Part shown: one piece after another, positions 1-64,000 of the stretch
Layout of the letters: every line of letters starts with the position of its first letter
How positions within the stretch are numbered: position 1 is the first letter of the stretch
Assembly: GCF_014695395.1 (NCBI RefSeq)
Contig: NZ_JACJOF010000004.1
Coordinates: 124,001 to 188,000, forward strand
Source of the DNA: Nodosilinea sp. FACHB-131
Lineage (GTDB): Bacteria > Cyanobacteriota > Cyanobacteriia > Phormidesmidales > Phormidesmidaceae
Length of the DNA: 64,000 nucleotides
Direction of reading: 5' to 3'
Notes under the pieces: model-generated
What the model was told of the DNA's origin: nothing
Database searches by the model: none
Seen by the model: only the letters and a program-made list of their open reading frames with translations
Position numbers and translations under genes: made by a program

Positions 1-548
<548 letters not shown>

Positions 549-653
549 TTAGCAAAACGTGCCCATTGTTTTTATCACGAAATGGGGCCAGGCGGGAGTA
601 GACAATTGGGCATCGGATAGCCTAGCTGCAGCTCTTAACCATGTGGTATTTGC

Positions 654-1232
654 TTAGTTGAGACCGACTCTGGGGTTATCACATTCAGTGTTGTTAGCAG
701 TTTTGAGACTACCCAACAAGTTAGCCACAATTACGCACTGCTGAATCGTGCCTGGTCCACCGCTAATATTAATGACAAAGGGTAGACTATTTCTATCAGT
801 AGGTAATCCCTGGTGGTTAAAGGCAATACTGTTGACCGTACTGTCTTTAGTGCCGTTTGGCAGCACCCTATATGCCGTCAGCGTAATTTGCCCTGTTTTG
901 TTGGCTTCTCCCCCAAGTACCTGTTCCCTGCCGTTAAATACTGCGGTACCGGTACTGAAGTCTAACGAGCCAATTCTAAGGGTGGGATTAGGCGCAGTAG
1001 TCACAACCTGTATCTGTCTGGCTTGCCGCAACTGTATAGCGTCTTGCTGAGCAGTTTTAACCGCCTGAATAACATCGCTGCGTACAGCGATCGCCCTTTG
1101 GCGGTTTGAAAAGGCAAACCAGCTCGGTGCCGCGATACCAGCTAGCACCCCAGCAATAACAATAACCACCAGCAACTCAATCAGGGTAAACCCCACTTCA
1201 GACTGTTTGGCTAGTGTGCGCAGGCGTTTCAT
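654..1232 (-). CDS. GspH/FimT-type pseudopilin, third pseudopilin of the hps cluster
   Basis: Minor pseudopilin-like membrane-anchored protein. After a short basic leader it shows the class III prepilin signature SEVG|FTLIELLVV followed by one hydrophobic helix. A GspH/FimT-like region rich in small polar residues follows. I chose the ATG at 1232; the longer frame begins with TTG at 1259 and has no better ribosome site. It is last in a same-strand run hpsA-hpsB-hpsC-this gene (gap 58 bp), the position of hpsD in Nostoc punctiforme, whose hpsBCD are reported to encode pseudopilins for hormogonium polysaccharide. Equating it with hpsD rests on position only. It is presumably processed by PilD and assembled by type IV pilus machinery elsewhere in the genome. 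Confidence 0.8.
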   Translation of the reverse strand: MKRLRTLAKQSEVGFTLIELLVVIVIAGVLAGIAAPSWFAFSNRQRAIAVRSDVIQAVKTAQQDAIQLRQARQIQVVTTAPNPTLRIGSLDFSTGTAVFNGREQVLGGEANKTGQITLTAYRVLPNGTKDSTVNSIAFNHQGLPTDRNSLPFVINISGGPGTIQQCVIVANLLGSLKTANNTECDNPRVGLN

Positions 1233-1290
1233 AGCAGCTACCAAAGTACAACAACTCAACTCAAACTAACCTTGAACTGCACCTTACCAA

Positions 1291-2265
1291 CTACAACCCA
1301 GGTTGCTTATCGATAACACCCCGAATTAGCACTTCAGACTTTAATGTGGGCAAGCGCCCGGCCTGCGAAAATGACCCAAGAGCCGAACTTTCGGTGGCGG
1401 TATTGCCTCGCAAAAATACAATCAGTGTTTGGTTACTGCCAACAGTTAGGCTACTGTCGTTATTGTCAACCCGTGTAGTACCTTCCAGTACACAAGCATA
1501 GAAATTATTGGCATTGGCCGGAGTCTGTAAATAGCCTGTTGGGCAAAGGCCAGTGGTCGCTTCGTTTGGATTAGTATTATCTACAAAGTCGGTCAGCACT
1601 GACAGGTTACGAGGGGTAGCTCCTGTTCCTTTGGTCCAATTTGCAAAGGTATTGGTGCTACCTGTCGGTTCTGCATAGCCCGGCGTGATAGTTAGGTTGG
1701 CCAACCCAGTTGCCGTGTATTTGGGCAGCTCGTAGCGCACAATTCTAGACTTGCCACCCCAAATGTCGTTGCCAGTATTTTGCTGTTGGGCATAGATCAC
1801 AAGGGTATAGTAGCCCTGACGAAGTCGCAGAGTATTGCACTCGTTAAGTTTGGTTCCTGAAAAAGCTGAGGAACATGTGCTGTTAAAAAAGGTTCGAACG
1901 CCAGCATTAGTTGGATCTAGCGGGTCTAACCGCCAAAAGGCCAGCACTGGCACTTCGCCAGTGCGTGGAAAGTCATTAAGCTGGCCAAGTACCGCAGCAG
2001 GGCTTGAGTAAATGAAGACTGCCTCACCAGCATCGCGAGTGATGTAATCGATCGCGCGGCGCATGTCCTGCTGCGTTTGGGTCAGTATCTCTTCGCGGCG
2101 GTTGATTCTCAGCATCTCAACCACCAAATACAGCATGGTGCCAACGATGAGCGACCCAACCACGATCGCAACCAGCAGCTCAATTAGGGTAAAGCCCCGC
2201 CGACTAGTTTGTTTCGCTCGCAGCAGCCAAGCCAGCATTAAATTCATATCGGCTTTATTAGCCAT
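1291..2265 (-). CDS. hpsC: Pseudopilin HpsC (PilW-like)
   Basis: Predicted minor pseudopilin of the hormogonium polysaccharide secretion system, 324 residues. The leader is basic and ends SRRG|FTLIELLVA at about residue 24, followed by a hydrophobic helix with Val/Leu/Met and then LRINRREE, as in PilW/GspJ-type prepilins. The rest is a polar, Asn/Thr-rich beta-type domain with several Cys that could form extracytoplasmic disulfides. The frame starts with ATG, lies 38 bp after hpsB and 31 bp before the next pseudopilin, so one transcript is likely. The hpsC name follows the family and gene order next to the recognisable hpsA; function in slime export or gliding is inferred from Nostoc. Confidence 0.8.
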   Translation of the reverse strand: MANKADMNLMLAWLLRAKQTSRRGFTLIELLVAIVVGSLIVGTMLYLVVEMLRINRREEILTQTQQDMRRAIDYITRDAGEAVFIYSSPAAVLGQLNDFPRTGEVPVLAFWRLDPLDPTNAGVRTFFNSTCSSAFSGTKLNECNTLRLRQGYYTLVIYAQQQNTGNDIWGGKSRIVRYELPKYTATGLANLTITPGYAEPTGSTNTFANWTKGTGATPRNLSVLTDFVDNTNPNEATTGLCPTGYLQTPANANNFYACVLEGTTRVDNNDSSLTVGSNQTLIVFLRGNTATESSALGSFSQAGRLPTLKSEVLIRGVIDKQPGL

Positions 2266-2303
2266 AGGGTGTCACCCTCAAGAGATGATTGTAGATCGCA
2301 CAG

Positions 2304-2990
2304 TTAGTTGCAGCCGGTAGGTACCGAAGCCGCAGTATCGAGATGCTGAATGTATTGACATAGGGAAGTACGGCCATCCCCTACTGTGACATTGGTATAA
2401 AGAGCAACCAGAGGGCGTCGTCCCCGCTGCCCTGCACCATCAACCATGCGTAGAGCAGCGGGGTCTTTAGATAAGTTGCCGCTGCCTGACAGCACAGCTT
2501 CGTAGTCGTACACGCGCACGCCCATGCCAAAGGTAACGGGCACACTGCCGACAAATCGGCCTGGGGTACGGTAGGTCTGCACTGCAAACTGGTTGCCATT
2601 GAGGCTAGCTGCACGGGTCTGAAAAGCCGTAGTGGGGGCGGCCACAGGGGCACCGTATGTTGGCCCTGGCACCTCGGCAACTCTGCTATCTGGGTTAGTG
2701 CCAGTGATGGTAGTAGAGGGCGGCAGGTTGCCGGTATTGGCCTCAGCGCGCTCGACGAGTAGTCGCACCCGATCGATTTCAGACTGGGCTAGCTCTAGGG
2801 CCTGCTCTGCCTTTTGGCTCTGTACCCGAGTGGCTACCGAAATAACCAGGGCAGGAGCAATGGCGCTGCTAACGAGACCCACAACAATAATGGCGACTAG
2901 ACATTCAATCAGGGTGAGGCCCTGTTGCCCTTGGGCTGGGGAGCGCCCCCCAGCCCAGTGAAGATGGCGTTTGAGTCGATTGGTAATCAC
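2304..2990 (-). CDS. hpsB: Pseudopilin HpsB
   Basis: Predicted pseudopilin, 228 residues, first small gene after hpsA (42 bp gap). The start is GTG at 2990. The leader ends GQQG|LTLIECLVAIIVVG at about residue 24, a prepilin cleavage site with Leu instead of Phe at +1 and the needed Glu at +5. One transmembrane helix follows, then an alpha-helical stretch (QKAEQALELAQSEIDRVR) typical of the pilin spine, and a soluble domain with two C-terminal Cys. Together with hpsA and hpsC it matches the hormogonium polysaccharide locus of filamentous cyanobacteria. A generic type II secretion pseudopilin is the alternative. Confidence 0.82.
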   Translation of the reverse strand: MITNRLKRHLHWAGGRSPAQGQQGLTLIECLVAIIVVGLVSSAIAPALVISVATRVQSQKAEQALELAQSEIDRVRLLVERAEANTGNLPPSTTITGTNPDSRVAEVPGPTYGAPVAAPTTAFQTRAASLNGNQFAVQTYRTPGRFVGSVPVTFGMGVRVYDYEAVLSGSGNLSKDPAALRMVDGAGQRGRRPLVALYTNVTVGDGRTSLCQYIQHLDTAASVPTGCN

Positions 2991-3032
2991 GATGTGCGGC
3001 TCCTGGTGTCACAGTGCGGATGCAGTTGTTAG

Positions 3033-6000
3033 TTAGGCTTTTGTACAGAAATTAGGCATCAGCCTTGTACCAGCAGCATTTTCTGCACAGCGCAGGTTAA
3101 CGATGTATGGGTCATCGGATGGCAGCTCGCGGTAGTACTCGCTGCGGGGGGTGCCAATGCTCACAAAGCGTCGGGCTGCAGGGGCCGGAGGCACATAGAG
3201 CAGAGCCACATCGTAGCCCCAACGACGACTGGGCGGCTTGTAATAACCCAGCCTTTCAGCGGCTTCGGGGTCTTGGGTTGGATGCCAAGCATCATGCTCA
3301 AAGGGACCCGTGGCATTGGTCGAGAAGTTGAGCTGAATCAGCGAGCCAGCAATGTGTAGATCCACATCGTTGTTCCAGTCTTCTAGAAAGCGGACAAAGT
3401 TATGAAGACCGCCGTAACCCTGCTGGTACCGCTGGGGCACCAGCCCGCTGACAAAGGTGCCATTGACGAACGTCGTGGTAGCCCTTTGGAGGTTGCGATG
3501 TCTGTCATCATCGGTACGGCTGAAATCCGTCCATGTGCTGTCGCTGTTGTAGACGCTATAGTACGGCTGAATCGCAGGGGTGCCAGCGTTATTTCGATAG
3601 TAGGTGCCATTGCGGTCAACCCACACTGGCGCGCCTGTAGCCGTACTCTCACGCACCCAGTTGGTCTCAGCAGCAGACAGCGTAGGACGGTTTTGATTCA
3701 TGTATGACGAGTCAGCGCCGCCAGTGCTTGCCGGTCTAACCTTCACAAAGCCATCTTCCACAGCACCGTCCCTAAAAGTGCCAGAGAGAATGGTAATGGC
3801 ATCGGCCAAAATTTCTACTGGTCGCCAGTGGTCTGCTGAGAGCGTAGCAAAGGTATTGGTGTTGAGACCTGTGCGGGCGTTGTAAAAGGGAAGACCGAAG
3901 GCTGCAGCAGGGGTTTGATTATAGAGAGTCTGCGTAAACTCTTCGATGATGTTGGCAATTGCACCAGTGGTGCTGTGGGGGTTGAAGTCTCCCTGAATGT
4001 AGACGCTGTTGTCGGTAACAAGGGTCATGCCTACCTGGCGGGAAAAGCCAGTGCCGCTAAAGTCGGCTGGGTTGCCGCTAAAGGTTCGCAGTCTAAAGCC
4101 ATGGGCTCTGCGCTGTGGGTCGGCGAAAAAGTCTACAGGTTTGAGACTAATCAACTCAGCCGTTAGAGGAGGGTCTTGGAAGACAGGGGTACTGGGCTCA
4201 ACCCGCATGCGGCAACTTTCCTCTGTTTCGATGTTGAATCGCTTGGGGGCAGAGCCATTGAGGGTTTCGCAGTAGGCCGCAGTGACGGTTGCCGACGTGT
4301 TTTTAGGTCGAGTAATTTCGTCTTCCCGCACGGCATCTTCTCTGAAGGCAAAGACGACACCCTCGCCTCGGTTGTCGGGGTTGGACGATAGCCAGAAGTC
4401 GCCTCCGGCAATGGCCCTACGAGTGGTTAGCGCCTCAATATCCATATCTAGCACTCGAGTATTGAGCTGCTCGCGGCCGTTGTAGACGCCTTTGTCTAAG
4501 AAGGGAACTCGAATGATGGCACCGCCAGGGCCAAGGATTTTGAAGGCCTGAGCCTGATCGCTGATGTTGGCGACTGTGGGTGCCCCAGTAGCTGTAGTCG
4601 CAGGCACAGTCCAGCTTGTGAGTGTTGTTGGTGTTGGCCTGGGTATAGCTGCAAGGTTGTCGGTATCAAGCACAGGGTCTGTACCGTTGCCTACCCGGCG
4701 GAAGAGAATCGTGGCAGAGCCAGGGGGGTTGACTGCACGAACGTAGGGGTTAGTAATGTACTCTTCAGCGGGCTGAGGGTTAGTGGTGAAAACGGTGCCA
4801 TCGGGCTGCTGGGTGCGGCCATCGCCATCGAGATCGTGGTCGGCTAGTGGAAACAGGTAGTACAGCGACGGGTGGCGGACGCCCATAACTGTCGACTTGC
4901 TACAAGCAATGTAGCCAAGAATGCCAAGATCATCTTTACCACCAGTACCGGAAGCAACGGTACCTTTAAAGAAGTTAGGGTTGCACTGCAGCTTGAAGTT
5001 GGCACTCATAGAGGTCAGAGACAGTGGCTCTGTATATCCGGTTGCTGGATCCCAAGTCACGGTATCAGTCCCACCAGAACCTAGGCTAGTGATAGGTAGC
5101 CCCTGCCTGAAGCCCAGTTCACGATCGCGAATGGTGCTAGTCAGATAATCAATTTGTTGAGTGAAGTTGAGAATGGCATCTACCTCGGCTGCTGTCGCGT
5201 TAGTGGCTTGGCTCCCAAGGATTGTGATCCAGTCTTGACGGGTGTACTCGGCAAAATACTCGCCAAAGTCGCACGCTTTTTGATAACCGGGAGAATCTGT
5301 GAAGCCAGGTTCGCAGGTAGCGTTATTGACGTTGGTGTCTGTCCAATCTCTGCTTTTGCCCATTAGAGCAAACAGTGCCGACGAACTGATGCCTCTAATC
5401 GTCGGGTCATCAGCACCGGTGCGGCCCACATAGTTGTTAATCCGAAACAGCGCGTTTCGCATTTGAGTAGCAATGTTCTGAAAGTTGACATTGCCAATGG
5501 GGTTGCTGACTAAAGCACGGGCCTCTAAATAATCGCTTTGGATGTTGTAGGCCAGCAGGCTAATGGTGCAGGCGGCACTGTGCAGAGTGGCTTTGTCAGC
5601 AGGGCTGAGGTTGGCGTAGGTTGTACCTGCATCAAGATATTCGACAAAGACTCGCCGCAGGGGGGAAAAGTCGCCCCACATGTTGAAGTAAGGGGCTGGA
5701 TGCACATCGGCATCTTGCACGGGCTTAAACGAAGGAGCACCACCTTTGGGGTCGCCCGCAAAGTAGGCCAAGTTTCTGAGGGCGTTGCCCAAGGGCTGAC
5801 CGGAGGCGATCTGCGTGGCAAATTCACTCTCTGTATCAAAGGCCGGGTTGAGCGCAAACTCCCAGCCGTTGGTGCCGGTGCCGTTTAAGAAGTCGGCCCG
5901 CAGCCGGGTAGTGGAAACTGGGTAGTTATTGAAGGTGCGGCTGTTGAGAATAGTTTGAGCCGTACCAGGGTGGGCCGTCGTAGCCATGCAGGCGGCGGGG

Positions 6001-7874
6001 AAGGTGCCGCTGTTAATTTGGTAGTGGTACACGGTCATACCCTGCACGGCTGTCAGGTTATCGCGCAGGGCTTTGCGCTGTAACTGCTCGTGGCTGCGAC
6101 CGTATCGAGTAGCGGTAGTGGGTGTCACCTTGGCGGGGTAGAGAGGGTCGGCCCCGTTGTTAGCGTTTAGGGCTGCACTAACGGGGCTAGAGTTCCACCC
6201 GTTGGCATTGCCTAGCTCCAGGCGCTGGCCCACAATTAGGCGCATACCGGTTTTAATGGCCTGGCGCTCCCAATACCCGTCTAAACCATTATCTGCGTCG
6301 GTGAGCCGACCTAGGCCATTAATGCGATCGCCAATGGTAGCTGCGTTATTAGTGACATCTAGGGTGGTGTCACGGCTGTCGTAGCGAGGTTTTGGCCCCC
6401 AGCGGTTGTCAGCTCGGTAGAAATCGTCTACAAAGGGGCGAACTACCTTGTCGTTGATGATGCGTTCACGAGTTTTAAAGCCATCCGCATTATTGCCGTC
6501 CCAGTTAGGATCGCGCTGCCAAACTCCGGGATTAATGTGCTCAGTAACATCACGGGTAAACAGTGCTAGGGGGTTCATTGCAACATCCGAAGGACGCACG
6601 TTGTTGTCTGAACCGCTAGTTCTTACGGAGTCGTTGGTGTTATTGAGGGTAAGGTTGATTTTAGCTGGCACACCAGCGCCATTCCAAACGTGAATAATGG
6701 AAGGGCTGCCACTGGTAGTGTTGTCAAACCGCATGGTGCCCCTAACGGCCTGCCCCTGGAACTCCTGTTGACCATTGACTACTGTGCCTGGAACGGCTCT
6801 ATCGTCGCCGTTGAGGTCGACTTCGGAGAGCGAAATTTCAGAGGCTTCCTTGCTGTAGAGGCAGGAGTTGTGGGAGCTGACCATGTGCGATCTATAGCCT
6901 TCCCCCGCGCCAGTGCCGCTGCCGGCAAAGGTAAAGAAGTTGCCATCGGTGTGCATGGCCCCGTTCCAGTTAAATTCTGGACCAGGAGAGACATCTAGGT
7001 CGTAGCGGAACCAGGCACCCCACTTATTGGCCCGAGCGGCAGTACGCGACTGCTGAAACTCTAGGGTTTCAAATGTGCGGTTAGCATCGTTGAGGTTGGC
7101 GACAAAAGCATTGACCTGGAAGTTCTTTTGAAGGGTTGAGTTGTTGCCCTGCTGTACCACCTGCCAACCGCCTTCTGCTAGCGCACCGGCACAGGCCGCG
7201 CTAGCTTCGGTAGTGGCTAGAGGTCCAGTGCGGGTTACTAGGGCATTGGCTTTGGCCTGGTTTACGGGGCCATCAATGCGAGTAGTGGTAGCGGCTTTTG
7301 GTCCTTGGTCGTCGACCAGAATTGAGTAGACAACTAGTTCGTTGGCGGCAACCGTGCCATCGCCATTGAGATCGATATTGAATGACCAGGCGTTGTCTAG
7401 CTCACCATCGTCATTGATGTCAACCCGGGTTTCGTCAGGAAGAGTATAGGGGTCGTTGGCACCCGGCAGGCGGGTAACGCGGCCTGTATAGCCCGCATAG
7501 GTGTTGGTGATCAGCATGAGGTCGGCCAGAATGTCGCTGGCAGGCACCCCGCTGGGAAACCGGTTATCGGTCTGAAACAAAAACTCAATTTTGGCCTTGG
7601 CCCGGTCGACCGCCGGCGTCGCGGCGTTGGAAATGACCTGCTGCTCGCGCTGGGAGATGGCCATATCGCTGCGGGTAAAGGAGCGATAGGTAAGAGCGGT
7701 GGCAGTGAGCACCACCATAAGCACTAACAACACCGTGGTAGGCAGCACAAAACCTGACCGGGCCAAACGGGCCGGTCGGTTAGCCAAAAGCACAAGTTGT
7801 AGCAGCCCAGTAACTAATCGCTTAATTGCTGCCTGAGGAAGCCGCAAAGCCTTTCGCAGTAGATGACGACTCAT
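3033..7874 (-). CDS. hpsA: Hormogonium polysaccharide biosynthesis protein HpsA
   Basis: Very large (1613 residues) membrane-anchored, extracytoplasmic protein, matching the size and gene context of HpsA, which is needed in Nostoc for hormogonium polysaccharide and gliding. The N-terminus is basic, then residues about 41-62 form one hydrophobic segment (GFVLPTTVLLVLMVVL) resembling a PilX-type prepilin start. The remainder is rich in Asn, Asp, Thr and Gly. It holds EF-hand-like acidic loops, for example DINDDGELD and DLNGDGTVAANEL before about residue 190, a later DLNGDDR, and DLDGDGRTQQPDG further on. The ATG start at 7874 has no competing upstream start. First gene of an apparent hpsABC-pseudopilin operon. 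Biochemical role is unknown; surface scaffold or secretion cofactor are guesses. Confidence 0.85.
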   Translation of the reverse strand: MSRHLLRKALRLPQAAIKRLVTGLLQLVLLANRPARLARSGFVLPTTVLLVLMVVLTATALTYRSFTRSDMAISQREQQVISNAATPAVDRAKAKIEFLFQTDNRFPSGVPASDILADLMLITNTYAGYTGRVTRLPGANDPYTLPDETRVDINDDGELDNAWSFNIDLNGDGTVAANELVVYSILVDDQGPKAATTTRIDGPVNQAKANALVTRTGPLATTEASAACAGALAEGGWQVVQQGNNSTLQKNFQVNAFVANLNDANRTFETLEFQQSRTAARANKWGAWFRYDLDVSPGPEFNWNGAMHTDGNFFTFAGSGTGAGEGYRSHMVSSHNSCLYSKEASEISLSEVDLNGDDRAVPGTVVNGQQEFQGQAVRGTMRFDNTTSGSPSIIHVWNGAGVPAKINLTLNNTNDSVRTSGSDNNVRPSDVAMNPLALFTRDVTEHINPGVWQRDPNWDGNNADGFKTRERIINDKVVRPFVDDFYRADNRWGPKPRYDSRDTTLDVTNNAATIGDRINGLGRLTDADNGLDGYWERQAIKTGMRLIVGQRLELGNANGWNSSPVSAALNANNGADPLYPAKVTPTTATRYGRSHEQLQRKALRDNLTAVQGMTVYHYQINSGTFPAACMATTAHPGTAQTILNSRTFNNYPVSTTRLRADFLNGTGTNGWEFALNPAFDTESEFATQIASGQPLGNALRNLAYFAGDPKGGAPSFKPVQDADVHPAPYFNMWGDFSPLRRVFVEYLDAGTTYANLSPADKATLHSAACTISLLAYNIQSDYLEARALVSNPIGNVNFQNIATQMRNALFRINNYVGRTGADDPTIRGISSSALFALMGKSRDWTDTNVNNATCEPGFTDSPGYQKACDFGEYFAEYTRQDWITILGSQATNATAAEVDAILNFTQQIDYLTSTIRDRELGFRQGLPITSLGSGGTDTVTWDPATGYTEPLSLTSMSANFKLQCNPNFFKGTVASGTGGKDDLGILGYIACSKSTVMGVRHPSLYYLFPLADHDLDGDGRTQQPDGTVFTTNPQPAEEYITNPYVRAVNPPGSATILFRRVGNGTDPVLDTDNLAAIPRPTPTTLTSWTVPATTATGAPTVANISDQAQAFKILGPGGAIIRVPFLDKGVYNGREQLNTRVLDMDIEALTTRRAIAGGDFWLSSNPDNRGEGVVFAFREDAVREDEITRPKNTSATVTAAYCETLNGSAPKRFNIETEESCRMRVEPSTPVFQDPPLTAELISLKPVDFFADPQRRAHGFRLRTFSGNPADFSGTGFSRQVGMTLVTDNSVYIQGDFNPHSTTGAIANIIEEFTQTLYNQTPAAAFGLPFYNARTGLNTNTFATLSADHWRPVEILADAITILSGTFRDGAVEDGFVKVRPASTGGADSSYMNQNRPTLSAAETNWVRESTATGAPVWVDRNGTYYRNNAGTPAIQPYYSVYNSDSTWTDFSRTDDDRHRNLQRATTTFVNGTFVSGLVPQRYQQGYGGLHNFVRFLEDWNNDVDLHIAGSLIQLNFSTNATGPFEHDAWHPTQDPEAAERLGYYKPPSRRWGYDVALLYVPPAPAARRFVSIGTPRSEYYRELPSDDPYIVNLRCAENAAGTRLMPNFCTKA

Positions 7875-8323
7875 GTTTCTAAGACCGATATGCCGAACAA
7901 TAAAACCGATAACGTGCGTGGAGTAAGGCTTTGGTTGGAGGCCAAACCTTACAGCAGCAGCAAATATGATGAGCCTAAAGCGCGATCAAGTGCCTAGTTA
8001 GGGCCGCTACGCCTAGGATGAAAACGGGGGTGCTCCATTGGCCTTTGGTAATAGCCAGTTAACGTCGAGGGCACTTCTACGGAAGTGACCAACGTTTACC
8101 TACTAAAATACCCAGCTATTGTAGCCAAGCGATCACGGTTGTAAAGTCGCTAGGACGACTATGGCGATCGCCTGTTGTGTTTCTAACTGTTCTCCAAGTA
8201 TGCCGGGGGCCGACGGGTAAGCCTAGGGGTGTGCACCTCAGGCTTCTATCTTAGTGAGAACTTCATATTGTGTACTGAGTATTTTTTCGATACTTAATCG
8301 AATTTAGGTAACTTTTTTATGCC

Positions 8324-8357
8324 GAGCACTAGTCAAATACTTAGATGACTAGTGCTC
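8324..8357. repeat. Perfect 12-bp inverted repeat
   Basis: Arms GAGCACTAGTCA (8324-8335) and TGACTAGTGCTC (8346-8357) are exactly complementary around a 10-base loop. No T-run follows on either strand, so a simple intrinsic terminator is unlikely. It covers the end of the adjacent gene remnant; an operator, a mobile-element end or RNA hairpin are possible. Confidence 0.6.
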
Positions 8358-8535
8358 TATACCGACCTTGACCAAGGTGTGGGCATAGGCTTCGAGACCG
8401 GTATTGAGGTCGCTGAGTTCCTGGCGCGGGTGGGTGATAGCTCCGCCCTTTCCCGTAGGCCATAGAAACCTCTTCGAGCTGGCTCGCCTCAACTTTGACT
8501 AGGGAGGCTAGGGGAACGTTTGGCTCTATATATAC
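8343..8535 (-). pseudogene. Frameshifted remnant of an unidentified gene
   Basis: Reading the minus strand from about 8535 gives a protein-like stretch (VYIEPNVPLASLVKVEASQL, then EEVSMAYGKG). After a probable one-base shift near 8440 the next frame continues protein-like (THPRQELSDLNTGLEAYAHT, then LVKVGIEH) and stops. No intact reading frame or start spans it. The amphipathic, Leu/Val/Glu-rich composition looks like real protein rather than chance, but I do not recognise the family. It could equally be spurious; confidence is low. Confidence 0.3.
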
Positions 8536-8784
8536 GTGATACGTGGCACTGATTTTGGATTGAGAGTTGCACTGCCTGATTACGGGGAGTACGGCAATCC
8601 TCCAGGCCAGGTTGTAAGCACCGTATAACTGGCATTTGGCCCTTCGGTAACTACTGCTAGCTTGGGGCGTTTCCCCTATGGAAGGGCAAGGGCAGATACT
8701 GCAAGATCAAGAAAGTGAGCGGTTGGCGAGGATCTTCCCCAGCTCCTCGCACCTTTGTTGCCCCTCTCCTATAGGATTTGACCC

Positions 8785-10554
8785 ATGAAAACGGAAACCC
8801 CCTTGCAGTCGGTCTACAGCACCTTTGTGGAGCAGGTCAACAGTGCCCAGGTGCAGCGGGTGACGATCGGGCGCGATCGCATTGACTACACTCTCAAGCC
8901 TGAATTTGGCCGCCGCCGCTATACTACGCAACCGATTGGGCCGACGGATGAGGTGATCAGCAAGCTTAAAAGCCAGGGAGTGCAAATTACCATTGCCCCT
9001 GAACCTTTAACGCCAGCGAGCATCGCAGGATTGATTATTTCATCAGGCTTGCTGGTCGGAGCCCTGGCCCTAGCTGCAAAATTTAGTAGCGTGGGCGGCG
9101 GTGTTGGCACTGCTGTGGGCATGGGTAAAAGCAAGGCCCGCAGCTATGGTAAGAGCAAGACGGGCATCACCTTTGCCGATGTGGCTGGGGTAGACGAGGC
9201 CAAGCAGGAACTGCAAGAGGTGGTCGACTTTTTGGCTAATGGTGACAAGTACCGTAAGCTGGGAGCCAAAATTCCTAAAGGGGTATTACTGGTAGGGCCT
9301 CCTGGCACCGGCAAAACTCTGCTAGCCAAGGCTGTTGCTGGCGAGGCTGGGGTACCTTTCCTCAGCATGGCAGGCTCGGAGTTTGTGGAAATGTTTGTGG
9401 GGGTTGGTGCTTCACGAGTGCGCGATTTGTTTAATAAAGCCAAGCGCCAGGCTCCGTGCATTGTGTTTATTGACGAGCTAGATGCGGTCGGTAAAACCCG
9501 TGGCGGCAACCCTGTAGGCGGCAATGACGAGCGTGAGCAAACCCTAAATCAGCTGCTGACCGAGATGGATGGCTTTGACGGCAATGACGGTGTGATTGTA
9601 ATTGCTGCCACTAACCGTCCCGAAACCTTAGACCCGGCCCTACGCCGCCCAGGCCGTTTTGACCGTCAAGTGCTGGTCGATCGCCCCGATAAGAGCGGCA
9701 GACTAGAGATCTTACAGGTTCACGGTCAAGGCGTAGCCCTTGGTGAGGATGTGAACCTGGCAGAAATTGCTGGGCAAACCGCTGGTTTCGCTGGAGCCGA
9801 TCTGGCCAACCTGGTTAACGAAGCGGCGCTGATGGCCGCCCGCCACAATCGTCAAGCAGTGCTGATGACTGATTTTATGGAGGCGATCGAGCGGGTGGTC
9901 GCCGGGCTAGAGAAGCGGTCTAGAGTGCTCACGCCGATGGAGCGGCAGACGGTGGCTTACCACGAAGTGGGCCATGCCTTGGTAGGGGCACTGGTGCCGG
10001 GTGGCAACCGAGTAACCAAAATCTCTATTGTGCCGCGAGGGCTAGGAGCCTTGGGTTATACCCTACAAATGCCAGAGAACGACCGCTTCTTGATGCTTGA
10101 AGACGAACTGCGGGGACAACTCGCCACCCTGTTGGGGGGACGCGCCGCTGAGGAAATTGTTTTTGGCAAAGTCTCTACTGGCGCTAGCGACGACATCCAA
10201 AAAGCAACCGACCTGGCTGAGAAAGCAGTGACCCAATACGGCATGAGTGCCAGCCTTGGACCTGTAGCCTTTGCCAAAGCCTCGGCCCAGTTTCTAGATG
10301 GAGGGAGTGACAGGCGGGTAACTAGCCCCGAAGTGGCTACTGAAATCGATCGCCAGGTGAATCTGCTGCTCAACGGTGCTCGCACGGTGGCGGTGGCCAT
10401 CCTTCAGCTCAATCGGGGGTTGTTGGAGTCTGCCACTCAAACGCTGCTTGAGACAGAGGTGCTAGACGGTGAACAGCTCAGGGCAGTTTTGGCCCAGGCT
10501 CAGGCTCCTGCGGAACTAAAAACCTGGCTGGCTCAGGGCAATAGCGTGGTGTAG
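8785..10554 (+). CDS. ftsH: FtsH-family ATP-dependent zinc metalloprotease, short N-terminus
   Basis: Membrane-tethered AAA+ protease of the FtsH family, which extracts and degrades membrane proteins. Seen: FtsH periplasmic-type region ([19 protein letters not shown]) from about residue 10, a single hydrophobic helix at about 78-99, Walker A GPPGTGKT at about 171, the second region of homology ([10 protein letters not shown]), and the zinc site HEVGH at 393-397 with a normal C-terminal protease domain. Cyanobacterial FtsH proteins usually have 610-630 residues and two membrane helices. This one, 589 residues, lacks the first helix, and a TGA immediately upstream in frame excludes a longer start. 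It is monocistronic with a strong terminator after it. It should retain catalysis, but its topology must differ unless a partner or hexamer mixing compensates. Confidence 0.9.
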
Positions 10555-10589
10555 CAAGTCCCACAACCGCTAAGGTTTTTTCTATCGAT

Positions 10590-10625
10590 AAGGGGGCGGC
10601 GCGATCATCGCGCCACCCCCTTTTT
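10590..10625. terminator. Strong bidirectional terminator between ftsH and bciB
   Basis: A GC-rich stem of about 15 bp with one mismatch, arms AAGGGGGCGGCGCGAT and ATCGCGCCACCCCCTT, is followed by a T-run on the plus strand. It sits between the converging ftsH and bciB genes, 36 bp after one stop and 10 bp from the other. Confidence 0.85.
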
Positions 10626-10634
10626 GCCTACAAG

Positions 10635-11831
10635 TTAATCGGGCAGCTTGTACTGACTGACAATGCGCTTGGCAAACTCGGGCACATGGGCGGCTAGCTT
10701 TTGCGGATAGTTGCGCTTGACGTATAGGTAGTTGCGGGTGAAGTGGGAATCGATCGAAAAGCGGGCGTACTCTAGCCCCTTGGGGCCGATGCGCTCGATC
10801 ACGACACCCATTAGCTTGGCGGCCCACATGGGCAGGGTAACGGCCTTATCGTAGGCAGGGATGCTCTGCTGTACGGCAGCCTTGCGATCGCCTACCGACA
10901 TCACCGGCTGGGTATCGAGCTGGTCCATTACGGTGTCGAGCATGGCCTGGCCGCGATCGTTGCGCACCACGATCCACTGCCAGCCAAAGGGGGCACCCAT
11001 GTAGCCCACGACTAAATCAGCCAAACCGTTCACATAGTCAAAACAGCTCATGCAGGAGGGGGCAAATACATCCTTGAGCTGGTTGGTCTTGAGGCCAAAG
11101 AAGGGCACCGTTTCGGTAGAGCCATCTTCATGCTTGAAGTGCACCCGAAAATCCTGCATGAATTCGTAGTGGACTACCGTGTTGGGCGATCGGCTAGTGG
11201 TTTCGAGAAACTTTTGTAGCCCGGCGCGGCTGACGTTATCGACACAGGGGGTACCCAGTACGTAGAGCTGCTCCAGACCCAACTGCTTTTCCACCGCCCG
11301 CAGCGCTTGGATCTGGCAACCGACGCCAATCACTAGCAGGCGCTTCATGCCCGATCGCTCAACCTGTTCCAAGACGGATAGGTTAGGCGACAGGGTGGGC
11401 TTATTGACCCGCGCTGCCAAGATTTCTTCGGGGGTGGTAGCGAGGACTGGCTGGGGCTGGAAGCGATCGCTCTCCGTATTCTGAACGCACACCACCCCCT
11501 CCACGAGCCCTTTGGTCAGCATTTCAATGGCAATGGTGCTGACGATACCGGTCCACTGCGCCCCCTCAATGGGCTGCTGCTTGCGGGCGGCCATCATGTC
11601 CTGGTGCACGCCAAAGTAGACATCGTTCTCAGCCTCTAGATCGCGGCTGCGCCCGTGGGTCTGCTGCTCCAACGTCGGGAACTGTTGATTGAGAAAGGCG
11701 CAGGCCTCTTTGACGTAGTGAATATAGTAGGTATCGCAAAAGCCGCACTCGCTACAGAGTTCTTTGGCGGGGCGGGTGGCCCCAGGGCGGAGGGCTTTGG
11801 CTTTGTTGTGGGAAGGCTGGGCCAGGGTCAT
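10635..11831 (-). CDS. bciB: Divinyl chlorophyllide 8-vinyl reductase, BciB type
   Basis: Ferredoxin-dependent flavin/Fe-S enzyme of the coenzyme F420 hydrogenase beta-subunit (FrhB) family. BciB, as in Synechocystis slr1923, reduces the 8-vinyl group of 3,8-divinyl chlorophyllide a in chlorophyll synthesis. The 398-residue length fits. Cysteine motifs are visible: CSECGFC near the N-terminus and CMSCFDY in the second half, plus a lone Cys in GVGCQIQAL, expected to hold two 4Fe-4S clusters. The related 7-hydroxymethyl chlorophyll a reductase (HCAR) of plants belongs to the same family; in a cyanobacterium BciB is the likelier role. It converges with ftsH and is divergent from the WD40 kinase. 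Confidence 0.87.
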   Translation of the reverse strand: MTLAQPSHNKAKALRPGATRPAKELCSECGFCDTYYIHYVKEACAFLNQQFPTLEQQTHGRSRDLEAENDVYFGVHQDMMAARKQQPIEGAQWTGIVSTIAIEMLTKGLVEGVVCVQNTESDRFQPQPVLATTPEEILAARVNKPTLSPNLSVLEQVERSGMKRLLVIGVGCQIQALRAVEKQLGLEQLYVLGTPCVDNVSRAGLQKFLETTSRSPNTVVHYEFMQDFRVHFKHEDGSTETVPFFGLKTNQLKDVFAPSCMSCFDYVNGLADLVVGYMGAPFGWQWIVVRNDRGQAMLDTVMDQLDTQPVMSVGDRKAAVQQSIPAYDKAVTLPMWAAKLMGVVIERIGPKGLEYARFSIDSHFTRNYLYVKRNYPQKLAAHVPEFAKRIVSQYKLPD

Positions 11832-12192
11832 AGGGACGGTGGTGGATTGCTCAGTAACAGCTGTTCTTCACCATACCGCACGGGTTTGGGCCGGTTGGCG
11901 CGATCGCCCAATTATTACGAAATATAGCGCCGGTTCCACGCCTTGACCGAGCATTAAACGCTCCAGCACTGTAGTAAAAACGAAGATTGAGACTGCGATC
12001 GCCCTCAGCTCCCGCTACGCTTTTGTTTAGCTCAGGAATTACCTAGCGTCGTTATCCTGCCTCCCCTTGGTTGTGCAGCACCATTCTGTGCCTTAGCCGG
12101 CTGGGCAAAATCCCCCTCTCCGACCGATTGCGGGTTAAATGGAAGTAAGCATAAGCAGAAGCTATGCCTCCGCTTCCGGGTTTACCGTTGTG
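11832..12192. other. Divergent spacer between bciB and the WD40 kinase
   Basis: About 360 bp without a credible gene, containing HIP1-type octamers. It must carry promoters for both flanking divergent genes; no clear boxes or operators stand out. Confidence 0.5.
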
Positions 12193-14274
12193 ATGATCTG
12201 CTGCCTCAATCCCCACTGCGCCCAGCCTAATCACGCTACCCTGGCTGCGGTTTGCCCCACCTGCGGCAGCCCTTTAGAGCATCGTCTCCGGGGCCGTTAC
12301 CGTCCCCTGAAGCTGATTGGCCGGGGCGGCTTTGGGCGCACCTACTTTGCCCTCGATGCCGATCGCCTCAATACCCGCTGTGTGATCAAGCAGTTTGCTC
12401 CCCAAACTCAAGGCACCAAGTCATTCTTAAAGGCTGTACAGCTGTTTGAGCAGGAAGCGGTGCGGCTGCACGAACTGGGAGAGCACCCACAAATTCCCAC
12501 GCTGTTGGCTTACTTTGAGCAAAATAAGTATCTCTACCTGGTGCAGCAGATGATTCAGGGGCTTACCCTGCATCAGGAAATTTCGGCCCAAGCGGCCTAC
12601 AGCGAAGGAAGCCTGCGCCAGCTGCTGGAAGATCTGCTGCCAGTGCTGCACTTCATCCACGAGCACGGCGTCATTCACCGAGACATCACTCCATCGAATA
12701 TCATCCGGCGCAAAATTGACCAAAAGCCCGTGCTAATCGATTTTGGCGTGGCTAAACAGTTTAGTGAAGCGATTCGCTATGAGCCGGGCACACGCATTGG
12801 CACCGAAGGCTATGCCCCTATTGAACAGCTGCGCAGCGGTCAGGCTTACCCCTCCAGTGACCTCTATAGTTTGGGGGCCACCTGCCTACATCTGTTGACT
12901 GGCCGCAAGCCAGAAGATTTATATAGCCCTCAGGAGGGCCGCTGGCTGTGGCAAGAGCACCTGCAAAAGCAGGGGCGCACCATTCACCCCGGCCTGGCGG
13001 AGGTGCTCAACTACATGACTAAGGATTTGGTTAGCGAACGCTACCAAACTGCCCAAGCCGTGCTGGATGATTTGCGGCGACTGCCCAAAATTGAGGGTGC
13101 GGTGCCAGGCTGGGTTTCAAATCAGTCTGGCCAAAGCCTATTCAGCGGCATCGATCGCCCCCCCCTGAGCAGACCAGGTCAGTCGGCTGGCCTGGTTATG
13201 CCCACTACCTCGCTGCCTTCTATAGCTGAGCCCCAGATTCCCCCGGCTAACCCTACCCCCAGTCCTCAGTCGGGGCCGATTTCAGGCAAACCTGCCTCTG
13301 GTTCGCTTAGACCCGTGGGCTCCCAGCCAGTTAGTAATGGCCCCAGCTCACGGCCACCTAGCTCGCAGCCGCCAAGCTCTGGCCTGGGCTGGCAGCTCAT
13401 GACTACCTTGAAGGGGCACCAGTCGTGGGTTACTGCCCTTGCTTTTAGCGCCCAACAGCCCGTGCTAGTCAGTGGCAGCCTAGATGACAGCGTTCGCATT
13501 TGGAACTGGCAAACGGGAGACTTGCTGCACACCCTTAAGGGGCATGCTCGGGGTGTTAACGCTGTGGCCATTGATCGGCGCGGGCAGCTGCTCGTCAGCT
13601 GTGGCGATGATGCGACCGTAAAAATTTGGCAGATAGGCGATGGAACGCTACGTCACACCCTCAAGGGCCATTTGCGCGATGTGAATGCGATCGCCCTTGG
13701 CCACGGTGGCAACCTAATCGTCAGTGCCAGTGAAGACGGCACCCTGAAGCTGTGGAATCTGAGCCAGGGCAATCTGATTAAAACTCTGCCAGGTTCGGCG
13801 GGCATGCTCAAAACCGTGGCCTTTGCCGCTGCCGACCAGCGGCTGATTAGCGGCGGACTCGACAATACCGTACGCCTTTGGGATGCGCAAACCGCCACTA
13901 CCCTCAAAGTTCTGGTTGGCCACACTAATACCGTCAACCAAGTAGCGATCAGCCCAGACGGTCGCCTGATCGCCAGCGCCAGCAAAGACCGCACCGTGCG
14001 TCTGTGGGATTTGACCGCAGGTACCCTGCTGCATACTCTCCAAGGCCACACTCAGGAAGTGAATACTGTGGCCTTTTTCCCCGACGGTCAGCGGCTGGTT
14101 AGCGGTAGCAGCGACGGTACCCTACGGTTTTGGCACAGCAAAGACGGCACGCTCAAAAATACCCTATCGGCCCATATCAATCCTGTGCATCAAGTAGCGG
14201 TACAGGCGGGTGGCAAAGTGTTAGCTAGTGCCAGTACCGATAAGACCATTAAGCTGTGGCAGTGGCAGGGGTAG
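12193..14274 (+). CDS. Serine/threonine protein kinase with C-terminal WD40 propeller
   Basis: Cytoplasmic Hanks-type kinase of the Spk group common in filamentous cyanobacteria. I place the start at the ATG at 12193 (a longer frame begins at 12139), because the protein then begins with the usual zinc-ribbon (MICCLNPHC and VCPTCGSPL). The kinase domain follows: GRGGFGRTY glycine loop, VIKQF lysine, catalytic HRDITPSN, DFG and GTEGYAP. A Pro/Ser-rich linker of about 90 residues leads to seven WD40 repeats ending in typical LWN/LWD motifs, predicted to form one seven-bladed propeller that binds a substrate or partner. Target unknown. It is convergent with the gvp cluster, only 49 bp from the gvpK stop, but a functional link is not shown. 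Confidence 0.92.
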   Translation: MICCLNPHCAQPNHATLAAVCPTCGSPLEHRLRGRYRPLKLIGRGGFGRTYFALDADRLNTRCVIKQFAPQTQGTKSFLKAVQLFEQEAVRLHELGEHPQIPTLLAYFEQNKYLYLVQQMIQGLTLHQEISAQAAYSEGSLRQLLEDLLPVLHFIHEHGVIHRDITPSNIIRRKIDQKPVLIDFGVAKQFSEAIRYEPGTRIGTEGYAPIEQLRSGQAYPSSDLYSLGATCLHLLTGRKPEDLYSPQEGRWLWQEHLQKQGRTIHPGLAEVLNYMTKDLVSERYQTAQAVLDDLRRLPKIEGAVPGWVSNQSGQSLFSGIDRPPLSRPGQSAGLVMPTTSLPSIAEPQIPPANPTPSPQSGPISGKPASGSLRPVGSQPVSNGPSSRPPSSQPPSSGLGWQLMTTLKGHQSWVTALAFSAQQPVLVSGSLDDSVRIWNWQTGDLLHTLKGHARGVNAVAIDRRGQLLVSCGDDATVKIWQIGDGTLRHTLKGHLRDVNAIALGHGGNLIVSASEDGTLKLWNLSQGNLIKTLPGSAGMLKTVAFAAADQRLISGGLDNTVRLWDAQTATTLKVLVGHTNTVNQVAISPDGRLIASASKDRTVRLWDLTAGTLLHTLQGHTQEVNTVAFFPDGQRLVSGSSDGTLRFWHSKDGTLKNTLSAHINPVHQVAVQAGGKVLASASTDKTIKLWQWQG

Positions 14275-14280
14275 GGAAGT

Positions 14281-14322
14281 AGGAGGGTGGATGGGTAGGA
14301 GGGTGGATGGGTAGGAGGGTGG
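14281..14322. repeat. 16-bp G-rich tandem repeat, 2.6 copies
   Basis: AGGAGGGTGGATGGGT occurs twice in tandem (14281-14296, 14297-14312) and then partly (14313-14322), in the spacer between the converging kinase and gvpK genes. Similar G-rich runs occur in other spacers of the window. Confidence 0.9.
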
Positions 14323-14323
14323 C

Positions 14324-14794
14324 CTAGATGGGTTTGGAGGTGAGCACTAGACGTAGCTTGGCGTGGATGAGGTTGAGCTGAGCCATCCCCAGGTCAACGT
14401 CGCCTTCGACGACAACACCGGTATCAAGGAGGCGATCGAGCAGCTCTAGAATAGTCGGGTTCTGATTTTTTTGACCAGGGTAGTAGTTCCCTTCTTTGGG
14501 TAGCAGAGTACCGATTTCCCCCAGGTCAATGTTGAGGTCGACCGGGTCAACATCAAAAATTTCGCACATCGAAATGACCTGCTCCTCTAGCTTGCGCAGG
14601 CTGTCGGCGGCTCGCTCGAGGTCATTGTCGTTCAGGTCGCCCGATTCCATTCGGCGAATTACTTGAGCTTCCATGAGCTGCCGCACCAACTCAATGACGG
14701 TGAGCAGCAGCGGCGCTAGGCCTGCATCGGTTTTGGCAGGGGGCTGTAGCGCCAGATTGGTCAACAGGTCTGGCTCGGCATTTTCGGAAGTCAT
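14324..14794 (-). CDS. gvpK: Gas vesicle protein GvpK
   Basis: Minor gas vesicle assembly protein, conserved in all gas vesicle clusters. The protein shows the GvpK core: LTVIELVRQLMEAQVIRRME, then LERAADSLRKLEEQ, and a Gly-rich NLDLG-like segment (DLNIDLGEIGTLLP). A GvpA-like tail follows, with ILELLDRLLDTGVVVEGDVD. The last part echoes the GvpA/J motif LDKGIVI. About 156 residues is normal. I use the ATG at 14794; a GTG two codons upstream is possible. Last gene of the minus-strand gvpA-C-N-J-small ORF-K run. Confidence 0.93.
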   Translation of the reverse strand: MTSENAEPDLLTNLALQPPAKTDAGLAPLLLTVIELVRQLMEAQVIRRMESGDLNDNDLERAADSLRKLEEQVISMCEIFDVDPVDLNIDLGEIGTLLPKEGNYYPGQKNQNPTILELLDRLLDTGVVVEGDVDLGMAQLNLIHAKLRLVLTSKPI

Positions 14795-14844
14795 AGCCAC
14801 AGTCTAGTGCATCTCAAAAGGCGATTCTGCCTCTGTTGCACTGG

Positions 14845-15066
14845 CTATGACCGATTTTGCCACTGCTGTTGAAGCCATTGGCGACGGGCTTCTTCTGCTT
14901 TGGCTCGACTTTGTTGGTGACCCATGCGGCTGGCATCGACTGAGCGCAGGCATTGGTGCCTGAGCACCAGGCCTTGCCTATCGCCCTGACTGCGGCTGGG
15001 GGCCGAGCGAAAGCTGGCAATTGTACGGCTAGTGGCAATTTGTCGAAGGGTGCGAAGCGTCAACAT
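14845..15066 (-). CDS. Small basic protein between gvpJ and gvpK (gvpX position)
   Basis: 73 residues, strongly basic and Arg/Gln-rich (about one quarter Arg/Lys), with no membrane helix. I chose the ATG at 15066; the frame extends to a TTG at 15138 but that start is poor. Its position between gvpJ and gvpK equals that of the small gvpX gene in Anabaena and Microcystis gas vesicle clusters, where its role is unclear; I have not shown homology. The segment RHQCLRSVDASRMG looks like a possible conserved core. Lying within the operon with short gaps (90 and 50 bp) supports a real gene, but a chance frame cannot be excluded. Confidence 0.55.
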   Translation of the reverse strand: MLTLRTLRQIATSRTIASFRSAPSRSQGDRQGLVLRHQCLRSVDASRMGHQQSRAKAEEARRQWLQQQWQNRS

Positions 15067-15156
15067 GACGGTATTCAGAAAACAACAATAAATGGAAAAC
15101 CCCTGGATCCTATGAACCCGGGGGTTGATCTGAAACAAATCGACTGGGTTGCTGGC

Positions 15157-15507
15157 CTAACTTACGGGTTCGGCGGACCGCAGAGCCTTGAGTTCGGCTT
15201 CTAGGGTTTCTAAACGGGTTTGGAGCTGTTGATTGGCCTCTAGCAGTTCATTGGTGCGGCTGCTGAGGTAGGGGTCACTTTCCCACCAATTAATGCCGAT
15301 TTCGCGAGCTTTATCTACCGAGGAGATAATTAGGCGAATGCGAATGCTCAGCAGTTCTGTAGAACCGACGGAGACCGAGATATCCCCGGCAATCACAATG
15401 CCTTTGTCGAGCACCCGCTCAATGACATCTACCAGGGAAGACCCCTGGGTGGCAGTAGCCATGCTTCGACCGGGTTGGGGGCGGGTCGTGGGGGTGGAGG
15501 GGGTCAC
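15157..15507 (-). CDS. gvpJ: Gas vesicle protein GvpJ
   Basis: GvpA-related minor protein required for gas vesicle formation, probably at the nucleating cone. The GvpA fold is visible: VIERVLDKGIVIAGDISVSV, then GSTELLSIRIRLIISSVDKA. A hydrophilic, coiled-coil-like C-terminal tail (LLEANQQLQTRLETLEAELK) follows that GvpA lacks. Length 116 fits GvpJ. It lies 12 bp downstream of gvpN. Confidence 0.93.
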   Translation of the reverse strand: MTPSTPTTRPQPGRSMATATQGSSLVDVIERVLDKGIVIAGDISVSVGSTELLSIRIRLIISSVDKAREIGINWWESDPYLSSRTNELLEANQQLQTRLETLEAELKALRSAEPVS

Positions 15508-15519
15508 AGCAGATTACCT

Positions 15520-16884
15520 TCAGTTAGAACTCAGCTGATAGCCCTGGAGCTGCCCGTCAGTTTCCTGTTTTTCTATTAAGCTCTGATCGAGCATCGACTT
15601 AATAGCGTTAACAGCCTGAAAGCGATTTAAATCTAGGGCTGCTTCGATGTTAACGAGAGATGCGGTACCAGTCGCGTCGAGATAGTCGAAAATGCGGGTT
15701 TCAATATCATCGTTGGGGCTGACCTGCACCCGGAGCATCTCTGTCGAAGACTCAGCCTTAGCGGGCGCTTCTACTAGGGTTTCGCTTTCAGTCTCGGGGA
15801 CGGCGGACCCGACGAGTTCTTCCTCCTGAAGGTCTTGGGCCTCGATGACGGGCTTATCCTCAATCACAACATTGTCTGTAGCAGACTCAACCAGCGTCTC
15901 AAGGGGCTGAAGTGGGGCGTCATCCTCTTCTTCGCCATGGAAACGGGCTGCGGGCTGGGCCTCGGGTTTGAGGGTAAGGTCGTTGACCAGTGTGGCCTGG
16001 GACACTACAAAGCGGTTAAACAGGTTCCACAGGTGGCGAGTGGCTTCTGGAGTAGGCTCTTTAGAGCGGGCCAGCAGAATGTCGCTACACAGGTCGCGGA
16101 AGTCGGCATTTTCGGCTAGGGGCAAAATGCCGTGGTCGTGGCAGATGGTAGCAATCATGAGGCTAGGACGCAGACTGGAGACCATGTCTGGGGCGACCGC
16201 TGACTGGAAAGCCTTGACTAACTGCACAATTTGCAGAGCCGCGGAGCTGTCGATGCCAACCTTTTGCACCAAAATTTGCTGCTGGGCCAGTTCGTCAGGC
16301 TCAGGCATGTTGATGGTGATGAGGCGATCTTGCAGCGCATCTTGGGTGCCGTGGACGCCGCAGTATTCTTCCGGGTTGGAGGTAAGAATGGCGCGGAAGT
16401 GAGGGCTGACGCGGATGTACTCGGCCCGGTTGTTGCTGGGAGGTAGCACCAGGAGTTTTTCTTCGAGGGCCGACAGCAGCACGTTGTTGACTTCGGGACG
16501 GGAGCGGTTGAATTCGTCGTACACCATGGTGAAGCCTTCGCGGCAGGCCAGGGTGAGGCGCGAGTCAGTCCAGTTGTGGCGCAGCTCGTCTTCTACCTTC
16601 ACGACGCTGTGGATGTAGTTGTCGACCACTTTTTTGCGCGTGTAGCCCGACTGGTTGCCGATCAGGTCTGAGGTCTTGAACTCGTCATCGCCAAACAGCA
16701 GCATGATGGGGCGGGCCAGCAGGTCAGCCAGGTGCAGAGCCAGGGTGGTTTTGCCGGTGCCGGCGGGGCCTTTGAGGTGAATTGAGTACCCCGATTGCAG
16801 GTACCGCAGGGCTCTGAGGCTGGTGCGCTCTAGAGTGGGGGTGGAGACAAAGTTGCGGGGGCGGGCTTGTAGAACGGTGTTCAC
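15520..16884 (-). CDS. gvpN: Gas vesicle AAA+ protein GvpN with C-terminal winged-helix-like extension
   Basis: MoxR-type AAA+ ATPase needed for full gas vesicle growth. Walker A GPAGTGKT lies at residues 39-46, Walker B around [14 protein letters not shown], and sensor-type ILTSNPEEY follows, as usual for GvpN. The protein has 454 residues, longer than the usual roughly 300-350. After about residue 300 comes an acidic, low-complexity linker, then a compact domain at about 390-454 (IFDYLDATG, then [14 protein letters not shown]). This resembles a winged helix-turn-helix and is clearly related to the C-terminus of the upstream GvpC-like protein. The start ATG overlaps the stop of that gene (ATGA), indicating translational coupling. 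Confidence 0.93.
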
Positions 16885-18095
16885 AGAACGGCTTCCTCTT
16901 GGACGAGATAGGTACGATCTTGCTTGACTACGAGGTCTTTTTGGATGAGCGATCGCAGCGCGTCTACCGCCTGAAATCGGTTGATGCCCAGCTCGGTCTC
17001 AATTTCGCTGAGACGGGCACCCTGAGCCAAATGCAGGTAGTTGTAAACTACCTCTTCAAGGGAAGGGGCTTCGGGGGCGGGGGGCGGTTCCACAACCGCC
17101 GCTGGGGCAGCTGGGGCCATGACGGTGGCAACTGGGGCAGAGCGGGTTGCGGCTACAGCACGAGTAGGAGCGGCCTTGGCCACGGCCGACCGAGCCGGAG
17201 CGGCTTTGGCCGCCGGAGCCGCCGGAGCTGGGGCAGCTTTTGCTACCACAGCTTTTGGTGCCGCTTTAGGGGCCGCCTTGGCTGGCGCTGGAATTCTGGG
17301 TACCGAGGTGGCGGCAGGCCGAGTCGCTGCAGGGCGAGGGGCTGAGGGCTGGGCTACGGCAGCGCCGCCCCAGACCACGTGGGAGAGCTGGGCTCGCTGG
17401 GCCTGAAGCTGGTGGCGAAAGTCGGCCAGTTCGGTAAACATGGCGTCTACGGAATCGCTCAGGGCGGCGCGATCGCTCTGCCGCTGCTCCTGGTTGACCA
17501 CCGCTGCCTGCTGGCGCACAGCGGTCAAGTCTTTGAGGGTGGCCTGCACCTGTACCTGGAGGTCTTCGACGTAGGCGGTGAGCTGGGGCAGCAGTTCGGC
17601 CCGCACCATGGCCTGCTGTTGGCGATAGCCCGCCCGATCGACAGCGGTTTGGGCCTGAATGTCGGCTACCTGTTGCTGCACCTGGCGTAGCTCTTGGGCA
17701 ATTTCTAGGCGCAATTCGCTAACCGTAGCCTGGAGGAGCTGGCAGTCGTACTCTAGCTGCTGGCGCACTTCAGCGGCGCTAATTTCGCGATCGGCCTGGT
17801 AGTTGGCGAGCAGCACTTCGGTATCGGCCTGGAGCTGCTGCACGTAATCTTGGCGGGCCTGCTGCCGGGGTAGGATCTGGACGACGCGATCGGCGGTCGT
17901 TTGAGCTAGCCATAGGGTAGTGTTGGCGCGCAGGTCGGCCATCAGCTGGTCGAGGTCTTGGCGCAGCCGCACGGCGTGGGTCAGCCGATCAGTCTGCCAG
18001 CGCTCTAGGTCAGCAGAGACCTGATCGCGTCGGTTAACCACCTCGCTCTGGCGCAGCTGTCGAGCGGCTTGCCACTGGTCATAAAGTGCTGTCAC
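16881..18095 (-). CDS. gvpC: GvpC-like gas vesicle protein with Ala/Pro linker and winged-helix-like tail
   Basis: Probable outer-surface strengthening protein of gas vesicles. Residues about 1-240 are a long charged, Gln/Arg-rich helical region with loose internal periodicity, comparable in style to the GvpC repeats that lie along the GvpA shell. Residues about 245-340 are an Ala/Pro/Lys linker. The last 60 residues (about 345-404) form a winged-helix-like domain ([11 protein letters not shown], then [13 protein letters not shown]) shared with GvpN. Classical cyanobacterial GvpC has 33-residue repeats and about 160-220 residues, so this is an enlarged version. The call rests on position between gvpA and gvpN and on composition; repeat homology is not proven. 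Confidence 0.75.
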
Positions 18096-18316
18096 AGAAC
18101 TGCTCTCCCTTTAGTGAAAATGAAACGGGGTAAATATGTGGAGAATATTTGAGAACGGCAAGGAGAGGAAATGGCGCGGAGAGAAGAACGTTGCCAGACT
18201 CTAAAACTTAGCTATGTTTGAGTGTCTTAGCGCAATAATAAGGCGCTGTTCTGAAGCTTGCCGAGGGCAGAATTGCCGTTAGTAGTCGCTATTTAAGCCT
18301 TGAGTTTGCTTGATTT

Positions 18317-18361
18317 ATGGGGCAGCTAAACATTGGTTGATCCAGTATTCCGCTGCCCCAT
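18317..18361 (-). promoter_or_regulatory. Hairpin in the gvpA-gvpC spacer
   Basis: Arms ATGGGGCAGC (18317-18326) and GCTGCCCCAT (18352-18361) are perfectly complementary around a 25-base loop, 21 bp after the gvpA stop. There is no T-run. Such a hairpin could attenuate read-through or protect the abundant gvpA message from decay, matching the much higher need for GvpA than for downstream proteins. Confidence 0.6.
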
Positions 18362-18382
18362 TAGGTATCAAAAACGGCGCTC

Positions 18383-18601
18383 TTAGGCAGCAGGTACAGC
18401 AGCTTGAGCGGTCAGGCCGACAGCTTCGGCGTACTTTAGGTAGGTGTCAACGGAAGCGATGACAACGCGGGCTTCGATAGCCAGCAGTTCAATCCCTACC
18501 AGAGAAACACGAACCCAAGCATCGATCACAATGCCTTTATCCAAAATGCGGTCAACAACTTCAGCCAAGCTAGAGGAAGAGTTTACTTTTTCGACAGCCA
18601 T
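18383..18601 (-). CDS. gvpA: Gas vesicle structural protein GvpA
   Basis: Main shell protein of the gas vesicle, a small hydrophobic protein assembling into ribs that exclude water. 72 residues, with the family core [20 protein letters not shown], then [20 protein letters not shown]; nearly invariant among cyanobacteria. The ATG at 18601 is preceded by an AGGGA ribosome site. Only one copy is present here, whereas several cyanobacteria carry tandem copies. A 287-bp spacer with a hairpin separates it from the GvpC-like gene. Confidence 0.98.
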
Positions 18602-18905
18602 GATTTTGAATCCCTAAACGATTAATGTGTTCAATGAAATTGCAAAGAGAATGCCATTGGATGCACCTGGCTGCTACTGCAAAGAAGCGGTAGAAACAGA
18701 CTCAGTGCGTAGGGCTTATTCCTTGCACATTTGTAGTCTGCCCATCTGCTTAGAACTGCTCACAACTTTGAAAAAATCAGTTCACTTATTGTTACTTGCA
18801 ACGCTTTTAGCCCTGAGGGCTAACGGCTAAAACGCTTTTAGACAGCCAATCTCAGTCAAATACTTGATAATTAAAGGCGCAACACAACGGTTAGGCAAAG
18901 GAAGC
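18602..18905. promoter_or_regulatory. Divergent control region between gvpA and the TPR gene
   Basis: About 300 bp with no supported gene. It contains nested inverted repeats TTTTAGCC (18805-18812) and GGCTAAAA (18825-18832) enclosing AGCCCTGAGGGCT, and a direct repeat ACGCTTTTAG at 18801 and 18832. These could be an operator for gvpA, the TPR gene or both. No confident -10/-35 boxes were assigned. Confidence 0.4.
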
Positions 18906-19376
18906 ATGGATGACTCGACCCTAGAAGTGCTGCTGCAGAGCCTGAAGCAGGCCGACGAGTATCAGCGCGAGTTAGCAACCGCTGCTCTCTGGCAGCGCTG
19001 GTTTTACCAAAAGGGTGAGGTGGGCAACCAGCGTTTGCAAGACGCTCAGGCTTTAGTGGATAGCGGCCAGCTGGATGCGGCAGAGGCCCTGCTTTCAACT
19101 TTGGTGAGTGAACTGCCGGATTTTGCTGAAGCCTGGAATCGCCGAGCGGTACTCTACTTTGTGCAACGCCGCTACGCGGAAGCCCTAACTGACTGCGAGC
19201 GGGTGATTGGGCTGGTGCCCTACCACTTCGGAGCACTCCATGGGCTGGGGCTGTGCCATGCGGCCTTAGGGCAGTATGGGGAGGCAATTCAAGCGTTTCG
19301 TCGGGCGTTGGTGGTGCAACCCTACGCGCTGGTCAACCAGCGTCTGATTTTAGAATGTACAGCGCAGTTGAGCTAG
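18906..19376 (+). CDS. Tetratricopeptide repeat protein
   Basis: Soluble protein of about 156 residues. The ATG at 18906 has an AAGGAA ribosome site five bases upstream and is preferred to the frame opening at 18864. Three consecutive TPR-like helix pairs are visible (AQALVDSGQLDAAEALLSTL, then AWNRRAVLYFVQRRYAEAL and GALHGLGLCHAALGQYGEAI). TPR proteins mediate protein-protein contacts; no partner is evident. It is transcribed divergently from gvpA, which makes a gas-vesicle-related role possible but unproven. Small TPR proteins of this kind are also common elsewhere in cyanobacterial genomes. Confidence 0.82.
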   Translation: MDDSTLEVLLQSLKQADEYQRELATAALWQRWFYQKGEVGNQRLQDAQALVDSGQLDAAEALLSTLVSELPDFAEAWNRRAVLYFVQRRYAEALTDCERVIGLVPYHFGALHGLGLCHAALGQYGEAIQAFRRALVVQPYALVNQRLILECTAQLS

Positions 19377-19560
19377 GAGCCTGGTATGGCTTGCCAACGT
19401 CTGGTGGGAGCACCACGGCACCGCATCAATAGATCGCCAGCAATCAGGACCAACCCAAGCAACCTACTCAGTTCCCGTCTTGTTTGGTGAGGGATGTGGA
19501 GGGGCCTACTATGATTGGGTTGCTGGGGGCCAAGATTCTTAGGCTCCAGACGACGATTTT

Positions 19561-20925
19561 ATGCCAGACAGGTCTATGCCAGAGAATGCCTCGACGATCT
19601 TGAGCCGGCTGCAAGAGGGCAAGATTCGTTTTGTGCGGGTGGTGTGGTGTGACAACGGCAACGTCATTCGCGGCAAGGCAATCCATATTGATGCACTGAC
19701 CCGGCAACTAGAAGGGGGAGATGCTGTTGCCGTGGGTCTGTCGGCGGCGCAGCAGGCAATTCCGGTGGTAGCTGATGCAGTGGCCCCCGGTAGCGGGCTG
19801 GGGCCGGTGGGGGAGGTCTGGCTGGTGCCCGACTGGGAGACGCTACAGATGCTTCCCTACGCGCCTGGGCAGGCTCGGGCGCTGGGAGAGATGGTGAAGG
19901 ATGGCCAGCCCTGGCCCTGGTGTTCAAGGCAGTTTCTCAAACGTATGGTGCAGCGGGCGAGCGATCGCGGGTTGACGATCAAAGCGGCCTTTGAGCCGGA
20001 GTTTTACTTGCTTAAGCAACGTGACCCAGACATTCTTCCTGCCGACAATCTGCCCTTTGCCACTACGCTGGCGATGGATCTGCACCAGGAGGTGGTGATG
20101 GCGATCGCCGATGCCCTCAGTGCCCAGGGCATGGCCGTAGAGCAGTATTACCCCGAGTCGGGGCCGGGGCAGCAGGAAATTTCGGTGCGCTACACCGATG
20201 CCTTAGCTGCCGCCGATCAGCATGTAGTCTATCGCGAGACGGTAAAGGCGATCGCCCACCAGCACGGTCTAGTTGCTTCCTTTGTGCCCAAGCTGTTTGA
20301 GTCCTGTGCAGGCAGCGGGTGCCACCTGCACTTGAGTCTGTGGGAGGGAGAGCAAAATCTGATGCCCAATGGGGCTGGTGGGCTCTCCGACACTGCCCGC
20401 TCCTTTACCGCTGGGCTACTGCATCACCTGCCCGCCCTGATGGCGATCACCACCCCCAGCCCCAACTCTTATCGGCGGCTGCAACCCCACAGCTGGAGCG
20501 GCGCCTACGCCGCTTGGGGCATGGATAATCGGGAGGCGGCGCTGCGGGTGCCGAGCAATTTTTCGCTGCCCAGCCCCACCCATCTGGAGCTGAAGACGGT
20601 GGATGGGGCGGCAAACCCATACTTGGCACTGGGAGGGGCGATCGCCGCTGGTCTCGACGGCATTGCCCAGGGCTATTCGCTGCCGGAGCCGGTGCAGCAA
20701 GACCCGGGGAGTTTGTCGGAGGAGGAAAGGGGCGATCGCGGCATTGCCCTGCTGCCTCGATCCCTAGCGGAGTCTCTCGCTGCACTGGAGGCCAATCCTC
20801 TCCTGTTGGATGCTTTGGGCGCACCGCTAGCCCAAACCTATCTGGCGGTGCGGCGAGCAGAGTTAACCGCTATGGCAGGCATGACTTTGGAGGCCGAGGT
20901 TAGCCTACTGCTCGATCGCTACTGA
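19561..20925 (+). CDS. Glutamine synthetase family protein
   Basis: ATP-dependent ligase of the glutamine synthetase (type I-like) fold, 454 residues. It shows FVRVVWCDNGNVIRGKAI in the N-terminal beta-grasp domain and FEPEFYLL for metal binding. Further on are ESGPGQQEISVRY, GSGCHLHLSLW and PNSYRRLQPHSWSGAYAAWG, where true GS has NSYKRL. The divergence from classical GlnA and the absence of an adenylylation-type tail suggest a gamma-glutamyl-amine ligase (for example a polyamine or ethanolamine glutamylase) rather than the main ammonium-assimilating enzyme. Substrate cannot be read from sequence. It stands alone on the plus strand, converging with the binding-protein gene. Confidence 0.85.
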   Translation: MPDRSMPENASTILSRLQEGKIRFVRVVWCDNGNVIRGKAIHIDALTRQLEGGDAVAVGLSAAQQAIPVVADAVAPGSGLGPVGEVWLVPDWETLQMLPYAPGQARALGEMVKDGQPWPWCSRQFLKRMVQRASDRGLTIKAAFEPEFYLLKQRDPDILPADNLPFATTLAMDLHQEVVMAIADALSAQGMAVEQYYPESGPGQQEISVRYTDALAAADQHVVYRETVKAIAHQHGLVASFVPKLFESCAGSGCHLHLSLWEGEQNLMPNGAGGLSDTARSFTAGLLHHLPALMAITTPSPNSYRRLQPHSWSGAYAAWGMDNREAALRVPSNFSLPSPTHLELKTVDGAANPYLALGGAIAAGLDGIAQGYSLPEPVQQDPGSLSEEERGDRGIALLPRSLAESLAALEANPLLLDALGAPLAQTYLAVRRAELTAMAGMTLEAEVSLLLDRY

Positions 20926-20976
20926 GCCACGCCATCCTATGCAGGGTGCATCGCCGCCCAAAATCCAAAAGACAGG

Positions 20977-22782
20977 CTACTCAACAGTTAATTCATGGAT
21001 GTTCCAAAGGGCGCCACCGAGGGCGGTAAATTTCACCCCCTGCACCCGGTTGCGCACAGCGGTGAGCGATAGGTTGTTGATCAAGTACATGAACGGCAGG
21101 TATTCCTGGGTGAGCTGCTGGGTTTCTTTGTACAGCTCAAAGCGCTCGTCTTCGTCGATTACCTGGGCGGCCTGGATGTATAGATCGGCAATGCGGCGCT
21201 CCCAGTCGGCGGCCTGCCAACCCTCCAAGGGGTCTTGACCAGGGCCAGCGTTCTGGTTAAACGCGTGGAGGGCACCGTCGAGGAGCCACACGTTAGCACC
21301 ACCGTTGGGTTCTGTGCCGCCCGTTAGGCCCAGCACCAGCGCCTCCCATTCCAAACTGTCGGTGAGGCGATCGACTAGAGAGTTAAAGGCTAGTGGCTGA
21401 AAATCTACCTGAATGCCCAGCTTGGCCAGGTCATTCTTAATTTGCGCCCCAATCGCTTCACGAATTTTGTTGCCAGAGTTCGTAATCAGCGTGAAGCGCA
21501 CCCGGTTACCTTCGGCATCGAGCAGGTTGTTGGCCGCGTTGTACTGAAACCCATTGGCCAGCAGCAGCTGCTTTGCTTTTTCAAGGTCGTAGTCATAGGT
21601 GCGAATACCCATCTCGGGTGGGGCAAAGAAGGGGCTAGGCACCGACATGGGTGAGGTCTGGGGTTGCCCCAAGCCCTGAAAGATGTTGTTCACCATGGTC
21701 TGGCGATCGATGGCGTAGGAGACCGCCTGGCGAAACGCTACGTTGTTGAACCAGGCCGATTTAACCGGGTTGACCAAAGGCTTACCGTTGCGGCTAGCGC
21801 GGTTGAGGTTAAAGGCAAAAAAGTTGGTGCCCATGCCTGGGCCGCCATTGTAGATGGTGAAATCGCCACGCTCTTCTTCGCGCTTTAGCAGCGAGAAAAA
21901 GTCGGGCTGCACGCTCTCCAGGTCTAACCCGCCCGAGCGAAACTGGAAGAAAGCCGTATCGGTAGAGCCGACAATTTGCCAGACAATCTGCTCAATGTAG
22001 GGCTGCTGGTTGCCCTGGTCGTCTTTTCGCCAATAGTAGGGGTTGCGCTCAAAGACCAGCCGCTCCCCAGAAATATATTGGGCTAAGCGGTAGGGGCCAT
22101 TGCCCACGATTTTCTTAGGGGCCGTGTCAGTGCCCCAGGTCGAAAGAAACAGGGGGTTGCCTTGGCCATCGGCGCCCTCTACTGTGGGCCGCAAAATATG
22201 GGCTGGAATAACTTCTAAAGACGTGTTTCGCAGCATTGGGGCAAAGGGCTCGGGCAGCGTAAACTGCACCCGGCGCTCGTCCACCTTGCTGACCTGCGGA
22301 AAGCGCCCTTCGGTGCCAATGCGAAACCCGTCGCGGCTGTTGGTTGGAATGGCTGGATTGAACAGCACATCGTAGGTAAAGACCACGTCGTCTACGGTCA
22401 GGGGTTCGCCGTCAGACCAGCGCAGCCCATCGCGCAGGGTAAATACCAGGATGGTGCCGTCGTCGGAGATCTCCCAGCTTTCGGCCAGGGCGGGTACGGT
22501 CTCGCCACTAATCCCATCGGTGGTAGTTAGCCCCTCAAAGGTCAACCCAAAAATGTTGGGCGACTCCTGACTGAGAATGGGGTTGAAGGTTTTTGGGTCG
22601 CTCAGGGCGCTCAGCACCAGGCGGGGCACATCGGCGCTGGCTCGGGCAAACCGAGTCGGGTCGCAGCCGGCACTGGCTATACCAACCAAAATTACCAGCA
22701 TCAGGGCTACAAGTCGCTTAATCTGACTGTGCCCGGTAATGAGACTGAGCCAACCTGGGGCTGTATGCGATGCCGTTGTCAT
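20977..22782 (-). CDS. Peptide ABC transporter substrate-binding lipoprotein (family 5)
   Basis: Extracytoplasmic solute-binding protein of the DppA/OppA family, 601 residues. An N-terminal hydrophobic segment ends ASAGC, a plausible lipoprotein cleavage site at about residue 39. The family 5 core follows: LVLSALSDPKTFNPILSQES, ALAESWEISDDGTILVFTLR, and DGLRWSDGEPLTVDDVVFTY. It is likely to bind oligopeptides or another amphipathic solute. The ATG at 22782 has a GGAGG site 8 bases upstream. No permease genes adjoin; a fused ATPase of the same transporter type lies at 43458-45392. Confidence 0.92.
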   Translation of the reverse strand: MTTASHTAPGWLSLITGHSQIKRLVALMLVILVGIASAGCDPTRFARASADVPRLVLSALSDPKTFNPILSQESPNIFGLTFEGLTTTDGISGETVPALAESWEISDDGTILVFTLRDGLRWSDGEPLTVDDVVFTYDVLFNPAIPTNSRDGFRIGTEGRFPQVSKVDERRVQFTLPEPFAPMLRNTSLEVIPAHILRPTVEGADGQGNPLFLSTWGTDTAPKKIVGNGPYRLAQYISGERLVFERNPYYWRKDDQGNQQPYIEQIVWQIVGSTDTAFFQFRSGGLDLESVQPDFFSLLKREEERGDFTIYNGGPGMGTNFFAFNLNRASRNGKPLVNPVKSAWFNNVAFRQAVSYAIDRQTMVNNIFQGLGQPQTSPMSVPSPFFAPPEMGIRTYDYDLEKAKQLLLANGFQYNAANNLLDAEGNRVRFTLITNSGNKIREAIGAQIKNDLAKLGIQVDFQPLAFNSLVDRLTDSLEWEALVLGLTGGTEPNGGANVWLLDGALHAFNQNAGPGQDPLEGWQAADWERRIADLYIQAAQVIDEDERFELYKETQQLTQEYLPFMYLINNLSLTAVRNRVQGVKFTALGGALWNIHELTVE

Positions 22783-23006
22783 GGTTGTGACCTCCTAACC
22801 CGCCAAGACAATGCCTCACACACTATAGCGAGTTACTCCTAGAGATTTTCACTCGCAGCGGTTTGAGTTGCGATCGCCCTAAGCGCAGCCTTTCCCCAGG
22901 CGTTGGACTGTAGGAGCGGTGGCCTAACTACCCAGCAGCTTTGACTACCCTGTCGAAGGCTTTGAGGGTTTGGGCATCCTAGGCGCATCCCCCAAGAGAC
23001 TATCCT

Positions 23007-23741
23007 ATGGCTGATCGCTACTATCTTTACGGTATTTTCCCGGCCCCTGGCCCCGCTGAGTTACCCCTGGTGGGTTTAGACGAGCAGGTGGTGCAGGCTC
23101 AACAGCTGGGCGACTTTACCTTTCTCTATTCCCTGGCTTGCCAGAAGCGCTACCTGTCGAGCCGCAAAAATCTGCTGGGCCATGAAAAGGTGCTAGAAGC
23201 AGCCATGGAGCAGGGCCACCGCACGCTGCTGCCGCTTCAGTTTGGTTTGATTGTCGAAAGCTGGGACCAGGTACAGGAAGATTTGGTGACTCCCTATGCT
23301 GAGGACCTGACCCAGTTGTTTGGGCGGCTCAACGGCTGCCGGGAGGTGAGCGTTAAGGTGCAGTGGGAACCCTCCACCGAGCTGGAGTTGATGATGGCCG
23401 AAAATGCTGACCTACGGGCCCAGCGCGACCAGCTAGAGGGTACGCAGCTGGGTATGGAGCAGGTGATCTTCATTGGTCAGCAGATTGAAGCGGCCCTAGA
23501 GGAGCGCAAGCAGGGAATTGTTGACCAGTTTCGCCAAGCGCTGTCTCCCTTGGCAAAGGACGTGCTCGAAAACGCGCCCCAAACCGATGTGATGATCTAC
23601 AACGCTGCTTTCTTGATTCCCTGGGAGAGCGAGGCCGAGTTTAGTCAGGCGGTGGAAGCTATAGACGGCACCTTTGGCGATCGCCTGCGCATTCGCTATA
23701 ACAATTTCACTGCTCCCTACAACTTCGCCCAGCTCAAGTAG
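23007..23741 (+). CDS. gvpF: Gas vesicle protein GvpF/GvpL
   Basis: Accessory protein of gas vesicle assembly, 244 residues, inferred to sit on the nascent vesicle. The family shape is visible: YYLYGIFPAPG at the N-terminus, LLPLQFGLIVESWDQVQ in the middle, KVQWEP, and a C-terminal second half (DVMIYNAAFLIPW, then IDGTFGDRLRIRYNNFTAPY) typical of GvpF/L. F and L are paralogues and cannot be told apart here; only one copy exists in the window. It begins a short plus-strand pair with gvpG, about 5 kb from the gvpA cluster on the opposite strand. Confidence 0.92.
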   Translation: MADRYYLYGIFPAPGPAELPLVGLDEQVVQAQQLGDFTFLYSLACQKRYLSSRKNLLGHEKVLEAAMEQGHRTLLPLQFGLIVESWDQVQEDLVTPYAEDLTQLFGRLNGCREVSVKVQWEPSTELELMMAENADLRAQRDQLEGTQLGMEQVIFIGQQIEAALEERKQGIVDQFRQALSPLAKDVLENAPQTDVMIYNAAFLIPWESEAEFSQAVEAIDGTFGDRLRIRYNNFTAPYNFAQLK

Positions 23742-23749
23742 GGATTTAA

Positions 23750-23786
23750 GGTTTAGGAGTGCAAGGCAATCCTTGCGCCCTAAACC
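23750..23786. repeat. Dispersed palindromic spacer element (copy 1)
   Basis: Left arm GGTTTAGGAGTGCAAGG and right arm CCTTGCGCCCTAAACC pair imperfectly around CAAT, between gvpF and gvpG. Related elements occur at about 29370, 40660 and 53072. It could form an mRNA hairpin within the gvpFG transcript. Confidence 0.65.
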
Positions 23787-23815
23787 CTGCACCTTGCACC
23801 CTAATAATTTTTTCC

Positions 23816-24061
23816 ATGCTGTTTAAACTTCTCTTTGCCCCCGTGCTCGGCCCCATTGAGGGCGTCAGCTGGGTCGCTAACAAACTACTAGAGCAGGCCG
23901 ACGTAGCCACTAACGACCTCGAAAGCCTGCAAAAGCAACTGCTCGCCCTCCAGCTTGCCTTCGACATGGGAGAGGTGGCTGAGGCAGACTTCGAAATTCA
24001 GGAAGAGGAAATTCTCCTCGCCATCCAAGCCATTGAGGATGAGGAAGACGAAGATGAGTGA
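23816..24061 (+). CDS. gvpG: Gas vesicle protein GvpG
   Basis: Small accessory gas vesicle protein of 81 residues. It shows the diagnostic N-terminus MLFKLLFAPVLGPIEGVSWV followed by a helical, acidic region (LQKQLLALQLAFDMGEVAEA) and a strongly acidic tail. The frame extends upstream to 23759 but the family starts at this MLFKLL, so the ATG at 23816 is chosen. It follows gvpF after 74 bp that hold a palindromic element. GvpG is known as part of the minor-protein set together with F and L. Confidence 0.94.
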   Translation: MLFKLLFAPVLGPIEGVSWVANKLLEQADVATNDLESLQKQLLALQLAFDMGEVAEADFEIQEEEILLAIQAIEDEEDEDE

Positions 24062-24068
24062 CTCAAAA

Positions 24069-24140
24069 CTGGGGTGCTAGGATTCGAACCTAGGAATGCC
24101 GGGACCAAAACCCGGTGCCTTACCACTTGGCGACACCCCA
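24069..24140 (-). tRNA. trnQ: tRNA-Gln (anticodon UUG)
   Basis: 72-nt cloverleaf on the minus strand. The 7-bp acceptor stem TGGGGTG/CACCCCA is followed by discriminator G. The anticodon stem CCGGG/CCCGG encloses the loop TTTTGGT with anticodon TTG, and the T arm is CTAGG-TTCGAAT-CCTAG. No encoded CCA. It converges with gvpG, starting 8 bp beyond the gvpG stop. Confidence 0.96.
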
Positions 24141-24404
24141 TTGCTTTCGCTTTGATAATATAGCAGGTTGCGTGGCGCTACTGTCAACATTACTTGAAAA
24201 CTTGAAGCCAGAACCTGCCTTCTCTCTCTAGAGCGACGTGCCAGCCCCTTCTAGAATCGAGGTATGAGCACAGCATACAAAGATATGGTGTAGCTCACGT
24301 CTGGCATCCTGAGAGCCAGCAATTTGGGTTTCACAATATGTAGAAACAGGTAGTTTACCTGGGGTCTTTTAGCGCATCGTTACTGCCAGTTGGGCTTGCT
24401 CTCC

Positions 24405-25640
24405 ATGTCTTCTGACACGTTCTACGCCGACCTACCGCCCCTCAAGCAATTTTTAGAATTAGCTAACCCTCAAAACTACGTTGAGGCTCCAAACGATTGG
24501 TATGTGTTGATTACCGATGTGGTCGATTCGACCCAGGCGATCGCGCGAGGACAGTACAAAGAGGTCAACGTGCTGGGGGCCAGCTCGATTATGGCGGTGC
24601 TCAACGCCACGGCTCCCTTGGAGATTCCCTTTGTGTTTGGGGGCGACGGAGCGCTGCTGTTGGTGCCCCCTGGGGCAGTGCAGACGGCTCGGGAGGCGCT
24701 GCTGGGTGTTCGGGCGCTGGCCCATGAGTCGTTTGGGCTAGATCTGCGGGTAGGGATTGTGCCGCTGGCGGCGATTGCCCCCCAGCACCCGGTGCGAGTG
24801 GCAAAAATTCGCCTTAGCCCCAGCTATTACCAGGCCAGTTTTATCGGCGGTGGCCTCACCTACGCCACTGAATTGATTAAAACCGATTCGACTTATCGGC
24901 TAGATGCGCCGGGCGATCGGTCAACTACTAACCTGGCTGGGCTAGAGTGCCGCTGGCAAGATATCCCCAGCCCGCGGGGCCATACCCTGAGCTTGATGGT
25001 GGCGGCGCTGCCCAGCGGTGGCTACGTCAACAAATATCTGTATCGAGAAATTCTGGAAACCATCGGCGACATCTACGGCGGGGGGGAAAGCTACCACCCT
25101 GTGGCTCCGTCGGCCCTCAATCTATCAATCAACCCAAGGCGGCTGCGGGCCGAGGCAAAAGCTAGAGCCAAAAGTACTAGATGGGGCGATCGCGTCACCT
25201 ACACCGCTCGGGCCTATCTGGAAAGCCTCTTAGGTTTAGGCCTGATGCGGTTTGACGTGGAAGCGGGCGGCGTTGACTGGGGCCGCTACAAAGCTTCGGT
25301 GCGGGCCGCCTCAGACTATCAAAAAATTGACGATATGCTGCGCATGGTGATTGCCGGCAGCCCTGCTCAGACCGACCAGATTGTTGCCTACCTGGAGAGT
25401 CGGCTGGCCCAGGGCCATTTGGTCTATGGGGTGCATGTGTCCGACCGAGCGCTGATGACCTGCCTGATTATGGACCGGCGCGATCGCCACTTTCACCTGA
25501 TTGATGGAGCCGATGGCGGCTACGCCTTGGCCGCCCAGCAGCTCAAGGCTCGACTTCAGGGTAAAGCCCAAAACTGGCAGACCTACTCGCGCTTGGCCCG
25601 CCGCCGCCAGCAGCTGGGACGGGGGGCGCGGCAGCCCTAG
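24405..25640 (+). CDS. DUF3095 family protein
   Basis: Protein of 411 residues (ATG at 24405 chosen over an upstream TTG). It matches DUF3095, a family found in cyanobacteria and other bacteria. The segment YVLITDVVDSTQAIARGQYK, then NVLGASSIMAVLN and PFVFGGDGALLLVPP, resembles the fold and early aspartates of class III nucleotidyl cyclases (D in ITDVVDST, GGDG). Catalytic cyclase activity is not established for the family and the dimer partner lysine/arginine set was not verified. The second half holds a helical region and MDRRDRHFHLIDGADGGYA. Single gene, probably cytoplasmic. Confidence 0.8.
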   Translation: MSSDTFYADLPPLKQFLELANPQNYVEAPNDWYVLITDVVDSTQAIARGQYKEVNVLGASSIMAVLNATAPLEIPFVFGGDGALLLVPPGAVQTAREALLGVRALAHESFGLDLRVGIVPLAAIAPQHPVRVAKIRLSPSYYQASFIGGGLTYATELIKTDSTYRLDAPGDRSTTNLAGLECRWQDIPSPRGHTLSLMVAALPSGGYVNKYLYREILETIGDIYGGGESYHPVAPSALNLSINPRRLRAEAKARAKSTRWGDRVTYTARAYLESLLGLGLMRFDVEAGGVDWGRYKASVRAASDYQKIDDMLRMVIAGSPAQTDQIVAYLESRLAQGHLVYGVHVSDRALMTCLIMDRRDRHFHLIDGADGGYALAAQQLKARLQGKAQNWQTYSRLARRRQQLGRGARQP

Positions 25641-25685
25641 GATAACGACATGGACATTTTCAGCGAACCTAGTAACCCCAAGTGG

Positions 25686-26927
25686 CTAGGTCGTATATTC
25701 GGCGTTGATCTTGACGTAGTCGTAGCTCAGATCGCAGCCCCAGGCCTGGCCGCTGCCGGGGCCATCGCCAATGCTGACCTGAATGGCAACAGTATCGGTT
25801 TTCAGGTATTCGCCCTGGGTGGCCGCCGTCAGGTAGGCGCTGGCGGCGGGGCGATCGAAGTCCAGGGGCTGACCGTGCTCCATCAGCAAAAACTCTCCCA
25901 GCTGCACCCGCAGGTCGCTTTGGTCAAAGGTAATGCCGGCTCGGCCAGCGGCGGCGGCAATGCGGCCCCAGTTGGGGTCGTGGCCAAAGATAGCCGCTTT
26001 TACCAGGGATGACCCGGCAATGGTCTTGGCCACCTGGCCCGCAGCGGCGGCGGTAACGGCTCCGGTGACGGTGACTTCGATCAAACAGGTGGCCCCTTCG
26101 CCGTCGCGGGCGACGCATTTGGCCAAGTATTGGCAGACGGCCGTGAGCATGGCTTCGAGCTGGTCGGCCTCGGCCCCTTCGTCGGTGATGGCGGGGGTGC
26201 GCGACTCGCCATTGGCCAGGGCAATTAGGGTATCGTTGGTGCTGCTGTCGCCATCGACGGTGATCTGGTTAAAGCTGCGATCGGCGGCGCGGCGCAGCAT
26301 ATCTTGCCACAGGGTGGGCGACACGGTGGCGTCGCAGGTGACAAAGGCCAGCATGGTAGCCATATTGGGGTGAATCATGCCCGAGCCCTTGGCGATGCCG
26401 CCGATGCGCACCGGGCGATCGCTGATAGTGGTTTCCATCGCCACCGATTTGGTCACCAGGTCAGTGGTAACAATCGCCCCAGCGGCGGCATCAGAGCCTT
26501 CAAACGACAGACTTTCGACCAGCTTGGGAATGCCCGCCTTGAGCTGGTCCATTTTGATGCGCTGGCCAATTACTCCGGTCGAGGCAATCAGCACGGCTTC
26601 GGGGGGCAGGTTGAGGGCAGACCCTAGGGAGGCAGCGCTTTCGACCGTATCGACCCAGCCCTGGTTGCCGGTGCAGGCGTTGGCTTGACCGGCGTTGATC
26701 AGAATAGCGCGGGCGCTAGGGCGAGCTTCGAGGCGCTGGCGGCAGTAGTCAACGCAGGCGGCGCGCACGTGGCTAGTGGTAAAAACTCCCGCTGCGATCG
26801 CCTCACAGTCTGAATAGATCAGTGCCAGGTCAGGCGCACCAGAGGGTTTGAGCCCTGCGGTAATTCCCGCTGCCTGGAATCCTTTGGGTGCCGTAATGCC
26901 CCCCTCAATCAGCCGCCAGTCTGCCAT
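25686..26927 (-). CDS. argJ: Bifunctional glutamate N-acetyltransferase / amino-acid acetyltransferase ArgJ
   Basis: Enzyme of the cyclic arginine pathway that transfers acetyl groups from N-acetylornithine to glutamate and, in bifunctional forms, makes N-acetylglutamate from acetyl-CoA. 413 residues, normal length. The self-cleavage motif [20 protein letters not shown] is intact; cleavage before the Thr of MAT-ML gives alpha and beta chains. The C-terminus with INAEYTT is typical. argB of the same pathway lies at 57819-58724, not linked. ATG start at 26927. Confidence 0.96.
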
Positions 26928-27045
26928 GCTGTTGTTACCCCATAGGTCTGCCGGGGATTATACCAAGCTTCACGGGTAAGGAATCCGCAAGCGCTTGGAG
27001 GAGCGGGCGATAATACCCATAACCTATTCTTTAGAGCACAAAAGT

Positions 27046-27495
27046 ATGTCTGCTCCGTACACTGGCGGTTGTCAATGTGGGCAAATTCGATATGAGATTC
27101 GCTCCGAACCGCTAACTCTATACGTCTGTCACTGCCAGGAATGTCAAAAACAGTCTTCCAGTGCCTTTGGCATGTCGATGCCGGTTCCTCGCGCAGCAGT
27201 GGTCATTCTTCAGGGCCAGCCAAAGCAATGGGTTCGAGTCGGTAATAGTGGACGCGAAGTGAGCTGCCTATTCTGTGAAAATTGTGGGACAAGGCTGTTT
27301 CACAATCCTGCTAGAAACTTGAAAATTACCAATGTAAAACCTGGCACGTTGGATGACACAAGCTGGCTTAGGCCCGTTGGTAATCTATGGACGCGCAGTT
27401 CGCAAAAGTGGGTGGTTTTGAGCGAGCAAATGCTGAACTACGCAGCACAGCCCGAGGACTTCCATGAGCTATTTGAGCGATTTCGGATTGATTAA
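27046..27495 (+). CDS. GFA family (glutathione-dependent formaldehyde-activating-like) zinc protein
   Basis: Protein of 149 residues with the GFA zinc-binding cysteines: GGCQCGQIRYE, CHCQECQK and CENCGTRLF, and the SSAFGMSMPVP segment usual for the family. The Met at 27046 is preferred because family members begin shortly before GxCxCG; the frame opens at 26995. The family name comes from Gfa of Paracoccus, but most members have no proven role. Single plus-strand gene converging with the ferredoxin gene. Confidence 0.88.
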   Translation: MSAPYTGGCQCGQIRYEIRSEPLTLYVCHCQECQKQSSSAFGMSMPVPRAAVVILQGQPKQWVRVGNSGREVSCLFCENCGTRLFHNPARNLKITNVKPGTLDDTSWLRPVGNLWTRSSQKWVVLSEQMLNYAAQPEDFHELFERFRID

Positions 27496-27524
27496 TGCTC
27501 TTAAGAGGAGAGTATCTGCTTTGG

Positions 27525-27920
27525 TCAGGCTTCCAGAGGGTGCTCCAAAAACGCAAATTCTTCGACAACTTGGCCGCCAATAAAATGCTCTTGAATGATG
27601 CGCTCGATCACCGCTGGAGTGGCGCTGTGGTACCAGACGCCGTCGGGGTAGACCAGCAAGATCGGGCCTTTGTGGCAAACCCGCAGGCAGTTGGCCTTAG
27701 TGCGAAAAACAGATATCGGGCGATCGGCGGTGGGCCGATCTAACCCCAATTCTTTTAAACGGTTCTTGAGATAATCCCAGGCGACGATGCTCTCGGCTTT
27801 GTCGCAGCACTTGGGTTTAGTCTGGTCAGCGCAGATAAACACGTGGCGCTGAATGGTGCTGAGCGCCAGAGCCTCTACACAGGCAGCTAGAGAATCACAG
27901 ACGTCGGGGGCGCTACTCAT
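27525..27920 (-). CDS. 2Fe-2S ferredoxin-domain protein downstream of minE
   Basis: Thioredoxin-like 2Fe-2S ferredoxin of 131 residues. Cysteines fit the family: [17 protein letters not shown] and, about 45 residues later, [17 protein letters not shown]. The C-terminal [17 protein letters not shown] is also usual. Such proteins transfer electrons; the partner is not known. Its ATG lies 8 bp inside the end of minE, so it is probably translated from the minCDE message by coupling. Why a redox protein follows the division-site genes is unclear; it may only share transcription. Confidence 0.85.
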
Positions 27921-28407
27921 CGGCGGCGATCGCAGGTTTTGTGGGGTCGGTGGCTGCTTGAGATTCGGTTGATGCTGTGGTTTCAGGGGATGCTGCGGGT
28001 TCTACAGCCTTTGCGGGTTCAGTTGCAGCAGGCTCAGCTGAGGGCTTAACGCTGGTGGCAGCGGCCTCGGCGGCAGGCGCAGGTTCGGCGGCAGATGTAG
28101 GGGCAGCGGCAGGAGGAACCAATTCTTCGCGGGGAGGGAGCTCAGGGCGCACCCGACGAATGGGTAGGTTGGCAATTAGCGCCGTCATGCGCTGGTCGCT
28201 TTCGAGGGTAAATTCTAAATGCTCTTGGTCAAGCTCAACGTAGCGAGAGACTACTTCAAGAATCTCTTTACGCATTTTTTCGACCACTTCGGGGGTGAGG
28301 TCGGCGCGATCGTGGGCCAGCACAAACTGTAGCCGCTGCTTGACCTCGGCTCTAGGGGTCAGGGTGCGACTGCGGTTAAACAGCCTATCGAGAAGTTCAC
28401 TTAGCAT
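27913..28407 (-). CDS. minE: Cell division topological specificity factor MinE, long C-terminal tail
   Basis: MinE drives MinD off the membrane and sets the Min oscillation that places the division septum. The core is normal: [15 protein letters not shown] membrane-binding N-terminus, ARAD-like [20 protein letters not shown] (anti-MinCD part), [20 protein letters not shown] and [10 protein letters not shown]. About 75 further residues, rich in Ala, Pro, Glu and Thr, extend beyond the usual 85-100 residues; they look disordered. ATG at 28407 is chosen (a GTG lies two codons upstream). Third gene of minC-minD-minE; its end overlaps the ferredoxin gene by 8 bp. Confidence 0.94.
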
Positions 28408-28460
28408 CGGCACTGGCGGCTAGGTAGAGAAAACATTAAACACCGTGGCAATAAACGGCC

Positions 28461-29258
28461 CTAGCCCCGAAAAAAACGGCGCAGGCGGCTGAACAAGTCG
28501 TCGTGGGTGGCATTGAGGTCGATGAGGGGGACCTCTTCGCCCAGCAGGCGACGGGCCACGTTGTTGAAGGCGACCCCAGCTAAGGAGAGCTCTTTGTCAA
28601 GCACCAAAGGCTCGCCCCGGTTAGATGAGACAATCACCCGCTCGTCGTCGGGCACTACGCCCAGCAGGGGCACAGCGAGAATATCGAGCACATCACGCAC
28701 CGACATCATCTGGTCTTCCTGCACCATCTTGGGCTTGATGCGGTTGATCAGCAGCTTGGTAAACTTCACATCATTGGCTTCGAGCAGGCCGATCACGCGA
28801 TCGGCATCGCGCACGGCAGAAATTTCAGGAGTGGTGACGACGATCGCCTCTTTAGCGGGGGCGATCGCATTCTGAAACCCCATCTCAATCCCCGCTGGGC
28901 AGTCGATCAAAATAAAGTCATGACTGGGGGCTAGCCCGGCTACCAGCTGCTTCATCTGCTCGGGAGTGATCGCCTCTTTGTTGCGGTTTTGGGCCGCCGC
29001 CAGCAGGCCGAGGGTAGGCTGGCGCTTGTCTTTGACCAAAGCTTTTTCGACTGTGCAGTCGCCCGCCAGCACATCTAGCGCAGTGTAGACGATGCGGTTC
29101 TCTAAGCCCAGTAGCAGGTCGAGGTTGCGCAGGCCAAAGTCGGCATCGACGACAGCAACCCGCTGCTTACGCTGGGCCAAGGCCATACCCAGGTTGGCGG
29201 TGCAGGTGCTCTTGCCAACGCCCCCTTTGCCCGAGGTCATTACGATAATGCGAGTCAT
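28461..29258 (-). CDS. minD: Septum site-determining ATPase MinD
   Basis: Membrane-associated ParA-type ATPase that recruits MinC and is released by MinE. The deviant Walker A SGKGGVGKST lies near the N-terminus (start MTRIIVMTSGKGG), with ILIDCPAGIEMGFQNAI for switch II. A C-terminal amphipathic helix (LFSRLRRFF) serves membrane targeting. ATG at 29258 chosen over a TTG at 29270. Length about 265 residues is normal. It lies 53 bp before minE. Confidence 0.97.
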   Translation of the reverse strand: MTRIIVMTSGKGGVGKSTCTANLGMALAQRKQRVAVVDADFGLRNLDLLLGLENRIVYTALDVLAGDCTVEKALVKDKRQPTLGLLAAAQNRNKEAITPEQMKQLVAGLAPSHDFILIDCPAGIEMGFQNAIAPAKEAIVVTTPEISAVRDADRVIGLLEANDVKFTKLLINRIKPKMVQEDQMMSVRDVLDILAVPLLGVVPDDERVIVSSNRGEPLVLDKELSLAGVAFNNVARRLLGEEVPLIDLNATHDDLFSRLRRFFRG

Positions 29259-29369
29259 GGACGAACCCAACTTTCCTTAAAGAACCAACTACCCGATGAA
29301 AACAACCGTTAATAATACGCTATGGGTGCAGGCTGAGAACTGTGAATTTGGTCGATCTATAAGGTCTGA

Positions 29370-29426
29370 GGTTTAGGGTATGTGGCTTAAGGACTGCCGT
29401 GAACCATACACCGTATACCTTAAACC
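29370..29426. repeat. Dispersed palindromic spacer element (copy 2)
   Basis: GGTTTAGGGTATGTGG (left) and CCATACACCGTATACC (right) followed by TTAAACC form an imperfect stem in the minC-minD gap. It resembles copies at 23750, 40660 and 53072. Inside the operon it would make an mRNA hairpin. Confidence 0.6.
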
Positions 29427-29466
29427 CCCATTGCCCTGGCACCTTTGGCTTAGCAGACTACTAAAC

Positions 29467-30471
29467 CTAAAACGCATCGGTTGGCTGTGCTCCCCGCTCT
29501 AGGGTGGCGTTGAAGTGCTGCTGGGCAAAAGCCTGGGCCTGGGCAATGCGGATGCCGTTGTTGCCCACGTAGGCCACCTCGGGTAAGTAGTCTCCGGTGG
29601 GACCATCGGGGGCACGGGCTACCAGATCGGCTAGACGCAGCTGAGTAGGGTGCATTTGCAGGGCCATGATGCAGCGGCTGCGATCGCCCCCTGACCCCGC
29701 GTGAGCCATCCCCCGCAGCCGTCCCCACACCAAAATGTCGCCCTCCGCCACCAGCGAGCTGCCGGGGTTGACATCCCCTAGCACAACAATGGTGCCGGGA
29801 TGGCGAATCTCGACCCCGCTCCGCACCGTGGTTTGCAGATACAGCGGTTCGGCCAGGGGCTTGCCGGGGGCGGGAGGCGACTGCACCAGGGTATCTTCGG
29901 CAGCAAGCTGGTCGACCGAGTAGCCCGCTGCGACGGCGGCCATGGCGGTCTGGCGGCGACTGGTGGCAACCCGCTTGAGAGTGAGCTGGGCTGCCGTAAG
30001 AATTTCTTCTAGGGCCTGGAGCTGGCGGGCATCGAGCAGTCGATCGCGGGCGGCTAGGTGCACCACCGTATTGGGCTGCCAAAAGGGCTCGCTGCCATTC
30101 AGCCGCTGTTTAAAGTGCTGCAACAGCTCTCCCCACCCCAGGGCACCCCCTTCAGCTTCAGCTTGGGGGCCGTTGGGCATCAGCAGCACTAGGTGCTCGC
30201 CGTCGTTACGCAGCCGTAGCTGGGTACGGGGGTCGATCGGGGGCGCGGGCACTGGGGGGGCAGCGTCCGCCGCAACCTCAGGGGCGTTCGAGACATCTGA
30301 ATGGGTTTGAGCAGTGGCCTCCGGCATATCCGAAGGCGCTGGAGTAGAGACATCGACCGAGAGCATATCTGGGTCGGCAGCAGCCTCGGTTATAGCCAGA
30401 GAAGCAGAGTCGTCAGGAACCATAGGGGTTTGCGGAGGTTGAAAACACTGGGCCAAGCCCGGTGCTGCCAT
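29467..30471 (-). CDS. minC: Septum site-determining protein MinC
   Basis: FtsZ inhibitor that acts with MinD to block septa away from midcell. 334 residues. The C-terminal dimerising beta-helix is clear: RSGVEIRHPGTIVVLGDVNP, GSSLVAEGDILVWGRLRGMA, HAG, then RLADLVARAP. A middle alpha/beta part (LVLLMPNGPQAEAEGGALGW) is the FtsZ-binding domain. The first 90 residues are acidic, Pro/Ala-rich and probably disordered, longer than in E. coli but usual for cyanobacterial MinC. ATG at 30471. First gene of the min operon; a 208-bp gap to minD holds a palindromic element. Confidence 0.93.
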   Translation of the reverse strand: MAAPGLAQCFQPPQTPMVPDDSASLAITEAAADPDMLSVDVSTPAPSDMPEATAQTHSDVSNAPEVAADAAPPVPAPPIDPRTQLRLRNDGEHLVLLMPNGPQAEAEGGALGWGELLQHFKQRLNGSEPFWQPNTVVHLAARDRLLDARQLQALEEILTAAQLTLKRVATSRRQTAMAAVAAGYSVDQLAAEDTLVQSPPAPGKPLAEPLYLQTTVRSGVEIRHPGTIVVLGDVNPGSSLVAEGDILVWGRLRGMAHAGSGGDRSRCIMALQMHPTQLRLADLVARAPDGPTGDYLPEVAYVGNNGIRIAQAQAFAQQHFNATLERGAQPTDAF

Positions 30472-31183
30472 ATTAGATCACGGTGGTAGTGATGGCAGAT
30501 CGGTTAAGGTCGGTTTTCCCCTTGCGGTTTGTCCCGGGCTGTTGGTTATAGTAGAGGAGGTCTCACTACGGCGTTGGTGACTACCAACAATGTTTGTCGA
30601 TCTATGTTTGTTCCGAACGGGAGCCAAGTTGCACCGGCGGCAGTAGACCGAGCTTGTACTCGGAAACTTTAAGCCAAATGCCACGGCACCCCCCTGGTTT
30701 TCCCAGGTCGGAAACTGAGGTAAGACGGCGTTGCGGTGAGGCCTTCAAAACTTTTGGCATTCCCCTGTCTCTCGCAGATGGGGGAATTGCTTTTGGAGGA
30801 AATTTAACCAAACCTTGGGGAAAGGTGCTCCCAAGGTCATTTTCACTGTCTTTTGCTCGGGAGTGTGGCAATGACGGCGCTTTCATTAGAAAACCGAGCG
30901 GTCTGTCCAGATTCAATATATGGGATGGAAGCGCGATCGCGGATCTCCAAAAAGCTTGCTGCTGTTGGGTTACACTACGTTTCATCCAACCTACGGCTCC
31001 CAGATCTTTGAGGTCACACAGCCCTGGGCCATGGGCTGGGGCAGCAGTTAATTGCACTGCTTTGGGGAAGAGCCTGCGCCCCAATTCTCAGAAAATGTGA
31101 TTTAGCTTACTTGAGCGCTAGTATTGACAGCATAGCTAGCCTCAAACCTAGATACTGCAAAAGCTTAGCAGGTCAGTTTCAAG
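30472..31183. other. Spacer of about 700 bp between minC and the M16 peptidase pair
   Basis: Both strands contain open frames of 160-168 codons (30594-31100 plus, 30602-31084 minus) that overlap each other almost exactly, lack family features and have odd composition. I treat neither as a gene. The region holds a repeat at 30963-30993 (GTTGGGTTACACTACG... TCATCCAACCTAC type) like the dispersed repeats common in cyanobacterial spacers. Promoters for divergent minC and the peptidase genes should lie here. Confidence 0.5.
30963..30993. repeat. GTTGGGTT...CCAACCTAC dispersed repeat
   Basis: An imperfect inverted repeat with arms GTTGGGTT and ATCCAAC around an ACACTACGTTTC loop. The pattern is familiar from many filamentous cyanobacteria as a spacer repeat; no second copy was found in this window. 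Confidence 0.45.
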
Positions 31184-32470
31184 GTGGCTTGGTGGTTTCT
31201 TGTAGGGCCTGCACCGTTGAATTCGGTTGATTTTCCCGCCAGTGTAATTCGTATGGAGAACGGGCTGACCCTGATCCACCAGGAGATTGCGGCTACGCCC
31301 GTAGTTGTGGCCGATGTGTGGGTGAAAGCCGGGGCCTGTAGTGAACCGGCGGAGTGGGCGGGCATGGCCCACTTTTTGGAGCACATGATCTTTAAGGGCA
31401 CCGATCAGCTGCCGCCGGGGGTGTTTGACTACGCGATCGAAACCCAGGGGGGCATGACCAACGCCGCCACCAGCCACGACTACGCTCACTTTTACATCAC
31501 CATTGCGGCCGACATGCTGGCGCAGACTCTGCCCTACCTGGCCGATCTGCTGCTACATGCAGCAATCCCCGCCGATGAGTTTGGCCGTGAGCGGCAGGTG
31601 GTGCTCGAAGAAATTCGCCAGGCCCAGGATGACCCCGACTGGTTAGGCTACCAGGCGATGTCGGAGCTGGTCTACCAAGACCATCCCTACGGTCGCCCGG
31701 TGCTGGGCACGGCGGAAATTTTGCAGCAGCGATCGCCTGAAGAGATGCGCTGCTTTCACCAAGCCCACTATCAGCCCGACAACATGACGGTGGTGATTAC
31801 AGGCGGTATTCCCCTGGAGCCCACGGTGGCGATGGTCAAGCATGCCTTTCGCGGTTTTGCTTCCCCACTGCCCTGTCCAGCGGCGGCGATCGCGCCCATC
31901 CCCTCCCTACCGGGAGTGCGCCGCGAAACCCTGCACCTGCCGCGCCTCGAGCAGTCGCGCCTGTGCATCGCTTGGCTGGCCCCCGGCATTGCCCAGCTCG
32001 AAACCGCCTATGGCTTAGACCTGCTGGCGGCCATTCTGGCGGAGGGGCGCTCGTCTCGCCTAGTGCGCGAGCTGCGGGAAGACCGCCAGCTGGTACAAGA
32101 CATCAGTGCCGGATTTTCACTTCAGCGCGACTGTAGTCTGTTTACTATTCAGGCCTGGCTCGACGGCAAGGATGTGGACCGAGTGGAGGCGATTGTGTGC
32201 GATCGCATCAGCGAACTGGCAGCTAAACCGATTACCGAAGCCGAACTGGCCCGCGCCAAGCGCTTGCTATGCAACGACTACGCCTTTTCCACCGAAGCTC
32301 CGGGGCAGCTGGCGGGTCTCTATGGCTACTACGGTACCGTTACCAACGCCGACCGCTGTCTCAGCTATGTCCCCACCCTAAAGCGCTACACCGAGGAGCG
32401 CCTGCGTCAGCTAGCCGCCCAGTACCTTACTCCCCTGCGCTATGTGTCCACTATTTTGCGTCCAGCCTAA
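31184..32470 (+). CDS. M16 family zinc peptidase, catalytic member
   Basis: Insulinase-type zinc peptidase (pitrilysin family; related to mitochondrial processing peptidase beta and PqqF). The inverted zinc motif HFLEH is present in GMAHFLEHMIFKGT, with the downstream metal Glu expected in RERQVVLEEI. The C-terminal half has the usual RSSRLVRELREDRQLV. 428 residues. The start is GTG at 31184; a shorter start near 31217 would also fit, so the first dozen residues are uncertain. It is 115 bp upstream of its paralogue and likely forms a heterodimer with it. Confidence 0.92.
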   Translation: MAWWFLVGPAPLNSVDFPASVIRMENGLTLIHQEIAATPVVVADVWVKAGACSEPAEWAGMAHFLEHMIFKGTDQLPPGVFDYAIETQGGMTNAATSHDYAHFYITIAADMLAQTLPYLADLLLHAAIPADEFGRERQVVLEEIRQAQDDPDWLGYQAMSELVYQDHPYGRPVLGTAEILQQRSPEEMRCFHQAHYQPDNMTVVITGGIPLEPTVAMVKHAFRGFASPLPCPAAAIAPIPSLPGVRRETLHLPRLEQSRLCIAWLAPGIAQLETAYGLDLLAAILAEGRSSRLVRELREDRQLVQDISAGFSLQRDCSLFTIQAWLDGKDVDRVEAIVCDRISELAAKPITEAELARAKRLLCNDYAFSTEAPGQLAGLYGYYGTVTNADRCLSYVPTLKRYTEERLRQLAAQYLTPLRYVSTILRPA

Positions 32471-32585
32471 TGCCGCCTGGGCAGACTATAGTTAGACTGG
32501 CCAGCGCCGCGATCGCCAAGCCCTAACAAATCCAAACCATTTCAAAACCATTCCCTGTTCGTTTCGTTAACCTACTTCTTGCCCT

Positions 32586-33863
32586 GTGACAGTTTCTCTT
32601 CTTCAAGCGCCGCGCCTGCACCGCACCGTTTTAGCCAATGGCCTGACGGTGATTGTTTTAGAAAATCCCGTTGCTGATATTGTCTCCGCTCGTCTGTTTA
32701 TTCGGGCTGGAAGCGCCTTTGAAAGTCCCCATCAGGCGGGGCTGGTGAGCTTTTTGATGGGGCTGCTGACCAAGGGCACCGAGACGCTTTCATCGATGGC
32801 GATCGCAGAAACCGTCGAGTCGGTAGGGGCCAGCCTAGGCACCGATGCCGCCGCCGACTACAGCCTCATCAGCCTCAAAACCGTCTCTGCCGACTTTCCC
32901 GAAATTTTTGCCCTAGCTGCCACCCTTCTGCGGCAGCCCAGCTTTCCCCTCGACGAAATCGACCTAGAGCGGCGGCTCACCTTGCAGCAGATTCGCTCGA
33001 TGCAGGAGCAGCCCTTCACCATCGCCTTCAACCAGCTGCGCCAGGACATGTACGGCGAGCACCCATACGCCCTGCCCGGCATTGGCACCGAAGCCTCGGT
33101 TGCGGCCATTACCCAACAGGCCCTGATCGACTTTCATCGCCAACACATCCGTCCCGACAACGTAGTGGTGACCATTGTGGGCCGCATTAGCCCTGAGGCG
33201 GCCCAGGCCCAGGTTGAGCAGACCCTAGGCGATTGGCAGGCTCCGGCAACGCCGCCTCCGGTGCTAACCCTGCCTGCGGTGGCTCCCGCTGCCACCTGCT
33301 CAATGGTGGCTCAGGAGACCAACCAGGCGATCGTCATGGTGGGCTACCCGGCTGCCCCGGTAAAGCACCCCGCTTACGCCGCCCTCAAGCTAATCAACAC
33401 CTACCTGGGCAACGGGCTCTCTAGCCGTCTATTTGTCGAACTGCGCGAAAAGCGGGGTCTAGCCTACGATGTATCAGCCTTTTACCCCACTCGCTTGGGG
33501 CTGTCGCAGTTTGTGGCCTACATTGGCACCGCCCCAGAGAATGCCGCCACGGCTCTAGAGGGTCTGCGCTTTGAGGTGGAACGGCTGCAAGAGACGGTGC
33601 TCTCTGACGATGAGCTACAGTCGGCCAAAAACAAGCTGCTGGGCCAGTACGCCCTGGGCAAGCAAACCAACGCCCAAATCGCCCAGCTGTTGGGCTGGTA
33701 CGAAGTTTTGGGACTGGGGGTCGAGTATGACCAGCAGTTTCAAGACATGGTGGCAGCGGTGACAGTGCTTGACGCCGAAGCCGTCGCTCAAGAATTTTTC
33801 CACACCCCCTGCATTTCGCTGCTGGGGCCAGAGGAATTTGTCGCTCCAGTGGCTGCCGCCTAG
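32586..33863 (+). CDS. M16 family peptidase-like protein, inactive paralogue
   Basis: Same fold as the preceding gene (425 residues; GTG start at 32586). Where the active member has HxxEH, this one reads HQAGLVSFLMGLLTKGT, so no zinc ligands remain. The C-terminal half is conserved, with the glycine-rich GLSSRLFVELREKRGLAYDV. In M16 pairs such as MPP alpha/beta and the two-subunit bacterial enzymes, the degenerate subunit binds substrate and the other cuts; the same division of labour is inferred here. Location (cytoplasm or periplasm) is not clear, as no signal peptide is evident. Confidence 0.92.
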   Translation: MTVSLLQAPRLHRTVLANGLTVIVLENPVADIVSARLFIRAGSAFESPHQAGLVSFLMGLLTKGTETLSSMAIAETVESVGASLGTDAAADYSLISLKTVSADFPEIFALAATLLRQPSFPLDEIDLERRLTLQQIRSMQEQPFTIAFNQLRQDMYGEHPYALPGIGTEASVAAITQQALIDFHRQHIRPDNVVVTIVGRISPEAAQAQVEQTLGDWQAPATPPPVLTLPAVAPAATCSMVAQETNQAIVMVGYPAAPVKHPAYAALKLINTYLGNGLSSRLFVELREKRGLAYDVSAFYPTRLGLSQFVAYIGTAPENAATALEGLRFEVERLQETVLSDDELQSAKNKLLGQYALGKQTNAQIAQLLGWYEVLGLGVEYDQQFQDMVAAVTVLDAEAVAQEFFHTPCISLLGPEEFVAPVAAA

Positions 33864-33947
33864 GCTTAAGCCAGATTCTGAGTTATCTCTATGGCCATGG
33901 AAATTGGTTACATGATGCAGAAGGCTTGACGCTAGAGATTAGTGCGA

Positions 33948-34805
33948 TTAGTCATCCTCATTTTTACCAAAACCAAAGAGCCTAAAGTCAGTGACGATGC
34001 AGACAATTTGGCCATTGTCGTCGTATCCCCAGTAAGAGGCATAGCCACCGTCTCCCCAGCCTGAACCAAAGGCCATCACGTTGGCCCCGGTGCTCTCGTT
34101 GATGCAAAAATTAGCCCAATCCCCTTTTCTGTCGTAAGGATATTCAGCGCTGACGGCTGCTTCTCCATTGCTCTCCATTTCATCAACTACGGGTTGGCAG
34201 TATTCATTTTCAAATCTGTCGGAAGCTGCCCTTTGCAATGCCCACGCCGCTTCTCTACTTTCTTGCCATGCGGCGGCGTACTCGTCAGGATTAGGTTCAT
34301 CCATCTGCTTCAAGATTTGGGCAACCTCGGCATCCATGAAGCTGCCGGTGCCTGAATCTACGCCGTAGTTTTGATAATTAGCGGGCCTGTCAGAATTGAG
34401 AATCGCCAGCTCCCATCGAACTGGCGTTTGTTGGCTCACCTGTAGCATGGCACAAGCGATTCTTCTATCTTGTCTAGGTTTGAAGCCCGCAAGACTCAGC
34501 ACCACAGGATAGCGCCCCGGCTTTACAGTTTGTGTAAAGCAGTACCTGAGATCAGGGGGTAAGAGCGGATCACAGGCTATCAACTGGCCTGAGGGCAGTA
34601 CTAACTCTCCAATGGAATGGGTCGTAAATTTGACCGTTTGCGGCCCGTCGTAGGGCAAGTTGTACTGAAATTGATAGCTGTCTCGAAATGCCTTTTCAAA
34701 GTCAGTGCGGATATTTCCGTCGGTATCGCGGATGTTGGGCATAGGTAGACTCTGAAGCAGCTCAATCGGCATACATAGGTCAATAGTGCCCCAAACAGCT
34801 ACCAT
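33948..34805 (-). CDS. DUF4241 domain-containing protein
   Basis: Soluble protein of 285 residues matching DUF4241: IGELVLPSGQLIACDPL in the first half, VDSGTGSFMDAE in the middle, then MAFGSGWGDGGYASYWGYDD and IVCIVTDFRLFGF. The family has no assigned reaction; members occur in bacteria and sometimes beside interbacterial conflict genes as immunity proteins. No toxin gene adjoins here. ATG at 34805. Converges with the peptidase pair. Confidence 0.82.
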   Translation of the reverse strand: MVAVWGTIDLCMPIELLQSLPMPNIRDTDGNIRTDFEKAFRDSYQFQYNLPYDGPQTVKFTTHSIGELVLPSGQLIACDPLLPPDLRYCFTQTVKPGRYPVVLSLAGFKPRQDRRIACAMLQVSQQTPVRWELAILNSDRPANYQNYGVDSGTGSFMDAEVAQILKQMDEPNPDEYAAAWQESREAAWALQRAASDRFENEYCQPVVDEMESNGEAAVSAEYPYDRKGDWANFCINESTGANVMAFGSGWGDGGYASYWGYDDNGQIVCIVTDFRLFGFGKNEDD

Positions 34806-34880
34806 CTACAGGCTCGCCAGCGGGTAAGATGAGGCGATCGCCTGATTGATAGACGCTGCTGAGCAGCCAGGGAGAATGCG

Positions 34881-35693
34881 GTGGGGAGTGGATTGGTATT
34901 GGCGCTGGCCGGGCTATTGGCCGGGGTGCTGGCGGGGTTTTTGGGCATTGGCGGCGGCACGGTGATGGTGCCAGTGATGGTGGCCTTAGGGCTGTCCGGG
35001 GTGCAGGCAGTGGGGACGAGCACCCTGGCGATCGCCCTGATTTCCCTGGTTGGTAGCGTGCAAAACTGGCGCATGGGCTTTCTCAACCTCAGCAATGTCG
35101 CCATGCTGGGCCTGCCCGCTCTGATCACCGCCTACCTGGGCCAAAAGCTGGCCACGGCCCTGCCTGAATATGCCCTACTGGGAATTTTTGGCCTGTTTCT
35201 GCTGCTCAACATCTACCTAATTGGTATTAAAAAACAGGTCATTCGTCAGGCGCAGCAGGCCGAAACGAACGGTGGTGCTGTGCTGCCCAAAACGCGATCG
35301 CAGTCAATATCGCCTACGGTGTTTCGCCTGGGCATTGGCGGGCTGGCGGGTTTTTTGGCTGGGCTGTTTGGCGTTGGCGGCGGCGTGGTGATGGTGCCGC
35401 TGCAAATTTTGCTGCTGCAAGAGCCGATTAAGGTAGCGGTGCAGACCAGTCTGGGGGCGATCGTGATTACCGGGCTGTGGGCCTGTCTGTGGCATGCCCA
35501 GGCGGGCAACGTGCTGCTGGTTACCGGCTTGATTTTGGGGGCGGCAGGGGCGATTGGGGTGCAGGTAAGCACCCGCTACCTGCCCCGCCTACCCGACCAG
35601 ACGGTAAATATAATGTTTCGCGCGCTGCTAGCGCTGCTGTCTGGATACTTCTTTTTCAAAGCTTGGGTCAGCTACAGCGGCTTCTCTGCCTAG
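34881..35693 (+). CDS. TauE/SafE (TSUP) family membrane exporter
   Basis: Integral membrane protein of 270 residues with about eight helices. It is an internal duplication: LAGVLAGFLGIGGGTVMVPV, then VGTSTLAIALISLVGS in the first half and LAGFLAGLFGVGGGVVMVPL, then TSLGAIVITGLW in the second. TSUP proteins move sulfite, sulfoacetate or other organic anions; the substrate cannot be told. GTG start at 34881. Single gene divergent from the DUF4241 gene, with only 75 bp between the starts. Confidence 0.92.
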   Translation: MGSGLVLALAGLLAGVLAGFLGIGGGTVMVPVMVALGLSGVQAVGTSTLAIALISLVGSVQNWRMGFLNLSNVAMLGLPALITAYLGQKLATALPEYALLGIFGLFLLLNIYLIGIKKQVIRQAQQAETNGGAVLPKTRSQSISPTVFRLGIGGLAGFLAGLFGVGGGVVMVPLQILLLQEPIKVAVQTSLGAIVITGLWACLWHAQAGNVLLVTGLILGAAGAIGVQVSTRYLPRLPDQTVNIMFRALLALLSGYFFFKAWVSYSGFSA

Positions 35694-35822
35694 ACTAACC
35701 AAAGCGCGAAGCTAGTGGTGCGGTGTTAAGCAAATTGAGCAAAGCTCGCTGAAGAATATCCCAGGCTCATGGCAACCGGCGGGTAAACGGGCTAGCGTGC
35801 GTATAATGCGTTCTCACTGCCC

Positions 35823-36662
35823 ATGCGACCTCTTCGGACCGGCCCCCTAACCGTTGAAACGGTGACTGTCCCCATCCGCGATCTGCCCCAGCGGCTAGAG
35901 GGCTGCCGCATTGTGCAACTCTCTGACTTTCACTACGATGGGCAGCGCCTCTCGAGTGGGTTGTTGCAGCAGGCGATCGATCGCGTCAATGAGCTAGCCC
36001 CCGATCTAATTGCCCTAACGGGCGACTATGTCACCCGCGACCCCGCTCCTATTGTTGACTTGGTAACTTATCTCAGCCAGCTCAAAAGCCGCTTTGGCAC
36101 GGTGGCGGTGCTCGGTAACCACGACAACGTCACTAAGAAGGGGCGCAAGACAATCCTGCAATCGCTCCAGCAGGCTGGTATCTGCGCCCTATGGAACGAG
36201 ATTGCCTATCCCCTGGGCGAGGAGCTGCCGGTGGTGGGACTGGCAGATTTTTGGTCGCGGGAGTTTCACCCAGCGCCGCTGCTCGACTCGCTGTCTCCGA
36301 CCCAGCCCCGGCTAGTGCTCTCCCACAACCCGGACACAGCAGAACCTCTGGCTGCCTGGCGGGTCGATTTGCAGCTCTCTGGCCACACCCACGGCGGGCA
36401 GGTTGTGCTGCCGGGCATCGGCCCTGTGTCTGCCCTCATTCAGTCTCTGCAGCTGTCGGTGCTGCCGAAGCTGCCCTTCGACCTGCCGTATCTCAAGCGC
36501 AAACGCAAGCGCTCCAAAATTGTGCGCCATTGGGAATGGGTTTCAGGACTACACGCTGTGGGTCAAAACCAGCTCTACGTCAACCGGGGTCTAGGCAGCT
36601 ATGCGCCGGGGCGGTTAGGGTGTCCGCCGGAGGTGACGGTGGTGGAGTTGGTGAGTGAGTGA
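35823..36662 (+). CDS. YaeI-type metallophosphoesterase
   Basis: Calcineurin-like phosphoesterase of 279 residues. All metal motifs are present: LSDFHYDG (D-x-H), LTGDYV, LGNHDN, LSHNPD and SGHTHGGQ. In E. coli YaeI/LpxG-like and related proteins act on phospholipid-type or UDP-diacylglucosamine substrates; the substrate here is unknown. The basic segment KRKRKRSK at about residue 230 may bind membranes. The final codons cite a valine-rich end VTVVELVSE. Single gene, followed by a G-rich repetitive spacer. Confidence 0.9.
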   Translation: MRPLRTGPLTVETVTVPIRDLPQRLEGCRIVQLSDFHYDGQRLSSGLLQQAIDRVNELAPDLIALTGDYVTRDPAPIVDLVTYLSQLKSRFGTVAVLGNHDNVTKKGRKTILQSLQQAGICALWNEIAYPLGEELPVVGLADFWSREFHPAPLLDSLSPTQPRLVLSHNPDTAEPLAAWRVDLQLSGHTHGGQVVLPGIGPVSALIQSLQLSVLPKLPFDLPYLKRKRKRSKIVRHWEWVSGLHAVGQNQLYVNRGLGSYAPGRLGCPPEVTVVELVSE

Positions 36663-36701
36663 TGGAGATGAGGGGGTGGGGGAGATGAGGGAGATGAGGA
36701 A
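36661..36701. repeat. G-rich purine run
   Basis: Imperfect repeats of GAGATGAGGGG and GGGAGATGAGGGAGATGA directly after the phosphoesterase stop. Comparable to runs at 14281, 50681, 59342 and 61288; the runs of three or more G could form a quadruplex. Confidence 0.75.
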
Positions 36702-36757
36702 GACGCTAGGCAAGGGACAGGCTTAGGGACTCGCTTCCCCTATCCGCTATCCGCTTA

Positions 36758-37588
36758 CTAGGACGCAATCGGTTCACGCTGAATTTCTTGGGCTGCCGAT
36801 TCCTTAGCGATCGCGGCTTTAGGCAAAAACCCTACCGCCCCCATAATGGCCCCTAGGTTGACGCCGTCTTCGAGCAGGCTGACGTGACCGCTGTGGGGCA
36901 GGGGATAGATGCGGGAGTTAGGCAGTAACGCGGCTAGGCGCTGGGCTTCTTCTAAGGAGGGCAGAAGGCGATCGCCTAAGGATGCCACCAAAAGGGTCGG
37001 TGCAGTCACCCGTTGCAGGCGCAGAGGCTCTAGGCGAAACTGCGACAGCAGCGACAGCCGCCACGCGGCGCTAGCCTGACTCACCCCACCCATGGCCTTC
37101 ATTAAAGCCTGGCGACTAACCTCCCCAATGCGGCTGAGGTTAGCCAGCACCGGCAGGCTGGTCAAGGTTGAGCTTTGGTACAGGGGTGGGGCGACCCAGG
37201 GGGTGAGGCTGGCCACCCAGTGCAGCCACGGAAAGCGGTGGAATGCCGAGGCGGAGTTAATCAAAATCAGGTGGCTGGCCAGGGTAGGGGCCAGGGCCAT
37301 CACCCGCAGAGCCAAGCAGGCTCCAAACGACTCGCCGCAAAGATATACCGGGGCGGTGCCGGCTTCTTGGCGAATCAGCTGCACCGCCTGATGGGCTAGG
37401 CCTTCCCAAGAGGACATGTCATTGCCCGGAATCACTAGGCAGCGAATGTCAAAGTGGGATTTAAGACCTGCGCTTTGAAGCCCAAATAGCTCGCCGCTGC
37501 CATCCATGCCGGGTAAATAAATGAATAGGGGATGGTGAGGATTTTTACCGACGGGGGCATAGAGCTTAAGAATGGCAGGTTCAGACAT
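36758..37588 (-). CDS. Alpha/beta hydrolase resembling the N-terminal half of phytyl ester synthases
   Basis: Cytoplasmic alpha/beta hydrolase of 276 residues. Nucleophile elbow GESFGACLAL, early LFIYLPGMDGSGELFGLQ and FDIRCLVIPGND, and a late SLGDRLLPS and LPHSGHVSLLE that supply Asp and His. This pattern (LPGMDG, then FDIRCLVIP) strongly recalls plant phytyl ester synthase/DGAT-like proteins, which fuse such a hydrolase to an acyltransferase. The next upstream gene, 76 bp away on the same strand, is that acyltransferase. Function in fatty acid phytyl ester or triacylglycerol formation is inferred from this resemblance. Confidence 0.85.
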   Translation of the reverse strand: MSEPAILKLYAPVGKNPHHPLFIYLPGMDGSGELFGLQSAGLKSHFDIRCLVIPGNDMSSWEGLAHQAVQLIRQEAGTAPVYLCGESFGACLALRVMALAPTLASHLILINSASAFHRFPWLHWVASLTPWVAPPLYQSSTLTSLPVLANLSRIGEVSRQALMKAMGGVSQASAAWRLSLLSQFRLEPLRLQRVTAPTLLVASLGDRLLPSLEEAQRLAALLPNSRIYPLPHSGHVSLLEDGVNLGAIMGAVGFLPKAAIAKESAAQEIQREPIAS

Positions 37589-37664
37589 GGAGAAGTAGGG
37601 GTGACGACGGGCGCACGAATAGGCTGACCAATACAGTTATACCCACTGGGGTATCAGAAGCACC

Positions 37665-38417
37665 CTAGTAAAACCCTTGTTTGAGCAGCATAGCAACTTC
37701 GTCTTGGCAGCACTGGGTGAGCTCTGAGGCTAGAGCACCGTTGCCTTTGCTGCGGTAGTGCGATCGCAGCCGGCTATCCACCCGCACCGGGCGACCAATC
37801 ATAATGTCTACCTCTTGGTAAAACACGGCTGGGTGCCAGCCCGGCTGCTGGAACAGCGGTTCAGAAGAGTCGAACAGGCTGAGCAACCGCAGGGGCACCA
37901 CCGAGTTGTTGGTTTCACGGTGGGCAGCGATCGCAACGGGCACAATCGCCAGTTCGTCTACCGGTGCCCGCAGGGCCAGTTGGGCAAACCCTCGATGAAA
38001 GGTGTTGAGATTATCGGGGGTGGTTTTGTTCACCATCGGGGCCGCCCCCTCTGGGAAAATGCCTACCGCTTCCCCGTCCTTGAGCGCTTTCATGGCCCGC
38101 CGAAAGAAAGCAGTTTGGCCTTTATCGGGGGCATCTAGGGGTAAGCAACCCAGGGCGTTGATCACCGTGCGTAGGCCCGGCACCTGGCTCATGTAGTGGT
38201 GACAGGCAAATCGTACCGGACGACCCAGGGCGCTCATCGTCAGGGGCGCATCCATAATGCTGCGGTGATTGCTCACCACCACCATGGGCTGGTGGGGCGG
38301 TAGGCGATCTTGTCCATGGACTGACATCCGCACCTGTGACAGGGTCAGCAGCCAGTTAGACACATCTAGGGGGTTAGCCGTTAGAGATGTTAGCGGCGGT
38401 ACAGGAGCTAGGGCCAT
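37665..38417 (-). CDS. Lysophospholipid acyltransferase family protein (PlsC-like)
   Basis: Membrane-associated glycerolipid acyltransferase of 250 residues. The active-site motif NHRSIMD (H-x4-D) and the downstream GIFPEGA block are present; short hydrophobic stretches suggest monotopic binding. Such enzymes use acyl-ACP or acyl-CoA in phospholipid, triacylglycerol or acyl-plastoquinol formation. In Synechocystis slr2103, a related protein, makes neutral lipids. Position immediately upstream of the hydrolase at 36758 suggests a two-gene equivalent of plant PES/DGAT proteins. A generic PlsC role is the alternative. Confidence 0.87.
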   Translation of the reverse strand: MALAPVPPLTSLTANPLDVSNWLLTLSQVRMSVHGQDRLPPHQPMVVVSNHRSIMDAPLTMSALGRPVRFACHHYMSQVPGLRTVINALGCLPLDAPDKGQTAFFRRAMKALKDGEAVGIFPEGAAPMVNKTTPDNLNTFHRGFAQLALRAPVDELAIVPVAIAAHRETNNSVVPLRLLSLFDSSEPLFQQPGWHPAVFYQEVDIMIGRPVRVDSRLRSHYRSKGNGALASELTQCCQDEVAMLLKQGFY

Positions 38418-38559
38418 GCAAACCTACAAAGACGAAGAGAACTCAGCTACCTTTAGCAGGAAGTAGCAAAACCTTATGACTCACAACTTAACAAACTATC
38501 AAGCGTTCAGAAGCGTGCAAACCCACTGATTTAGGCGAGATCTCCCCATCGGTATAGCT

Positions 38560-39654
38560 CTACCGCTTGGAGGCACGCAGCTGCCCACAGGCGGCATTTT
38601 CCTCTAGCCCGCGCGAGTAGCGCACGGTGACAGCAATCCTGCGCTTCTCTAGCTCGGCGACAAAGTTGCGGATGCTCGCTTCGCTGGGGCGCTGGTAGTC
38701 CGCTTCATCAATGGGGTTGTAGGGAATCAGGTTGACGTGGCTTTGAAAGCCTCGCAGGTGCTGAGCTAGCTCGGCGGCGTTGGCGGGTTGGTCGTTGAGC
38801 CCCGCCAGCAGAATGTACTCAAAGGTCACCCGTCGCCCCGTCAGCTCTACGTACTCGCGGCACTCGTCGAGCAGTACCTCTAGGGGATAGGCGCCGGCAC
38901 TGGGAATCAGCCGCAATCGCTGGGCTTGGTTCGAGGCGTGCAGGCTCACGGCCAAGGTCACCTGCAATTGCTCTGCTGCCAAGGCTCGGATGCGGCCTGG
39001 CACTCCCACTGTGGACAGGGTCATCGCCCGCTGGCCAATGCCTACATCTCGGTTGAGACAGCGGATAGTGGCCACAGTGTTGGCGGCATTCAGCAGCGGC
39101 TCGCCCATGCCCATAAACACAATGTGGCTGACCCGCTGACCAAAGTCTTCCTGGACCGTGAGCACCTGGTCAATAATCTCATGGGTGGCTAGGTTGCGCA
39201 TAAAGCCGCCCTTGCCCGTGGCGCAGAAGTCGCAGGCCATGGGGCAGCCCACCTGCGACGACACGCACACCGTCAGCCGCTTGGCCGAGGGAATGCCCAC
39301 GGTTTCAATAATTTGGCCGTCGGCTAGCTTGAGCAAATACTTAACGGTGCCATCGCTGGCTACCACCCGGTGGTGCAGGGTGGAGCGTCCCAGATCGATG
39401 TGAGCCATAGCCTGACGCCAGGCTTTAGAGAAGACGGTGATGTCTTGGAGCGATCGCGCCCCCTGCTGATAGATCCACTGGTAAAGCTGCTTGCCCCGAT
39501 AGCTCGGCTGCCCCTGGGCCTGCACCCACTCGGTCAGCTCCTCCAAAGACTTCCCTAGCAAGGGCGCTGGCAAAATTCCCTCGGCTGAAGGGGTTGCCTG
39601 GGCAACAGCGTCTACGAGAGGTGAATCAGTGGGAGACAGGGGAGAAACAGTCAT
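38560..39654 (-). CDS. rlmN: 23S rRNA (adenine-2503-C2)-methyltransferase RlmN
   Basis: Radical SAM methyltransferase that methylates A2503 of 23S rRNA and some tRNAs. The radical SAM cluster motif CPMACDFC (C-x3-C-x2-C) follows [22 protein letters not shown] and the C-terminal Cys (ENAACGQLR) that carries the methyl group are present. 364 residues, usual size. The first 30 residues are variable. ATG at 39654 chosen; a GTG two codons earlier is possible. Confidence 0.96.
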
Positions 39655-39708
39655 GGCCACAGGGAATGCACAATCCTCTATGGTAGCGATGTTTTGACCG
39701 TAAGGGTG

Positions 39709-40557
39709 CTACCGACGGCGGCTGGGGAAGTCATCAGGGTCTTTCTTGGGAGAGGCGGTGTCCGTGTGCATCAGCTCGACTATACCCTCCGTCAACATTT
39801 TAGGATCCATGAAGACCACTTTGGAGTTTTCGCTCTCCCCGAGTCTTTGGTTGGCCTCTACGTAGCGCTGAGCTAGCAGATAGTTCAAAATTTCAGAGGT
39901 GTCTCCCTGGTTTTGCAATGCCTGGGAGAGCATTTGAATCGATCGCACCGTAGCCTCAGCTCGCTTAATGGCGGCCTCCTGTTCGCCCTGGGCTTCGAGC
40001 ACCATGGCCCGGCTTTTCAGCTCCGCCGCCTGCTGCAACTGCATCGAGCGCCTCACCTCTTCAGGGGGAATAATTTCCTGCACTTCGACCCGCGTCACCT
40101 TCACTCCCCAAGGCTCGGTAGCTTCGTCGAGCTGGGAGAGCAACGCCCGGTTTAGCTCATCGCGAGAGGAAAAGGTCTTTTCAAACTCCATCTTGCCGAT
40201 TTCCGATCGCAGGGTAGTTGTGACCAGTTCTTGAATGGCCTGTTCAACGTTCTCGATCGCGTAGTAGGTCAGCTCTAGCTCCAAGATCCGCCAGTACACC
40301 ACCGCGTCAACTTCCAGCGACACGTTGTCTCTAGTGATCGCGCCCTGCTTAGCCACATCAAGAATCTGCTCGCGCACACTGTCACGTAGCACAATGTAGT
40401 CGAGCACCGGCACGATGAAGTTTAACCCTGGCTTGAGTTTGCGGTTGTAGCGCCCCAGCCGCTCTACCAGCGCTTCGGTACCTTGATTGATGATGCGCAC
40501 CGAGCCAACGGTGTAGCCAATAATGATTAATGCCAGAATCCCGATGATTGACGGCAC
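39709..40557 (-). CDS. SPFH/band 7 (stomatin-like) membrane protein
   Basis: Membrane-anchored scaffold of 282 residues. A single N-terminal hydrophobic segment (ILALIIIGYTVGSVRIIN) is followed by the band 7 domain: EALVERLGRYNRKLKPGLNF, then YWRILELELTYYAIENVEQA. The helical stalk VTRVEVQEIIPPEEVRRSM, QLQQAAELKSRAMVLEAQGE comes next, and a short basic end. Such proteins (QmcA, slipin, Synechocystis slr1106-like) form large membrane rings and often influence membrane proteases such as FtsH. No NfeD partner is adjacent. GTG start at 40557. Confidence 0.92.
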   Translation of the reverse strand: MPSIIGILALIIIGYTVGSVRIINQGTEALVERLGRYNRKLKPGLNFIVPVLDYIVLRDSVREQILDVAKQGAITRDNVSLEVDAVVYWRILELELTYYAIENVEQAIQELVTTTLRSEIGKMEFEKTFSSRDELNRALLSQLDEATEPWGVKVTRVEVQEIIPPEEVRRSMQLQQAAELKSRAMVLEAQGEQEAAIKRAEATVRSIQMLSQALQNQGDTSEILNYLLAQRYVEANQRLGESENSKVVFMDPKMLTEGIVELMHTDTASPKKDPDDFPSRRR

Positions 40558-40654
40558 GGCCAGCTCCCGGAGCTAAAGAGTCGAGTAAGCCTGTTCTACT
40601 GACCAGTGTACTGATTTCTCGCTAAAGTGAGCGATTTGCTCGGCCAAGCGGGTT

Positions 40655-40691
40655 CACGATTCAAGGTTTAAGGTTTAGGGTCTAAGGCTTG
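40655..40691. repeat. Dispersed palindrome-related element (copy 3)
   Basis: GATTCAAGGTTTAAGGTTTA then GGGTCTAAGGCTTGACCC share the GGTTTAGGG core of the palindromes at 23750, 29370 and 53072, and GGGTC/GACCC can pair locally. Lies between the SPFH and Ap4A phosphorylase genes. Confidence 0.5.
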
Positions 40692-40708
40692 ACCCACATT
40701 ATCCCTGG

Positions 40709-41614
40709 CTATCTCGGACAGGCCACCTGCTGTAGCACCGTCATCGGGCCAATGGTTTTGAGTAGGTCAAGCTGCTCCGAGTTTTTAACCAGCAGCGACC
40801 CCGCAAACCCCAGCGAGTTTACCGGAATCGACTGGTAGTGATCCTGCTGGCGAGCCACCGCCATCATCCACTCGCGGGTAACCAATAGATTATAGGGAAA
40901 CGCCGGGGGGGGCTGACTCCAATCAACTCCTAGGTGAGTCAGCAGGGCGAGGTAAGTCTCTAGCAGCATTTTGCCGCTGGGAAAGGCCCCCTCTCTAAGG
41001 GCTGCAATGGCGTGGTGAAAGGGCAGTCGGGGAGACGCTACCGGGTTAGAAGCATTGGGCTCAAGGGCTAAGTCGGCCACCACGGTAGCTAGGGGCAGCG
41101 GGCTGCGATCGGGGCAGAGGGGCGGTGGCACCAGCTGAAGGTGTTTGTGGGGCTGACTAGACCCTGCCAAGCGACCGCCGTTGTAGAATGCCAGCCCGTC
41201 AATGTCGGCCATACAGGTGGCTAGGGCTTCAAAGTCGGCTAGGGTCAGCCAGCTGTCTTGATCTTCGTAGGCGCGGGTGACGATCAAAATGTGGTGGTCG
41301 ACCACATTGTATTTATTCAAAAGACACAGGTGGGTGGCCGACAGATTGGCCACAAACAGGTCTGGGTCGTAGGGCAAAAAAGGATTGATGGGTTTGCCCA
41401 CGCGCTGCTGGCTCTGCTGGGCCAGATCGGCCTTTTCCTTGCGAGCCAGGTTGGCCAAAATTCTGACTAAGAACCGCATGCCCCCCTGCTCTAAAAACTC
41501 GTAGCGGGTGTCGATGGAGTGAAGGGCGCCACAGCTCTGGGCGTGGCGCGTCTGCTGCTGAATCTTGCTCCAGAGGGCACCGGGCGCTAGCTCGACCTCG
41601 GGGAAATGCTCCAT
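40709..41614 (-). CDS. ATP adenylyltransferase / Ap4A phosphorylase
   Basis: HIT-superfamily nucleotidyltransferase of 301 residues that splits diadenosine tetraphosphate by phosphorolysis to ATP and ADP. Visible are NKYNVVDHHILIVTRAYEDQ, FYNGGRLAGSSQPHKHLQLV (the H-x-H-x-Q catalytic triad region, HKHLQ) and PYNLLVTREWMM in the C-terminal third. Length and motif order fit Ap4A phosphorylases of fungi and cyanobacteria. Probably a stress-dinucleotide clearing enzyme. ATG at 41614. Confidence 0.9.
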   Translation of the reverse strand: MEHFPEVELAPGALWSKIQQQTRHAQSCGALHSIDTRYEFLEQGGMRFLVRILANLARKEKADLAQQSQQRVGKPINPFLPYDPDLFVANLSATHLCLLNKYNVVDHHILIVTRAYEDQDSWLTLADFEALATCMADIDGLAFYNGGRLAGSSQPHKHLQLVPPPLCPDRSPLPLATVVADLALEPNASNPVASPRLPFHHAIAALREGAFPSGKMLLETYLALLTHLGVDWSQPPPAFPYNLLVTREWMMAVARQQDHYQSIPVNSLGFAGSLLVKNSEQLDLLKTIGPMTVLQQVACPR

Positions 41615-42207
41615 AGGGAAGGAAATGGGGAGAGAGTTGCCTTCCCGACTGTAGCAAACCGTTGCCTAGGCAGCATCGTGACAAAACTACAGAAAGAGTC
41701 CAATAAACCTTTGTAAAACTGATTTCTTTTAAAACAACAACACCCATTCTCTTGACCAAAGAACTTCCTGTTTTGGGGCGAGCTTTCGTGGAGATAAGGG
41801 ACAAGACTTACACCTCAAAGAAGGTGAATTTGTCGCGCTTAGAACTCCCATTTGCTACTGAAGGAAGGGTTGGTTTGAGCGTTGGGTGTTGCCGTTTGAA
41901 CGAGACAGATGTAGAGCTAACAGCGTTTCACTCCTTTTTCTGGGTTGACTTTTGGCTGTTTTATCTGCCAGGGGAGCATCATCAGCTCCACATTCAATAT
42001 AGCCCCTGAGCTTGCTGATCCCTGCTGGTGAAACGATAGTTAACAGTGAGCTGAAGGCCAATACTTTTGGTAAAAAGTGCCCTCGATAAGGTCATTGTTT
42101 GTTAATGAGCTGCAGCAGGTTTTTGGTCTGATTAAAAAATAATGGCGGGAGCATTCTGACACAAGATTGTGTGGAAACAGGCGTTAGCTCTCGATGGTTG
42201 AGTGAGC
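41615..42207. other. Spacer of about 590 bp, AT-richer than its surroundings
   Basis: No gene is convincing. A plus frame at 41752-42009 and a minus frame at 41855-42061 have no family features and poor starts. The lower GC and possible decayed coding suggest relic mobile DNA, but no inverted ends were found. It contains upstream control for the Ap4A phosphorylase gene. Confidence 0.4.
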
Positions 42208-43260
42208 CTAACTTTCTGAAGGGTCATTGAAGCCACGGGTGCTTAAGATTTGCCTACCGCGCTGGCGGGCCAGTATCTGTAGGTCAATGCTGCGATCGGT
42301 CTCATCGACAATTTCGCCAGTCAGCACCTCTAGCACGTCTTCAAGGGTGACAACCCCCGACACACCGCCGTACTCATCGACCACCACGGCCAAGTGCTCG
42401 CGAGCGGATTGAAAGTCTTGCAGCAGCTTATCGGCCCGTTCGGACTCGGCTACAAAGCGCACTGGGCGGGCCACCTGGCTGAGCAACTGGTCTCCCTGAC
42501 CGCGAATCAAGGCGGTGAGCAGCTCGTTTTTGAGCGCTAGCCCCACAATGCGATCGATGTCGTTGTCACTAATTAAGATGCGGCTGTGCTGAGAGTTAAG
42601 GATTTGGGCCTCGGCTTCGGCAATGGTGAGGTCGCCGGGCAGGTGGGTGACGGCTACTCGGGGCGTCATGATGTTGACCGACTTCATATCGTTGAGGCGA
42701 AACACCCGCAGAATCATTTCGGCTTCGTCGGCTTCGATGATGCCTTCTTGGTGGCCGATAGTGGCTAGCAGCTTAATCTCGGCCTCGTTGGTGCTGGGGC
42801 GATTGCCGTCGCCCACGAGGGGCGCTGTCACTTTCTCAAGCAGCAGTACTACTGGAGTAAACAGCCAAGATACCCACCGCACCGGCGTAGCTACAGCCAG
42901 GGCGACGGGAATGGCATAGCGCTCGCCCAAAACCTTGGGGAAGATTTCCCCGAACAAGATAACGAGTAGGGTCAACACCCCGGTAAACAGGCCTAGCAAG
43001 GCATCGTTAAAAACCGTGGCGGCAATGCCCCCGGCTAAAACGCTGCCCACAATGTTGAATAGGTTGTTGAGAATCACAATGGTGGCAATGGGCCGGTTAA
43101 TCTTTCGGCGAATGGCCAGCAGGGTTATGGCCGCAGGTTTTTTAGACTCAGCTAGCTGTTGGGCCTTAAGAACTGGCACTGATAGCAGCGCCGCCTCACT
43201 GCAGGAGCACAGGGCGGAGCCAATCAACATGGTCACAATGGCGATCGCGAGGGTCAGCAT
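42208..43260 (-). CDS. CNNM/HlyC/CorC family membrane protein with CBS pair
   Basis: Integral membrane protein of 350 residues. A DUF21/CNNM domain with three to four hydrophobic helices (for example LAIAIVTMLIGSALCSCSEA and VTLLVILFGEIFPKVLGER) is followed by a tandem CBS domain (RVAVTHLPGDLTIAEAEAQI, VVVDEYGGVSGVVTLEDVLE). The CorC_HlyC C-terminal domain is missing. Relatives export Mg2+ or Co2+, or regulate such transport through nucleotide binding by CBS. Substrate is not certain. ATG at 43260. Confidence 0.9.
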   Translation of the reverse strand: MLTLAIAIVTMLIGSALCSCSEAALLSVPVLKAQQLAESKKPAAITLLAIRRKINRPIATIVILNNLFNIVGSVLAGGIAATVFNDALLGLFTGVLTLLVILFGEIFPKVLGERYAIPVALAVATPVRWVSWLFTPVVLLLEKVTAPLVGDGNRPSTNEAEIKLLATIGHQEGIIEADEAEMILRVFRLNDMKSVNIMTPRVAVTHLPGDLTIAEAEAQILNSQHSRILISDNDIDRIVGLALKNELLTALIRGQGDQLLSQVARPVRFVAESERADKLLQDFQSAREHLAVVVDEYGGVSGVVTLEDVLEVLTGEIVDETDRSIDLQILARQRGRQILSTRGFNDPSES

Positions 43261-43457
43261 GGGTGAGTTAGGGGCGAACGAAATCCGCAGGAGGGACGCT
43301 GTTATGATTCATCTACTATGGTCCATTGCTGAGATTAATTAAAATTCTCTTTCAAGCAGCTAATTCAGTATTGCACTGGGGTTTGCTCCGGGTTCACTCT
43401 GAATGGGACTGCGCCGCGGGATACCCTGTTCTGAATCGTCGGTCTGTAAGCAACCTC

Positions 43458-45392
43458 ATGAGCGATACCATTCTCAACGTTAAGCACCTCACCGTTCAAT
43501 TTGAGGTCGACGGCCAGCTCATTCAAGCCGTGAATGACATTTCGTTTCAGGTGCAGCGGGGGCAAACCCTGGGCATTGTGGGCGAGTCGGGGTCGGGGAA
43601 GTCGGTGACGTCGCTGGCGGTGATGGGGCTGGTGCCCAACCCACCGGGCAAGGTTGTCAACGGCGAAATTTGGTTCAATGGCGGCACGGGCGACGCCGTT
43701 GACCTGGGCGCCCTCAGCGAGACCCAGCTACAGGCCTATCGGGGTGGCCAGGTGTCGATGATTTTTCAGGAGCCGATGAGCTCGCTGAACCCGGTATATA
43801 CGGTTGGGTTTCAAATGGTGGAGGCGATTCGTCAGCACCAGAATATTTCAAAGGAAGCGGCCCGTCAGCAGGCGATCGCCCGGCTGCAGGAGGTCAAACT
43901 GCTGCCCGCCGATGCCGCCCTAGCGGCCACCATCAAAACCGAAAAGCCGCGTCACGACGACGAATCTCTCAAAGAAGAGGTCGATCGCCGTCAGCAGGCC
44001 ATTCTTGATCGCTATCCCCATGAGCTGTCCGGGGGGCAGATTCAGCGAGTGATGATTGCTATGGCGATCTCCTGCAACCCGGCTCTGCTGATTGCCGACG
44101 AACCTACCACGGCGCTGGATGTAACGGTGCAGGCAACGATTCTTGACCTGCTGCGCGAACTGCGCGATCGCCGCGGTATGTCGCTAATTTTCATCACCCA
44201 CGACCTGGGCATTATTGCCGAGATTGCCGACCAGGTGGCGGTGATGTATCAGGGCAAAATTGTTGAAGCTGGCCCAGTATGGGATATCTTTGCCCAGCCC
44301 CAGCACCCCTACACCAAGGGCTTGCTGGCCTGTCGCCCCCAGCCCAACCAGCGGCTGCGGCTGTTGCCCACGGTAGCCGACTTTATGTCTGTGGAGCTGG
44401 CGGGCACCGAGATCAACGCTGCTGCCGCCAACGGGGGCCAACCGGTGGCGGGTGCAATCCCCATCATTCGCGAGCGGGTGCTCGATGCTGAGGCCCAGGC
44501 CCGCTTTGCCCCCCTAACGGAGGAGGAGCTGACGACGCGGGCGGCATCTCTGGCGGCCAACGGTCCTCTACTGGCGGTAGAAAATCTCCAGGTGGGCTAC
44601 CCGGTGCGAGGCATCTTTGGCAAAACCCGCAGCCACGTGATGGCGGTGCAGGATGTGTCGTTTCAAATTCAGAAGGGTGAAACCTTTGGTCTAGTAGGTG
44701 AGTCGGGCTGCGGCAAAACTACCCTGGGTCGAGCGCTGCTGCGGCTGGTGCCCGCCATGGGCGGCAAGATTTGGTTTGAGGGGCGCGACGTGCTGGCGCT
44801 GGGCTCATCGCCGCTGCGGCAGCTGCGCCGGGACATGCAAATTGTGTTTCAAGACCCCTACAGCTCGCTCGACCCGCGCATGAGCATTGGGGCGGCGATC
44901 GCCGAACCGCTCAAAATCCACGGTGTGATCAAAAGCAAACGCAACCAGCAGGAGCGGGTGGCTTACCTGCTCGATCGCGTCGGTTTACCCGCCAGCGCCA
45001 TGAACCGCTATCCCCACGAGTTTTCGGGCGGGCAGCGCCAGCGGGTGTGCATTGCCCGCGCTTTGGCCCTCAATCCCAAGTTCATCATTTGCGACGAGTC
45101 GGTGTCGGCTCTGGATGTGTCGGTGCAGGCGCAGGTGCTCAACCTGCTGAAGGAGATTCAGGCGGAATTTGACCTTACCTATATCTTTATTTCCCACGAT
45201 CTGGCGGTGGTGAAGTTTATGAGCGATCGCATTATGGTGATGAACCAGGGCCGGGTCGAAGAAATTGGCCCCGCCGAGCAGGTCTATCGCCAGCCCCAGA
45301 CCCCCTACACCCAGGCCTTGATCAACGCGATACCGGTGGGCAGTTTAGATCGCATTCAGGAGTTGCAGCGCGATCGGGCCTCGGTAGCTTAG
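43458..45392 (+). CDS. Fused two-domain peptide ABC transporter ATPase (DppD-DppF type)
   Basis: Cytoplasmic ATPase with two complete nucleotide-binding domains in one chain (about 644 residues), like GsiA or YejF. N-domain: Walker A GESGSGKS, signature LSGGQIQRV, Walker [14 protein letters not shown]-domain: [29 protein letters not shown]. Oligopeptide-type linkers (HPYTKGLL and TPYTQALI) are present. The start [11 protein letters not shown] at 43458 is chosen; the frame opens 132 bp earlier without support. It should power a peptide importer with permeases elsewhere; the binding protein at 20977 is a candidate partner. Confidence 0.94.
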
Positions 45393-45417
45393 AACAATTG
45401 TTGAGGGACTTTGGCTC

Positions 45418-45822
45418 TCATCGCTTCATGAGATAGCCCTCAAGCTCTGGGTATTGAGGAAATAAGCTATCGATGCTGGCAAGCTGCCCCTCGAACAACA
45501 GCGCCGTCGCAATAATCATGCGATCAAACGGATCTTTGTGTACGGGGGATAGTCCTACGGCGCGGCAAGCTATTTCAGCAGTAAGAGGCAGCAGAGTAAT
45601 GCCTGATGGATTTAATGCTTCTTCAAACCACTGATCTACAGAGCAGGGTAATTCTAAGCGCCTTCGCTGCTCTGCGAGCGCAATTTCATAGCAAGAGACA
45701 GGCGAAACACCTACCTGGGCAGAGGTTTCGATCTGAGTTCTCCAATGGGCCGGAAACCGCTCAAATTCTTGATTGATGAACCAAAACCAAATGTGCGTAT
45801 CCAGCACAATCACTTCAGACAT
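45418..45822 (-). CDS. vapC: PIN-domain toxin, VapC type
   Basis: Probable Mg2+-dependent endoribonuclease toxin of 134 residues. The PIN acidic residues are visible: first Asp in VLDTHIWFWF, Glu in SCYEIALAEQRRRLEL, then Asp residues in HKDPFDRMIIATAL and IDSLF. It matches the VapC subfamily that cleaves RNA when unbound. It overlaps the antitoxin gene by 13 bp on the same strand. The substrate RNA is unknown. Confidence 0.9.
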   Translation of the reverse strand: MSEVIVLDTHIWFWFINQEFERFPAHWRTQIETSAQVGVSPVSCYEIALAEQRRRLELPCSVDQWFEEALNPSGITLLPLTAEIACRAVGLSPVHKDPFDRMIIATALLFEGQLASIDSLFPQYPELEGYLMKR

Positions 45823-46031
45823 TCCCAGTCATCTTCTGTGAGGACGGGGCTAACGATATCGCCCAAGGTTTTGCCCTTGCCCGCGATCGCACTGGAGGCC
45901 ACACGCTGAGTAGGGTTAGCTGTAGTGTCTTCTAGGATGGTGATGATAACTCGCGCAGAGCCAATCTGCGGCGGTTCTGAAAGCCACTTCAACTGTCCGT
46001 CTTGGTAAATGGCTTCATAGCTTCGCAGCAT
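45810..46031 (-). CDS. Antitoxin of the VapBC-type pair
   Basis: 73 residues, placed directly upstream of and overlapping (13 bp) the PIN toxin gene. The N-terminus (LRSYEAIYQDGQLKWLSEPP) resembles the small AF2212-type antitoxins, with a flexible acidic C-terminal tail (LTEDDWECLK) that would thread into VapC. It probably neutralises the toxin and represses the operon through a DNA-binding N-terminal part, as in the family. Identification rests mainly on gene arrangement. Adjacent on the other side is the divergent NACHT gene. Confidence 0.82.
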   Translation of the reverse strand: MLRSYEAIYQDGQLKWLSEPPQIGSARVIITILEDTTANPTQRVASSAIAGKGKTLGDIVSPVLTEDDWECLK

Positions 46032-46195
46032 GGCACTTGTCTTTGGAGAAGCAATGCTTCGACGCTAGCACGATTTGTCCTACCGGTTTACCTAAGTGGT
46101 AGGGCAGCGGATTAATTGTCAACCATAGTAGATGCTGCATTAGTTTTCGTTGAGGTAGGCCAAAATAAGAGGCAATCTGCCCCTGCTGCCGCCCC

Positions 46196-48463
46196 ATGAC
46201 ACCAACCCCACCTCAAGGCCCTAACGCTCCCTTGAATGAGCGAGTGGCTGAACTGTTGCTTAAAGCGCTCGCGGCTGGGGGCCTGACCGCGGGTGGGGCA
46301 ACCGCTTTTTGGCAACTCATCAAAGACGATAGCAGCATTCCTAAAGCGATCGCCTCAGCAGTGATTGGGCTGGGCATTGCCTATGGCACAACGCTGCTCA
46401 AACCCATCGATAAAGGCAATCGGCGGCGGCTAGAGCAGACAGGGCAGGCCATTGATCAGAGCATAGACCGCAGAACCGAGCAGGTCACAACTCGCCTCAG
46501 CGGATTTGAAGATTGGTACCTGCAGTGCCAGACGTGGGATTGTCAGTCGTACCGCCCTGAGGGTGTACCCCAGCAAGAGGGCATTTTCACCCCCATGCTG
46601 GAAGAAGTCTTTGTGCCCCTAGCGCTGGATCTTAGCGGCACATTACCTGGCTTTAAGGCAGCAGCAGACTCGTTCAATCCCCAAGAACTGGAGCGAGCCA
46701 CCAACCTCAACATTTGGCATTTTTTGCGTAAGGCCGAGCAAACGAAACCCTTTCGCCAGTTGGTGATACTCGCTTGGGGTGGCTATGGCAAAACCACGCT
46801 GCTCAAGCACATCGCCTACATCTACGCCACTAAACAGTACAGTCGTCACCAGGTCAAAAAGCGGATTCCGATATTGCTGGTGCTGCGCAAGTATCGCGAC
46901 CTACTAGCCAGCGAAAACGTGCCCGACCTACCGACGCTCATTACCCAACACCACATCCCCAGCTTGCCAAAAGAAGGTAGAGACATGCCCGTACCGGCTA
47001 ACTGGGCGACGGATATGCTGCGCCGGGGCGATGCGGTGATTATGCTTGACGGCTTTGACGAAGTGGCTAAAGATCAACGCCCTGCTGTAGCAAACTGGAT
47101 CAACAGTCAAATGCGCCGCTACGGCAACTCAGTTTTTATCGTCACCTCACGACCCAAAGCCTACCGCGACCAAGACGCTGCCCACCGCTTAGAGCTTTCG
47201 ACTGCTCTCTGGGTACGCGACTTTGATGTTATTCAGCGACGCGATTTTGTAACGCGCTGGTATCAGTGCCAAGAGCGCTACGCCCACGGTGGCAGAGACA
47301 CCCCCGATGTGGTCAAACTCGCCAACGAAGCTGCCCAAGACCTGCTGCACCAAATTGAAACTCGCCAGGAGCTAAAAGATTTGGCTAAAAACCCGCTGCT
47401 ACTGAATATGATTGTTACCTTTCATCGGCGGTATCCGAGGGTGCGGCTGCCCCAGCGGCGGGTAGAGCTATACAAAGAAATTTGCCAGTTGCAGTTGCGA
47501 GACCGCCCCCGTGCCCGCCAGCTCGATACGCTGCTCACCCAGTGCGAGGCCCAAGTGGCACTGCAAATGCTGGCGCTATATATGATGCAGCAGCGTTTAG
47601 AGCGTATTGCCTACCAAGATTTGAGCCAAGTACTAACCCGCTCCCTACGACAACAGGAAGAACTCATCAATGTAGAAGACTTTCTAGACCAGGTGGTGCA
47701 AATTAGCGAGTTACTGGTGCAACAAGAAGACGAATATGAGTTTGCTCACCTAAGCTTTCAAGAATACTTAGCCGCTGCCGAAATTGCCCGCACTCAACAA
47801 GAGGCTCTGCTGTATGACCGCTTTAAAGATGATTGGTGGAAACCGACTATTTTGCTCTACGCTTCTCAAGTGAACCCCGCTTGGCTGTTGCGGCACATGC
47901 TTGACCGAGGGGCTACCGATCTTGCCTATACTTGCTGGCAAGATACCACCAAAAGACTTGACCCAGCCCTTGAAGAAGCGCTTAAGGTTCTAACGCAAAT
48001 TGTGACTACGTCGCGCTACCAGCGATTAGAGAAATATTTGCAAAACGGCCAATGGAAAGAAGCAGATGACGAAACCTATCGACTGATGATTACTACAGTA
48101 GGTAAAGAGGAGGGACAGTTCTTTGAGCCTGATGAGTTATTGAACTTTCCCTGTGAGGAGCTTTTGACGATTGATCGGCTGTGGGTGCAGTACAGCCAAG
48201 GCAAGTTTGGCTTCAGTGTGCAAAAAGAGATTTATCTCTCTGAGAAAGTCGGTGGTATCGCTGATGGAATATACTATAAAGAAGCCTTTAAAGAGTTTGG
48301 AGATTGTGTGGGCTGGCGAGAAAATGCTAAGTGGACATGGCATATAAAATATGACACGTTGAGCCCTAGCGGACACCTCCCTTTGGTACATCAAAGTGCG
48401 GGGGACAAGCGAGGTAGCAGGGTAACAAGCCTCTTCTCTCGCATGCAGGCTTGTAAGCTGTAG
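46196..48463 (+). CDS. NACHT-domain STAND NTPase with C-terminal GUN4-like domain
   Basis: Probable NLR-like signalling protein of 755 residues. Residues about 20-70 hold two hydrophobic segments (KALAAGGLTAGGATAFWQL, then SAVIGLGIAYGTTLL). The NACHT module follows: Walker A WGGYGKTTLLKH at about 196, Walker B VIMLDGFDEV, sensor FIVTSRPKAY, and the helical winged part with FAHLSFQEYLAA. From about residue 614 the chain reads NGQWKEADDETYRLMITTVG, then FPCEELLTIDRLWVQYSQGK, a GUN4-like porphyrin-binding fold ending WHIKYDTLSPSGHLP. GUN4 binds Mg-protoporphyrin in chlorophyll synthesis; in NACHT fusions its role is unknown and a sensor is likely. Bacterial NACHT proteins include antiphage systems. 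Between a VapBC-type pair and a repeat array. Confidence 0.88.
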   Translation: MTPTPPQGPNAPLNERVAELLLKALAAGGLTAGGATAFWQLIKDDSSIPKAIASAVIGLGIAYGTTLLKPIDKGNRRRLEQTGQAIDQSIDRRTEQVTTRLSGFEDWYLQCQTWDCQSYRPEGVPQQEGIFTPMLEEVFVPLALDLSGTLPGFKAAADSFNPQELERATNLNIWHFLRKAEQTKPFRQLVILAWGGYGKTTLLKHIAYIYATKQYSRHQVKKRIPILLVLRKYRDLLASENVPDLPTLITQHHIPSLPKEGRDMPVPANWATDMLRRGDAVIMLDGFDEVAKDQRPAVANWINSQMRRYGNSVFIVTSRPKAYRDQDAAHRLELSTALWVRDFDVIQRRDFVTRWYQCQERYAHGGRDTPDVVKLANEAAQDLLHQIETRQELKDLAKNPLLLNMIVTFHRRYPRVRLPQRRVELYKEICQLQLRDRPRARQLDTLLTQCEAQVALQMLALYMMQQRLERIAYQDLSQVLTRSLRQQEELINVEDFLDQVVQISELLVQQEDEYEFAHLSFQEYLAAAEIARTQQEALLYDRFKDDWWKPTILLYASQVNPAWLLRHMLDRGATDLAYTCWQDTTKRLDPALEEALKVLTQIVTTSRYQRLEKYLQNGQWKEADDETYRLMITTVGKEEGQFFEPDELLNFPCEELLTIDRLWVQYSQGKFGFSVQKEIYLSEKVGGIADGIYYKEAFKEFGDCVGWRENAKWTWHIKYDTLSPSGHLPLVHQSAGDKRGSRVTSLFSRMQACKL

Positions 48464-49294
48464 CAGACAAATACCTCAGCTCGATTTAAAGATTACTTCA
48501 GACCTTTGACTCGCAAAAAACTCGTAGGGTGCATTCACGGTCAAATTTTCGTTTTGTATAAATGAAATTCCCTCTCTGACCGCAATGCACCGCTAACCTA
48601 TAGCGATCGCCCAATAACGTCAGCAGTTCATCCAACATAGCGTCACCGACAAGGCTCTTAATGAATAGCGGCAGGCACTGCCTTCTGAGCGCAAGTAGCA
48701 GAGCCACTACAAGGGCATTTCCAGGTAGAACTTGAAAACGAGTACTGCTTACGAAGAGAGGAAATCAAGTTTTGCTTGGACGTTACTTGATTGGCAAGCC
48801 CCATTCATAAGTAACGCTATGACAAAATCAAGTTTTGCTTAGGCGTTACTTAACTACGACACCCCGTGGATAAGTAACGTTATCAGAAAATCAAGTTTCC
48901 TTCGAGCGTTACTTATCTATGGCCCGTCGCAATTAAGTAACGCAGCTCAGTAATCAAGTTTTGTGCTGGGGTTACTCGATGCGCCCCCTAGTTTTGCCGA
49001 TGCTCCAGGGCACTGATCGCCCATCTACACTGCGGTACCTTGTGACGTTAATGCATGACTTCATAAGCACCGCAGCAGCTCAATTTAGGATGTCGTCGAT
49101 CGACAAACACCGTTGTTATAGAGCAATTCATCGTGTTGCAACGCTCGAACCATTAATACAGGGTTCAACAAGCTGAACCGCTTGCGGCTTTTTGAATGCA
49201 GAGCAACTGACCGTAAATTCTGGCACAACGATCGCACTATCTAGTCGTGCCCGTGGCTACCCTAGGGTAGCTTTGCACACCGAGAAAACCCGCC
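48464..49294. other. Accessory spacer with small frames and a repeat array
   Basis: Lacks a supported gene over about 830 bp. A minus-strand frame at 48498-48707 (69 residues, part LDELLTLLGDRYRLAVHCGQ) has some protein-like character, possibly a remnant or small gene. The repeat array lies at 48762-48990. At 49163-49190 short alternate hairpins (GGTTCA/TGAACC, then CCGC/GCGG before T5) may end transcripts. Confidence 0.5.
48764..48990. repeat. Array of 63-bp direct repeats, each with an inverted repeat
   Basis: ATCAAGTTTTGCTT-like units begin at 48764, 48827, 48890 and 48953, exactly 63 bp apart. Each of the first three holds an inverted repeat: CGTTACTT/AAGTAACG (48781-48788, 48809-48816), CGTTACTTA/TAAGTAACG (48844-48852, 48871-48879) and GCGTTACTTA/TAAGTAACGC (48906-48915, 48934-48943). 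Loop bases of about 18-20 differ in each unit. The fourth unit is degenerate and lacks its closing arm. Not CRISPR in form. Confidence 0.88.
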
Positions 49295-50680
49295 ATGAGA
49301 CGCGCCCTTGCCTTTGCTTTGGCCCCGCTTTGCCTAGGGCTTGCAACCACCTTGCCGTTGCCGGGGTCAAACGGCTGCTCGATGCTGGCCTGGGCCCAAG
49401 AAACCCGTACCTACGGCAGCGATGGCAGCGATGGCCGCAGTGGGCGATCGGGACGCGATGGCACCGCTGGAACTAGCCAAACTACCGTAGCCGACGGCAC
49501 CTCCGCCAGCTTTAGCCTCACCGGCAGCGATGGCGAAGACGGCGAGAATGGTGAAAACGGCTACCGTCCCCGCTGTGGTGGCCAACCCCGCAACGTCAAC
49601 TACAACCTGCGCGCCCCTGACGGCGGCGATGGCGGTGACGGCGGCAGCGGCGGCAGTGGCGGCAGCGGTGGCAATCTGACGGTTTACTATGGCGATCGCG
49701 CGGCCCTGCAACGGCTCTCGGTAGACGCTCGCGGCGGGCGCTTTGGACGTGGCGGGCGCGGCGGCAGCGGCACCATCGGCTGTCGCTGTGATGTGCGCGA
49801 TTGGGAGATTCAAACCTGCACCGGCACCCCTGGCCAGGCTGACTATCAATGCCGGGCGAACCGCTACCGCTGCTACGACGGCAGCAGCGGCAGCAACGGT
49901 TCCTTTGGCCGCGACGGCGCCCCTGGTGCTGACGGTCAGCTGTGGATTGTCAACCAGCTGGAGCCGTTGCTGAGCGAAACCCCAGCTATGTCGGTAGGGC
50001 TGCAAACCTTGGCCAGCCAACCGGTGCGTCTTTCTCGAAATCTGTGGGCTGAGAAATCGGGAGCTAACGCCCTACTGGCCCCTGGGTCGCGAGTCAACGA
50101 CACCTACCGCGAATATACCGGGCGAGTGGAAGGGGATGTCAGTCTCAGCTGGCAAGCTCCCCGGCCCTTGGGCAGCTTTGCGGGCGGCGATGTACGCACC
50201 GAGATTCAGCCCGATGGAGCGTTGACCGCCACCTTCCCCGACAGCCTCTGGGCCGACTACACTACCAGCCGCCAAGCCGACCAGCTCACCATCACCGTCA
50301 CCAATGCGGTGCGGGCCAGCGACGTTACCCGTCTGGCCTCGGGAGGGGTGCAGGGCAGCGGGGCCAACCTCAAGGCTGTGGTGCTCGATCTGGCTGGGGA
50401 GTCAGCCTACCTGACTACCCAGTTTCGCCTGACGCTGAGAACCACCGATGGCGACCCCAGGGACGATCGCCGCCTGCGCTACGTCACCGTTTACGACGAT
50501 GTGGTGCCAGCGGAACTGGTGAGCCTGGCGGGCAACCGCTTTGAGCTGGCCCTGGGTCGCCTACCCATTGACCGGGGGCCGCTGACCCGGGGCAAGTATG
50601 CCCAAATTGAAATTACGGCAGTGCGATCGCTGGGAACTAACAGCGCTGAGCAGTCGCTTTCTTGGCAGGGGCAGTTTTAG
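49295..50680 (+). CDS. Secreted glycine-rich collagen-like protein
   Basis: Exported protein of 461 residues. Signal peptide with a hydrophobic Leu/Ala core, cleavage after AWA at about residue 34 (LAWA|QE). Residues about 40-190 are Gly-Asp/Ser repeats (for example GSDGSDGRSGRSGRDGTAG and DGGDGGSGGSGGSGG) of irregular collagen-like or glycine-loop type. Six or more Cys lie in the segment at about 95-200 (RCGGQ, GCRCDVRD, CTGTPGQ, YQCRANRYRC) and probably form disulfides. A second half of about 230 residues is beta-rich (GDVSLSWQAPRPL). Suggests a cell-surface or sheath protein; no cell-wall anchor is seen. Role unknown. Confidence 0.8.
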   Translation: MRRALAFALAPLCLGLATTLPLPGSNGCSMLAWAQETRTYGSDGSDGRSGRSGRDGTAGTSQTTVADGTSASFSLTGSDGEDGENGENGYRPRCGGQPRNVNYNLRAPDGGDGGDGGSGGSGGSGGNLTVYYGDRAALQRLSVDARGGRFGRGGRGGSGTIGCRCDVRDWEIQTCTGTPGQADYQCRANRYRCYDGSSGSNGSFGRDGAPGADGQLWIVNQLEPLLSETPAMSVGLQTLASQPVRLSRNLWAEKSGANALLAPGSRVNDTYREYTGRVEGDVSLSWQAPRPLGSFAGGDVRTEIQPDGALTATFPDSLWADYTTSRQADQLTITVTNAVRASDVTRLASGGVQGSGANLKAVVLDLAGESAYLTTQFRLTLRTTDGDPRDDRRLRYVTVYDDVVPAELVSLAGNRFELALGRLPIDRGPLTRGKYAQIEITAVRSLGTNSAEQSLSWQGQF

Positions 50681-50731
50681 GGGAAGGGTGTGGGTGGATG
50701 GGTAGATGGGTAGGGGGTGGATGGGTGGGTG
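50681..50731. repeat. G-rich run after the collagen-like gene
   Basis: GGGTGTGGGTGGATGGGTAG then ATGGGTAGGGGGTGGATGGG is close to the 14281 and 59342 runs. Together they look like a dispersed low-complexity spacer element. Confidence 0.75.
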
Positions 50732-50875
50732 AGTTCAAGGGATTTGAAGAAATCTTTGTAAAGCTTCGCCGCAGAGGATGTAATCGCCCTTTAGGTAGCA
50801 GTGCGACCTGCCGCAGGTTGGCTATAGTAGCGGCGAGTAAATATCCTCGCTGGCAAAACACGGGTGGATTAACGT

Positions 50876-53059
50876 ATGACTATTTCCTTGGGGCGTCACC
50901 TGTGCGGTAACGCGGCGATCGCCACCCAGCAGGAATGGCTGGTTACCAATGGCATTGGTGGCTACGGCAGCGGCACGGTGGCTGGGGTGCTCACTCGCCA
51001 CTATCACGGGCTGCTGGTGGCGGCGCTCAAACCGCCGCTGGAGCGCACTCTGCTGGTGACTAAGGTTGACGAAATCGCGACTTATTTGGGTCAGTCCCAC
51101 GCGCTGTACTGCGATCGCTGGACCGATGGCACGCTGCAACCCGAGGGCTATCTCTACTTAGAATCGTTTCGGCTGGAGGGCACCATCCCGATCTGGGTCT
51201 ATGCGATCGCCGATGCTCGCCTCGAAAAGCGCGTCTGGATGGAGCCTGGGGCCAACACCACCTACGTGCGCTACACCCTCAGCCGCGCCAGCGCCCCCAT
51301 GGAACTCACGCTGAAAGTCTTGGTCAACCACCGCCACCACCACCACAGCACCCAGGGCCAGGGGTGGCAAATGGCGATCGCCGACTGCCCCCAGGGCCTG
51401 CGCATTCAGGCCAAAGGAAACGTTGAGCCCTTCTATTTGCTCAGCGAAACCGCTCCAGCTCAGCCCGCCCACACCTGGCACAAGGGCTACAGCCTCGCCG
51501 TCGAAACCTACCGGGGCATTCATCCCTACGACGACCATCTGCACGCGGCCACCTTTGCCCCCACTCTTGGTCAGGGCCAGTCGTTCACCCTGGTGGCCAC
51601 CACCGAGGCCGAGGCCGATCGCTCAGGGCAAAGTGCCCTGCTCCGCCGCCTGGCCCACGAGCAACATTTGACTACCCAGGGCAGGACGGCCCAACCCGAC
51701 GACTCGCCGCCCGCCTGGGTAAGTCAGCTAGTCCTGGCTGCCGACCAGTTCATCGTCAGCCGCCCCATTACGGTGCTTGAAGCTAACGATTCCACTGGGG
51801 CCAGAGATTTCGAAGGTACCTCTACCCCCCTCACGTTGGAGAACTTTGCGCCTGTCGCCAGTCCGCAAGATGAGGTAAACCAGGAGATCCCCACTGCCTC
51901 CCCACCAGCAGATGAGACGGCAGAATGGTCTGACCTAGCGCCTCTAACGTCGGCCAATCCGGGCAAAACCGTGATTGCAGGCTACCCCTGGTTTGGCGAC
52001 TGGGGCCGCGACACCATGATTGCCCTGCCGGGGTTAACGCTCACCACCGGGCGTCCGGCCCTGGCTCGGCTGATCTTGCAGACCTTTGCCCGCTATCTCG
52101 ACCAGGGCATGCTGCCCAACGCCTTTCCTGAGAATGGTCAAGCGCCCCACTACAACACCGTAGATGCCACCCTTTGGTACTTTGAGGCTCTGCGGGCCTA
52201 CCATCAAGCCACTGCCGATACGGCGTTAATCGAAGACCTCTTTCCTCAGCTGCAGGAGGTGATTACCTGGCACTGCAAAGGTACCCGCCACGGCATTCAG
52301 GTCGATGCCACTGATGGGCTGCTCTCTGCCGGGGAGCCTGGGGTGCAACTCACCTGGATGGATGCCAAGGTAGGCGATTGGGTAGTCACCCCTCGCATCG
52401 GCAAGCCGGTGGAGGTCAACGCCCTGTGGTACAACGCCCTGCTGGTAATGACCGATTTTGCGGGAATGTTAGGCCAACCCGTCGGTCTGTTTCAGGAGTT
52501 GGCGTCCCAAACCCGTCAGGGATTTCAGCGATTTTGGAGCGACGATTTGGGCTACTGCTATGACCTGCTGGATGGCCCCGACGGCGCAGACGCGGCCCTG
52601 CGGCCCAACCAAATTTTCGCCGTTTCCCTGCCCGATGCCGCCCTGGGAGAACCCTGCCTCAGTGCCGAGCAGCAGCGAGCGGTGGTGAATGTAGTAGCCC
52701 AGCAATTATTGACCTCCCACGGGTTGCGATCGCTCGATCCGGCCCACCCTGACTATCGTGGCCACTACGGCGGCGACCTGGTGCAGCGCGACGGAGCCTA
52801 TCACCAGGGCACCGTCTGGAGCTGGCTAATCGGGCCTTTTGTTCAAGCCCACTGGCAGGTCTATCAAGACGCCGACTTGGCCCACAGCTTTCTCGACCCG
52901 CTGATTCACCACCTGCACGGCGGCGGCTGCCTGGGCACCATCAGCGAAATTTTTGACGGCGACGCCCCAATGGAGCCGCGCGGCACGTTTGCCCAGGCTT
53001 GGTCGGTGGCCGAGGTGCTGCGGGTGAGTGCATTGCTCAGACCGTTGATGAAGGAGTAG
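50876..53059 (+). CDS. Glycogen debranching enzyme (amylo-alpha-1,6-glucosidase)
   Basis: Glycoside hydrolase of 727 residues acting on alpha-1,6 branches of glycogen in the cytosol. N-terminal GDE domain with EWLVTNGIGGYGSGTVAG and TRHYHGLLVAAL. The C-terminal (alpha/alpha)6 part has GYPWFGDWGRDTMIALPGLT, the acidic DWGRD region, NTVDATLWYFEAL and GDLVQRDGAYHQGTVWSWLI. Fits the GH133-like amylo-alpha-1,6-glucosidase group of bacteria, distinct from GlgX isoamylases. The section at about 285-365 is an acidic, low-complexity linker. ATG at 50876. Works with glycogen phosphorylase, not in this window. Confidence 0.93.
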   Translation: MTISLGRHLCGNAAIATQQEWLVTNGIGGYGSGTVAGVLTRHYHGLLVAALKPPLERTLLVTKVDEIATYLGQSHALYCDRWTDGTLQPEGYLYLESFRLEGTIPIWVYAIADARLEKRVWMEPGANTTYVRYTLSRASAPMELTLKVLVNHRHHHHSTQGQGWQMAIADCPQGLRIQAKGNVEPFYLLSETAPAQPAHTWHKGYSLAVETYRGIHPYDDHLHAATFAPTLGQGQSFTLVATTEAEADRSGQSALLRRLAHEQHLTTQGRTAQPDDSPPAWVSQLVLAADQFIVSRPITVLEANDSTGARDFEGTSTPLTLENFAPVASPQDEVNQEIPTASPPADETAEWSDLAPLTSANPGKTVIAGYPWFGDWGRDTMIALPGLTLTTGRPALARLILQTFARYLDQGMLPNAFPENGQAPHYNTVDATLWYFEALRAYHQATADTALIEDLFPQLQEVITWHCKGTRHGIQVDATDGLLSAGEPGVQLTWMDAKVGDWVVTPRIGKPVEVNALWYNALLVMTDFAGMLGQPVGLFQELASQTRQGFQRFWSDDLGYCYDLLDGPDGADAALRPNQIFAVSLPDAALGEPCLSAEQQRAVVNVVAQQLLTSHGLRSLDPAHPDYRGHYGGDLVQRDGAYHQGTVWSWLIGPFVQAHWQVYQDADLAHSFLDPLIHHLHGGGCLGTISEIFDGDAPMEPRGTFAQAWSVAEVLRVSALLRPLMKE

Positions 53060-53071
53060 GAGCAGGGTCTA

Positions 53072-53122
53072 GGGTATAAGGTGCAGGGTTCAAGGGAACC
53101 TTACACCCTGTACCCTATACCC
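53072..53122. repeat. Dispersed palindromic spacer element (copy 4)
   Basis: Left arm GGGTATAAGGTGCAGGG and right arm CCCTGTACCCTATACCC pair with few mismatches around TTCAAGGGAACCTTACA, itself partly paired. It lies at the end of the debranching gene and abuts the insertion sequence at 53122. It may serve as a terminator for the debranching gene. Confidence 0.72.
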
Positions 53123-54515
53123 AATGGTGACAACTTAAGCATAGGCTTCAGCAGTCAAGGTAGTCGGTGCGGGGTCGAAGGTAAGTGTAGGGGGCTTTTT
53201 ACGGCGGGCTTTGACCGTACCAAGGTCAGCATTGGCAGGGTCAGCGAAGTAGGTAATGAGGTCATGGGCTTGCCCCTTCGAGTGAGCAACGGAGAAGTGA
53301 TAGAGACCGCGAAAGAGCATTTCTAGAGACACGCGCTCAACCGGAAGACTTAAGGCATTGGCCAGGTCATCGGCTAAATCGACCAAGACGAGGTAGATGA
53401 TCCAGGTTGCCCAAACCTGTAAGCGAATGCCATTGGGTGAGCCGGTCCAGAGGTAGCTGAGGCCAAGCAGGCGTTTGACCAGGTTGAAGGACTCTTCGAT
53501 GCGCCATCGTCGTTGATAAAGATCCGCGACGACTCCTGGCGGCAAGACGGTGGGGTCAAGCACCGAGGTGAGATAGGTGTGCCACTGCTGGCCTCGTCGG
53601 ACTTCCACCAAGCGCAGCGTCAGGATGGGATTACCCTGATAGCCCTTGCCTAAGCGGACTTGGGAATCGCGATGCCAGGGGCTCTCGCTAAGGGGCTTGA
53701 GCACCTCAATTGGACCATTCGCCCGCACCCGCGTAATGAAGCCTGCCCCTTGGTTGATGAGAAACTCAAAAAACCGAAAGTCCCAAAACCCACGGTCTAG
53801 AAGCATCAACGTTTTGGGGCCAATGGCTTGATGCAATCGGGGCATAAACGTTGTGTCATGGGTGTAGGGATTGGCCTCTATCCACACGGCGACAGGCGTC
53901 TGTCGCACTAAATCCAGAATGACCATCATCTTGCCGCCTAGCTCTCCAACCGGGGTGTCTTCTAGACTCTTGAGCTTGCGAAACAGCGCTTCTAGCGTCG
54001 AGCCGTCGGCAATCCAGACCTGCTCAAAGGACCGCAGCGCCACCCTCACACTCTCAGGGAGGGGGCGCTGAACTCGCTCGCCCCAGCGGTGCTGAATCAG
54101 CGGCACTACGTCCTTGAAGACCTGCTCAAACAGTGTGCTAGGAAACTCTAGCAGTCGGGTCGAGAGCGCTTGTTGACTCACGGAAGTTGCTTTGCACCAC
54201 AGCAGGTCTTCGCGGTTTAACACCCGACACAACTCATGCACCGACGGCACCTGCCGCCACAGAAGCGTCAGAATAGCGGCCAGCATCAACGGCAAGGTCA
54301 AGATTCGCGCCCGCAGTCCCAGTTGTCGATACAAACCGCTTTGCGCGTACACCGTTGACGTTAGTAGGTCGTTCAGCCGAGCTTTGACTTCTTCGTTCTC
54401 TACATAAGGTTGATTGCGGGGACGAACGTGATCTCGATGGCTGGAACTCCGAGTCATGTCACTCTCTCCAAAAGGCACTTGACGGCTAGCCTAGCGCCTT
54501 AAGTTGTCACCGTTG
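53122..54515 (-). mobile_element. Complete IS4-family insertion sequence
   Basis: About 1.39 kb with terminal inverted repeats of 18 bp and one mismatch. The left end CAATGGTGACAACTTAAG (53122-53139) matches the right end CTTAAGTTGTCACCGTTG (54498-54515). The TIR of at least 14 bp (GGTGACAACTTAAG) is perfect. One transposase gene fills it, stopping within the left end. No clear target duplication is seen on either side. It separates copy 4 of the palindromic repeat from the zinc-binding gene. Confidence 0.87.
53135..54457 (-). CDS. IS4-family DDE transposase
   Basis: Transposase of about 440 residues, intact. DDE catalytic elements are visible: Asp in VWIADGSTLEALF, Asp in MLLDRGFWDFRFF, and the IS4 signature Y-x2-R-x3-E-x6-K in YQRRWRIEESFNLVK, placing it in IS4 with confidence. 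ATG at 54457 (MTRSSSHRD) is used; a GTG at 54478 is possible. The stop codon TAA lies within the left TIR. No frameshift or truncation suggests recent insertion or ongoing activity. Confidence 0.93.
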   Translation of the reverse strand: MTRSSSHRDHVRPRNQPYVENEEVKARLNDLLTSTVYAQSGLYRQLGLRARILTLPLMLAAILTLLWRQVPSVHELCRVLNREDLLWCKATSVSQQALSTRLLEFPSTLFEQVFKDVVPLIQHRWGERVQRPLPESVRVALRSFEQVWIADGSTLEALFRKLKSLEDTPVGELGGKMMVILDLVRQTPVAVWIEANPYTHDTTFMPRLHQAIGPKTLMLLDRGFWDFRFFEFLINQGAGFITRVRANGPIEVLKPLSESPWHRDSQVRLGKGYQGNPILTLRLVEVRRGQQWHTYLTSVLDPTVLPPGVVADLYQRRWRIEESFNLVKRLLGLSYLWTGSPNGIRLQVWATWIIYLVLVDLADDLANALSLPVERVSLEMLFRGLYHFSVAHSKGQAHDLITYFADPANADLGTVKARRKKPPTLTFDPAPTTLTAEAYA

Positions 54516-54541
54516 CCCGACACCTTAAACCCCACTCCAAC

Positions 54542-55663
54542 CTAAAGCGGAGCATTATCGCGATCGCAGCTGCCCCCCAGTGCCTCAACCACCACGCAGG
54601 TATTCACCACCAGCACCTCCTGCATGGTTGCGGCGGCACTGCCGGGGCCACCCGGTCCTTCCACGAAGAGGGGTTGCTCTGCTACGGTAACGCCCGCATC
54701 CTTAGCAACGGTTTCAATCAGTTGGGGGTTGGTGGTAGTTTCGGCAAAAATGGTGGGCACCTGGGCGGCTTTGACCTGCTCCACTAGGGCCGTGAGCGCA
54801 CCGGGCGTCGGCTTTTCGTCAGTGCTGAGACCACTGAGCGCCCCCTTGACTTCAAAGCCGTAGGCCTCGGCAAAGTAGCCAAAGGAATTGTGGGTTGTCA
54901 CGAGCTGGCGCTGGTCGGCGGCTATGGTAGCCACCTGGGTTTGAATCCAGCGGTCAATGTCTTCAAACTGCGAGACTAGGCGGTTGGCATTCTCGGCGTA
55001 GAGGTCAGCTTGATCGGGGTTAATTTCGGTGAGGCGATCGGCAATCACCGAGGCCATAGCGGCATTGTGGGTAGCGCTGTGCCAGATGTGCGGATCGGGC
55101 ACAGCGTCGGCATCGGCGGTGGCACGGTGGTCGTGCTCATTGCCGTGGTCGTGGTTGTGCTCATCGCCGTGGTCGTGGTTGTGCTCATCGCCCTCTGCAT
55201 GAGCGGCTTCATTGCTGTGGTCGTGGGCGTGGGCCTCGCCCATCAGCGGCGTTGGCACTGCCTGCTCGTAAACAGCCACCCGCGTTGCCTCAGTGGTGCT
55301 CGCTTCCACCATCTCGATTAGGGTGGGGGCAAAGCCGTAGCCGTCGTAGAGCACCAGGTCGGCTTGCTCAAGGGCTTGGCGATCGGAGGGTTTGACCTGG
55401 TAGGTGTGGGGGTCGGTGCCGGGGTCGAGCAGGCAGGTGAGAGTGACGGTGGTTTCGGCAATTTGCTGGGTGAGGTCGCAGAGCACGCTGGTGGTGGCAA
55501 CGACCACTGGGCTGTCTGCCTGGGCTACCGGGGCATCAGCTTCGGATTCTGTGACTGGGCCACGGTTGCCGCTGCACCCGACTAGCCCTACCGCCAGGGC
55601 GATCGCAGCGCCCCACCGCCTTACCCCCAGCGGCAATGGCTGGGCCGTTCGGTGTAAAAACAT
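54542..55663 (-). CDS. znuA: Zinc ABC transporter substrate-binding lipoprotein ZnuA
   Basis: Periplasmic cluster 9 metal-binding protein of 373 residues. N-terminal hydrophobic region ends LVGCS, a lipoprotein site. The core shows VVATTSVLCDLTQQI, the His of DPHTYQVKPSD and a charged His/Asp loop at about 145-190 (AHAHDHSNEAAHAEG, repeated DEHNHDHG). It continues IWHSATHNAAMA and TTHNSFGYFAEAYG. The His-rich loop suggests zinc. It diverges from the ATPase gene over 63-72 bp with a Zur-like palindrome between. Confidence 0.94.
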   Translation of the reverse strand: MFLHRTAQPLPLGVRRWGAAIALAVGLVGCSGNRGPVTESEADAPVAQADSPVVVATTSVLCDLTQQIAETTVTLTCLLDPGTDPHTYQVKPSDRQALEQADLVLYDGYGFAPTLIEMVEASTTEATRVAVYEQAVPTPLMGEAHAHDHSNEAAHAEGDEHNHDHGDEHNHDHGNEHDHRATADADAVPDPHIWHSATHNAAMASVIADRLTEINPDQADLYAENANRLVSQFEDIDRWIQTQVATIAADQRQLVTTHNSFGYFAEAYGFEVKGALSGLSTDEKPTPGALTALVEQVKAAQVPTIFAETTTNPQLIETVAKDAGVTVAEQPLFVEGPGGPGSAAATMQEVLVVNTCVVVEALGGSCDRDNAPL

Positions 55664-55707
55664 GACCTACTTTTTCCCAGAAATGGACAACTGCTTTAGT
55701 ATGATAG

Positions 55708-55722
55708 TGATAATGGTTATCA
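55708..55722. promoter_or_regulatory. Zur/Fur-family operator-like palindrome
   Basis: TGATAATGGTTATCA contains a perfect TGATAA-TGG-TTATCA palindrome in the divergent spacer of the zinc uptake genes, close to both starts. The sequence fits the A/T-rich TGATAATnATTATCA-type Zur box; binding would repress both genes when zinc is sufficient. Confidence 0.82.
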
Positions 55723-55735
55723 TTTCATGGGTGCC

Positions 55736-56479
55736 ATGCTAGAGGTTCAAAACCTGTCTGTCAACTACCGGGGAATGTCAGCCCTAGAGAACGTTTCTCT
55801 GTCCCTAAACGCAGGGGAACTGGTCGGGTTGATTGGCCCCAACGGTGCGGGCAAAAGCACCCTAATTCAAGCGATGCTGGGGCTGGTGCCCTGTCGGGGG
55901 CAGGTGCTTTTTCAGGGTGCGCCGCTGCGACGACGGCGGCAGTCGGTGGCCTACGTGCCCCAGCGATCGCGCATCGACTGGGATTACCCGATCACCGCCG
56001 GGCAGGTGGCGATGATGGCGCAATCGGCTTTGGCGGGATGGTTTCGGCGGCCTAGCCAGCGGGCACGGCAGCGGGTTACCGTGGCTCTCGAACGGGTGGA
56101 TATGCTGCATTTGTGCGATCGCCCCATCGGTCAGCTCTCTGGCGGTCAGCAGCAGCGCGTGTTTCTCGCTCGCGCTCTAGCCCAGGATGCTGACCTGCTG
56201 CTGCTCGATGAACCGTTTACCGGCATCGACAAAAAGACCGAAGCCCTAATGCTGGCGATCTTCGCCGAACTTCAGGCCGAGGGCAAAACTCTAGTGGTTT
56301 GCAGCCATGAGTGGGGCGAGGCCCTGCACCGCTACGATCGCCTACTGCTGCTCAATCGGCAGCTGCTAGCCGATGACACCCCCCAGGCGGTGATGACCTT
56401 CGACAATATTCAGCGGGCCTACGGTCAGGGGCCAGAACCCAGCGGGGCGATCGCCTCCTATGCCGATTTCTTTTGCTGA
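55736..56479 (+). CDS. znuC: Zinc/manganese ABC transporter ATPase ZnuC
   Basis: ATPase of a metal uptake ABC transporter, about 247 residues. Walker A GPNGAGKST, Q-loop and YVPQRSRIDWDYPITAGQVA (typical of the metal class), signature LSGGQQQRV, Walker B LLLLDEPFTG and H-loop CSHEWGEAL are present. Start at 55736 (MLEVQNLS) is preferred; an in-frame ATG at 55727 is nearer the operator. It pairs with ZnuA; the permease ZnuB gene does not follow, and the next plus-strand gene is a GST. Confidence 0.92.
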   Translation: MLEVQNLSVNYRGMSALENVSLSLNAGELVGLIGPNGAGKSTLIQAMLGLVPCRGQVLFQGAPLRRRRQSVAYVPQRSRIDWDYPITAGQVAMMAQSALAGWFRRPSQRARQRVTVALERVDMLHLCDRPIGQLSGGQQQRVFLARALAQDADLLLLDEPFTGIDKKTEALMLAIFAELQAEGKTLVVCSHEWGEALHRYDRLLLLNRQLLADDTPQAVMTFDNIQRAYGQGPEPSGAIASYADFFC

Positions 56480-56535
56480 GGGCGCGGTCTTGGGCGAATT
56501 GTTTAAGGCAACTTCTGAAGAATAGCTGCCCTAAT

Positions 56536-56552
56536 GGTGGGCAGTGCCCACC
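56536..56552. repeat. GGTGGGCA/TGCCCACC palindrome
   Basis: A 17-bp near-perfect palindrome GGTGGGCAGTGCCCACC, 57 bp after znuC, followed by CTACAG. This type recurs in many cyanobacterial spacers; only one copy is seen in the window. No T-run. Confidence 0.6.
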
Positions 56553-56624
56553 CTACAGCGGCTACAGGTGCTGAATTAAAGCTGGTGTTCTCTTTTCCAA
56601 GAATCTTCTAAGGCGTCTGCTGCC

Positions 56625-56876
56625 TCAGGGTAGCGACCACAGGGTAGTGGTCAGACCCGTCGCGAGCGCCCACCTTCGCAGCCAAATACCCAGCGGCAGC
56701 AGGAGAACAACGGGCACGAATAAATAAAACGCGATCGTATTCAACAGCGCCAGCCACCAAAATCGGTCGAAGAAAACGAGTCGCAACCCAAACCAAACGG
56801 CGATCGCGCCGATATAAATCCAGCTTAAACGTTGGGTTAGAATTTGCAAATTGGCCCGAAACCGATGGCGAGGCAT
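56625..56876 (-). CDS. Small membrane protein, possible truncated gene
   Basis: 83 residues with a basic start (MPRHRFRANLQILTQRLSW) and two or three hydrophobic segments (YIGAIAVWFGLRLVFF, then LLNTIAFYLFVPVVLLLPL). It resembles the membrane N-terminus of longer cyanobacterial endonuclease/exonuclease/phosphatase-family proteins, but no catalytic domain follows; the frame stops at LWSLP. It may be a remnant or a genuine small protein. The frame also extends to 56967 in a different reading phase without support. Confidence 0.5.
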   Translation of the reverse strand: MPRHRFRANLQILTQRLSWIYIGAIAVWFGLRLVFFDRFWWLALLNTIAFYLFVPVVLLLPLGIWLRRWALATGLTTTLWSLP

Positions 56877-57123
56877 GTAGTGGTTTTATCTGAGACTGAA
56901 CTTTGCTAATAGTGGCTTCAAAAATAATGACCCAAGCACCGTGGGGGACAGCTTTTGAATGATACAATCCCTACCCGGTAGAATACGCCTGCTCCACAAT
57001 GGGCTGCGCTACTGCGGACGATGGTTCTAGGGGCAGATAGAGTCTTGGACAATACCGGCACAAGACGAATCGCGGTAGGTTGAAGAGGCCGCTTGTGGCA
57101 CTGATACTTACTGGCTAACTGAG

Positions 57124-57750
57124 ATGACCCAATACACGCTCTACGGACCGACCATCAGTACCTATGTGCGCACCGTCCGCATGATTTTGGCGGAAACCAA
57201 CACGCCCTACGACTTTAAAGAAGTCGATATCTTTAGCGATCGCGATCCCGAGTACCTGGCTAAGCATCCCTTTGGCAAGGTCCCCACCCTGGAGATCGAT
57301 GGGGAAACGCTTTACGAAACCTGTGCCATTGTGGAATATCTCGATACGGTAGTAGGCAACCGCGCCTTCACCCCCGCCGACCCTATGGGCCAGGCCCGCA
57401 TGCGCCAAATTATGGGGATCGTCGATAGCTATCTCTACACCCCGGCAATCAGCACGATCACCATTCAGCGGCTGATTGTGCCCAGCCAGGGCGGGCAACC
57501 CGATGATGCTGCCGTGGCCGACGCGACACCCAAGGCGAAGACGGCCCTGGAGGCAATTGAGGCGATCGCTTCCTGTAGCCCCTACCTGCTCGGTCCCACC
57601 ATTACCCTGGCCGATTTCTACCTCATGCCGGTGATGCTCTATCTGTCGAAAACGCCAGAATTTGCCGCCGTCACCAGCGAAATTCCTAAGCTCAATAGTT
57701 GGTGGGCCGAGGTCAGCCATCGCCCCAGCTTCTTGGAAGTGATTTCCTAG
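57124..57750 (+). CDS. Glutathione S-transferase family protein
   Basis: Soluble GST of 208 residues. The thioredoxin-like N-domain shows YTLYGPTISTYVRTVRM, LAKHPFGKVPTLEIDG (cis-Pro, glutathione site) and ETCAIVEYLD (GSH gamma-glutamyl site). The helical C-domain has TLADFYLMPVMLYL. Tyr/Ser near the N-terminus is the likely catalytic residue. Single gene, followed by a strong hairpin shared with the converging argB. Confidence 0.92.
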   Translation: MTQYTLYGPTISTYVRTVRMILAETNTPYDFKEVDIFSDRDPEYLAKHPFGKVPTLEIDGETLYETCAIVEYLDTVVGNRAFTPADPMGQARMRQIMGIVDSYLYTPAISTITIQRLIVPSQGGQPDDAAVADATPKAKTALEAIEAIASCSPYLLGPTITLADFYLMPVMLYLSKTPEFAAVTSEIPKLNSWWAEVSHRPSFLEVIS

Positions 57751-57775
57751 GGCGGCATTTCTTTGAAAAATGTGC

Positions 57776-57803
57776 GTAGGGGCGCAGCAGGCTGCGCCCC
57801 TAC
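57776..57803. terminator. Perfect hairpin between GST and argB genes
   Basis: GTAGGGGCGCAGC and GCTGCGCCCCTAC are perfectly complementary over 13 bases around AG. It sits between the converging genes (GST stop at 57750, argB stop at 57819). No long T-run on the plus strand; probably a bidirectional terminator or a dispersed repeat of the same design known from many bacteria. Confidence 0.8.
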
Positions 57804-57818
57804 AAAATTCCTTTGGGC

Positions 57819-58724
57819 CTACCCCCGAAACTCTGAGGCCACAATCATCGAGCCAATACCCAGATCGCTAAAGATCTCCAGCAGCAGGGCGTGGGGTACG
57901 CGACCGTCGAGAATGTGGGCGGCACCGACGCCCTGGGCGAGCGATCGCACACAGCAGTTCACTTTCGGAATCATTCCCCCAGACACCACCCCGGTCTCAA
58001 TCAGCTGCCGCGCCTGCTGAATATCGAGCTTGGGCAGCAGGGTAGAAGGGTCGTGGTAGTCTTCCAAAATGCCCTTGGTGTCGGTGAGCAAAATCAGCTT
58101 TTCGGCCCCCAAGGCAGCGGCAATTTCCCCCGCTACGGTGTCGGCGTTGATGTTGTAGGCCTGGCCTGTTTCGTCGCTGGCCACGCTCGACACGATGGGA
58201 ATGTAGCCCGCCTCCACCAGCGTTTTGATAATGCCCGAGTTAATGTTGCTCACCTCGCCCACAAAACCCACATCGGCCGAGCCTTGGGGCCGAGCGGTGA
58301 TCAGGCTGCCGTCTTTGCCGCAGAGGCCCACGGCCTTGCCTCCCTCCTGATTGATCAGCGACACCAGCTCCTTGTTGACCCGGCCCACCAGCACCATTTC
58401 CACCACATCCATCGTCGGGGCATCGGTGACCCGCAGGCCGTCTTTAAACTGGGGCTCAATGCCCAGCTTGCCCAGCCAGATGTTGATTTCGGGGCCACCG
58501 CCGTGCACTACCACCGGGCGAATGCCCACACAGGACATAAACACAATGTCGCGGATCACGCCGGCTTTTAGGCTGCCGTCTTTCATCGCCGCGCCGCCGT
58601 ACTTCACCACCACCGTGCGGCCCCGAAACTGCTGAATGTAGGGCAACGCCTCGCTGAGGATGCGAACTCGAGCGGCCTCAGCCTCGTGGATGCTGTCCGT
58701 TTGTGAAGAAGGAGACTGAACCAT
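57819..58724 (-). CDS. argB: Acetylglutamate kinase ArgB
   Basis: Phosphorylates N-acetylglutamate, the regulated second step of arginine synthesis. 301 residues. Clear motifs: [12 protein letters not shown] (phosphate-binding Lys), [29 protein letters not shown] and LLTDTKGIL. In cyanobacteria the enzyme is controlled by the PII protein; the N-terminal helix ([20 protein letters not shown]) needed for hexamer formation and arginine inhibition is present. ATG at 58724. argJ is 31 kb away. Confidence 0.97.
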
Positions 58725-58769
58725 GGCGCTACCGATAGGGTTGGCGGAAATTAAGCTGCCAGTAGTGTA

Positions 58770-59333
58770 TCAATTGAGCACGGCAGAATCAGTCTTAGCG
58801 CTAATTCTTTCGGCCACCAGGTCGAGAATGCGGGCGGCGATCGCCCCCACCTCATCCCCTGCCTCCACCGTCATCCGCACATCGGCTTGGGCGTAGAGGT
58901 GCTGCCGCTGCTCTAAAAGGGTTGTCAGCTTAGTTTCCCAATCCTGCCCCTGCAACAGCGGTCGGCCCTCATCCCCCGCCAATCGCCCTTGCAGCACTGC
59001 GGTTGGCACATCCAGCCACACCACAATGCCGTGGTGCAGGTAGCTCCAGTTTTGCTGCTGGGTGACAATGCCGCCACCCGTGGCGATCACCAGGCGACGG
59101 TAGGCTGACAGTTCTGCCAGCACCTCGGTTTCTAGCTGGCGAAAGGCGGTTTCTCCCTGCCTGGCAAAGAGGTCGGGAATAGACTGCCCCGCCGCTGCCT
59201 CTATCACGGCATCGGTATCAAAGAACTGATAGCCGAGCATCTGGGCTAGGGCCGCGCCCGTGCTGCTTTTGCCAGCGCCCATCATGCCGATGAGGTAGAG
59301 GTTAATGCCGTTGAGGCGATCGGTCAGGGTCAT
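58770..59333 (-). CDS. aroK: Shikimate kinase AroK
   Basis: Phosphorylates shikimate in chorismate synthesis. 187 residues from the ATG at 59333 (MTLTDRLNGINLYLIGMMG). Walker A GMMGAGKSS, the shikimate-binding FFDTDAVIE and IVTQQQN-type loops (VIATGGGIVTQQQ), and an RPLL lid (GRPLLQG) are visible. The frame runs 216 bp further upstream with proline-rich sequence overlapping the next gene, which is not coding. A G-rich repeat lies between this start and the upstream gene. Confidence 0.95.
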   Translation of the reverse strand: MTLTDRLNGINLYLIGMMGAGKSSTGAALAQMLGYQFFDTDAVIEAAAGQSIPDLFARQGETAFRQLETEVLAELSAYRRLVIATGGGIVTQQQNWSYLHHGIVVWLDVPTAVLQGRLAGDEGRPLLQGQDWETKLTTLLEQRQHLYAQADVRMTVEAGDEVGAIAARILDLVAERISAKTDSAVLN

Positions 59334-59341
59334 GGAAGAGT

Positions 59342-59388
59342 CGATGGGTGGATGGGTAGGTGGGTGGGGGGAGGGAGATAGGTAGGAC
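59342..59388. repeat. G-rich run upstream of aroK
   Basis: GGGTGGATGGGTAGGTGGGT then GGGGGGAGGGAGATAGG resembles the runs at 14281 and 50681. It lies in the 91-bp gap before aroK and could affect transcription or fold as a quadruplex. Confidence 0.75.
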
Positions 59389-59424
59389 AAGGCTAGGGCC
59401 GTCCGAAATAACGCCCGGCAGAAT

Positions 59425-60594
59425 TTAGGGGGTGAGGGCGTCGTCGGCGTCGTCCCATTCGTCGCTGGGGGGGCGGTTTGGGGCAGGTTCGTTGCGATCG
59501 GTCCAGGTGGTGACGGTTGCTTCGGCAGCGGCGGTGTAGGGAGGCACAATCACTCGATAATCGGCATCGACGACGCCATCTTCAGCGATTTCGGGTTCAC
59601 CGAGGTCGTCATCTTTCGCCTCATCTCTAGTGTAGGCACTATTGTCAGCCGCATAGACCGAGCCTCTGGTATAGGCCGTGTCAGCATACCGGGGGTCTGG
59701 GTCATTGCCGTAGATGACGTCATCGGGGGGGGCATAGATATTGTCAACCTGGCCGCTCTGAGGTGCTGGGTCGCTCTCATCGCGATAGCTGTAGGAGTAC
59801 AGCGAGCCATCGCGATACGTTCGGCGCGGCGCTTGGGAGGCTTCAAAGTCACGATTGGGGTCGCGGCTGGGGTCACTGTTCTGTCCCCAGCCCTGGGTAA
59901 TGTCATCCAGGTGATCCTCTACTGGACTGACTCCAGGCGCTCGGTAGGGGCGATTTTCTAGCCCGTCCCAGTCGGTGTCGAGTTCGCGCAGCGACTCGTT
60001 GACTCGCTGCTGCTGTTTGGCCTGCTGCTTGCTGCTGCTAAACCAGGTGGTGACGCTATCGACTATCCCCGAGGCTGAGGAGGATGACGAGGTAGTTTCG
60101 GGTTTAGGAGCCTGGCTGAGCGATTCCCAATCGCTCCACTGGGCGGGCGATTTCAAATTTGTCCAGGCTCGCCAGCTGGGGTCATCGTCAGCGGAATTAT
60201 TGCTGCTGGTGCTTGGAGAGGCGGGCGATCGCCCCGCTCCACCACTTCTCGATCCGGGTGTGGTGTAGGGCGGTGGCACGTTGCGCCCAGCCTGGCTAGC
60301 CGTCGAGGCCGTCCCAGAGGATGAACCGGTGGGTTCGTAGAAGGACTGAGGCCGATATTTATAGGCCGTGGAGCGATTGCCGCCGCCGGGGCCAATGGAC
60401 CCTAGCAGGGCCGTCAATACCAGGGTGGTTAACGCCCCTAAACCTACGGCCCCCGTCAGCCAAATGCCAAGCGGCAAAGCCTGGGTTGTACCGCCAAAAA
60501 AGACCAGGGGTAGAGTCGGGGCCAAGTTCTGCACCCCCAGCAGCAGCACTGCCCCCAAAACCAGTAAGACCACAATTAGACGTATGGTAGCCAT
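59425..60594 (-). CDS. LapA-like membrane protein with long disordered tail
   Basis: 389 residues. The first about 65 carry two hydrophobic segments (LIVVLLVLGAVLLLGVQNLA, then GIWLTGAVGLGALTTLVLT) in the LapA/DUF1049 arrangement. The remaining 320 are polar, rich in Ser, Asp, Pro, Tyr and Thr, with few hydrophobics, and should be disordered on one side of the membrane. Function is unknown in cyanobacteria. ATG at 60594; the end lies 91 bp before aroK, so co-transcription is possible. Confidence 0.72.
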   Translation of the reverse strand: MATIRLIVVLLVLGAVLLLGVQNLAPTLPLVFFGGTTQALPLGIWLTGAVGLGALTTLVLTALLGSIGPGGGNRSTAYKYRPQSFYEPTGSSSGTASTASQAGRNVPPPYTTPGSRSGGAGRSPASPSTSSNNSADDDPSWRAWTNLKSPAQWSDWESLSQAPKPETTSSSSSASGIVDSVTTWFSSSKQQAKQQQRVNESLRELDTDWDGLENRPYRAPGVSPVEDHLDDITQGWGQNSDPSRDPNRDFEASQAPRRTYRDGSLYSYSYRDESDPAPQSGQVDNIYAPPDDVIYGNDPDPRYADTAYTRGSVYAADNSAYTRDEAKDDDLGEPEIAEDGVVDADYRVIVPPYTAAAEATVTTWTDRNEPAPNRPPSDEWDDADDALTP

Positions 60595-60643
60595 GGTCAG
60601 CCCTATAGCGTCATCTTGCTCATCCTATCGTGACTCGCGGAGG

Positions 60644-61288
60644 TTAGACGTTAGATAGGTGCCCCTGCCAGCGGTTAAGGGGCACACAGTCGATGTCGAG
60701 CTGATCGAGGGCGCGGGCCACCACAAAATCCACCAAGTCATCGATAGTCTGAGGCTGGTGGTACCAGGCCGGAATTGCGGGCACAATGCGCGCCCCGGCC
60801 TCGGCTAGGGTCGTCAGGTTGCGCAGGTGAATCAGGCTAAAGGGAGTTTCGCGTGGCACCACCACCAGCTTGCGGCCTTCTTTGAGCTGGACGTCGGCGG
60901 CTCGCTCCAACAGGTCAGAACTCAGGCCCGCCGCCAGTCGTCCCACAGTGCTCATGCTGCACGGTATTACCACCATCCCCGCTGCCCGGTACGAGCCGCT
61001 GGCAATGGTAGCCCCCACATCTCCCCAGGGATGGCAGCGCAGCTTGCCTGCGGTGGGTACCTCAGCCTGGTCGCGCCAAAACTGCTCCTGCTTCTCAGGG
61101 TCGAGGGGCATGTGAATACCTGATTCGGCCTGCCACACCATTTGCGAGGCCTTGGATGCAACTAAATCCACGACGCCGTCGGCGTTGAGCACGTGTCGCA
61201 ACGTGCGCACGGCATAAATCAAACCCGATGCGCCGGTCACTCCCACAATGAGAGGACGAGAGGGTGCAGGGGGTGGGGTTGTAGGCAT
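60644..61288 (-). CDS. ubiX: Flavin prenyltransferase UbiX
   Basis: Makes prenylated FMN, the cofactor of UbiD-type decarboxylases, here presumably for plastoquinone synthesis. 214 residues. Motifs: VGVTGASGLIYAVRTLRH (FMN loop), SGSYRAAGMVVIPCSMSTVG and LVVVPRETPFSLIHLRN. ATG at 61288 chosen. Normal length. A G-rich run immediately precedes the gene. Confidence 0.96.
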   Translation of the reverse strand: MPTTPPPAPSRPLIVGVTGASGLIYAVRTLRHVLNADGVVDLVASKASQMVWQAESGIHMPLDPEKQEQFWRDQAEVPTAGKLRCHPWGDVGATIASGSYRAAGMVVIPCSMSTVGRLAAGLSSDLLERAADVQLKEGRKLVVVPRETPFSLIHLRNLTTLAEAGARIVPAIPAWYHQPQTIDDLVDFVVARALDQLDIDCVPLNRWQGHLSNV

Positions 61289-61335
61289 GGGGAAGGGGTG
61301 GGGACGATGGGGAGGATGGGGGAGGTAGAGAAGCA
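61288..61335. repeat. G-rich run upstream of ubiX
   Basis: GGGGAAGGGGTGGGGACGAT then GGGGAGGATGGGGGAGG on the plus strand covers the ubiX leader. A complementary C-rich run lies at 61420-61455 near the RNase R stop; the two could pair across the 100-bp spacer. Confidence 0.7.
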
Positions 61336-61456
61336 GGTAATTCCAAGTTGAGATGACTGCGCCCCCACCTGTCCTGCTTCATCCTAACGACCTGCTAGTA
61401 TTCAAGCCAGCGCCCCAATCTCCATCTCCCCCACCCTCCCTGTCTCCCTCACTCAC

Positions 61457-63865
61457 TTACTCACCCTCATCGCGCCCATCGTCTTGACCATCATCTTGGC
61501 TGTCATCTCGACTGTTGATGGGTTCGCCGTTATCGTCTTCGCTGTAGTTGTTGTCTTCGTCTTCGGGGGCCTGGCTGCCACCGCCGACGGCGACGAGGTC
61601 GATCTGCTGACGGTAGTAGTCGACGCTTTTGACCTGCACATCAACTTTGTCGCCAAGACGGTATTGCTGGCGGTTTTTGCGGCCGACGAGCTTTTGCTGG
61701 CGGGCGCGATATTCGTACCAGTCGTCTTTGAGGGAGCTGACGTGGACGAGCCCTTCGACCAGCAATTCTTCAATTTCGACGAAGAAGCCGTAGGACTGCA
61801 CGCCGGTAATCAGGCCGTGGAAGACCTCGCCGGTATGCGATCGCATAAACTCCGCTTTTTTCAGCCCCTCCAGGTCTGACTCGGCCTCCTGGGCTAGGCG
61901 CTCGCGCTCGGTGAGGTGAATGGCGATGCGGGGAATGTCATCCTCTAGCTCGTGCTGAATCTCGGGGGGCAGCACGTTCCAGTTGACCTGGCCGTGGCAG
62001 GAGCTGTGGCGCAGGTTAGCCGGATCTTTGGAGCGGGTGGAGCGGCGATCGCGGCCCGACTCAAACACTGCATGGAGAATGCGGTGGATGAGCAGATCCG
62101 CGTAGCGGCGGGAGGGGGAAGTGAAGTGGGTATAGCCCTCGGTGAGAGCCAGCCCAAAGTGCAGGTCGGCGTGGGTGCTATAAAAAGCGGGCTGAATAGT
62201 CTCGAGTAGCAGGTAGGTGAGAATTTTCTCAGCCCCTGAGGCGGCAAACTGCTCCACAAACCGCTGGTAGTCCTTAGGCTGGGGCGCCGCTTCGTCATCG
62301 AGGGTGAGCTGAATCTCCATGTTTTCGGCCAGCTTGACCAATTCCTGCACATCGCTGGCGTCGGGGGCGCGGTGCAGGCGGTAGATGGCGGGCACCCCCA
62401 GCGCCTTGAGCTGCTGAGCGATCAGCTGATTGCCCAGCAGCATGCACTCGGTCACAATCTGTCGGGAGGGCAGGCTAGTGGCCGTCACCATCACCCCCAG
62501 CAGTCCTTCATCGTCGTACTGAAACTTGGGCGATCGGTAATGGGCTAGCGGCTCACCCGCATCGGCGGGGAAGTCGTACTCGGGCAAATTTAGCTCAAAG
62601 GAACCGCGGTGGAGGCGCTGCCGCTTGATCGCCTGGCTCAGGTAGAGCAGGTTATCCATCAGGTCGTAGACTGGCTCTAGAGCCTTGAGGGCCTTCGGCT
62701 TGATGCCTAGGCTCTTGAGCACATCGGAGTTGTCGCGCTCCAATATTCCCTGGGCTTCCTGGTAGGAGATTTGGTGATCTACAGCCACCACCGTGGGCTG
62801 CACCTCGTACTCCTTCACAGCACCCGTGTCGTCGAGGGTGACCAGCACTGAAATCGCCAGCCGGTCTTTGCCCGCCAGCAGCGACCCCAGCGGCCCAGAC
62901 AGGGGGGGCGGCAGCATGGGAATCACCTCATCGCCCAGATAGACCGAGGTGCCGCGCTTGCAGGCCTCCTGGTCAATGGGCGAATGAGCCGGGACGTAGT
63001 GGGAAATATCGGCAATGTGAATTCCTAGCCGCCACTGGCCAGCGGCGGTGCGCTCTAGGCTGATGGCGTCGTCGATCACCTGGGCGTTGGGGCCGTCAAT
63101 GGCTACGGTGAGGGCCTCGCGCAAGTCAAGGCGGTCTTTGAAATCGGCTTTGAGCACGCGGGTGGGCAGCGCCTGGGCGGCTTTGAGCACCGCGTCAGAA
63201 AACTTGCGGGGCAGGTCGTGCTTGCAGTAGACGATGTCGATGTCGGCGGCGGCTTCGGCGTCGCTGCCGAGAATTTGGGCTACCCGGCCCTGGGGCGGGT
63301 GCTGTCCCAGGGGATAGCGCACAATTTCGACATGAGCCAGCTGGTCGACGGCGTCGGCTAGGTTGCCGCCGTTGGCCACCAGGGCTAGCTCAAACAGCAG
63401 GCGATCGTCGAGGGGTACGGCGCGGTAGTCGTCAGATTCTTGCTTGACGCGGGCTAGCACTGAGGCATTGGCCCGCTCCAGAATGAGTTGCACTTCGCCT
63501 TCGGGGCTGCGACGGCGGCTGCCCTCCTTGGTGACTTTGACCAGAACGCGATCGCCGTTCCAGGCCGTATTCAGCTGGCTCTCACGCACGTAGATGTCGT
63601 CGGCCCCCTCTTCGTCCTGAATGGCAAAGCAAAAGCCCTTGCTTGAGCAGCGCAGCTTGCCCTCAATCACATTTTCCCCCAGCTCGCGACGATACTTGCC
63701 TCGCTCTTTGACCAGCACCCCAATCCGCTCTAGGGCATCAACGGCAATTTGCAAGTCACGCTGGCTGGCATCGTCGTTGCAGTGCAGCTTTTTCTCTAGG
63801 CCCTTGAGGGTGTGGGTTTTATCTTTGGCAAAGCTTGCCAGTAAGGCCGCGATCGAGAGTTCCAT
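61457..63865 (-). CDS. rnr: RNase R / RNase II-family 3'-5' exoribonuclease
   Basis: Processive exoribonuclease of 802 residues. N-terminal cold-shock-like OB region (KLRCSSKGFCFAIQDEEGAD), RNB catalytic domain (AIDGPNAQVIDDAISLE, then GIHIADISHYVPAHSP, TSVYLGDEVIPMLPPPLSG, HYRSPKFQYDDE, HFTSPSRRYADLLIHR), and S1 domain (VFHGLITGVQSYGFFVEIEE). An acidic Asp/Glu/Asn tail follows. In the four-Asp metal site D-x5-D-x-D-D of E. coli enzymes, the second Asp reads Val here; the others are kept. Acts in mRNA decay and rRNA maturation in this family. ATG at 63865. Confidence 0.93.
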   Translation of the reverse strand: MELSIAALLASFAKDKTHTLKGLEKKLHCNDDASQRDLQIAVDALERIGVLVKERGKYRRELGENVIEGKLRCSSKGFCFAIQDEEGADDIYVRESQLNTAWNGDRVLVKVTKEGSRRRSPEGEVQLILERANASVLARVKQESDDYRAVPLDDRLLFELALVANGGNLADAVDQLAHVEIVRYPLGQHPPQGRVAQILGSDAEAAADIDIVYCKHDLPRKFSDAVLKAAQALPTRVLKADFKDRLDLREALTVAIDGPNAQVIDDAISLERTAAGQWRLGIHIADISHYVPAHSPIDQEACKRGTSVYLGDEVIPMLPPPLSGPLGSLLAGKDRLAISVLVTLDDTGAVKEYEVQPTVVAVDHQISYQEAQGILERDNSDVLKSLGIKPKALKALEPVYDLMDNLLYLSQAIKRQRLHRGSFELNLPEYDFPADAGEPLAHYRSPKFQYDDEGLLGVMVTATSLPSRQIVTECMLLGNQLIAQQLKALGVPAIYRLHRAPDASDVQELVKLAENMEIQLTLDDEAAPQPKDYQRFVEQFAASGAEKILTYLLLETIQPAFYSTHADLHFGLALTEGYTHFTSPSRRYADLLIHRILHAVFESGRDRRSTRSKDPANLRHSSCHGQVNWNVLPPEIQHELEDDIPRIAIHLTERERLAQEAESDLEGLKKAEFMRSHTGEVFHGLITGVQSYGFFVEIEELLVEGLVHVSSLKDDWYEYRARQQKLVGRKNRQQYRLGDKVDVQVKSVDYYRQQIDLVAVGGGSQAPEDEDNNYSEDDNGEPINSRDDSQDDGQDDGRDEGE

Positions 63866-64000
63866 GTAGCGACTGATTCCTAAAACTATTCATGACTGGG
63901 GTGCCCCGGGCTACGACAGGTCATCAACCCGTGTGAGCACCAGGGATGCGGTCTCAGTACGCTGCCTGTAGCAACGAGGCGACGCCGAAACCAGTGCTGG
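63866..64000. other. Window edge upstream of RNase R gene
   Basis: Last 135 bases. No gene start or frame can be supported. It should hold the RNase R promoter unless an upstream gene runs in. Confidence 0.5.

Follow-up and report, generated by a model that had tools for sequence, protein, structure and literature searches.

A NACHT-GUN4 gene of Nodosilinea with a hypervariable pocket loop that may be renewed by a transposase-linked process

Bacterial STAND receptors are related to animal and plant NLRs, and we know of no established means besides retroelements by which their recognition loops are varied. In the NACHT/NLR-related members of this group a NACHT ATPase and an NLR-like fold are combined with an exchangeable N-terminal part and a C-terminal sensor position. 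The gene described here, from the window (by which we mean the whole 64,000-nucleotide stretch of Nodosilinea sp. FACHB-131 DNA analysed), likewise has these features, but carries at the sensor position a GUN4 domain whose pocket loop is hypervariable. The domain has the fold of canonical GUN4, the Mg-chelatase cofactor (PDB ID 1Y6I, 4XKB and 1Z3X; 26-32% identity in the fold matches), although Phe196 and Arg214 are replaced and a variable tract takes the place of the loop after GHLP. Hypervariable C-terminal regions of signalling proteins also occur with cyanobacterial diversity-generating retroelements (DGRs), as described in PMC7517822; here, in contrast, no template repeat was found, length and frame are free, and in relatives the variation is linked to a Y1 transposase gene. 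The encoded Y1 protein shares with TnpAREP/RAYT proteins the HUH motif NH[IV]H, RYIHxNP and a C-terminal tail, and by the motifs listed in Quentin et al. (2018, PMC6006769), a paper stating that what RAYT proteins do has yet to be formally elucidated, we infer that it is nearest to TnpAREP subclass 2.1; unlike these proteins it scores below the REP_Tyr_transpos cut-off in the three examples scanned and is encoded convergently to hypervariable genes. An association of TnpAREP with lanthipeptides in marine picocyanobacteria is the subject of a preprint (Laurenceau et al., bioRxiv 10.1101/2020.03.09.984088), and we similarly observe a TnpAREP-like gene facing Nif11-leader lanthipeptide precursors; judged by the title of that preprint, our set differs in also including GUN4 receptors, cyanobactins, outer-membrane-like genes, a frame-free element and the shared TACCTGGCAC. 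We found no published association of TnpAREP with GUN4 receptors.

The open reading frame matches the earlier note, which had described a complete NACHT ATPase ending in a GUN4-type domain, and both domains were recovered (Table 1). NACHT scores 45.5 bits in Pfam (cut-off 26.7), its WGGYGKTT and LDGFDEV motifs are both present, and the Walker A residues Gly195, Gly196, Gly198, Lys199, Thr200 and Thr201 and the Walker B residues Asp285, Gly286, Asp288 and Glu289 are invariant in 22/22 aligned sequences, window protein included. GUN4 scores 119.3 bits (cut-off 29.2), and structure prediction of the C-terminus returned the GUN4 fold (pLDDT 90.2), with all 14 PDB fold matches at E <0.001 being GUN4 chains. 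The full-length model (mean pLDDT only 70) resembles NOD2, NLRC4 and NLRP3, with a best Foldseek E of 7.1e-12 for NOD2, and the proposed placing of GUN4 at the sensor position of an NLR-like switch is supported. For the N-terminus, which had been called membrane-like, that label is less well founded than the note suggests: its helices are Gly-rich, with a maximal 19-residue Kyte-Doolittle mean of 1.46, and model confidence is low. One relative (L106) has the architecture TIR_2-NACHT-GUN4, with another part ahead of GUN4, and in 10 proteins hand-picked from 30 loci fetched by the conserved DNA element described below, GUN4 exceeded its Pfam cut-off in 10/10 and was preceded by a protein kinase in seven, a caspase in one, a TIR domain in one and no other family in one. 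The gene is best explained as encoding an NLR-like switch, one of a group of cyanobacterial signalling proteins that end in GUN4 (NACHT, TIR-NACHT, TIR, caspase and protein kinase) and whose pocket loop following GHLP is hypervariable. A tblastn search of a phage collection gave no GUN4 match at E 0.01, and 0/81 matching plasmid records covered 80% of the NACHT-GUN4 query.

Table 1. Positions of the features at the NACHT-GUN4 locus, counted from the first letter of the window
Feature	Position	Strand	Basis or remark
PIN-domain toxin, neighbour outside the system	45418..45822	-	Pfam, 37.9 bits
Small putative antitoxin, neighbour outside the system	45810..46031	-	No Pfam family over cut-off
NACHT-GUN4 STAND protein gene	46196..48463	+	755 aa; stop codon 48461-48463
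N-terminal helical Gly-rich part, residues 1-105	46196..46510	+	Unlike in some relatives; putative effector
NACHT NTPase domain, residues 196-356	46781..47263	+	Pfam and conserved motifs
GUN4 domain, residues 605-738	48008..48409	+	Pfam, domain model and fold matches
GHLP codons, left constant boundary of tract	48371..48382	+	Followed directly by the tract
Hypervariable tract, pocket loop, 47 nt	48383..48429	+	Comparison with orthologues and tract survey
Conserved DNA element	48430..48505 (end approximate)	+	Proximal part TCTTCTCTCGC...CTTGTAAGCTGTAGCA kept, spans stop codon

What such a domain might sense has been proposed before. The earlier note suggested detection of porphyrins, and Kaur et al. 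(2020, PMC7159879) interpret proteins in which GUN4 is fused to kinases, caspases, trypsin or TIR as tetrapyrrole sensors, so that GUN4 would sense porphyrins or bilins and signal the photosynthetic state to the STAND switch; the confirmed GUN4 fold fits such a role. However, both of the Synechocystis residues reported as important for porphyrin binding, Phe196 and Arg214 (PMC8967248), are replaced in the window protein, by Ile and Ala respectively, and over 115 hypervariable GUN4 ends Phe196 is retained in 7/115 and Arg214 in 9/115. The Arg214 position itself lies within the hypervariable tract, in the pocket loop after GHLP, and a conserved metabolite would leave it unexplained why this loop is unlike between genes that are 90% identical. 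These counts weaken the proposal, which we now consider unlikely. A further article, PMC10156173, held nothing on fusions or conserved residues.

A toxin-antitoxin-like pair does adjoin the gene divergently, as had been noted, with both the PIN gene and its small partner on the minus strand, but the suggested link to NACHT-GUN4 was not supported: of 80 named homologous loci, two carry a homologue of the PIN gene (at 88% and 34% identity) and one a homologue of the partner, and we rejected the pair as part of the system. PADLOC gave no match for either gene; of seven neighbouring window genes, an ABC-transporter ATPase matched models for other ATPases by cross-reaction, mads_3 scoring highest at 191 bits, one gene had a match at E 0.0098, and five had none. 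The NACHT-GUN4 protein itself matched PD-T4-6 (PDLC04062) at 132 bits, confined to the GUN4 part. This model covers a kinase-GUN4 protein from another locus (L206) end to end, whereas a Pfam scan found no Pkinase in the window protein. The match thus reflects the GUN4 portion of the model, carries no evidence for defence, and was rejected as an identity.

After GHLP the C-terminus consists of a hypervariable tract, which a conserved DNA element follows; this was out of reach of the earlier note. Compared with its four closest orthologues, the window tract is 22-47% identical while the preceding parts are 74-92% identical, and the tract forms the least confident loop of the GUN4 domain model. 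In a wider survey 226 loci were examined from genome collections holding one genome per species; 115 distinct ends were kept and 29 duplicates dropped, while 85 loci could not be used because they had no element with at most 5 mismatches, lacked a GUN4 or GHLP motif, or were too short. Five plasmid GUN4 regions (Tolypothrix/Fremyella and Stanieria) entered in it yielded 0 usable ends, and an earlier survey of 104 ends gave the same picture. Among the 207 pairs with at least 12% of 8-mers in common, to which the pair comparison was restricted, 12 (several having a member in common) have GUN4 bodies at least 90% identical in DNA, and in 11/12 the tract is within 0.03 of shuffled-level identity; the exception (L146/L148) has a 94% identical body and an identical tract. 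Tracts 80% identical were found in 0/30 pairs at 85-90% body identity and in 0/57 at 80-85%. Over the 115 ends tract length ranges from 14 to 192 nt, lengths modulo 3 are distributed 34/41/40, and the three reading-frame endings A, B and C occur 38, 38 and 34 times, with 5 others. Moreover, a G+T content of at least 0.8 is seen in 37/115 tracts compared with 0/115 body windows, and the left flank is duplicated within four tracts (control 0). The sequences show a tract that varies as one block while the flanks on either side stay constant, and whose length does not follow the reading frame.

Could the tract simply be a dispensable C-terminus that drifts, followed by a mere regulatory or termination signal? 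The extension of the 3' element into non-coding DNA would fit, but drift would not give shuffled-level identity between genes with 90-100% identical bodies, nor does it explain the strong G/T bias or the Y1 linkage described below, and we regard this as improbable. Copying from elsewhere in the genome was considered for two long, unusual tracts (L181 and L082), and was rejected as their origin when, apart from the tract, every match returned from their own genomes was just 17-21 nt long. A DGR, with reverse transcriptase and template repeat, is another conceivable source of the tract. The window's genome has one RVT_1 match that is DGR-like in appearance, lying between two ORFs that we take to be FGS-like. 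GUN4-like domains are also mentioned among the variable proteins of DGRs in PMC7517822. Against this, no other copy of the tract or the element, and so no template repeat, was found in the genome, which led us to rule against a DGR origin, and in place of the substitution-only, fixed-length variation expected of a DGR target we find freely varying lengths in all three frames; we judge this origin very improbable.

Directly after the tract stands the conserved DNA element. It extends across the stop codon, supplies a stop in each reading frame and shows no difference in conservation among the three: over the 115 ends, identity is 0.752 for ends of the same frame class and 0.750 for ends of different classes. 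In the two top body-identity bands of the pair comparison, element identity is 0.92-0.93. At the level of aligned DNA, then, the element is shown to be conserved independently of frame. The element pattern alone was found in 107/388 genomes, and 27/30 loci fetched with it have recognisable GUN4 ends. Its distal part with TACCTGGCAC was not found in the window's element, beyond which the DNA shares no more than 34-45% identity with that of its four closest orthologues; elsewhere TACCTGGCAC occurs in 49/103 GUN4 loci and in 1/11 of the loci L252-L262, and it lies at most 320 nt from the Y1 stop in 23/29 and 13/13 cases (reversed control 0/53). A conserved RNA structure was rejected: RNAalifold found none in an alignment of 51 sequences (from a list of 84 loci, 18 left out by hand beforehand and others for length), and Rfam gave, for positions 45000-50000, two weak matches below the gathering score and outside the element.

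The second partner of the tract is the Y1 gene, which is present downstream, always convergent, in about a third of the distinct ends with at least 700 nt of downstream sequence (30/96, by a search profile built from genes of some of these same loci; 31/97 before removal of one locus present twice, L083 and L133) and absent from 66/96. When loci were fetched by Y1 alone, 29 of the best 30 had a convergent GUN4 gene and the remaining one ends at a contig edge. Across 388 genomes 47 have both element and Y1, 60 the element only, 27 Y1 only and 254 neither, an odds ratio of 7.4 from raw genome counts that ignore kinship. Three of the proteins were scanned and match Y1_Tnp (PF01797) at 65-68 bits and REP_Tyr_transpos at 62-72 bits, above the IS200 model score and below the cut-off of 80, and Asn59, His60, His62 and Tyr122, the HUH motif and the catalytic-type Tyr, are invariant in 10.

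The same subfamily is found beside other genes. In L243-L262, loci hand-chosen from the Y1 match list because they belong to family f2 or lie away from known GUN4 sites, the hypervariable partners besides GUN4 are lanthipeptide, cyanobactin (precursors at L257, L259 and L261) and outer-membrane-like genes, and in L243-L251 each of the 13 Y1 genes examined faces a gene with a variable end. Ten pairs of outer-membrane-like genes have body identity of at least 0.90; after the stop, identity is back to 0.95-0.99 in 3/10 and stands at 0.53-0.59 in the other 7/10. By gene order and alignment, Y1 is thus shown to be linked both to the hypervariable GUN4 ends and to genes of unrelated kinds whose ends are likewise hypervariable.

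This linkage might also mark a selfish IS200/RAYT-type element aimed at the 3' ends of these genes. The tract would then be what repeated insertion and excision leave behind, and the element with its stops in three frames would have evolved to keep the damage small, without adaptive diversification of the receptor. The family scores of the three scanned proteins, the many Y1 matches that are fragments, and an orientation and distance to the gene end that are fixed, as at an element end, all agree with such an origin. However, the partners are non-random, being the pocket loops of receptors, the cores of lanthipeptides and cyanobactins, and a family of outer-membrane-like genes, in each of which the part concerned is one where variety would be useful; the host gene body is left intact, and outside family f2 there are never more than three matches per genome at E 1e-40 (six candidates scored per genome). 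We therefore treat a selfish origin as possible but doubtful. Considering that Y1 is absent from many loci, it may act in trans, may have been lost, or may be unrelated to the variation. No Y1 of the linked subfamily was found in the 64-kb window by profile search or in the window's genome at E 1e-40, so the window allele is probably fixed at present; in the closest relative with an intact Y1 (G196, L011) the element was not recognised by the pattern.

Our preferred reading, which we consider fairly probable, is that the gene encodes an NLR-like receptor with a GUN4 recognition module whose tract is renewed by a transposase-linked process. The protein would consist of an N-terminal helical effector, a NACHT ATPase switch, a helical relay and the C-terminal recognition module. 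The Y1 nuclease would cut single-stranded DNA at the element or close to it, with TACCTGGCAC as a candidate site, and error-prone refilling after the cut would renew the tract. A loop varied in this way could let GUN4 receptors track changing ligands, for example phage or rival molecules, and binding would then open the NACHT switch, leading to oligomers through which the N-terminal part would exert its effect; in the window protein its target may be the membrane, and in relatives such as L106 it would work as a TIR enzyme. The broader proposal, on which we are evenly divided, is that a domesticated RAYT/TnpAREP-like HUH transposase serves as a general cyanobacterial diversity generator, renewing terminal tracts block-wise and blind to frame in mutually unrelated genes: those for GUN4 receptors (NACHT, TIR, caspase and kinase types), those for the cores of lanthipeptides and cyanobactins, and that for an outer-membrane-like protein. 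If Y1 does renew the tract, RAYT proteins would gain a testable job, and hypervariable lanthipeptides, cyanobactins and immune-like receptors would be tied to one mechanism; and if the general proposal is true, bacterial NLR-like receptors would possess an antigen-receptor-like variable loop made without a reverse transcriptase.

The gene had been read in an earlier note as a NACHT STAND ATPase with a porphyrin-sensing GUN4 end, and its architecture is correct: NACHT (residues 196-356) and GUN4 (605-738) exceed their Pfam cut-offs, the best PDB fold matches of an AlphaFold2 model of the whole chain (22 sequences; mean pLDDT 70, below 50 in most of residues 1-91 and in 714-755) are NOD2, NLRC4 and NLRP3, and residues 585-755 modelled alone (40 sequences; pLDDT 90.2) gave significant fold matches to GUN4 chains in 14 of 14 cases. 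The membrane-like N-terminus also claimed there is weakly backed by hydropathy. N-termini of relatives differ, being a Gly-rich hairpin like that of the window protein, another hydrophobic start, or TIR (in locus L106, TIR_2 at 65 bits together with a ThsB match at 139 bits). With at most two candidates scored per genome, matches to the window protein at E 1e-10 occur in 327 of the 388 genomes of the class, many of them NACHT-only, and a single ORF spans query residue 115 or earlier to 700 or later in 61 of 80 named loci. None of the plasmid records searched covered 80% of the protein.

Coordinates of the NACHT-GUN4 gene, of neighbouring features and of loci elsewhere
Feature	Location	Strand	Remark
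NACHT-GUN4 ORF	window 46196-48463	+	755 residues
Hypervariable tract	window 48383-48429		after GHLP
30-nt repeats	window 48759-48977		four copies, 63-nt spacing, inverted arms (GTTACTT...AAGTAACG)
Gene for Gly-rich, collagen-like protein	window 49295-50680		without Pfam family
DDE transposase gene	window 53135-54478	-	
RVT_1 match (L162)	G000:C38:4309-4950		sole match of its genome; flanked by two FGS-like ORFs
NACHT-GUN4 gene, genome G196	216299-218491		
Intact Y1 gene, genome G196	215373-216128		same contig, facing the NACHT-GUN4 gene

When the C-termini are compared side by side, a constant GHLP is followed by a stretch that differs between genes (the tract) and then by SLFSRxETCKL, SSLAxRLVxCx or SLLSHRDL, three endings that are one DNA sequence, TCTTCTCTCGC...AGACTTGTAAACTGTAGCA (the element), read in three frames. 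From 226 loci we kept 115 distinct ends, among which the endings number 38, 38 and 34, plus 5 others, and the tracts measure 14-192 nt (median 55), their lengths modulo 3 falling into classes of 34, 41 and 40. Elements of different frame classes are about as alike (identity 0.750) as those of one class (0.752); conservation of the element is thus independent of frame, which points to DNA or RNA. A and C are scarce in the tract (0.18 and 0.13, with G at 0.39 and T at 0.30) by comparison with the preceding GUN4 body (0.31 and 0.18, with G at 0.27 and T at 0.24), and G+T reaches at least 0.8 in 37 of 115 tracts versus none of 115 body windows. Being A-poor, the tract would contain few stop codons in whichever frame, compatible with an insert of free length. 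The left flank is duplicated in 4 tracts (control 12-mer, 0).

Among 12 pairs with body identity of at least 0.90, some sharing a member, tract identity lies within 0.03 of the shuffled level in 11, the sole exception being L146/L148, whose tracts are identical. Moreover, L171 and L172 adjoin on one contig with bodies 95% identical and tracts unrelated. Compared with its four closest orthologues, the window gene has identities of 0.80-0.92 (N-terminal part), 0.81-0.84 (NACHT) and 0.74-0.79 (GUN4 core); the values are 0.22-0.47 for the tract, 0.45-0.79 for the proximal element and 0.34-0.45 for the 100 nt that follow. As judged from these alignments, the tract differs as a block and free of frame, and the element is frame-independent. 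Tracts of L181, L082 and L062 are unusually long and resemble pieces of other proteins; for L181 and L082 we found no second copy in the same genomes. In L029 and L055 another GUN4 gene, which has an unlike tail of its own, lies upstream of the NACHT-GUN4 gene.

Searched by itself, the element pattern (up to 3 mismatches) matches in 107 of 388 genomes (reversed control, 1 match in 1 genome), and 27 of 30 loci so fetched are recognisable GUN4 gene ends, the remainder being contig-edge pieces (L134, L159) and one locus without a recognisable GUN4 motif (L160). Ten were scanned with Pfam, and all had GUN4 over cut-off, preceded by a protein kinase in 7, a caspase in 1 (L138), TIR in 1 (L153) and no further family in 1; since element-bearing ends stand behind kinase, caspase and TIR, the tract belongs to GUN4 ends across several kinds of signalling protein. 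Seven GUN4 matches exceed the cut-off in the window genome, and among these only the window gene carries the element (up to 3 mismatches). Element copies also lie at ends in which hardly any GUN4 gene, or none, can be recognised (L191, L194, L180), the left boundary being repeated in L191.

The tract's position bears on the porphyrin reading. Canonical GUN4 (1Y6I) reads GHLP-LLNQLRGVR, which by alignment count places Asn211, Arg214 and Arg217 directly after GHLP and Phe196 twelve residues ahead of its Pro; porphyrin binding depends in part on Phe196 and Arg214 (PMC8967248). The tract takes the place of the Arg214 stretch; in the GUN4-domain model it is the loop of lowest confidence and joins GHLP to a C-terminal helix. 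Over the 115 ends Phe is retained in 7 and Arg in 9, and the window protein by count has Ile and Ala at these positions. Porphyrin sensing by this end is unlikely. By eye, other GUN4 loops hold further unusual insertions in L145, L150, L153 and L158.

Neighbour clustering of the 80 named loci revealed a downstream, convergent gene or fragment of a RAYT/TnpAREP-like Y1 (HUH) transposase in 15. A profile built from the longer of these genes, applied to element loci followed by 700 nt or more, found Y1 or a fragment in 30 of 96 loci without duplicate (31 of 97 before), always convergent and with its near end 81-383 nt past the element, save one outlier at 1118 nt (L087), where a different RAYT-type gene matches weakly. 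Three proteins scanned match Pfam Y1_Tnp, with REP_Tyr_transpos the nearest NCBIfam model at a score below its cut-off, and in 10 sequences the HUH and Tyr residues do not vary. A search with the subfamily alone (E 1e-40) matched 74 of 388 genomes; among its best 30 loci, 29 have a convergent GUN4 gene and the other is truncated at a contig edge. Of the 388 genomes, 47 have both element and Y1, 60 the element only, 27 Y1 only and 254 neither (odds ratio 7.4, uncorrected for phylogeny). A distal motif, TACCTGGCAC, lies in 49 of 103 GUN4 loci, mostly at element positions +106 to +108 (reversed control, 0), and, with 1 mismatch allowed, no more than 320 nt from the Y1 stop in 23 of 29 (L213-L242), 13 of 13 (L243-L251) and 1 of 11 (L252-L262) cases (reversed control, 0 of 53).

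Additional observations come from other partners of Y1. Family f2, which by gene content looks like marine Synechococcus, accounts for 10 of the 27 Y1-only genomes, and in its loci L243-L251 each of the 13 full Y1 genes examined faces a gene whose body is constant and whose end is unlike: seven that we guess to be outer-membrane-like (two scanned, neither exceeding a family cut-off), four Nif11-leader precursors (TIGR03798 over cut-off in three scanned; the fourth assigned by reading its sequence) and two copies of an LFSQGGKM-plus-variable-end gene. Nine outer-membrane-like genes, two of them not matched to Y1, were compared: in the 10 pairs whose bodies are 0.90-1.00 identical, tail identity differs from the shuffled level by no more than 0.06, and 100-250 nt past the stop 3 of these pairs are 0.95-0.99 and 7 are 0.53-0.59 identical. 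For three Nif11 pairs (body 0.89-1.00) the difference between tail identity and the shuffled level is at most 0.02. The same genomes hold several copies of an RDVRVHD-plus-variable-tail gene family, many with a convergent Y1. Eleven further loci (L252-L262) comprise six Y1 facing GUN4 genes, two without recognised partner and three facing cyanobactin precursors (L257, L259, L261; TIGR04446 69-83 bits, cut-off 35) with unlike cores and then a constant PFAGDDAE end. By these comparisons of gene neighbourhoods, Y1 is linked to tract ends and recurs beside unrelated variable genes.

The window copy has neither Y1 nor the distal motif, and so is probably a fixed allele. The 30-nt repeats lie downstream of the gene, where some relatives carry Y1. 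In G196, a near relative of the same genus, an intact Y1 faces the NACHT-GUN4 gene, and the DNA pattern recognised no element at this locus. The RVT_1 locus looks like a diversity-generating retroelement (DGR); GUN4-like domains may occur in DGR variable proteins (PMC7517822).

Earlier papers describe GUN4 fused to kinases, caspases, trypsin and TIR, interpreted as photosynthesis-state sensors (PMC7159879), GUN4 in TRADD-N and other conflict proteins (PMC8195603), and GUN4 together with caspases (PMC2853523). In a phage-resistant cyanobacterial substrain, a gene with GUN4 and kinase domains appears in a table of mutated genes (PMC10811720); other genes are mutated there too, which makes this a weak lead towards phage. 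Within the literature searched, with preprints and most subscription papers outside its scope, we found no report of hypervariable GUN4 tails or of the transposase link. We infer, for both the act and its chemistry, that the tract would be changed by Y1, and the gain may be receptor variety. The window gene is more than an ordinary sensor fusion, and its important part is the last 90 coding bases together with the DNA beyond.
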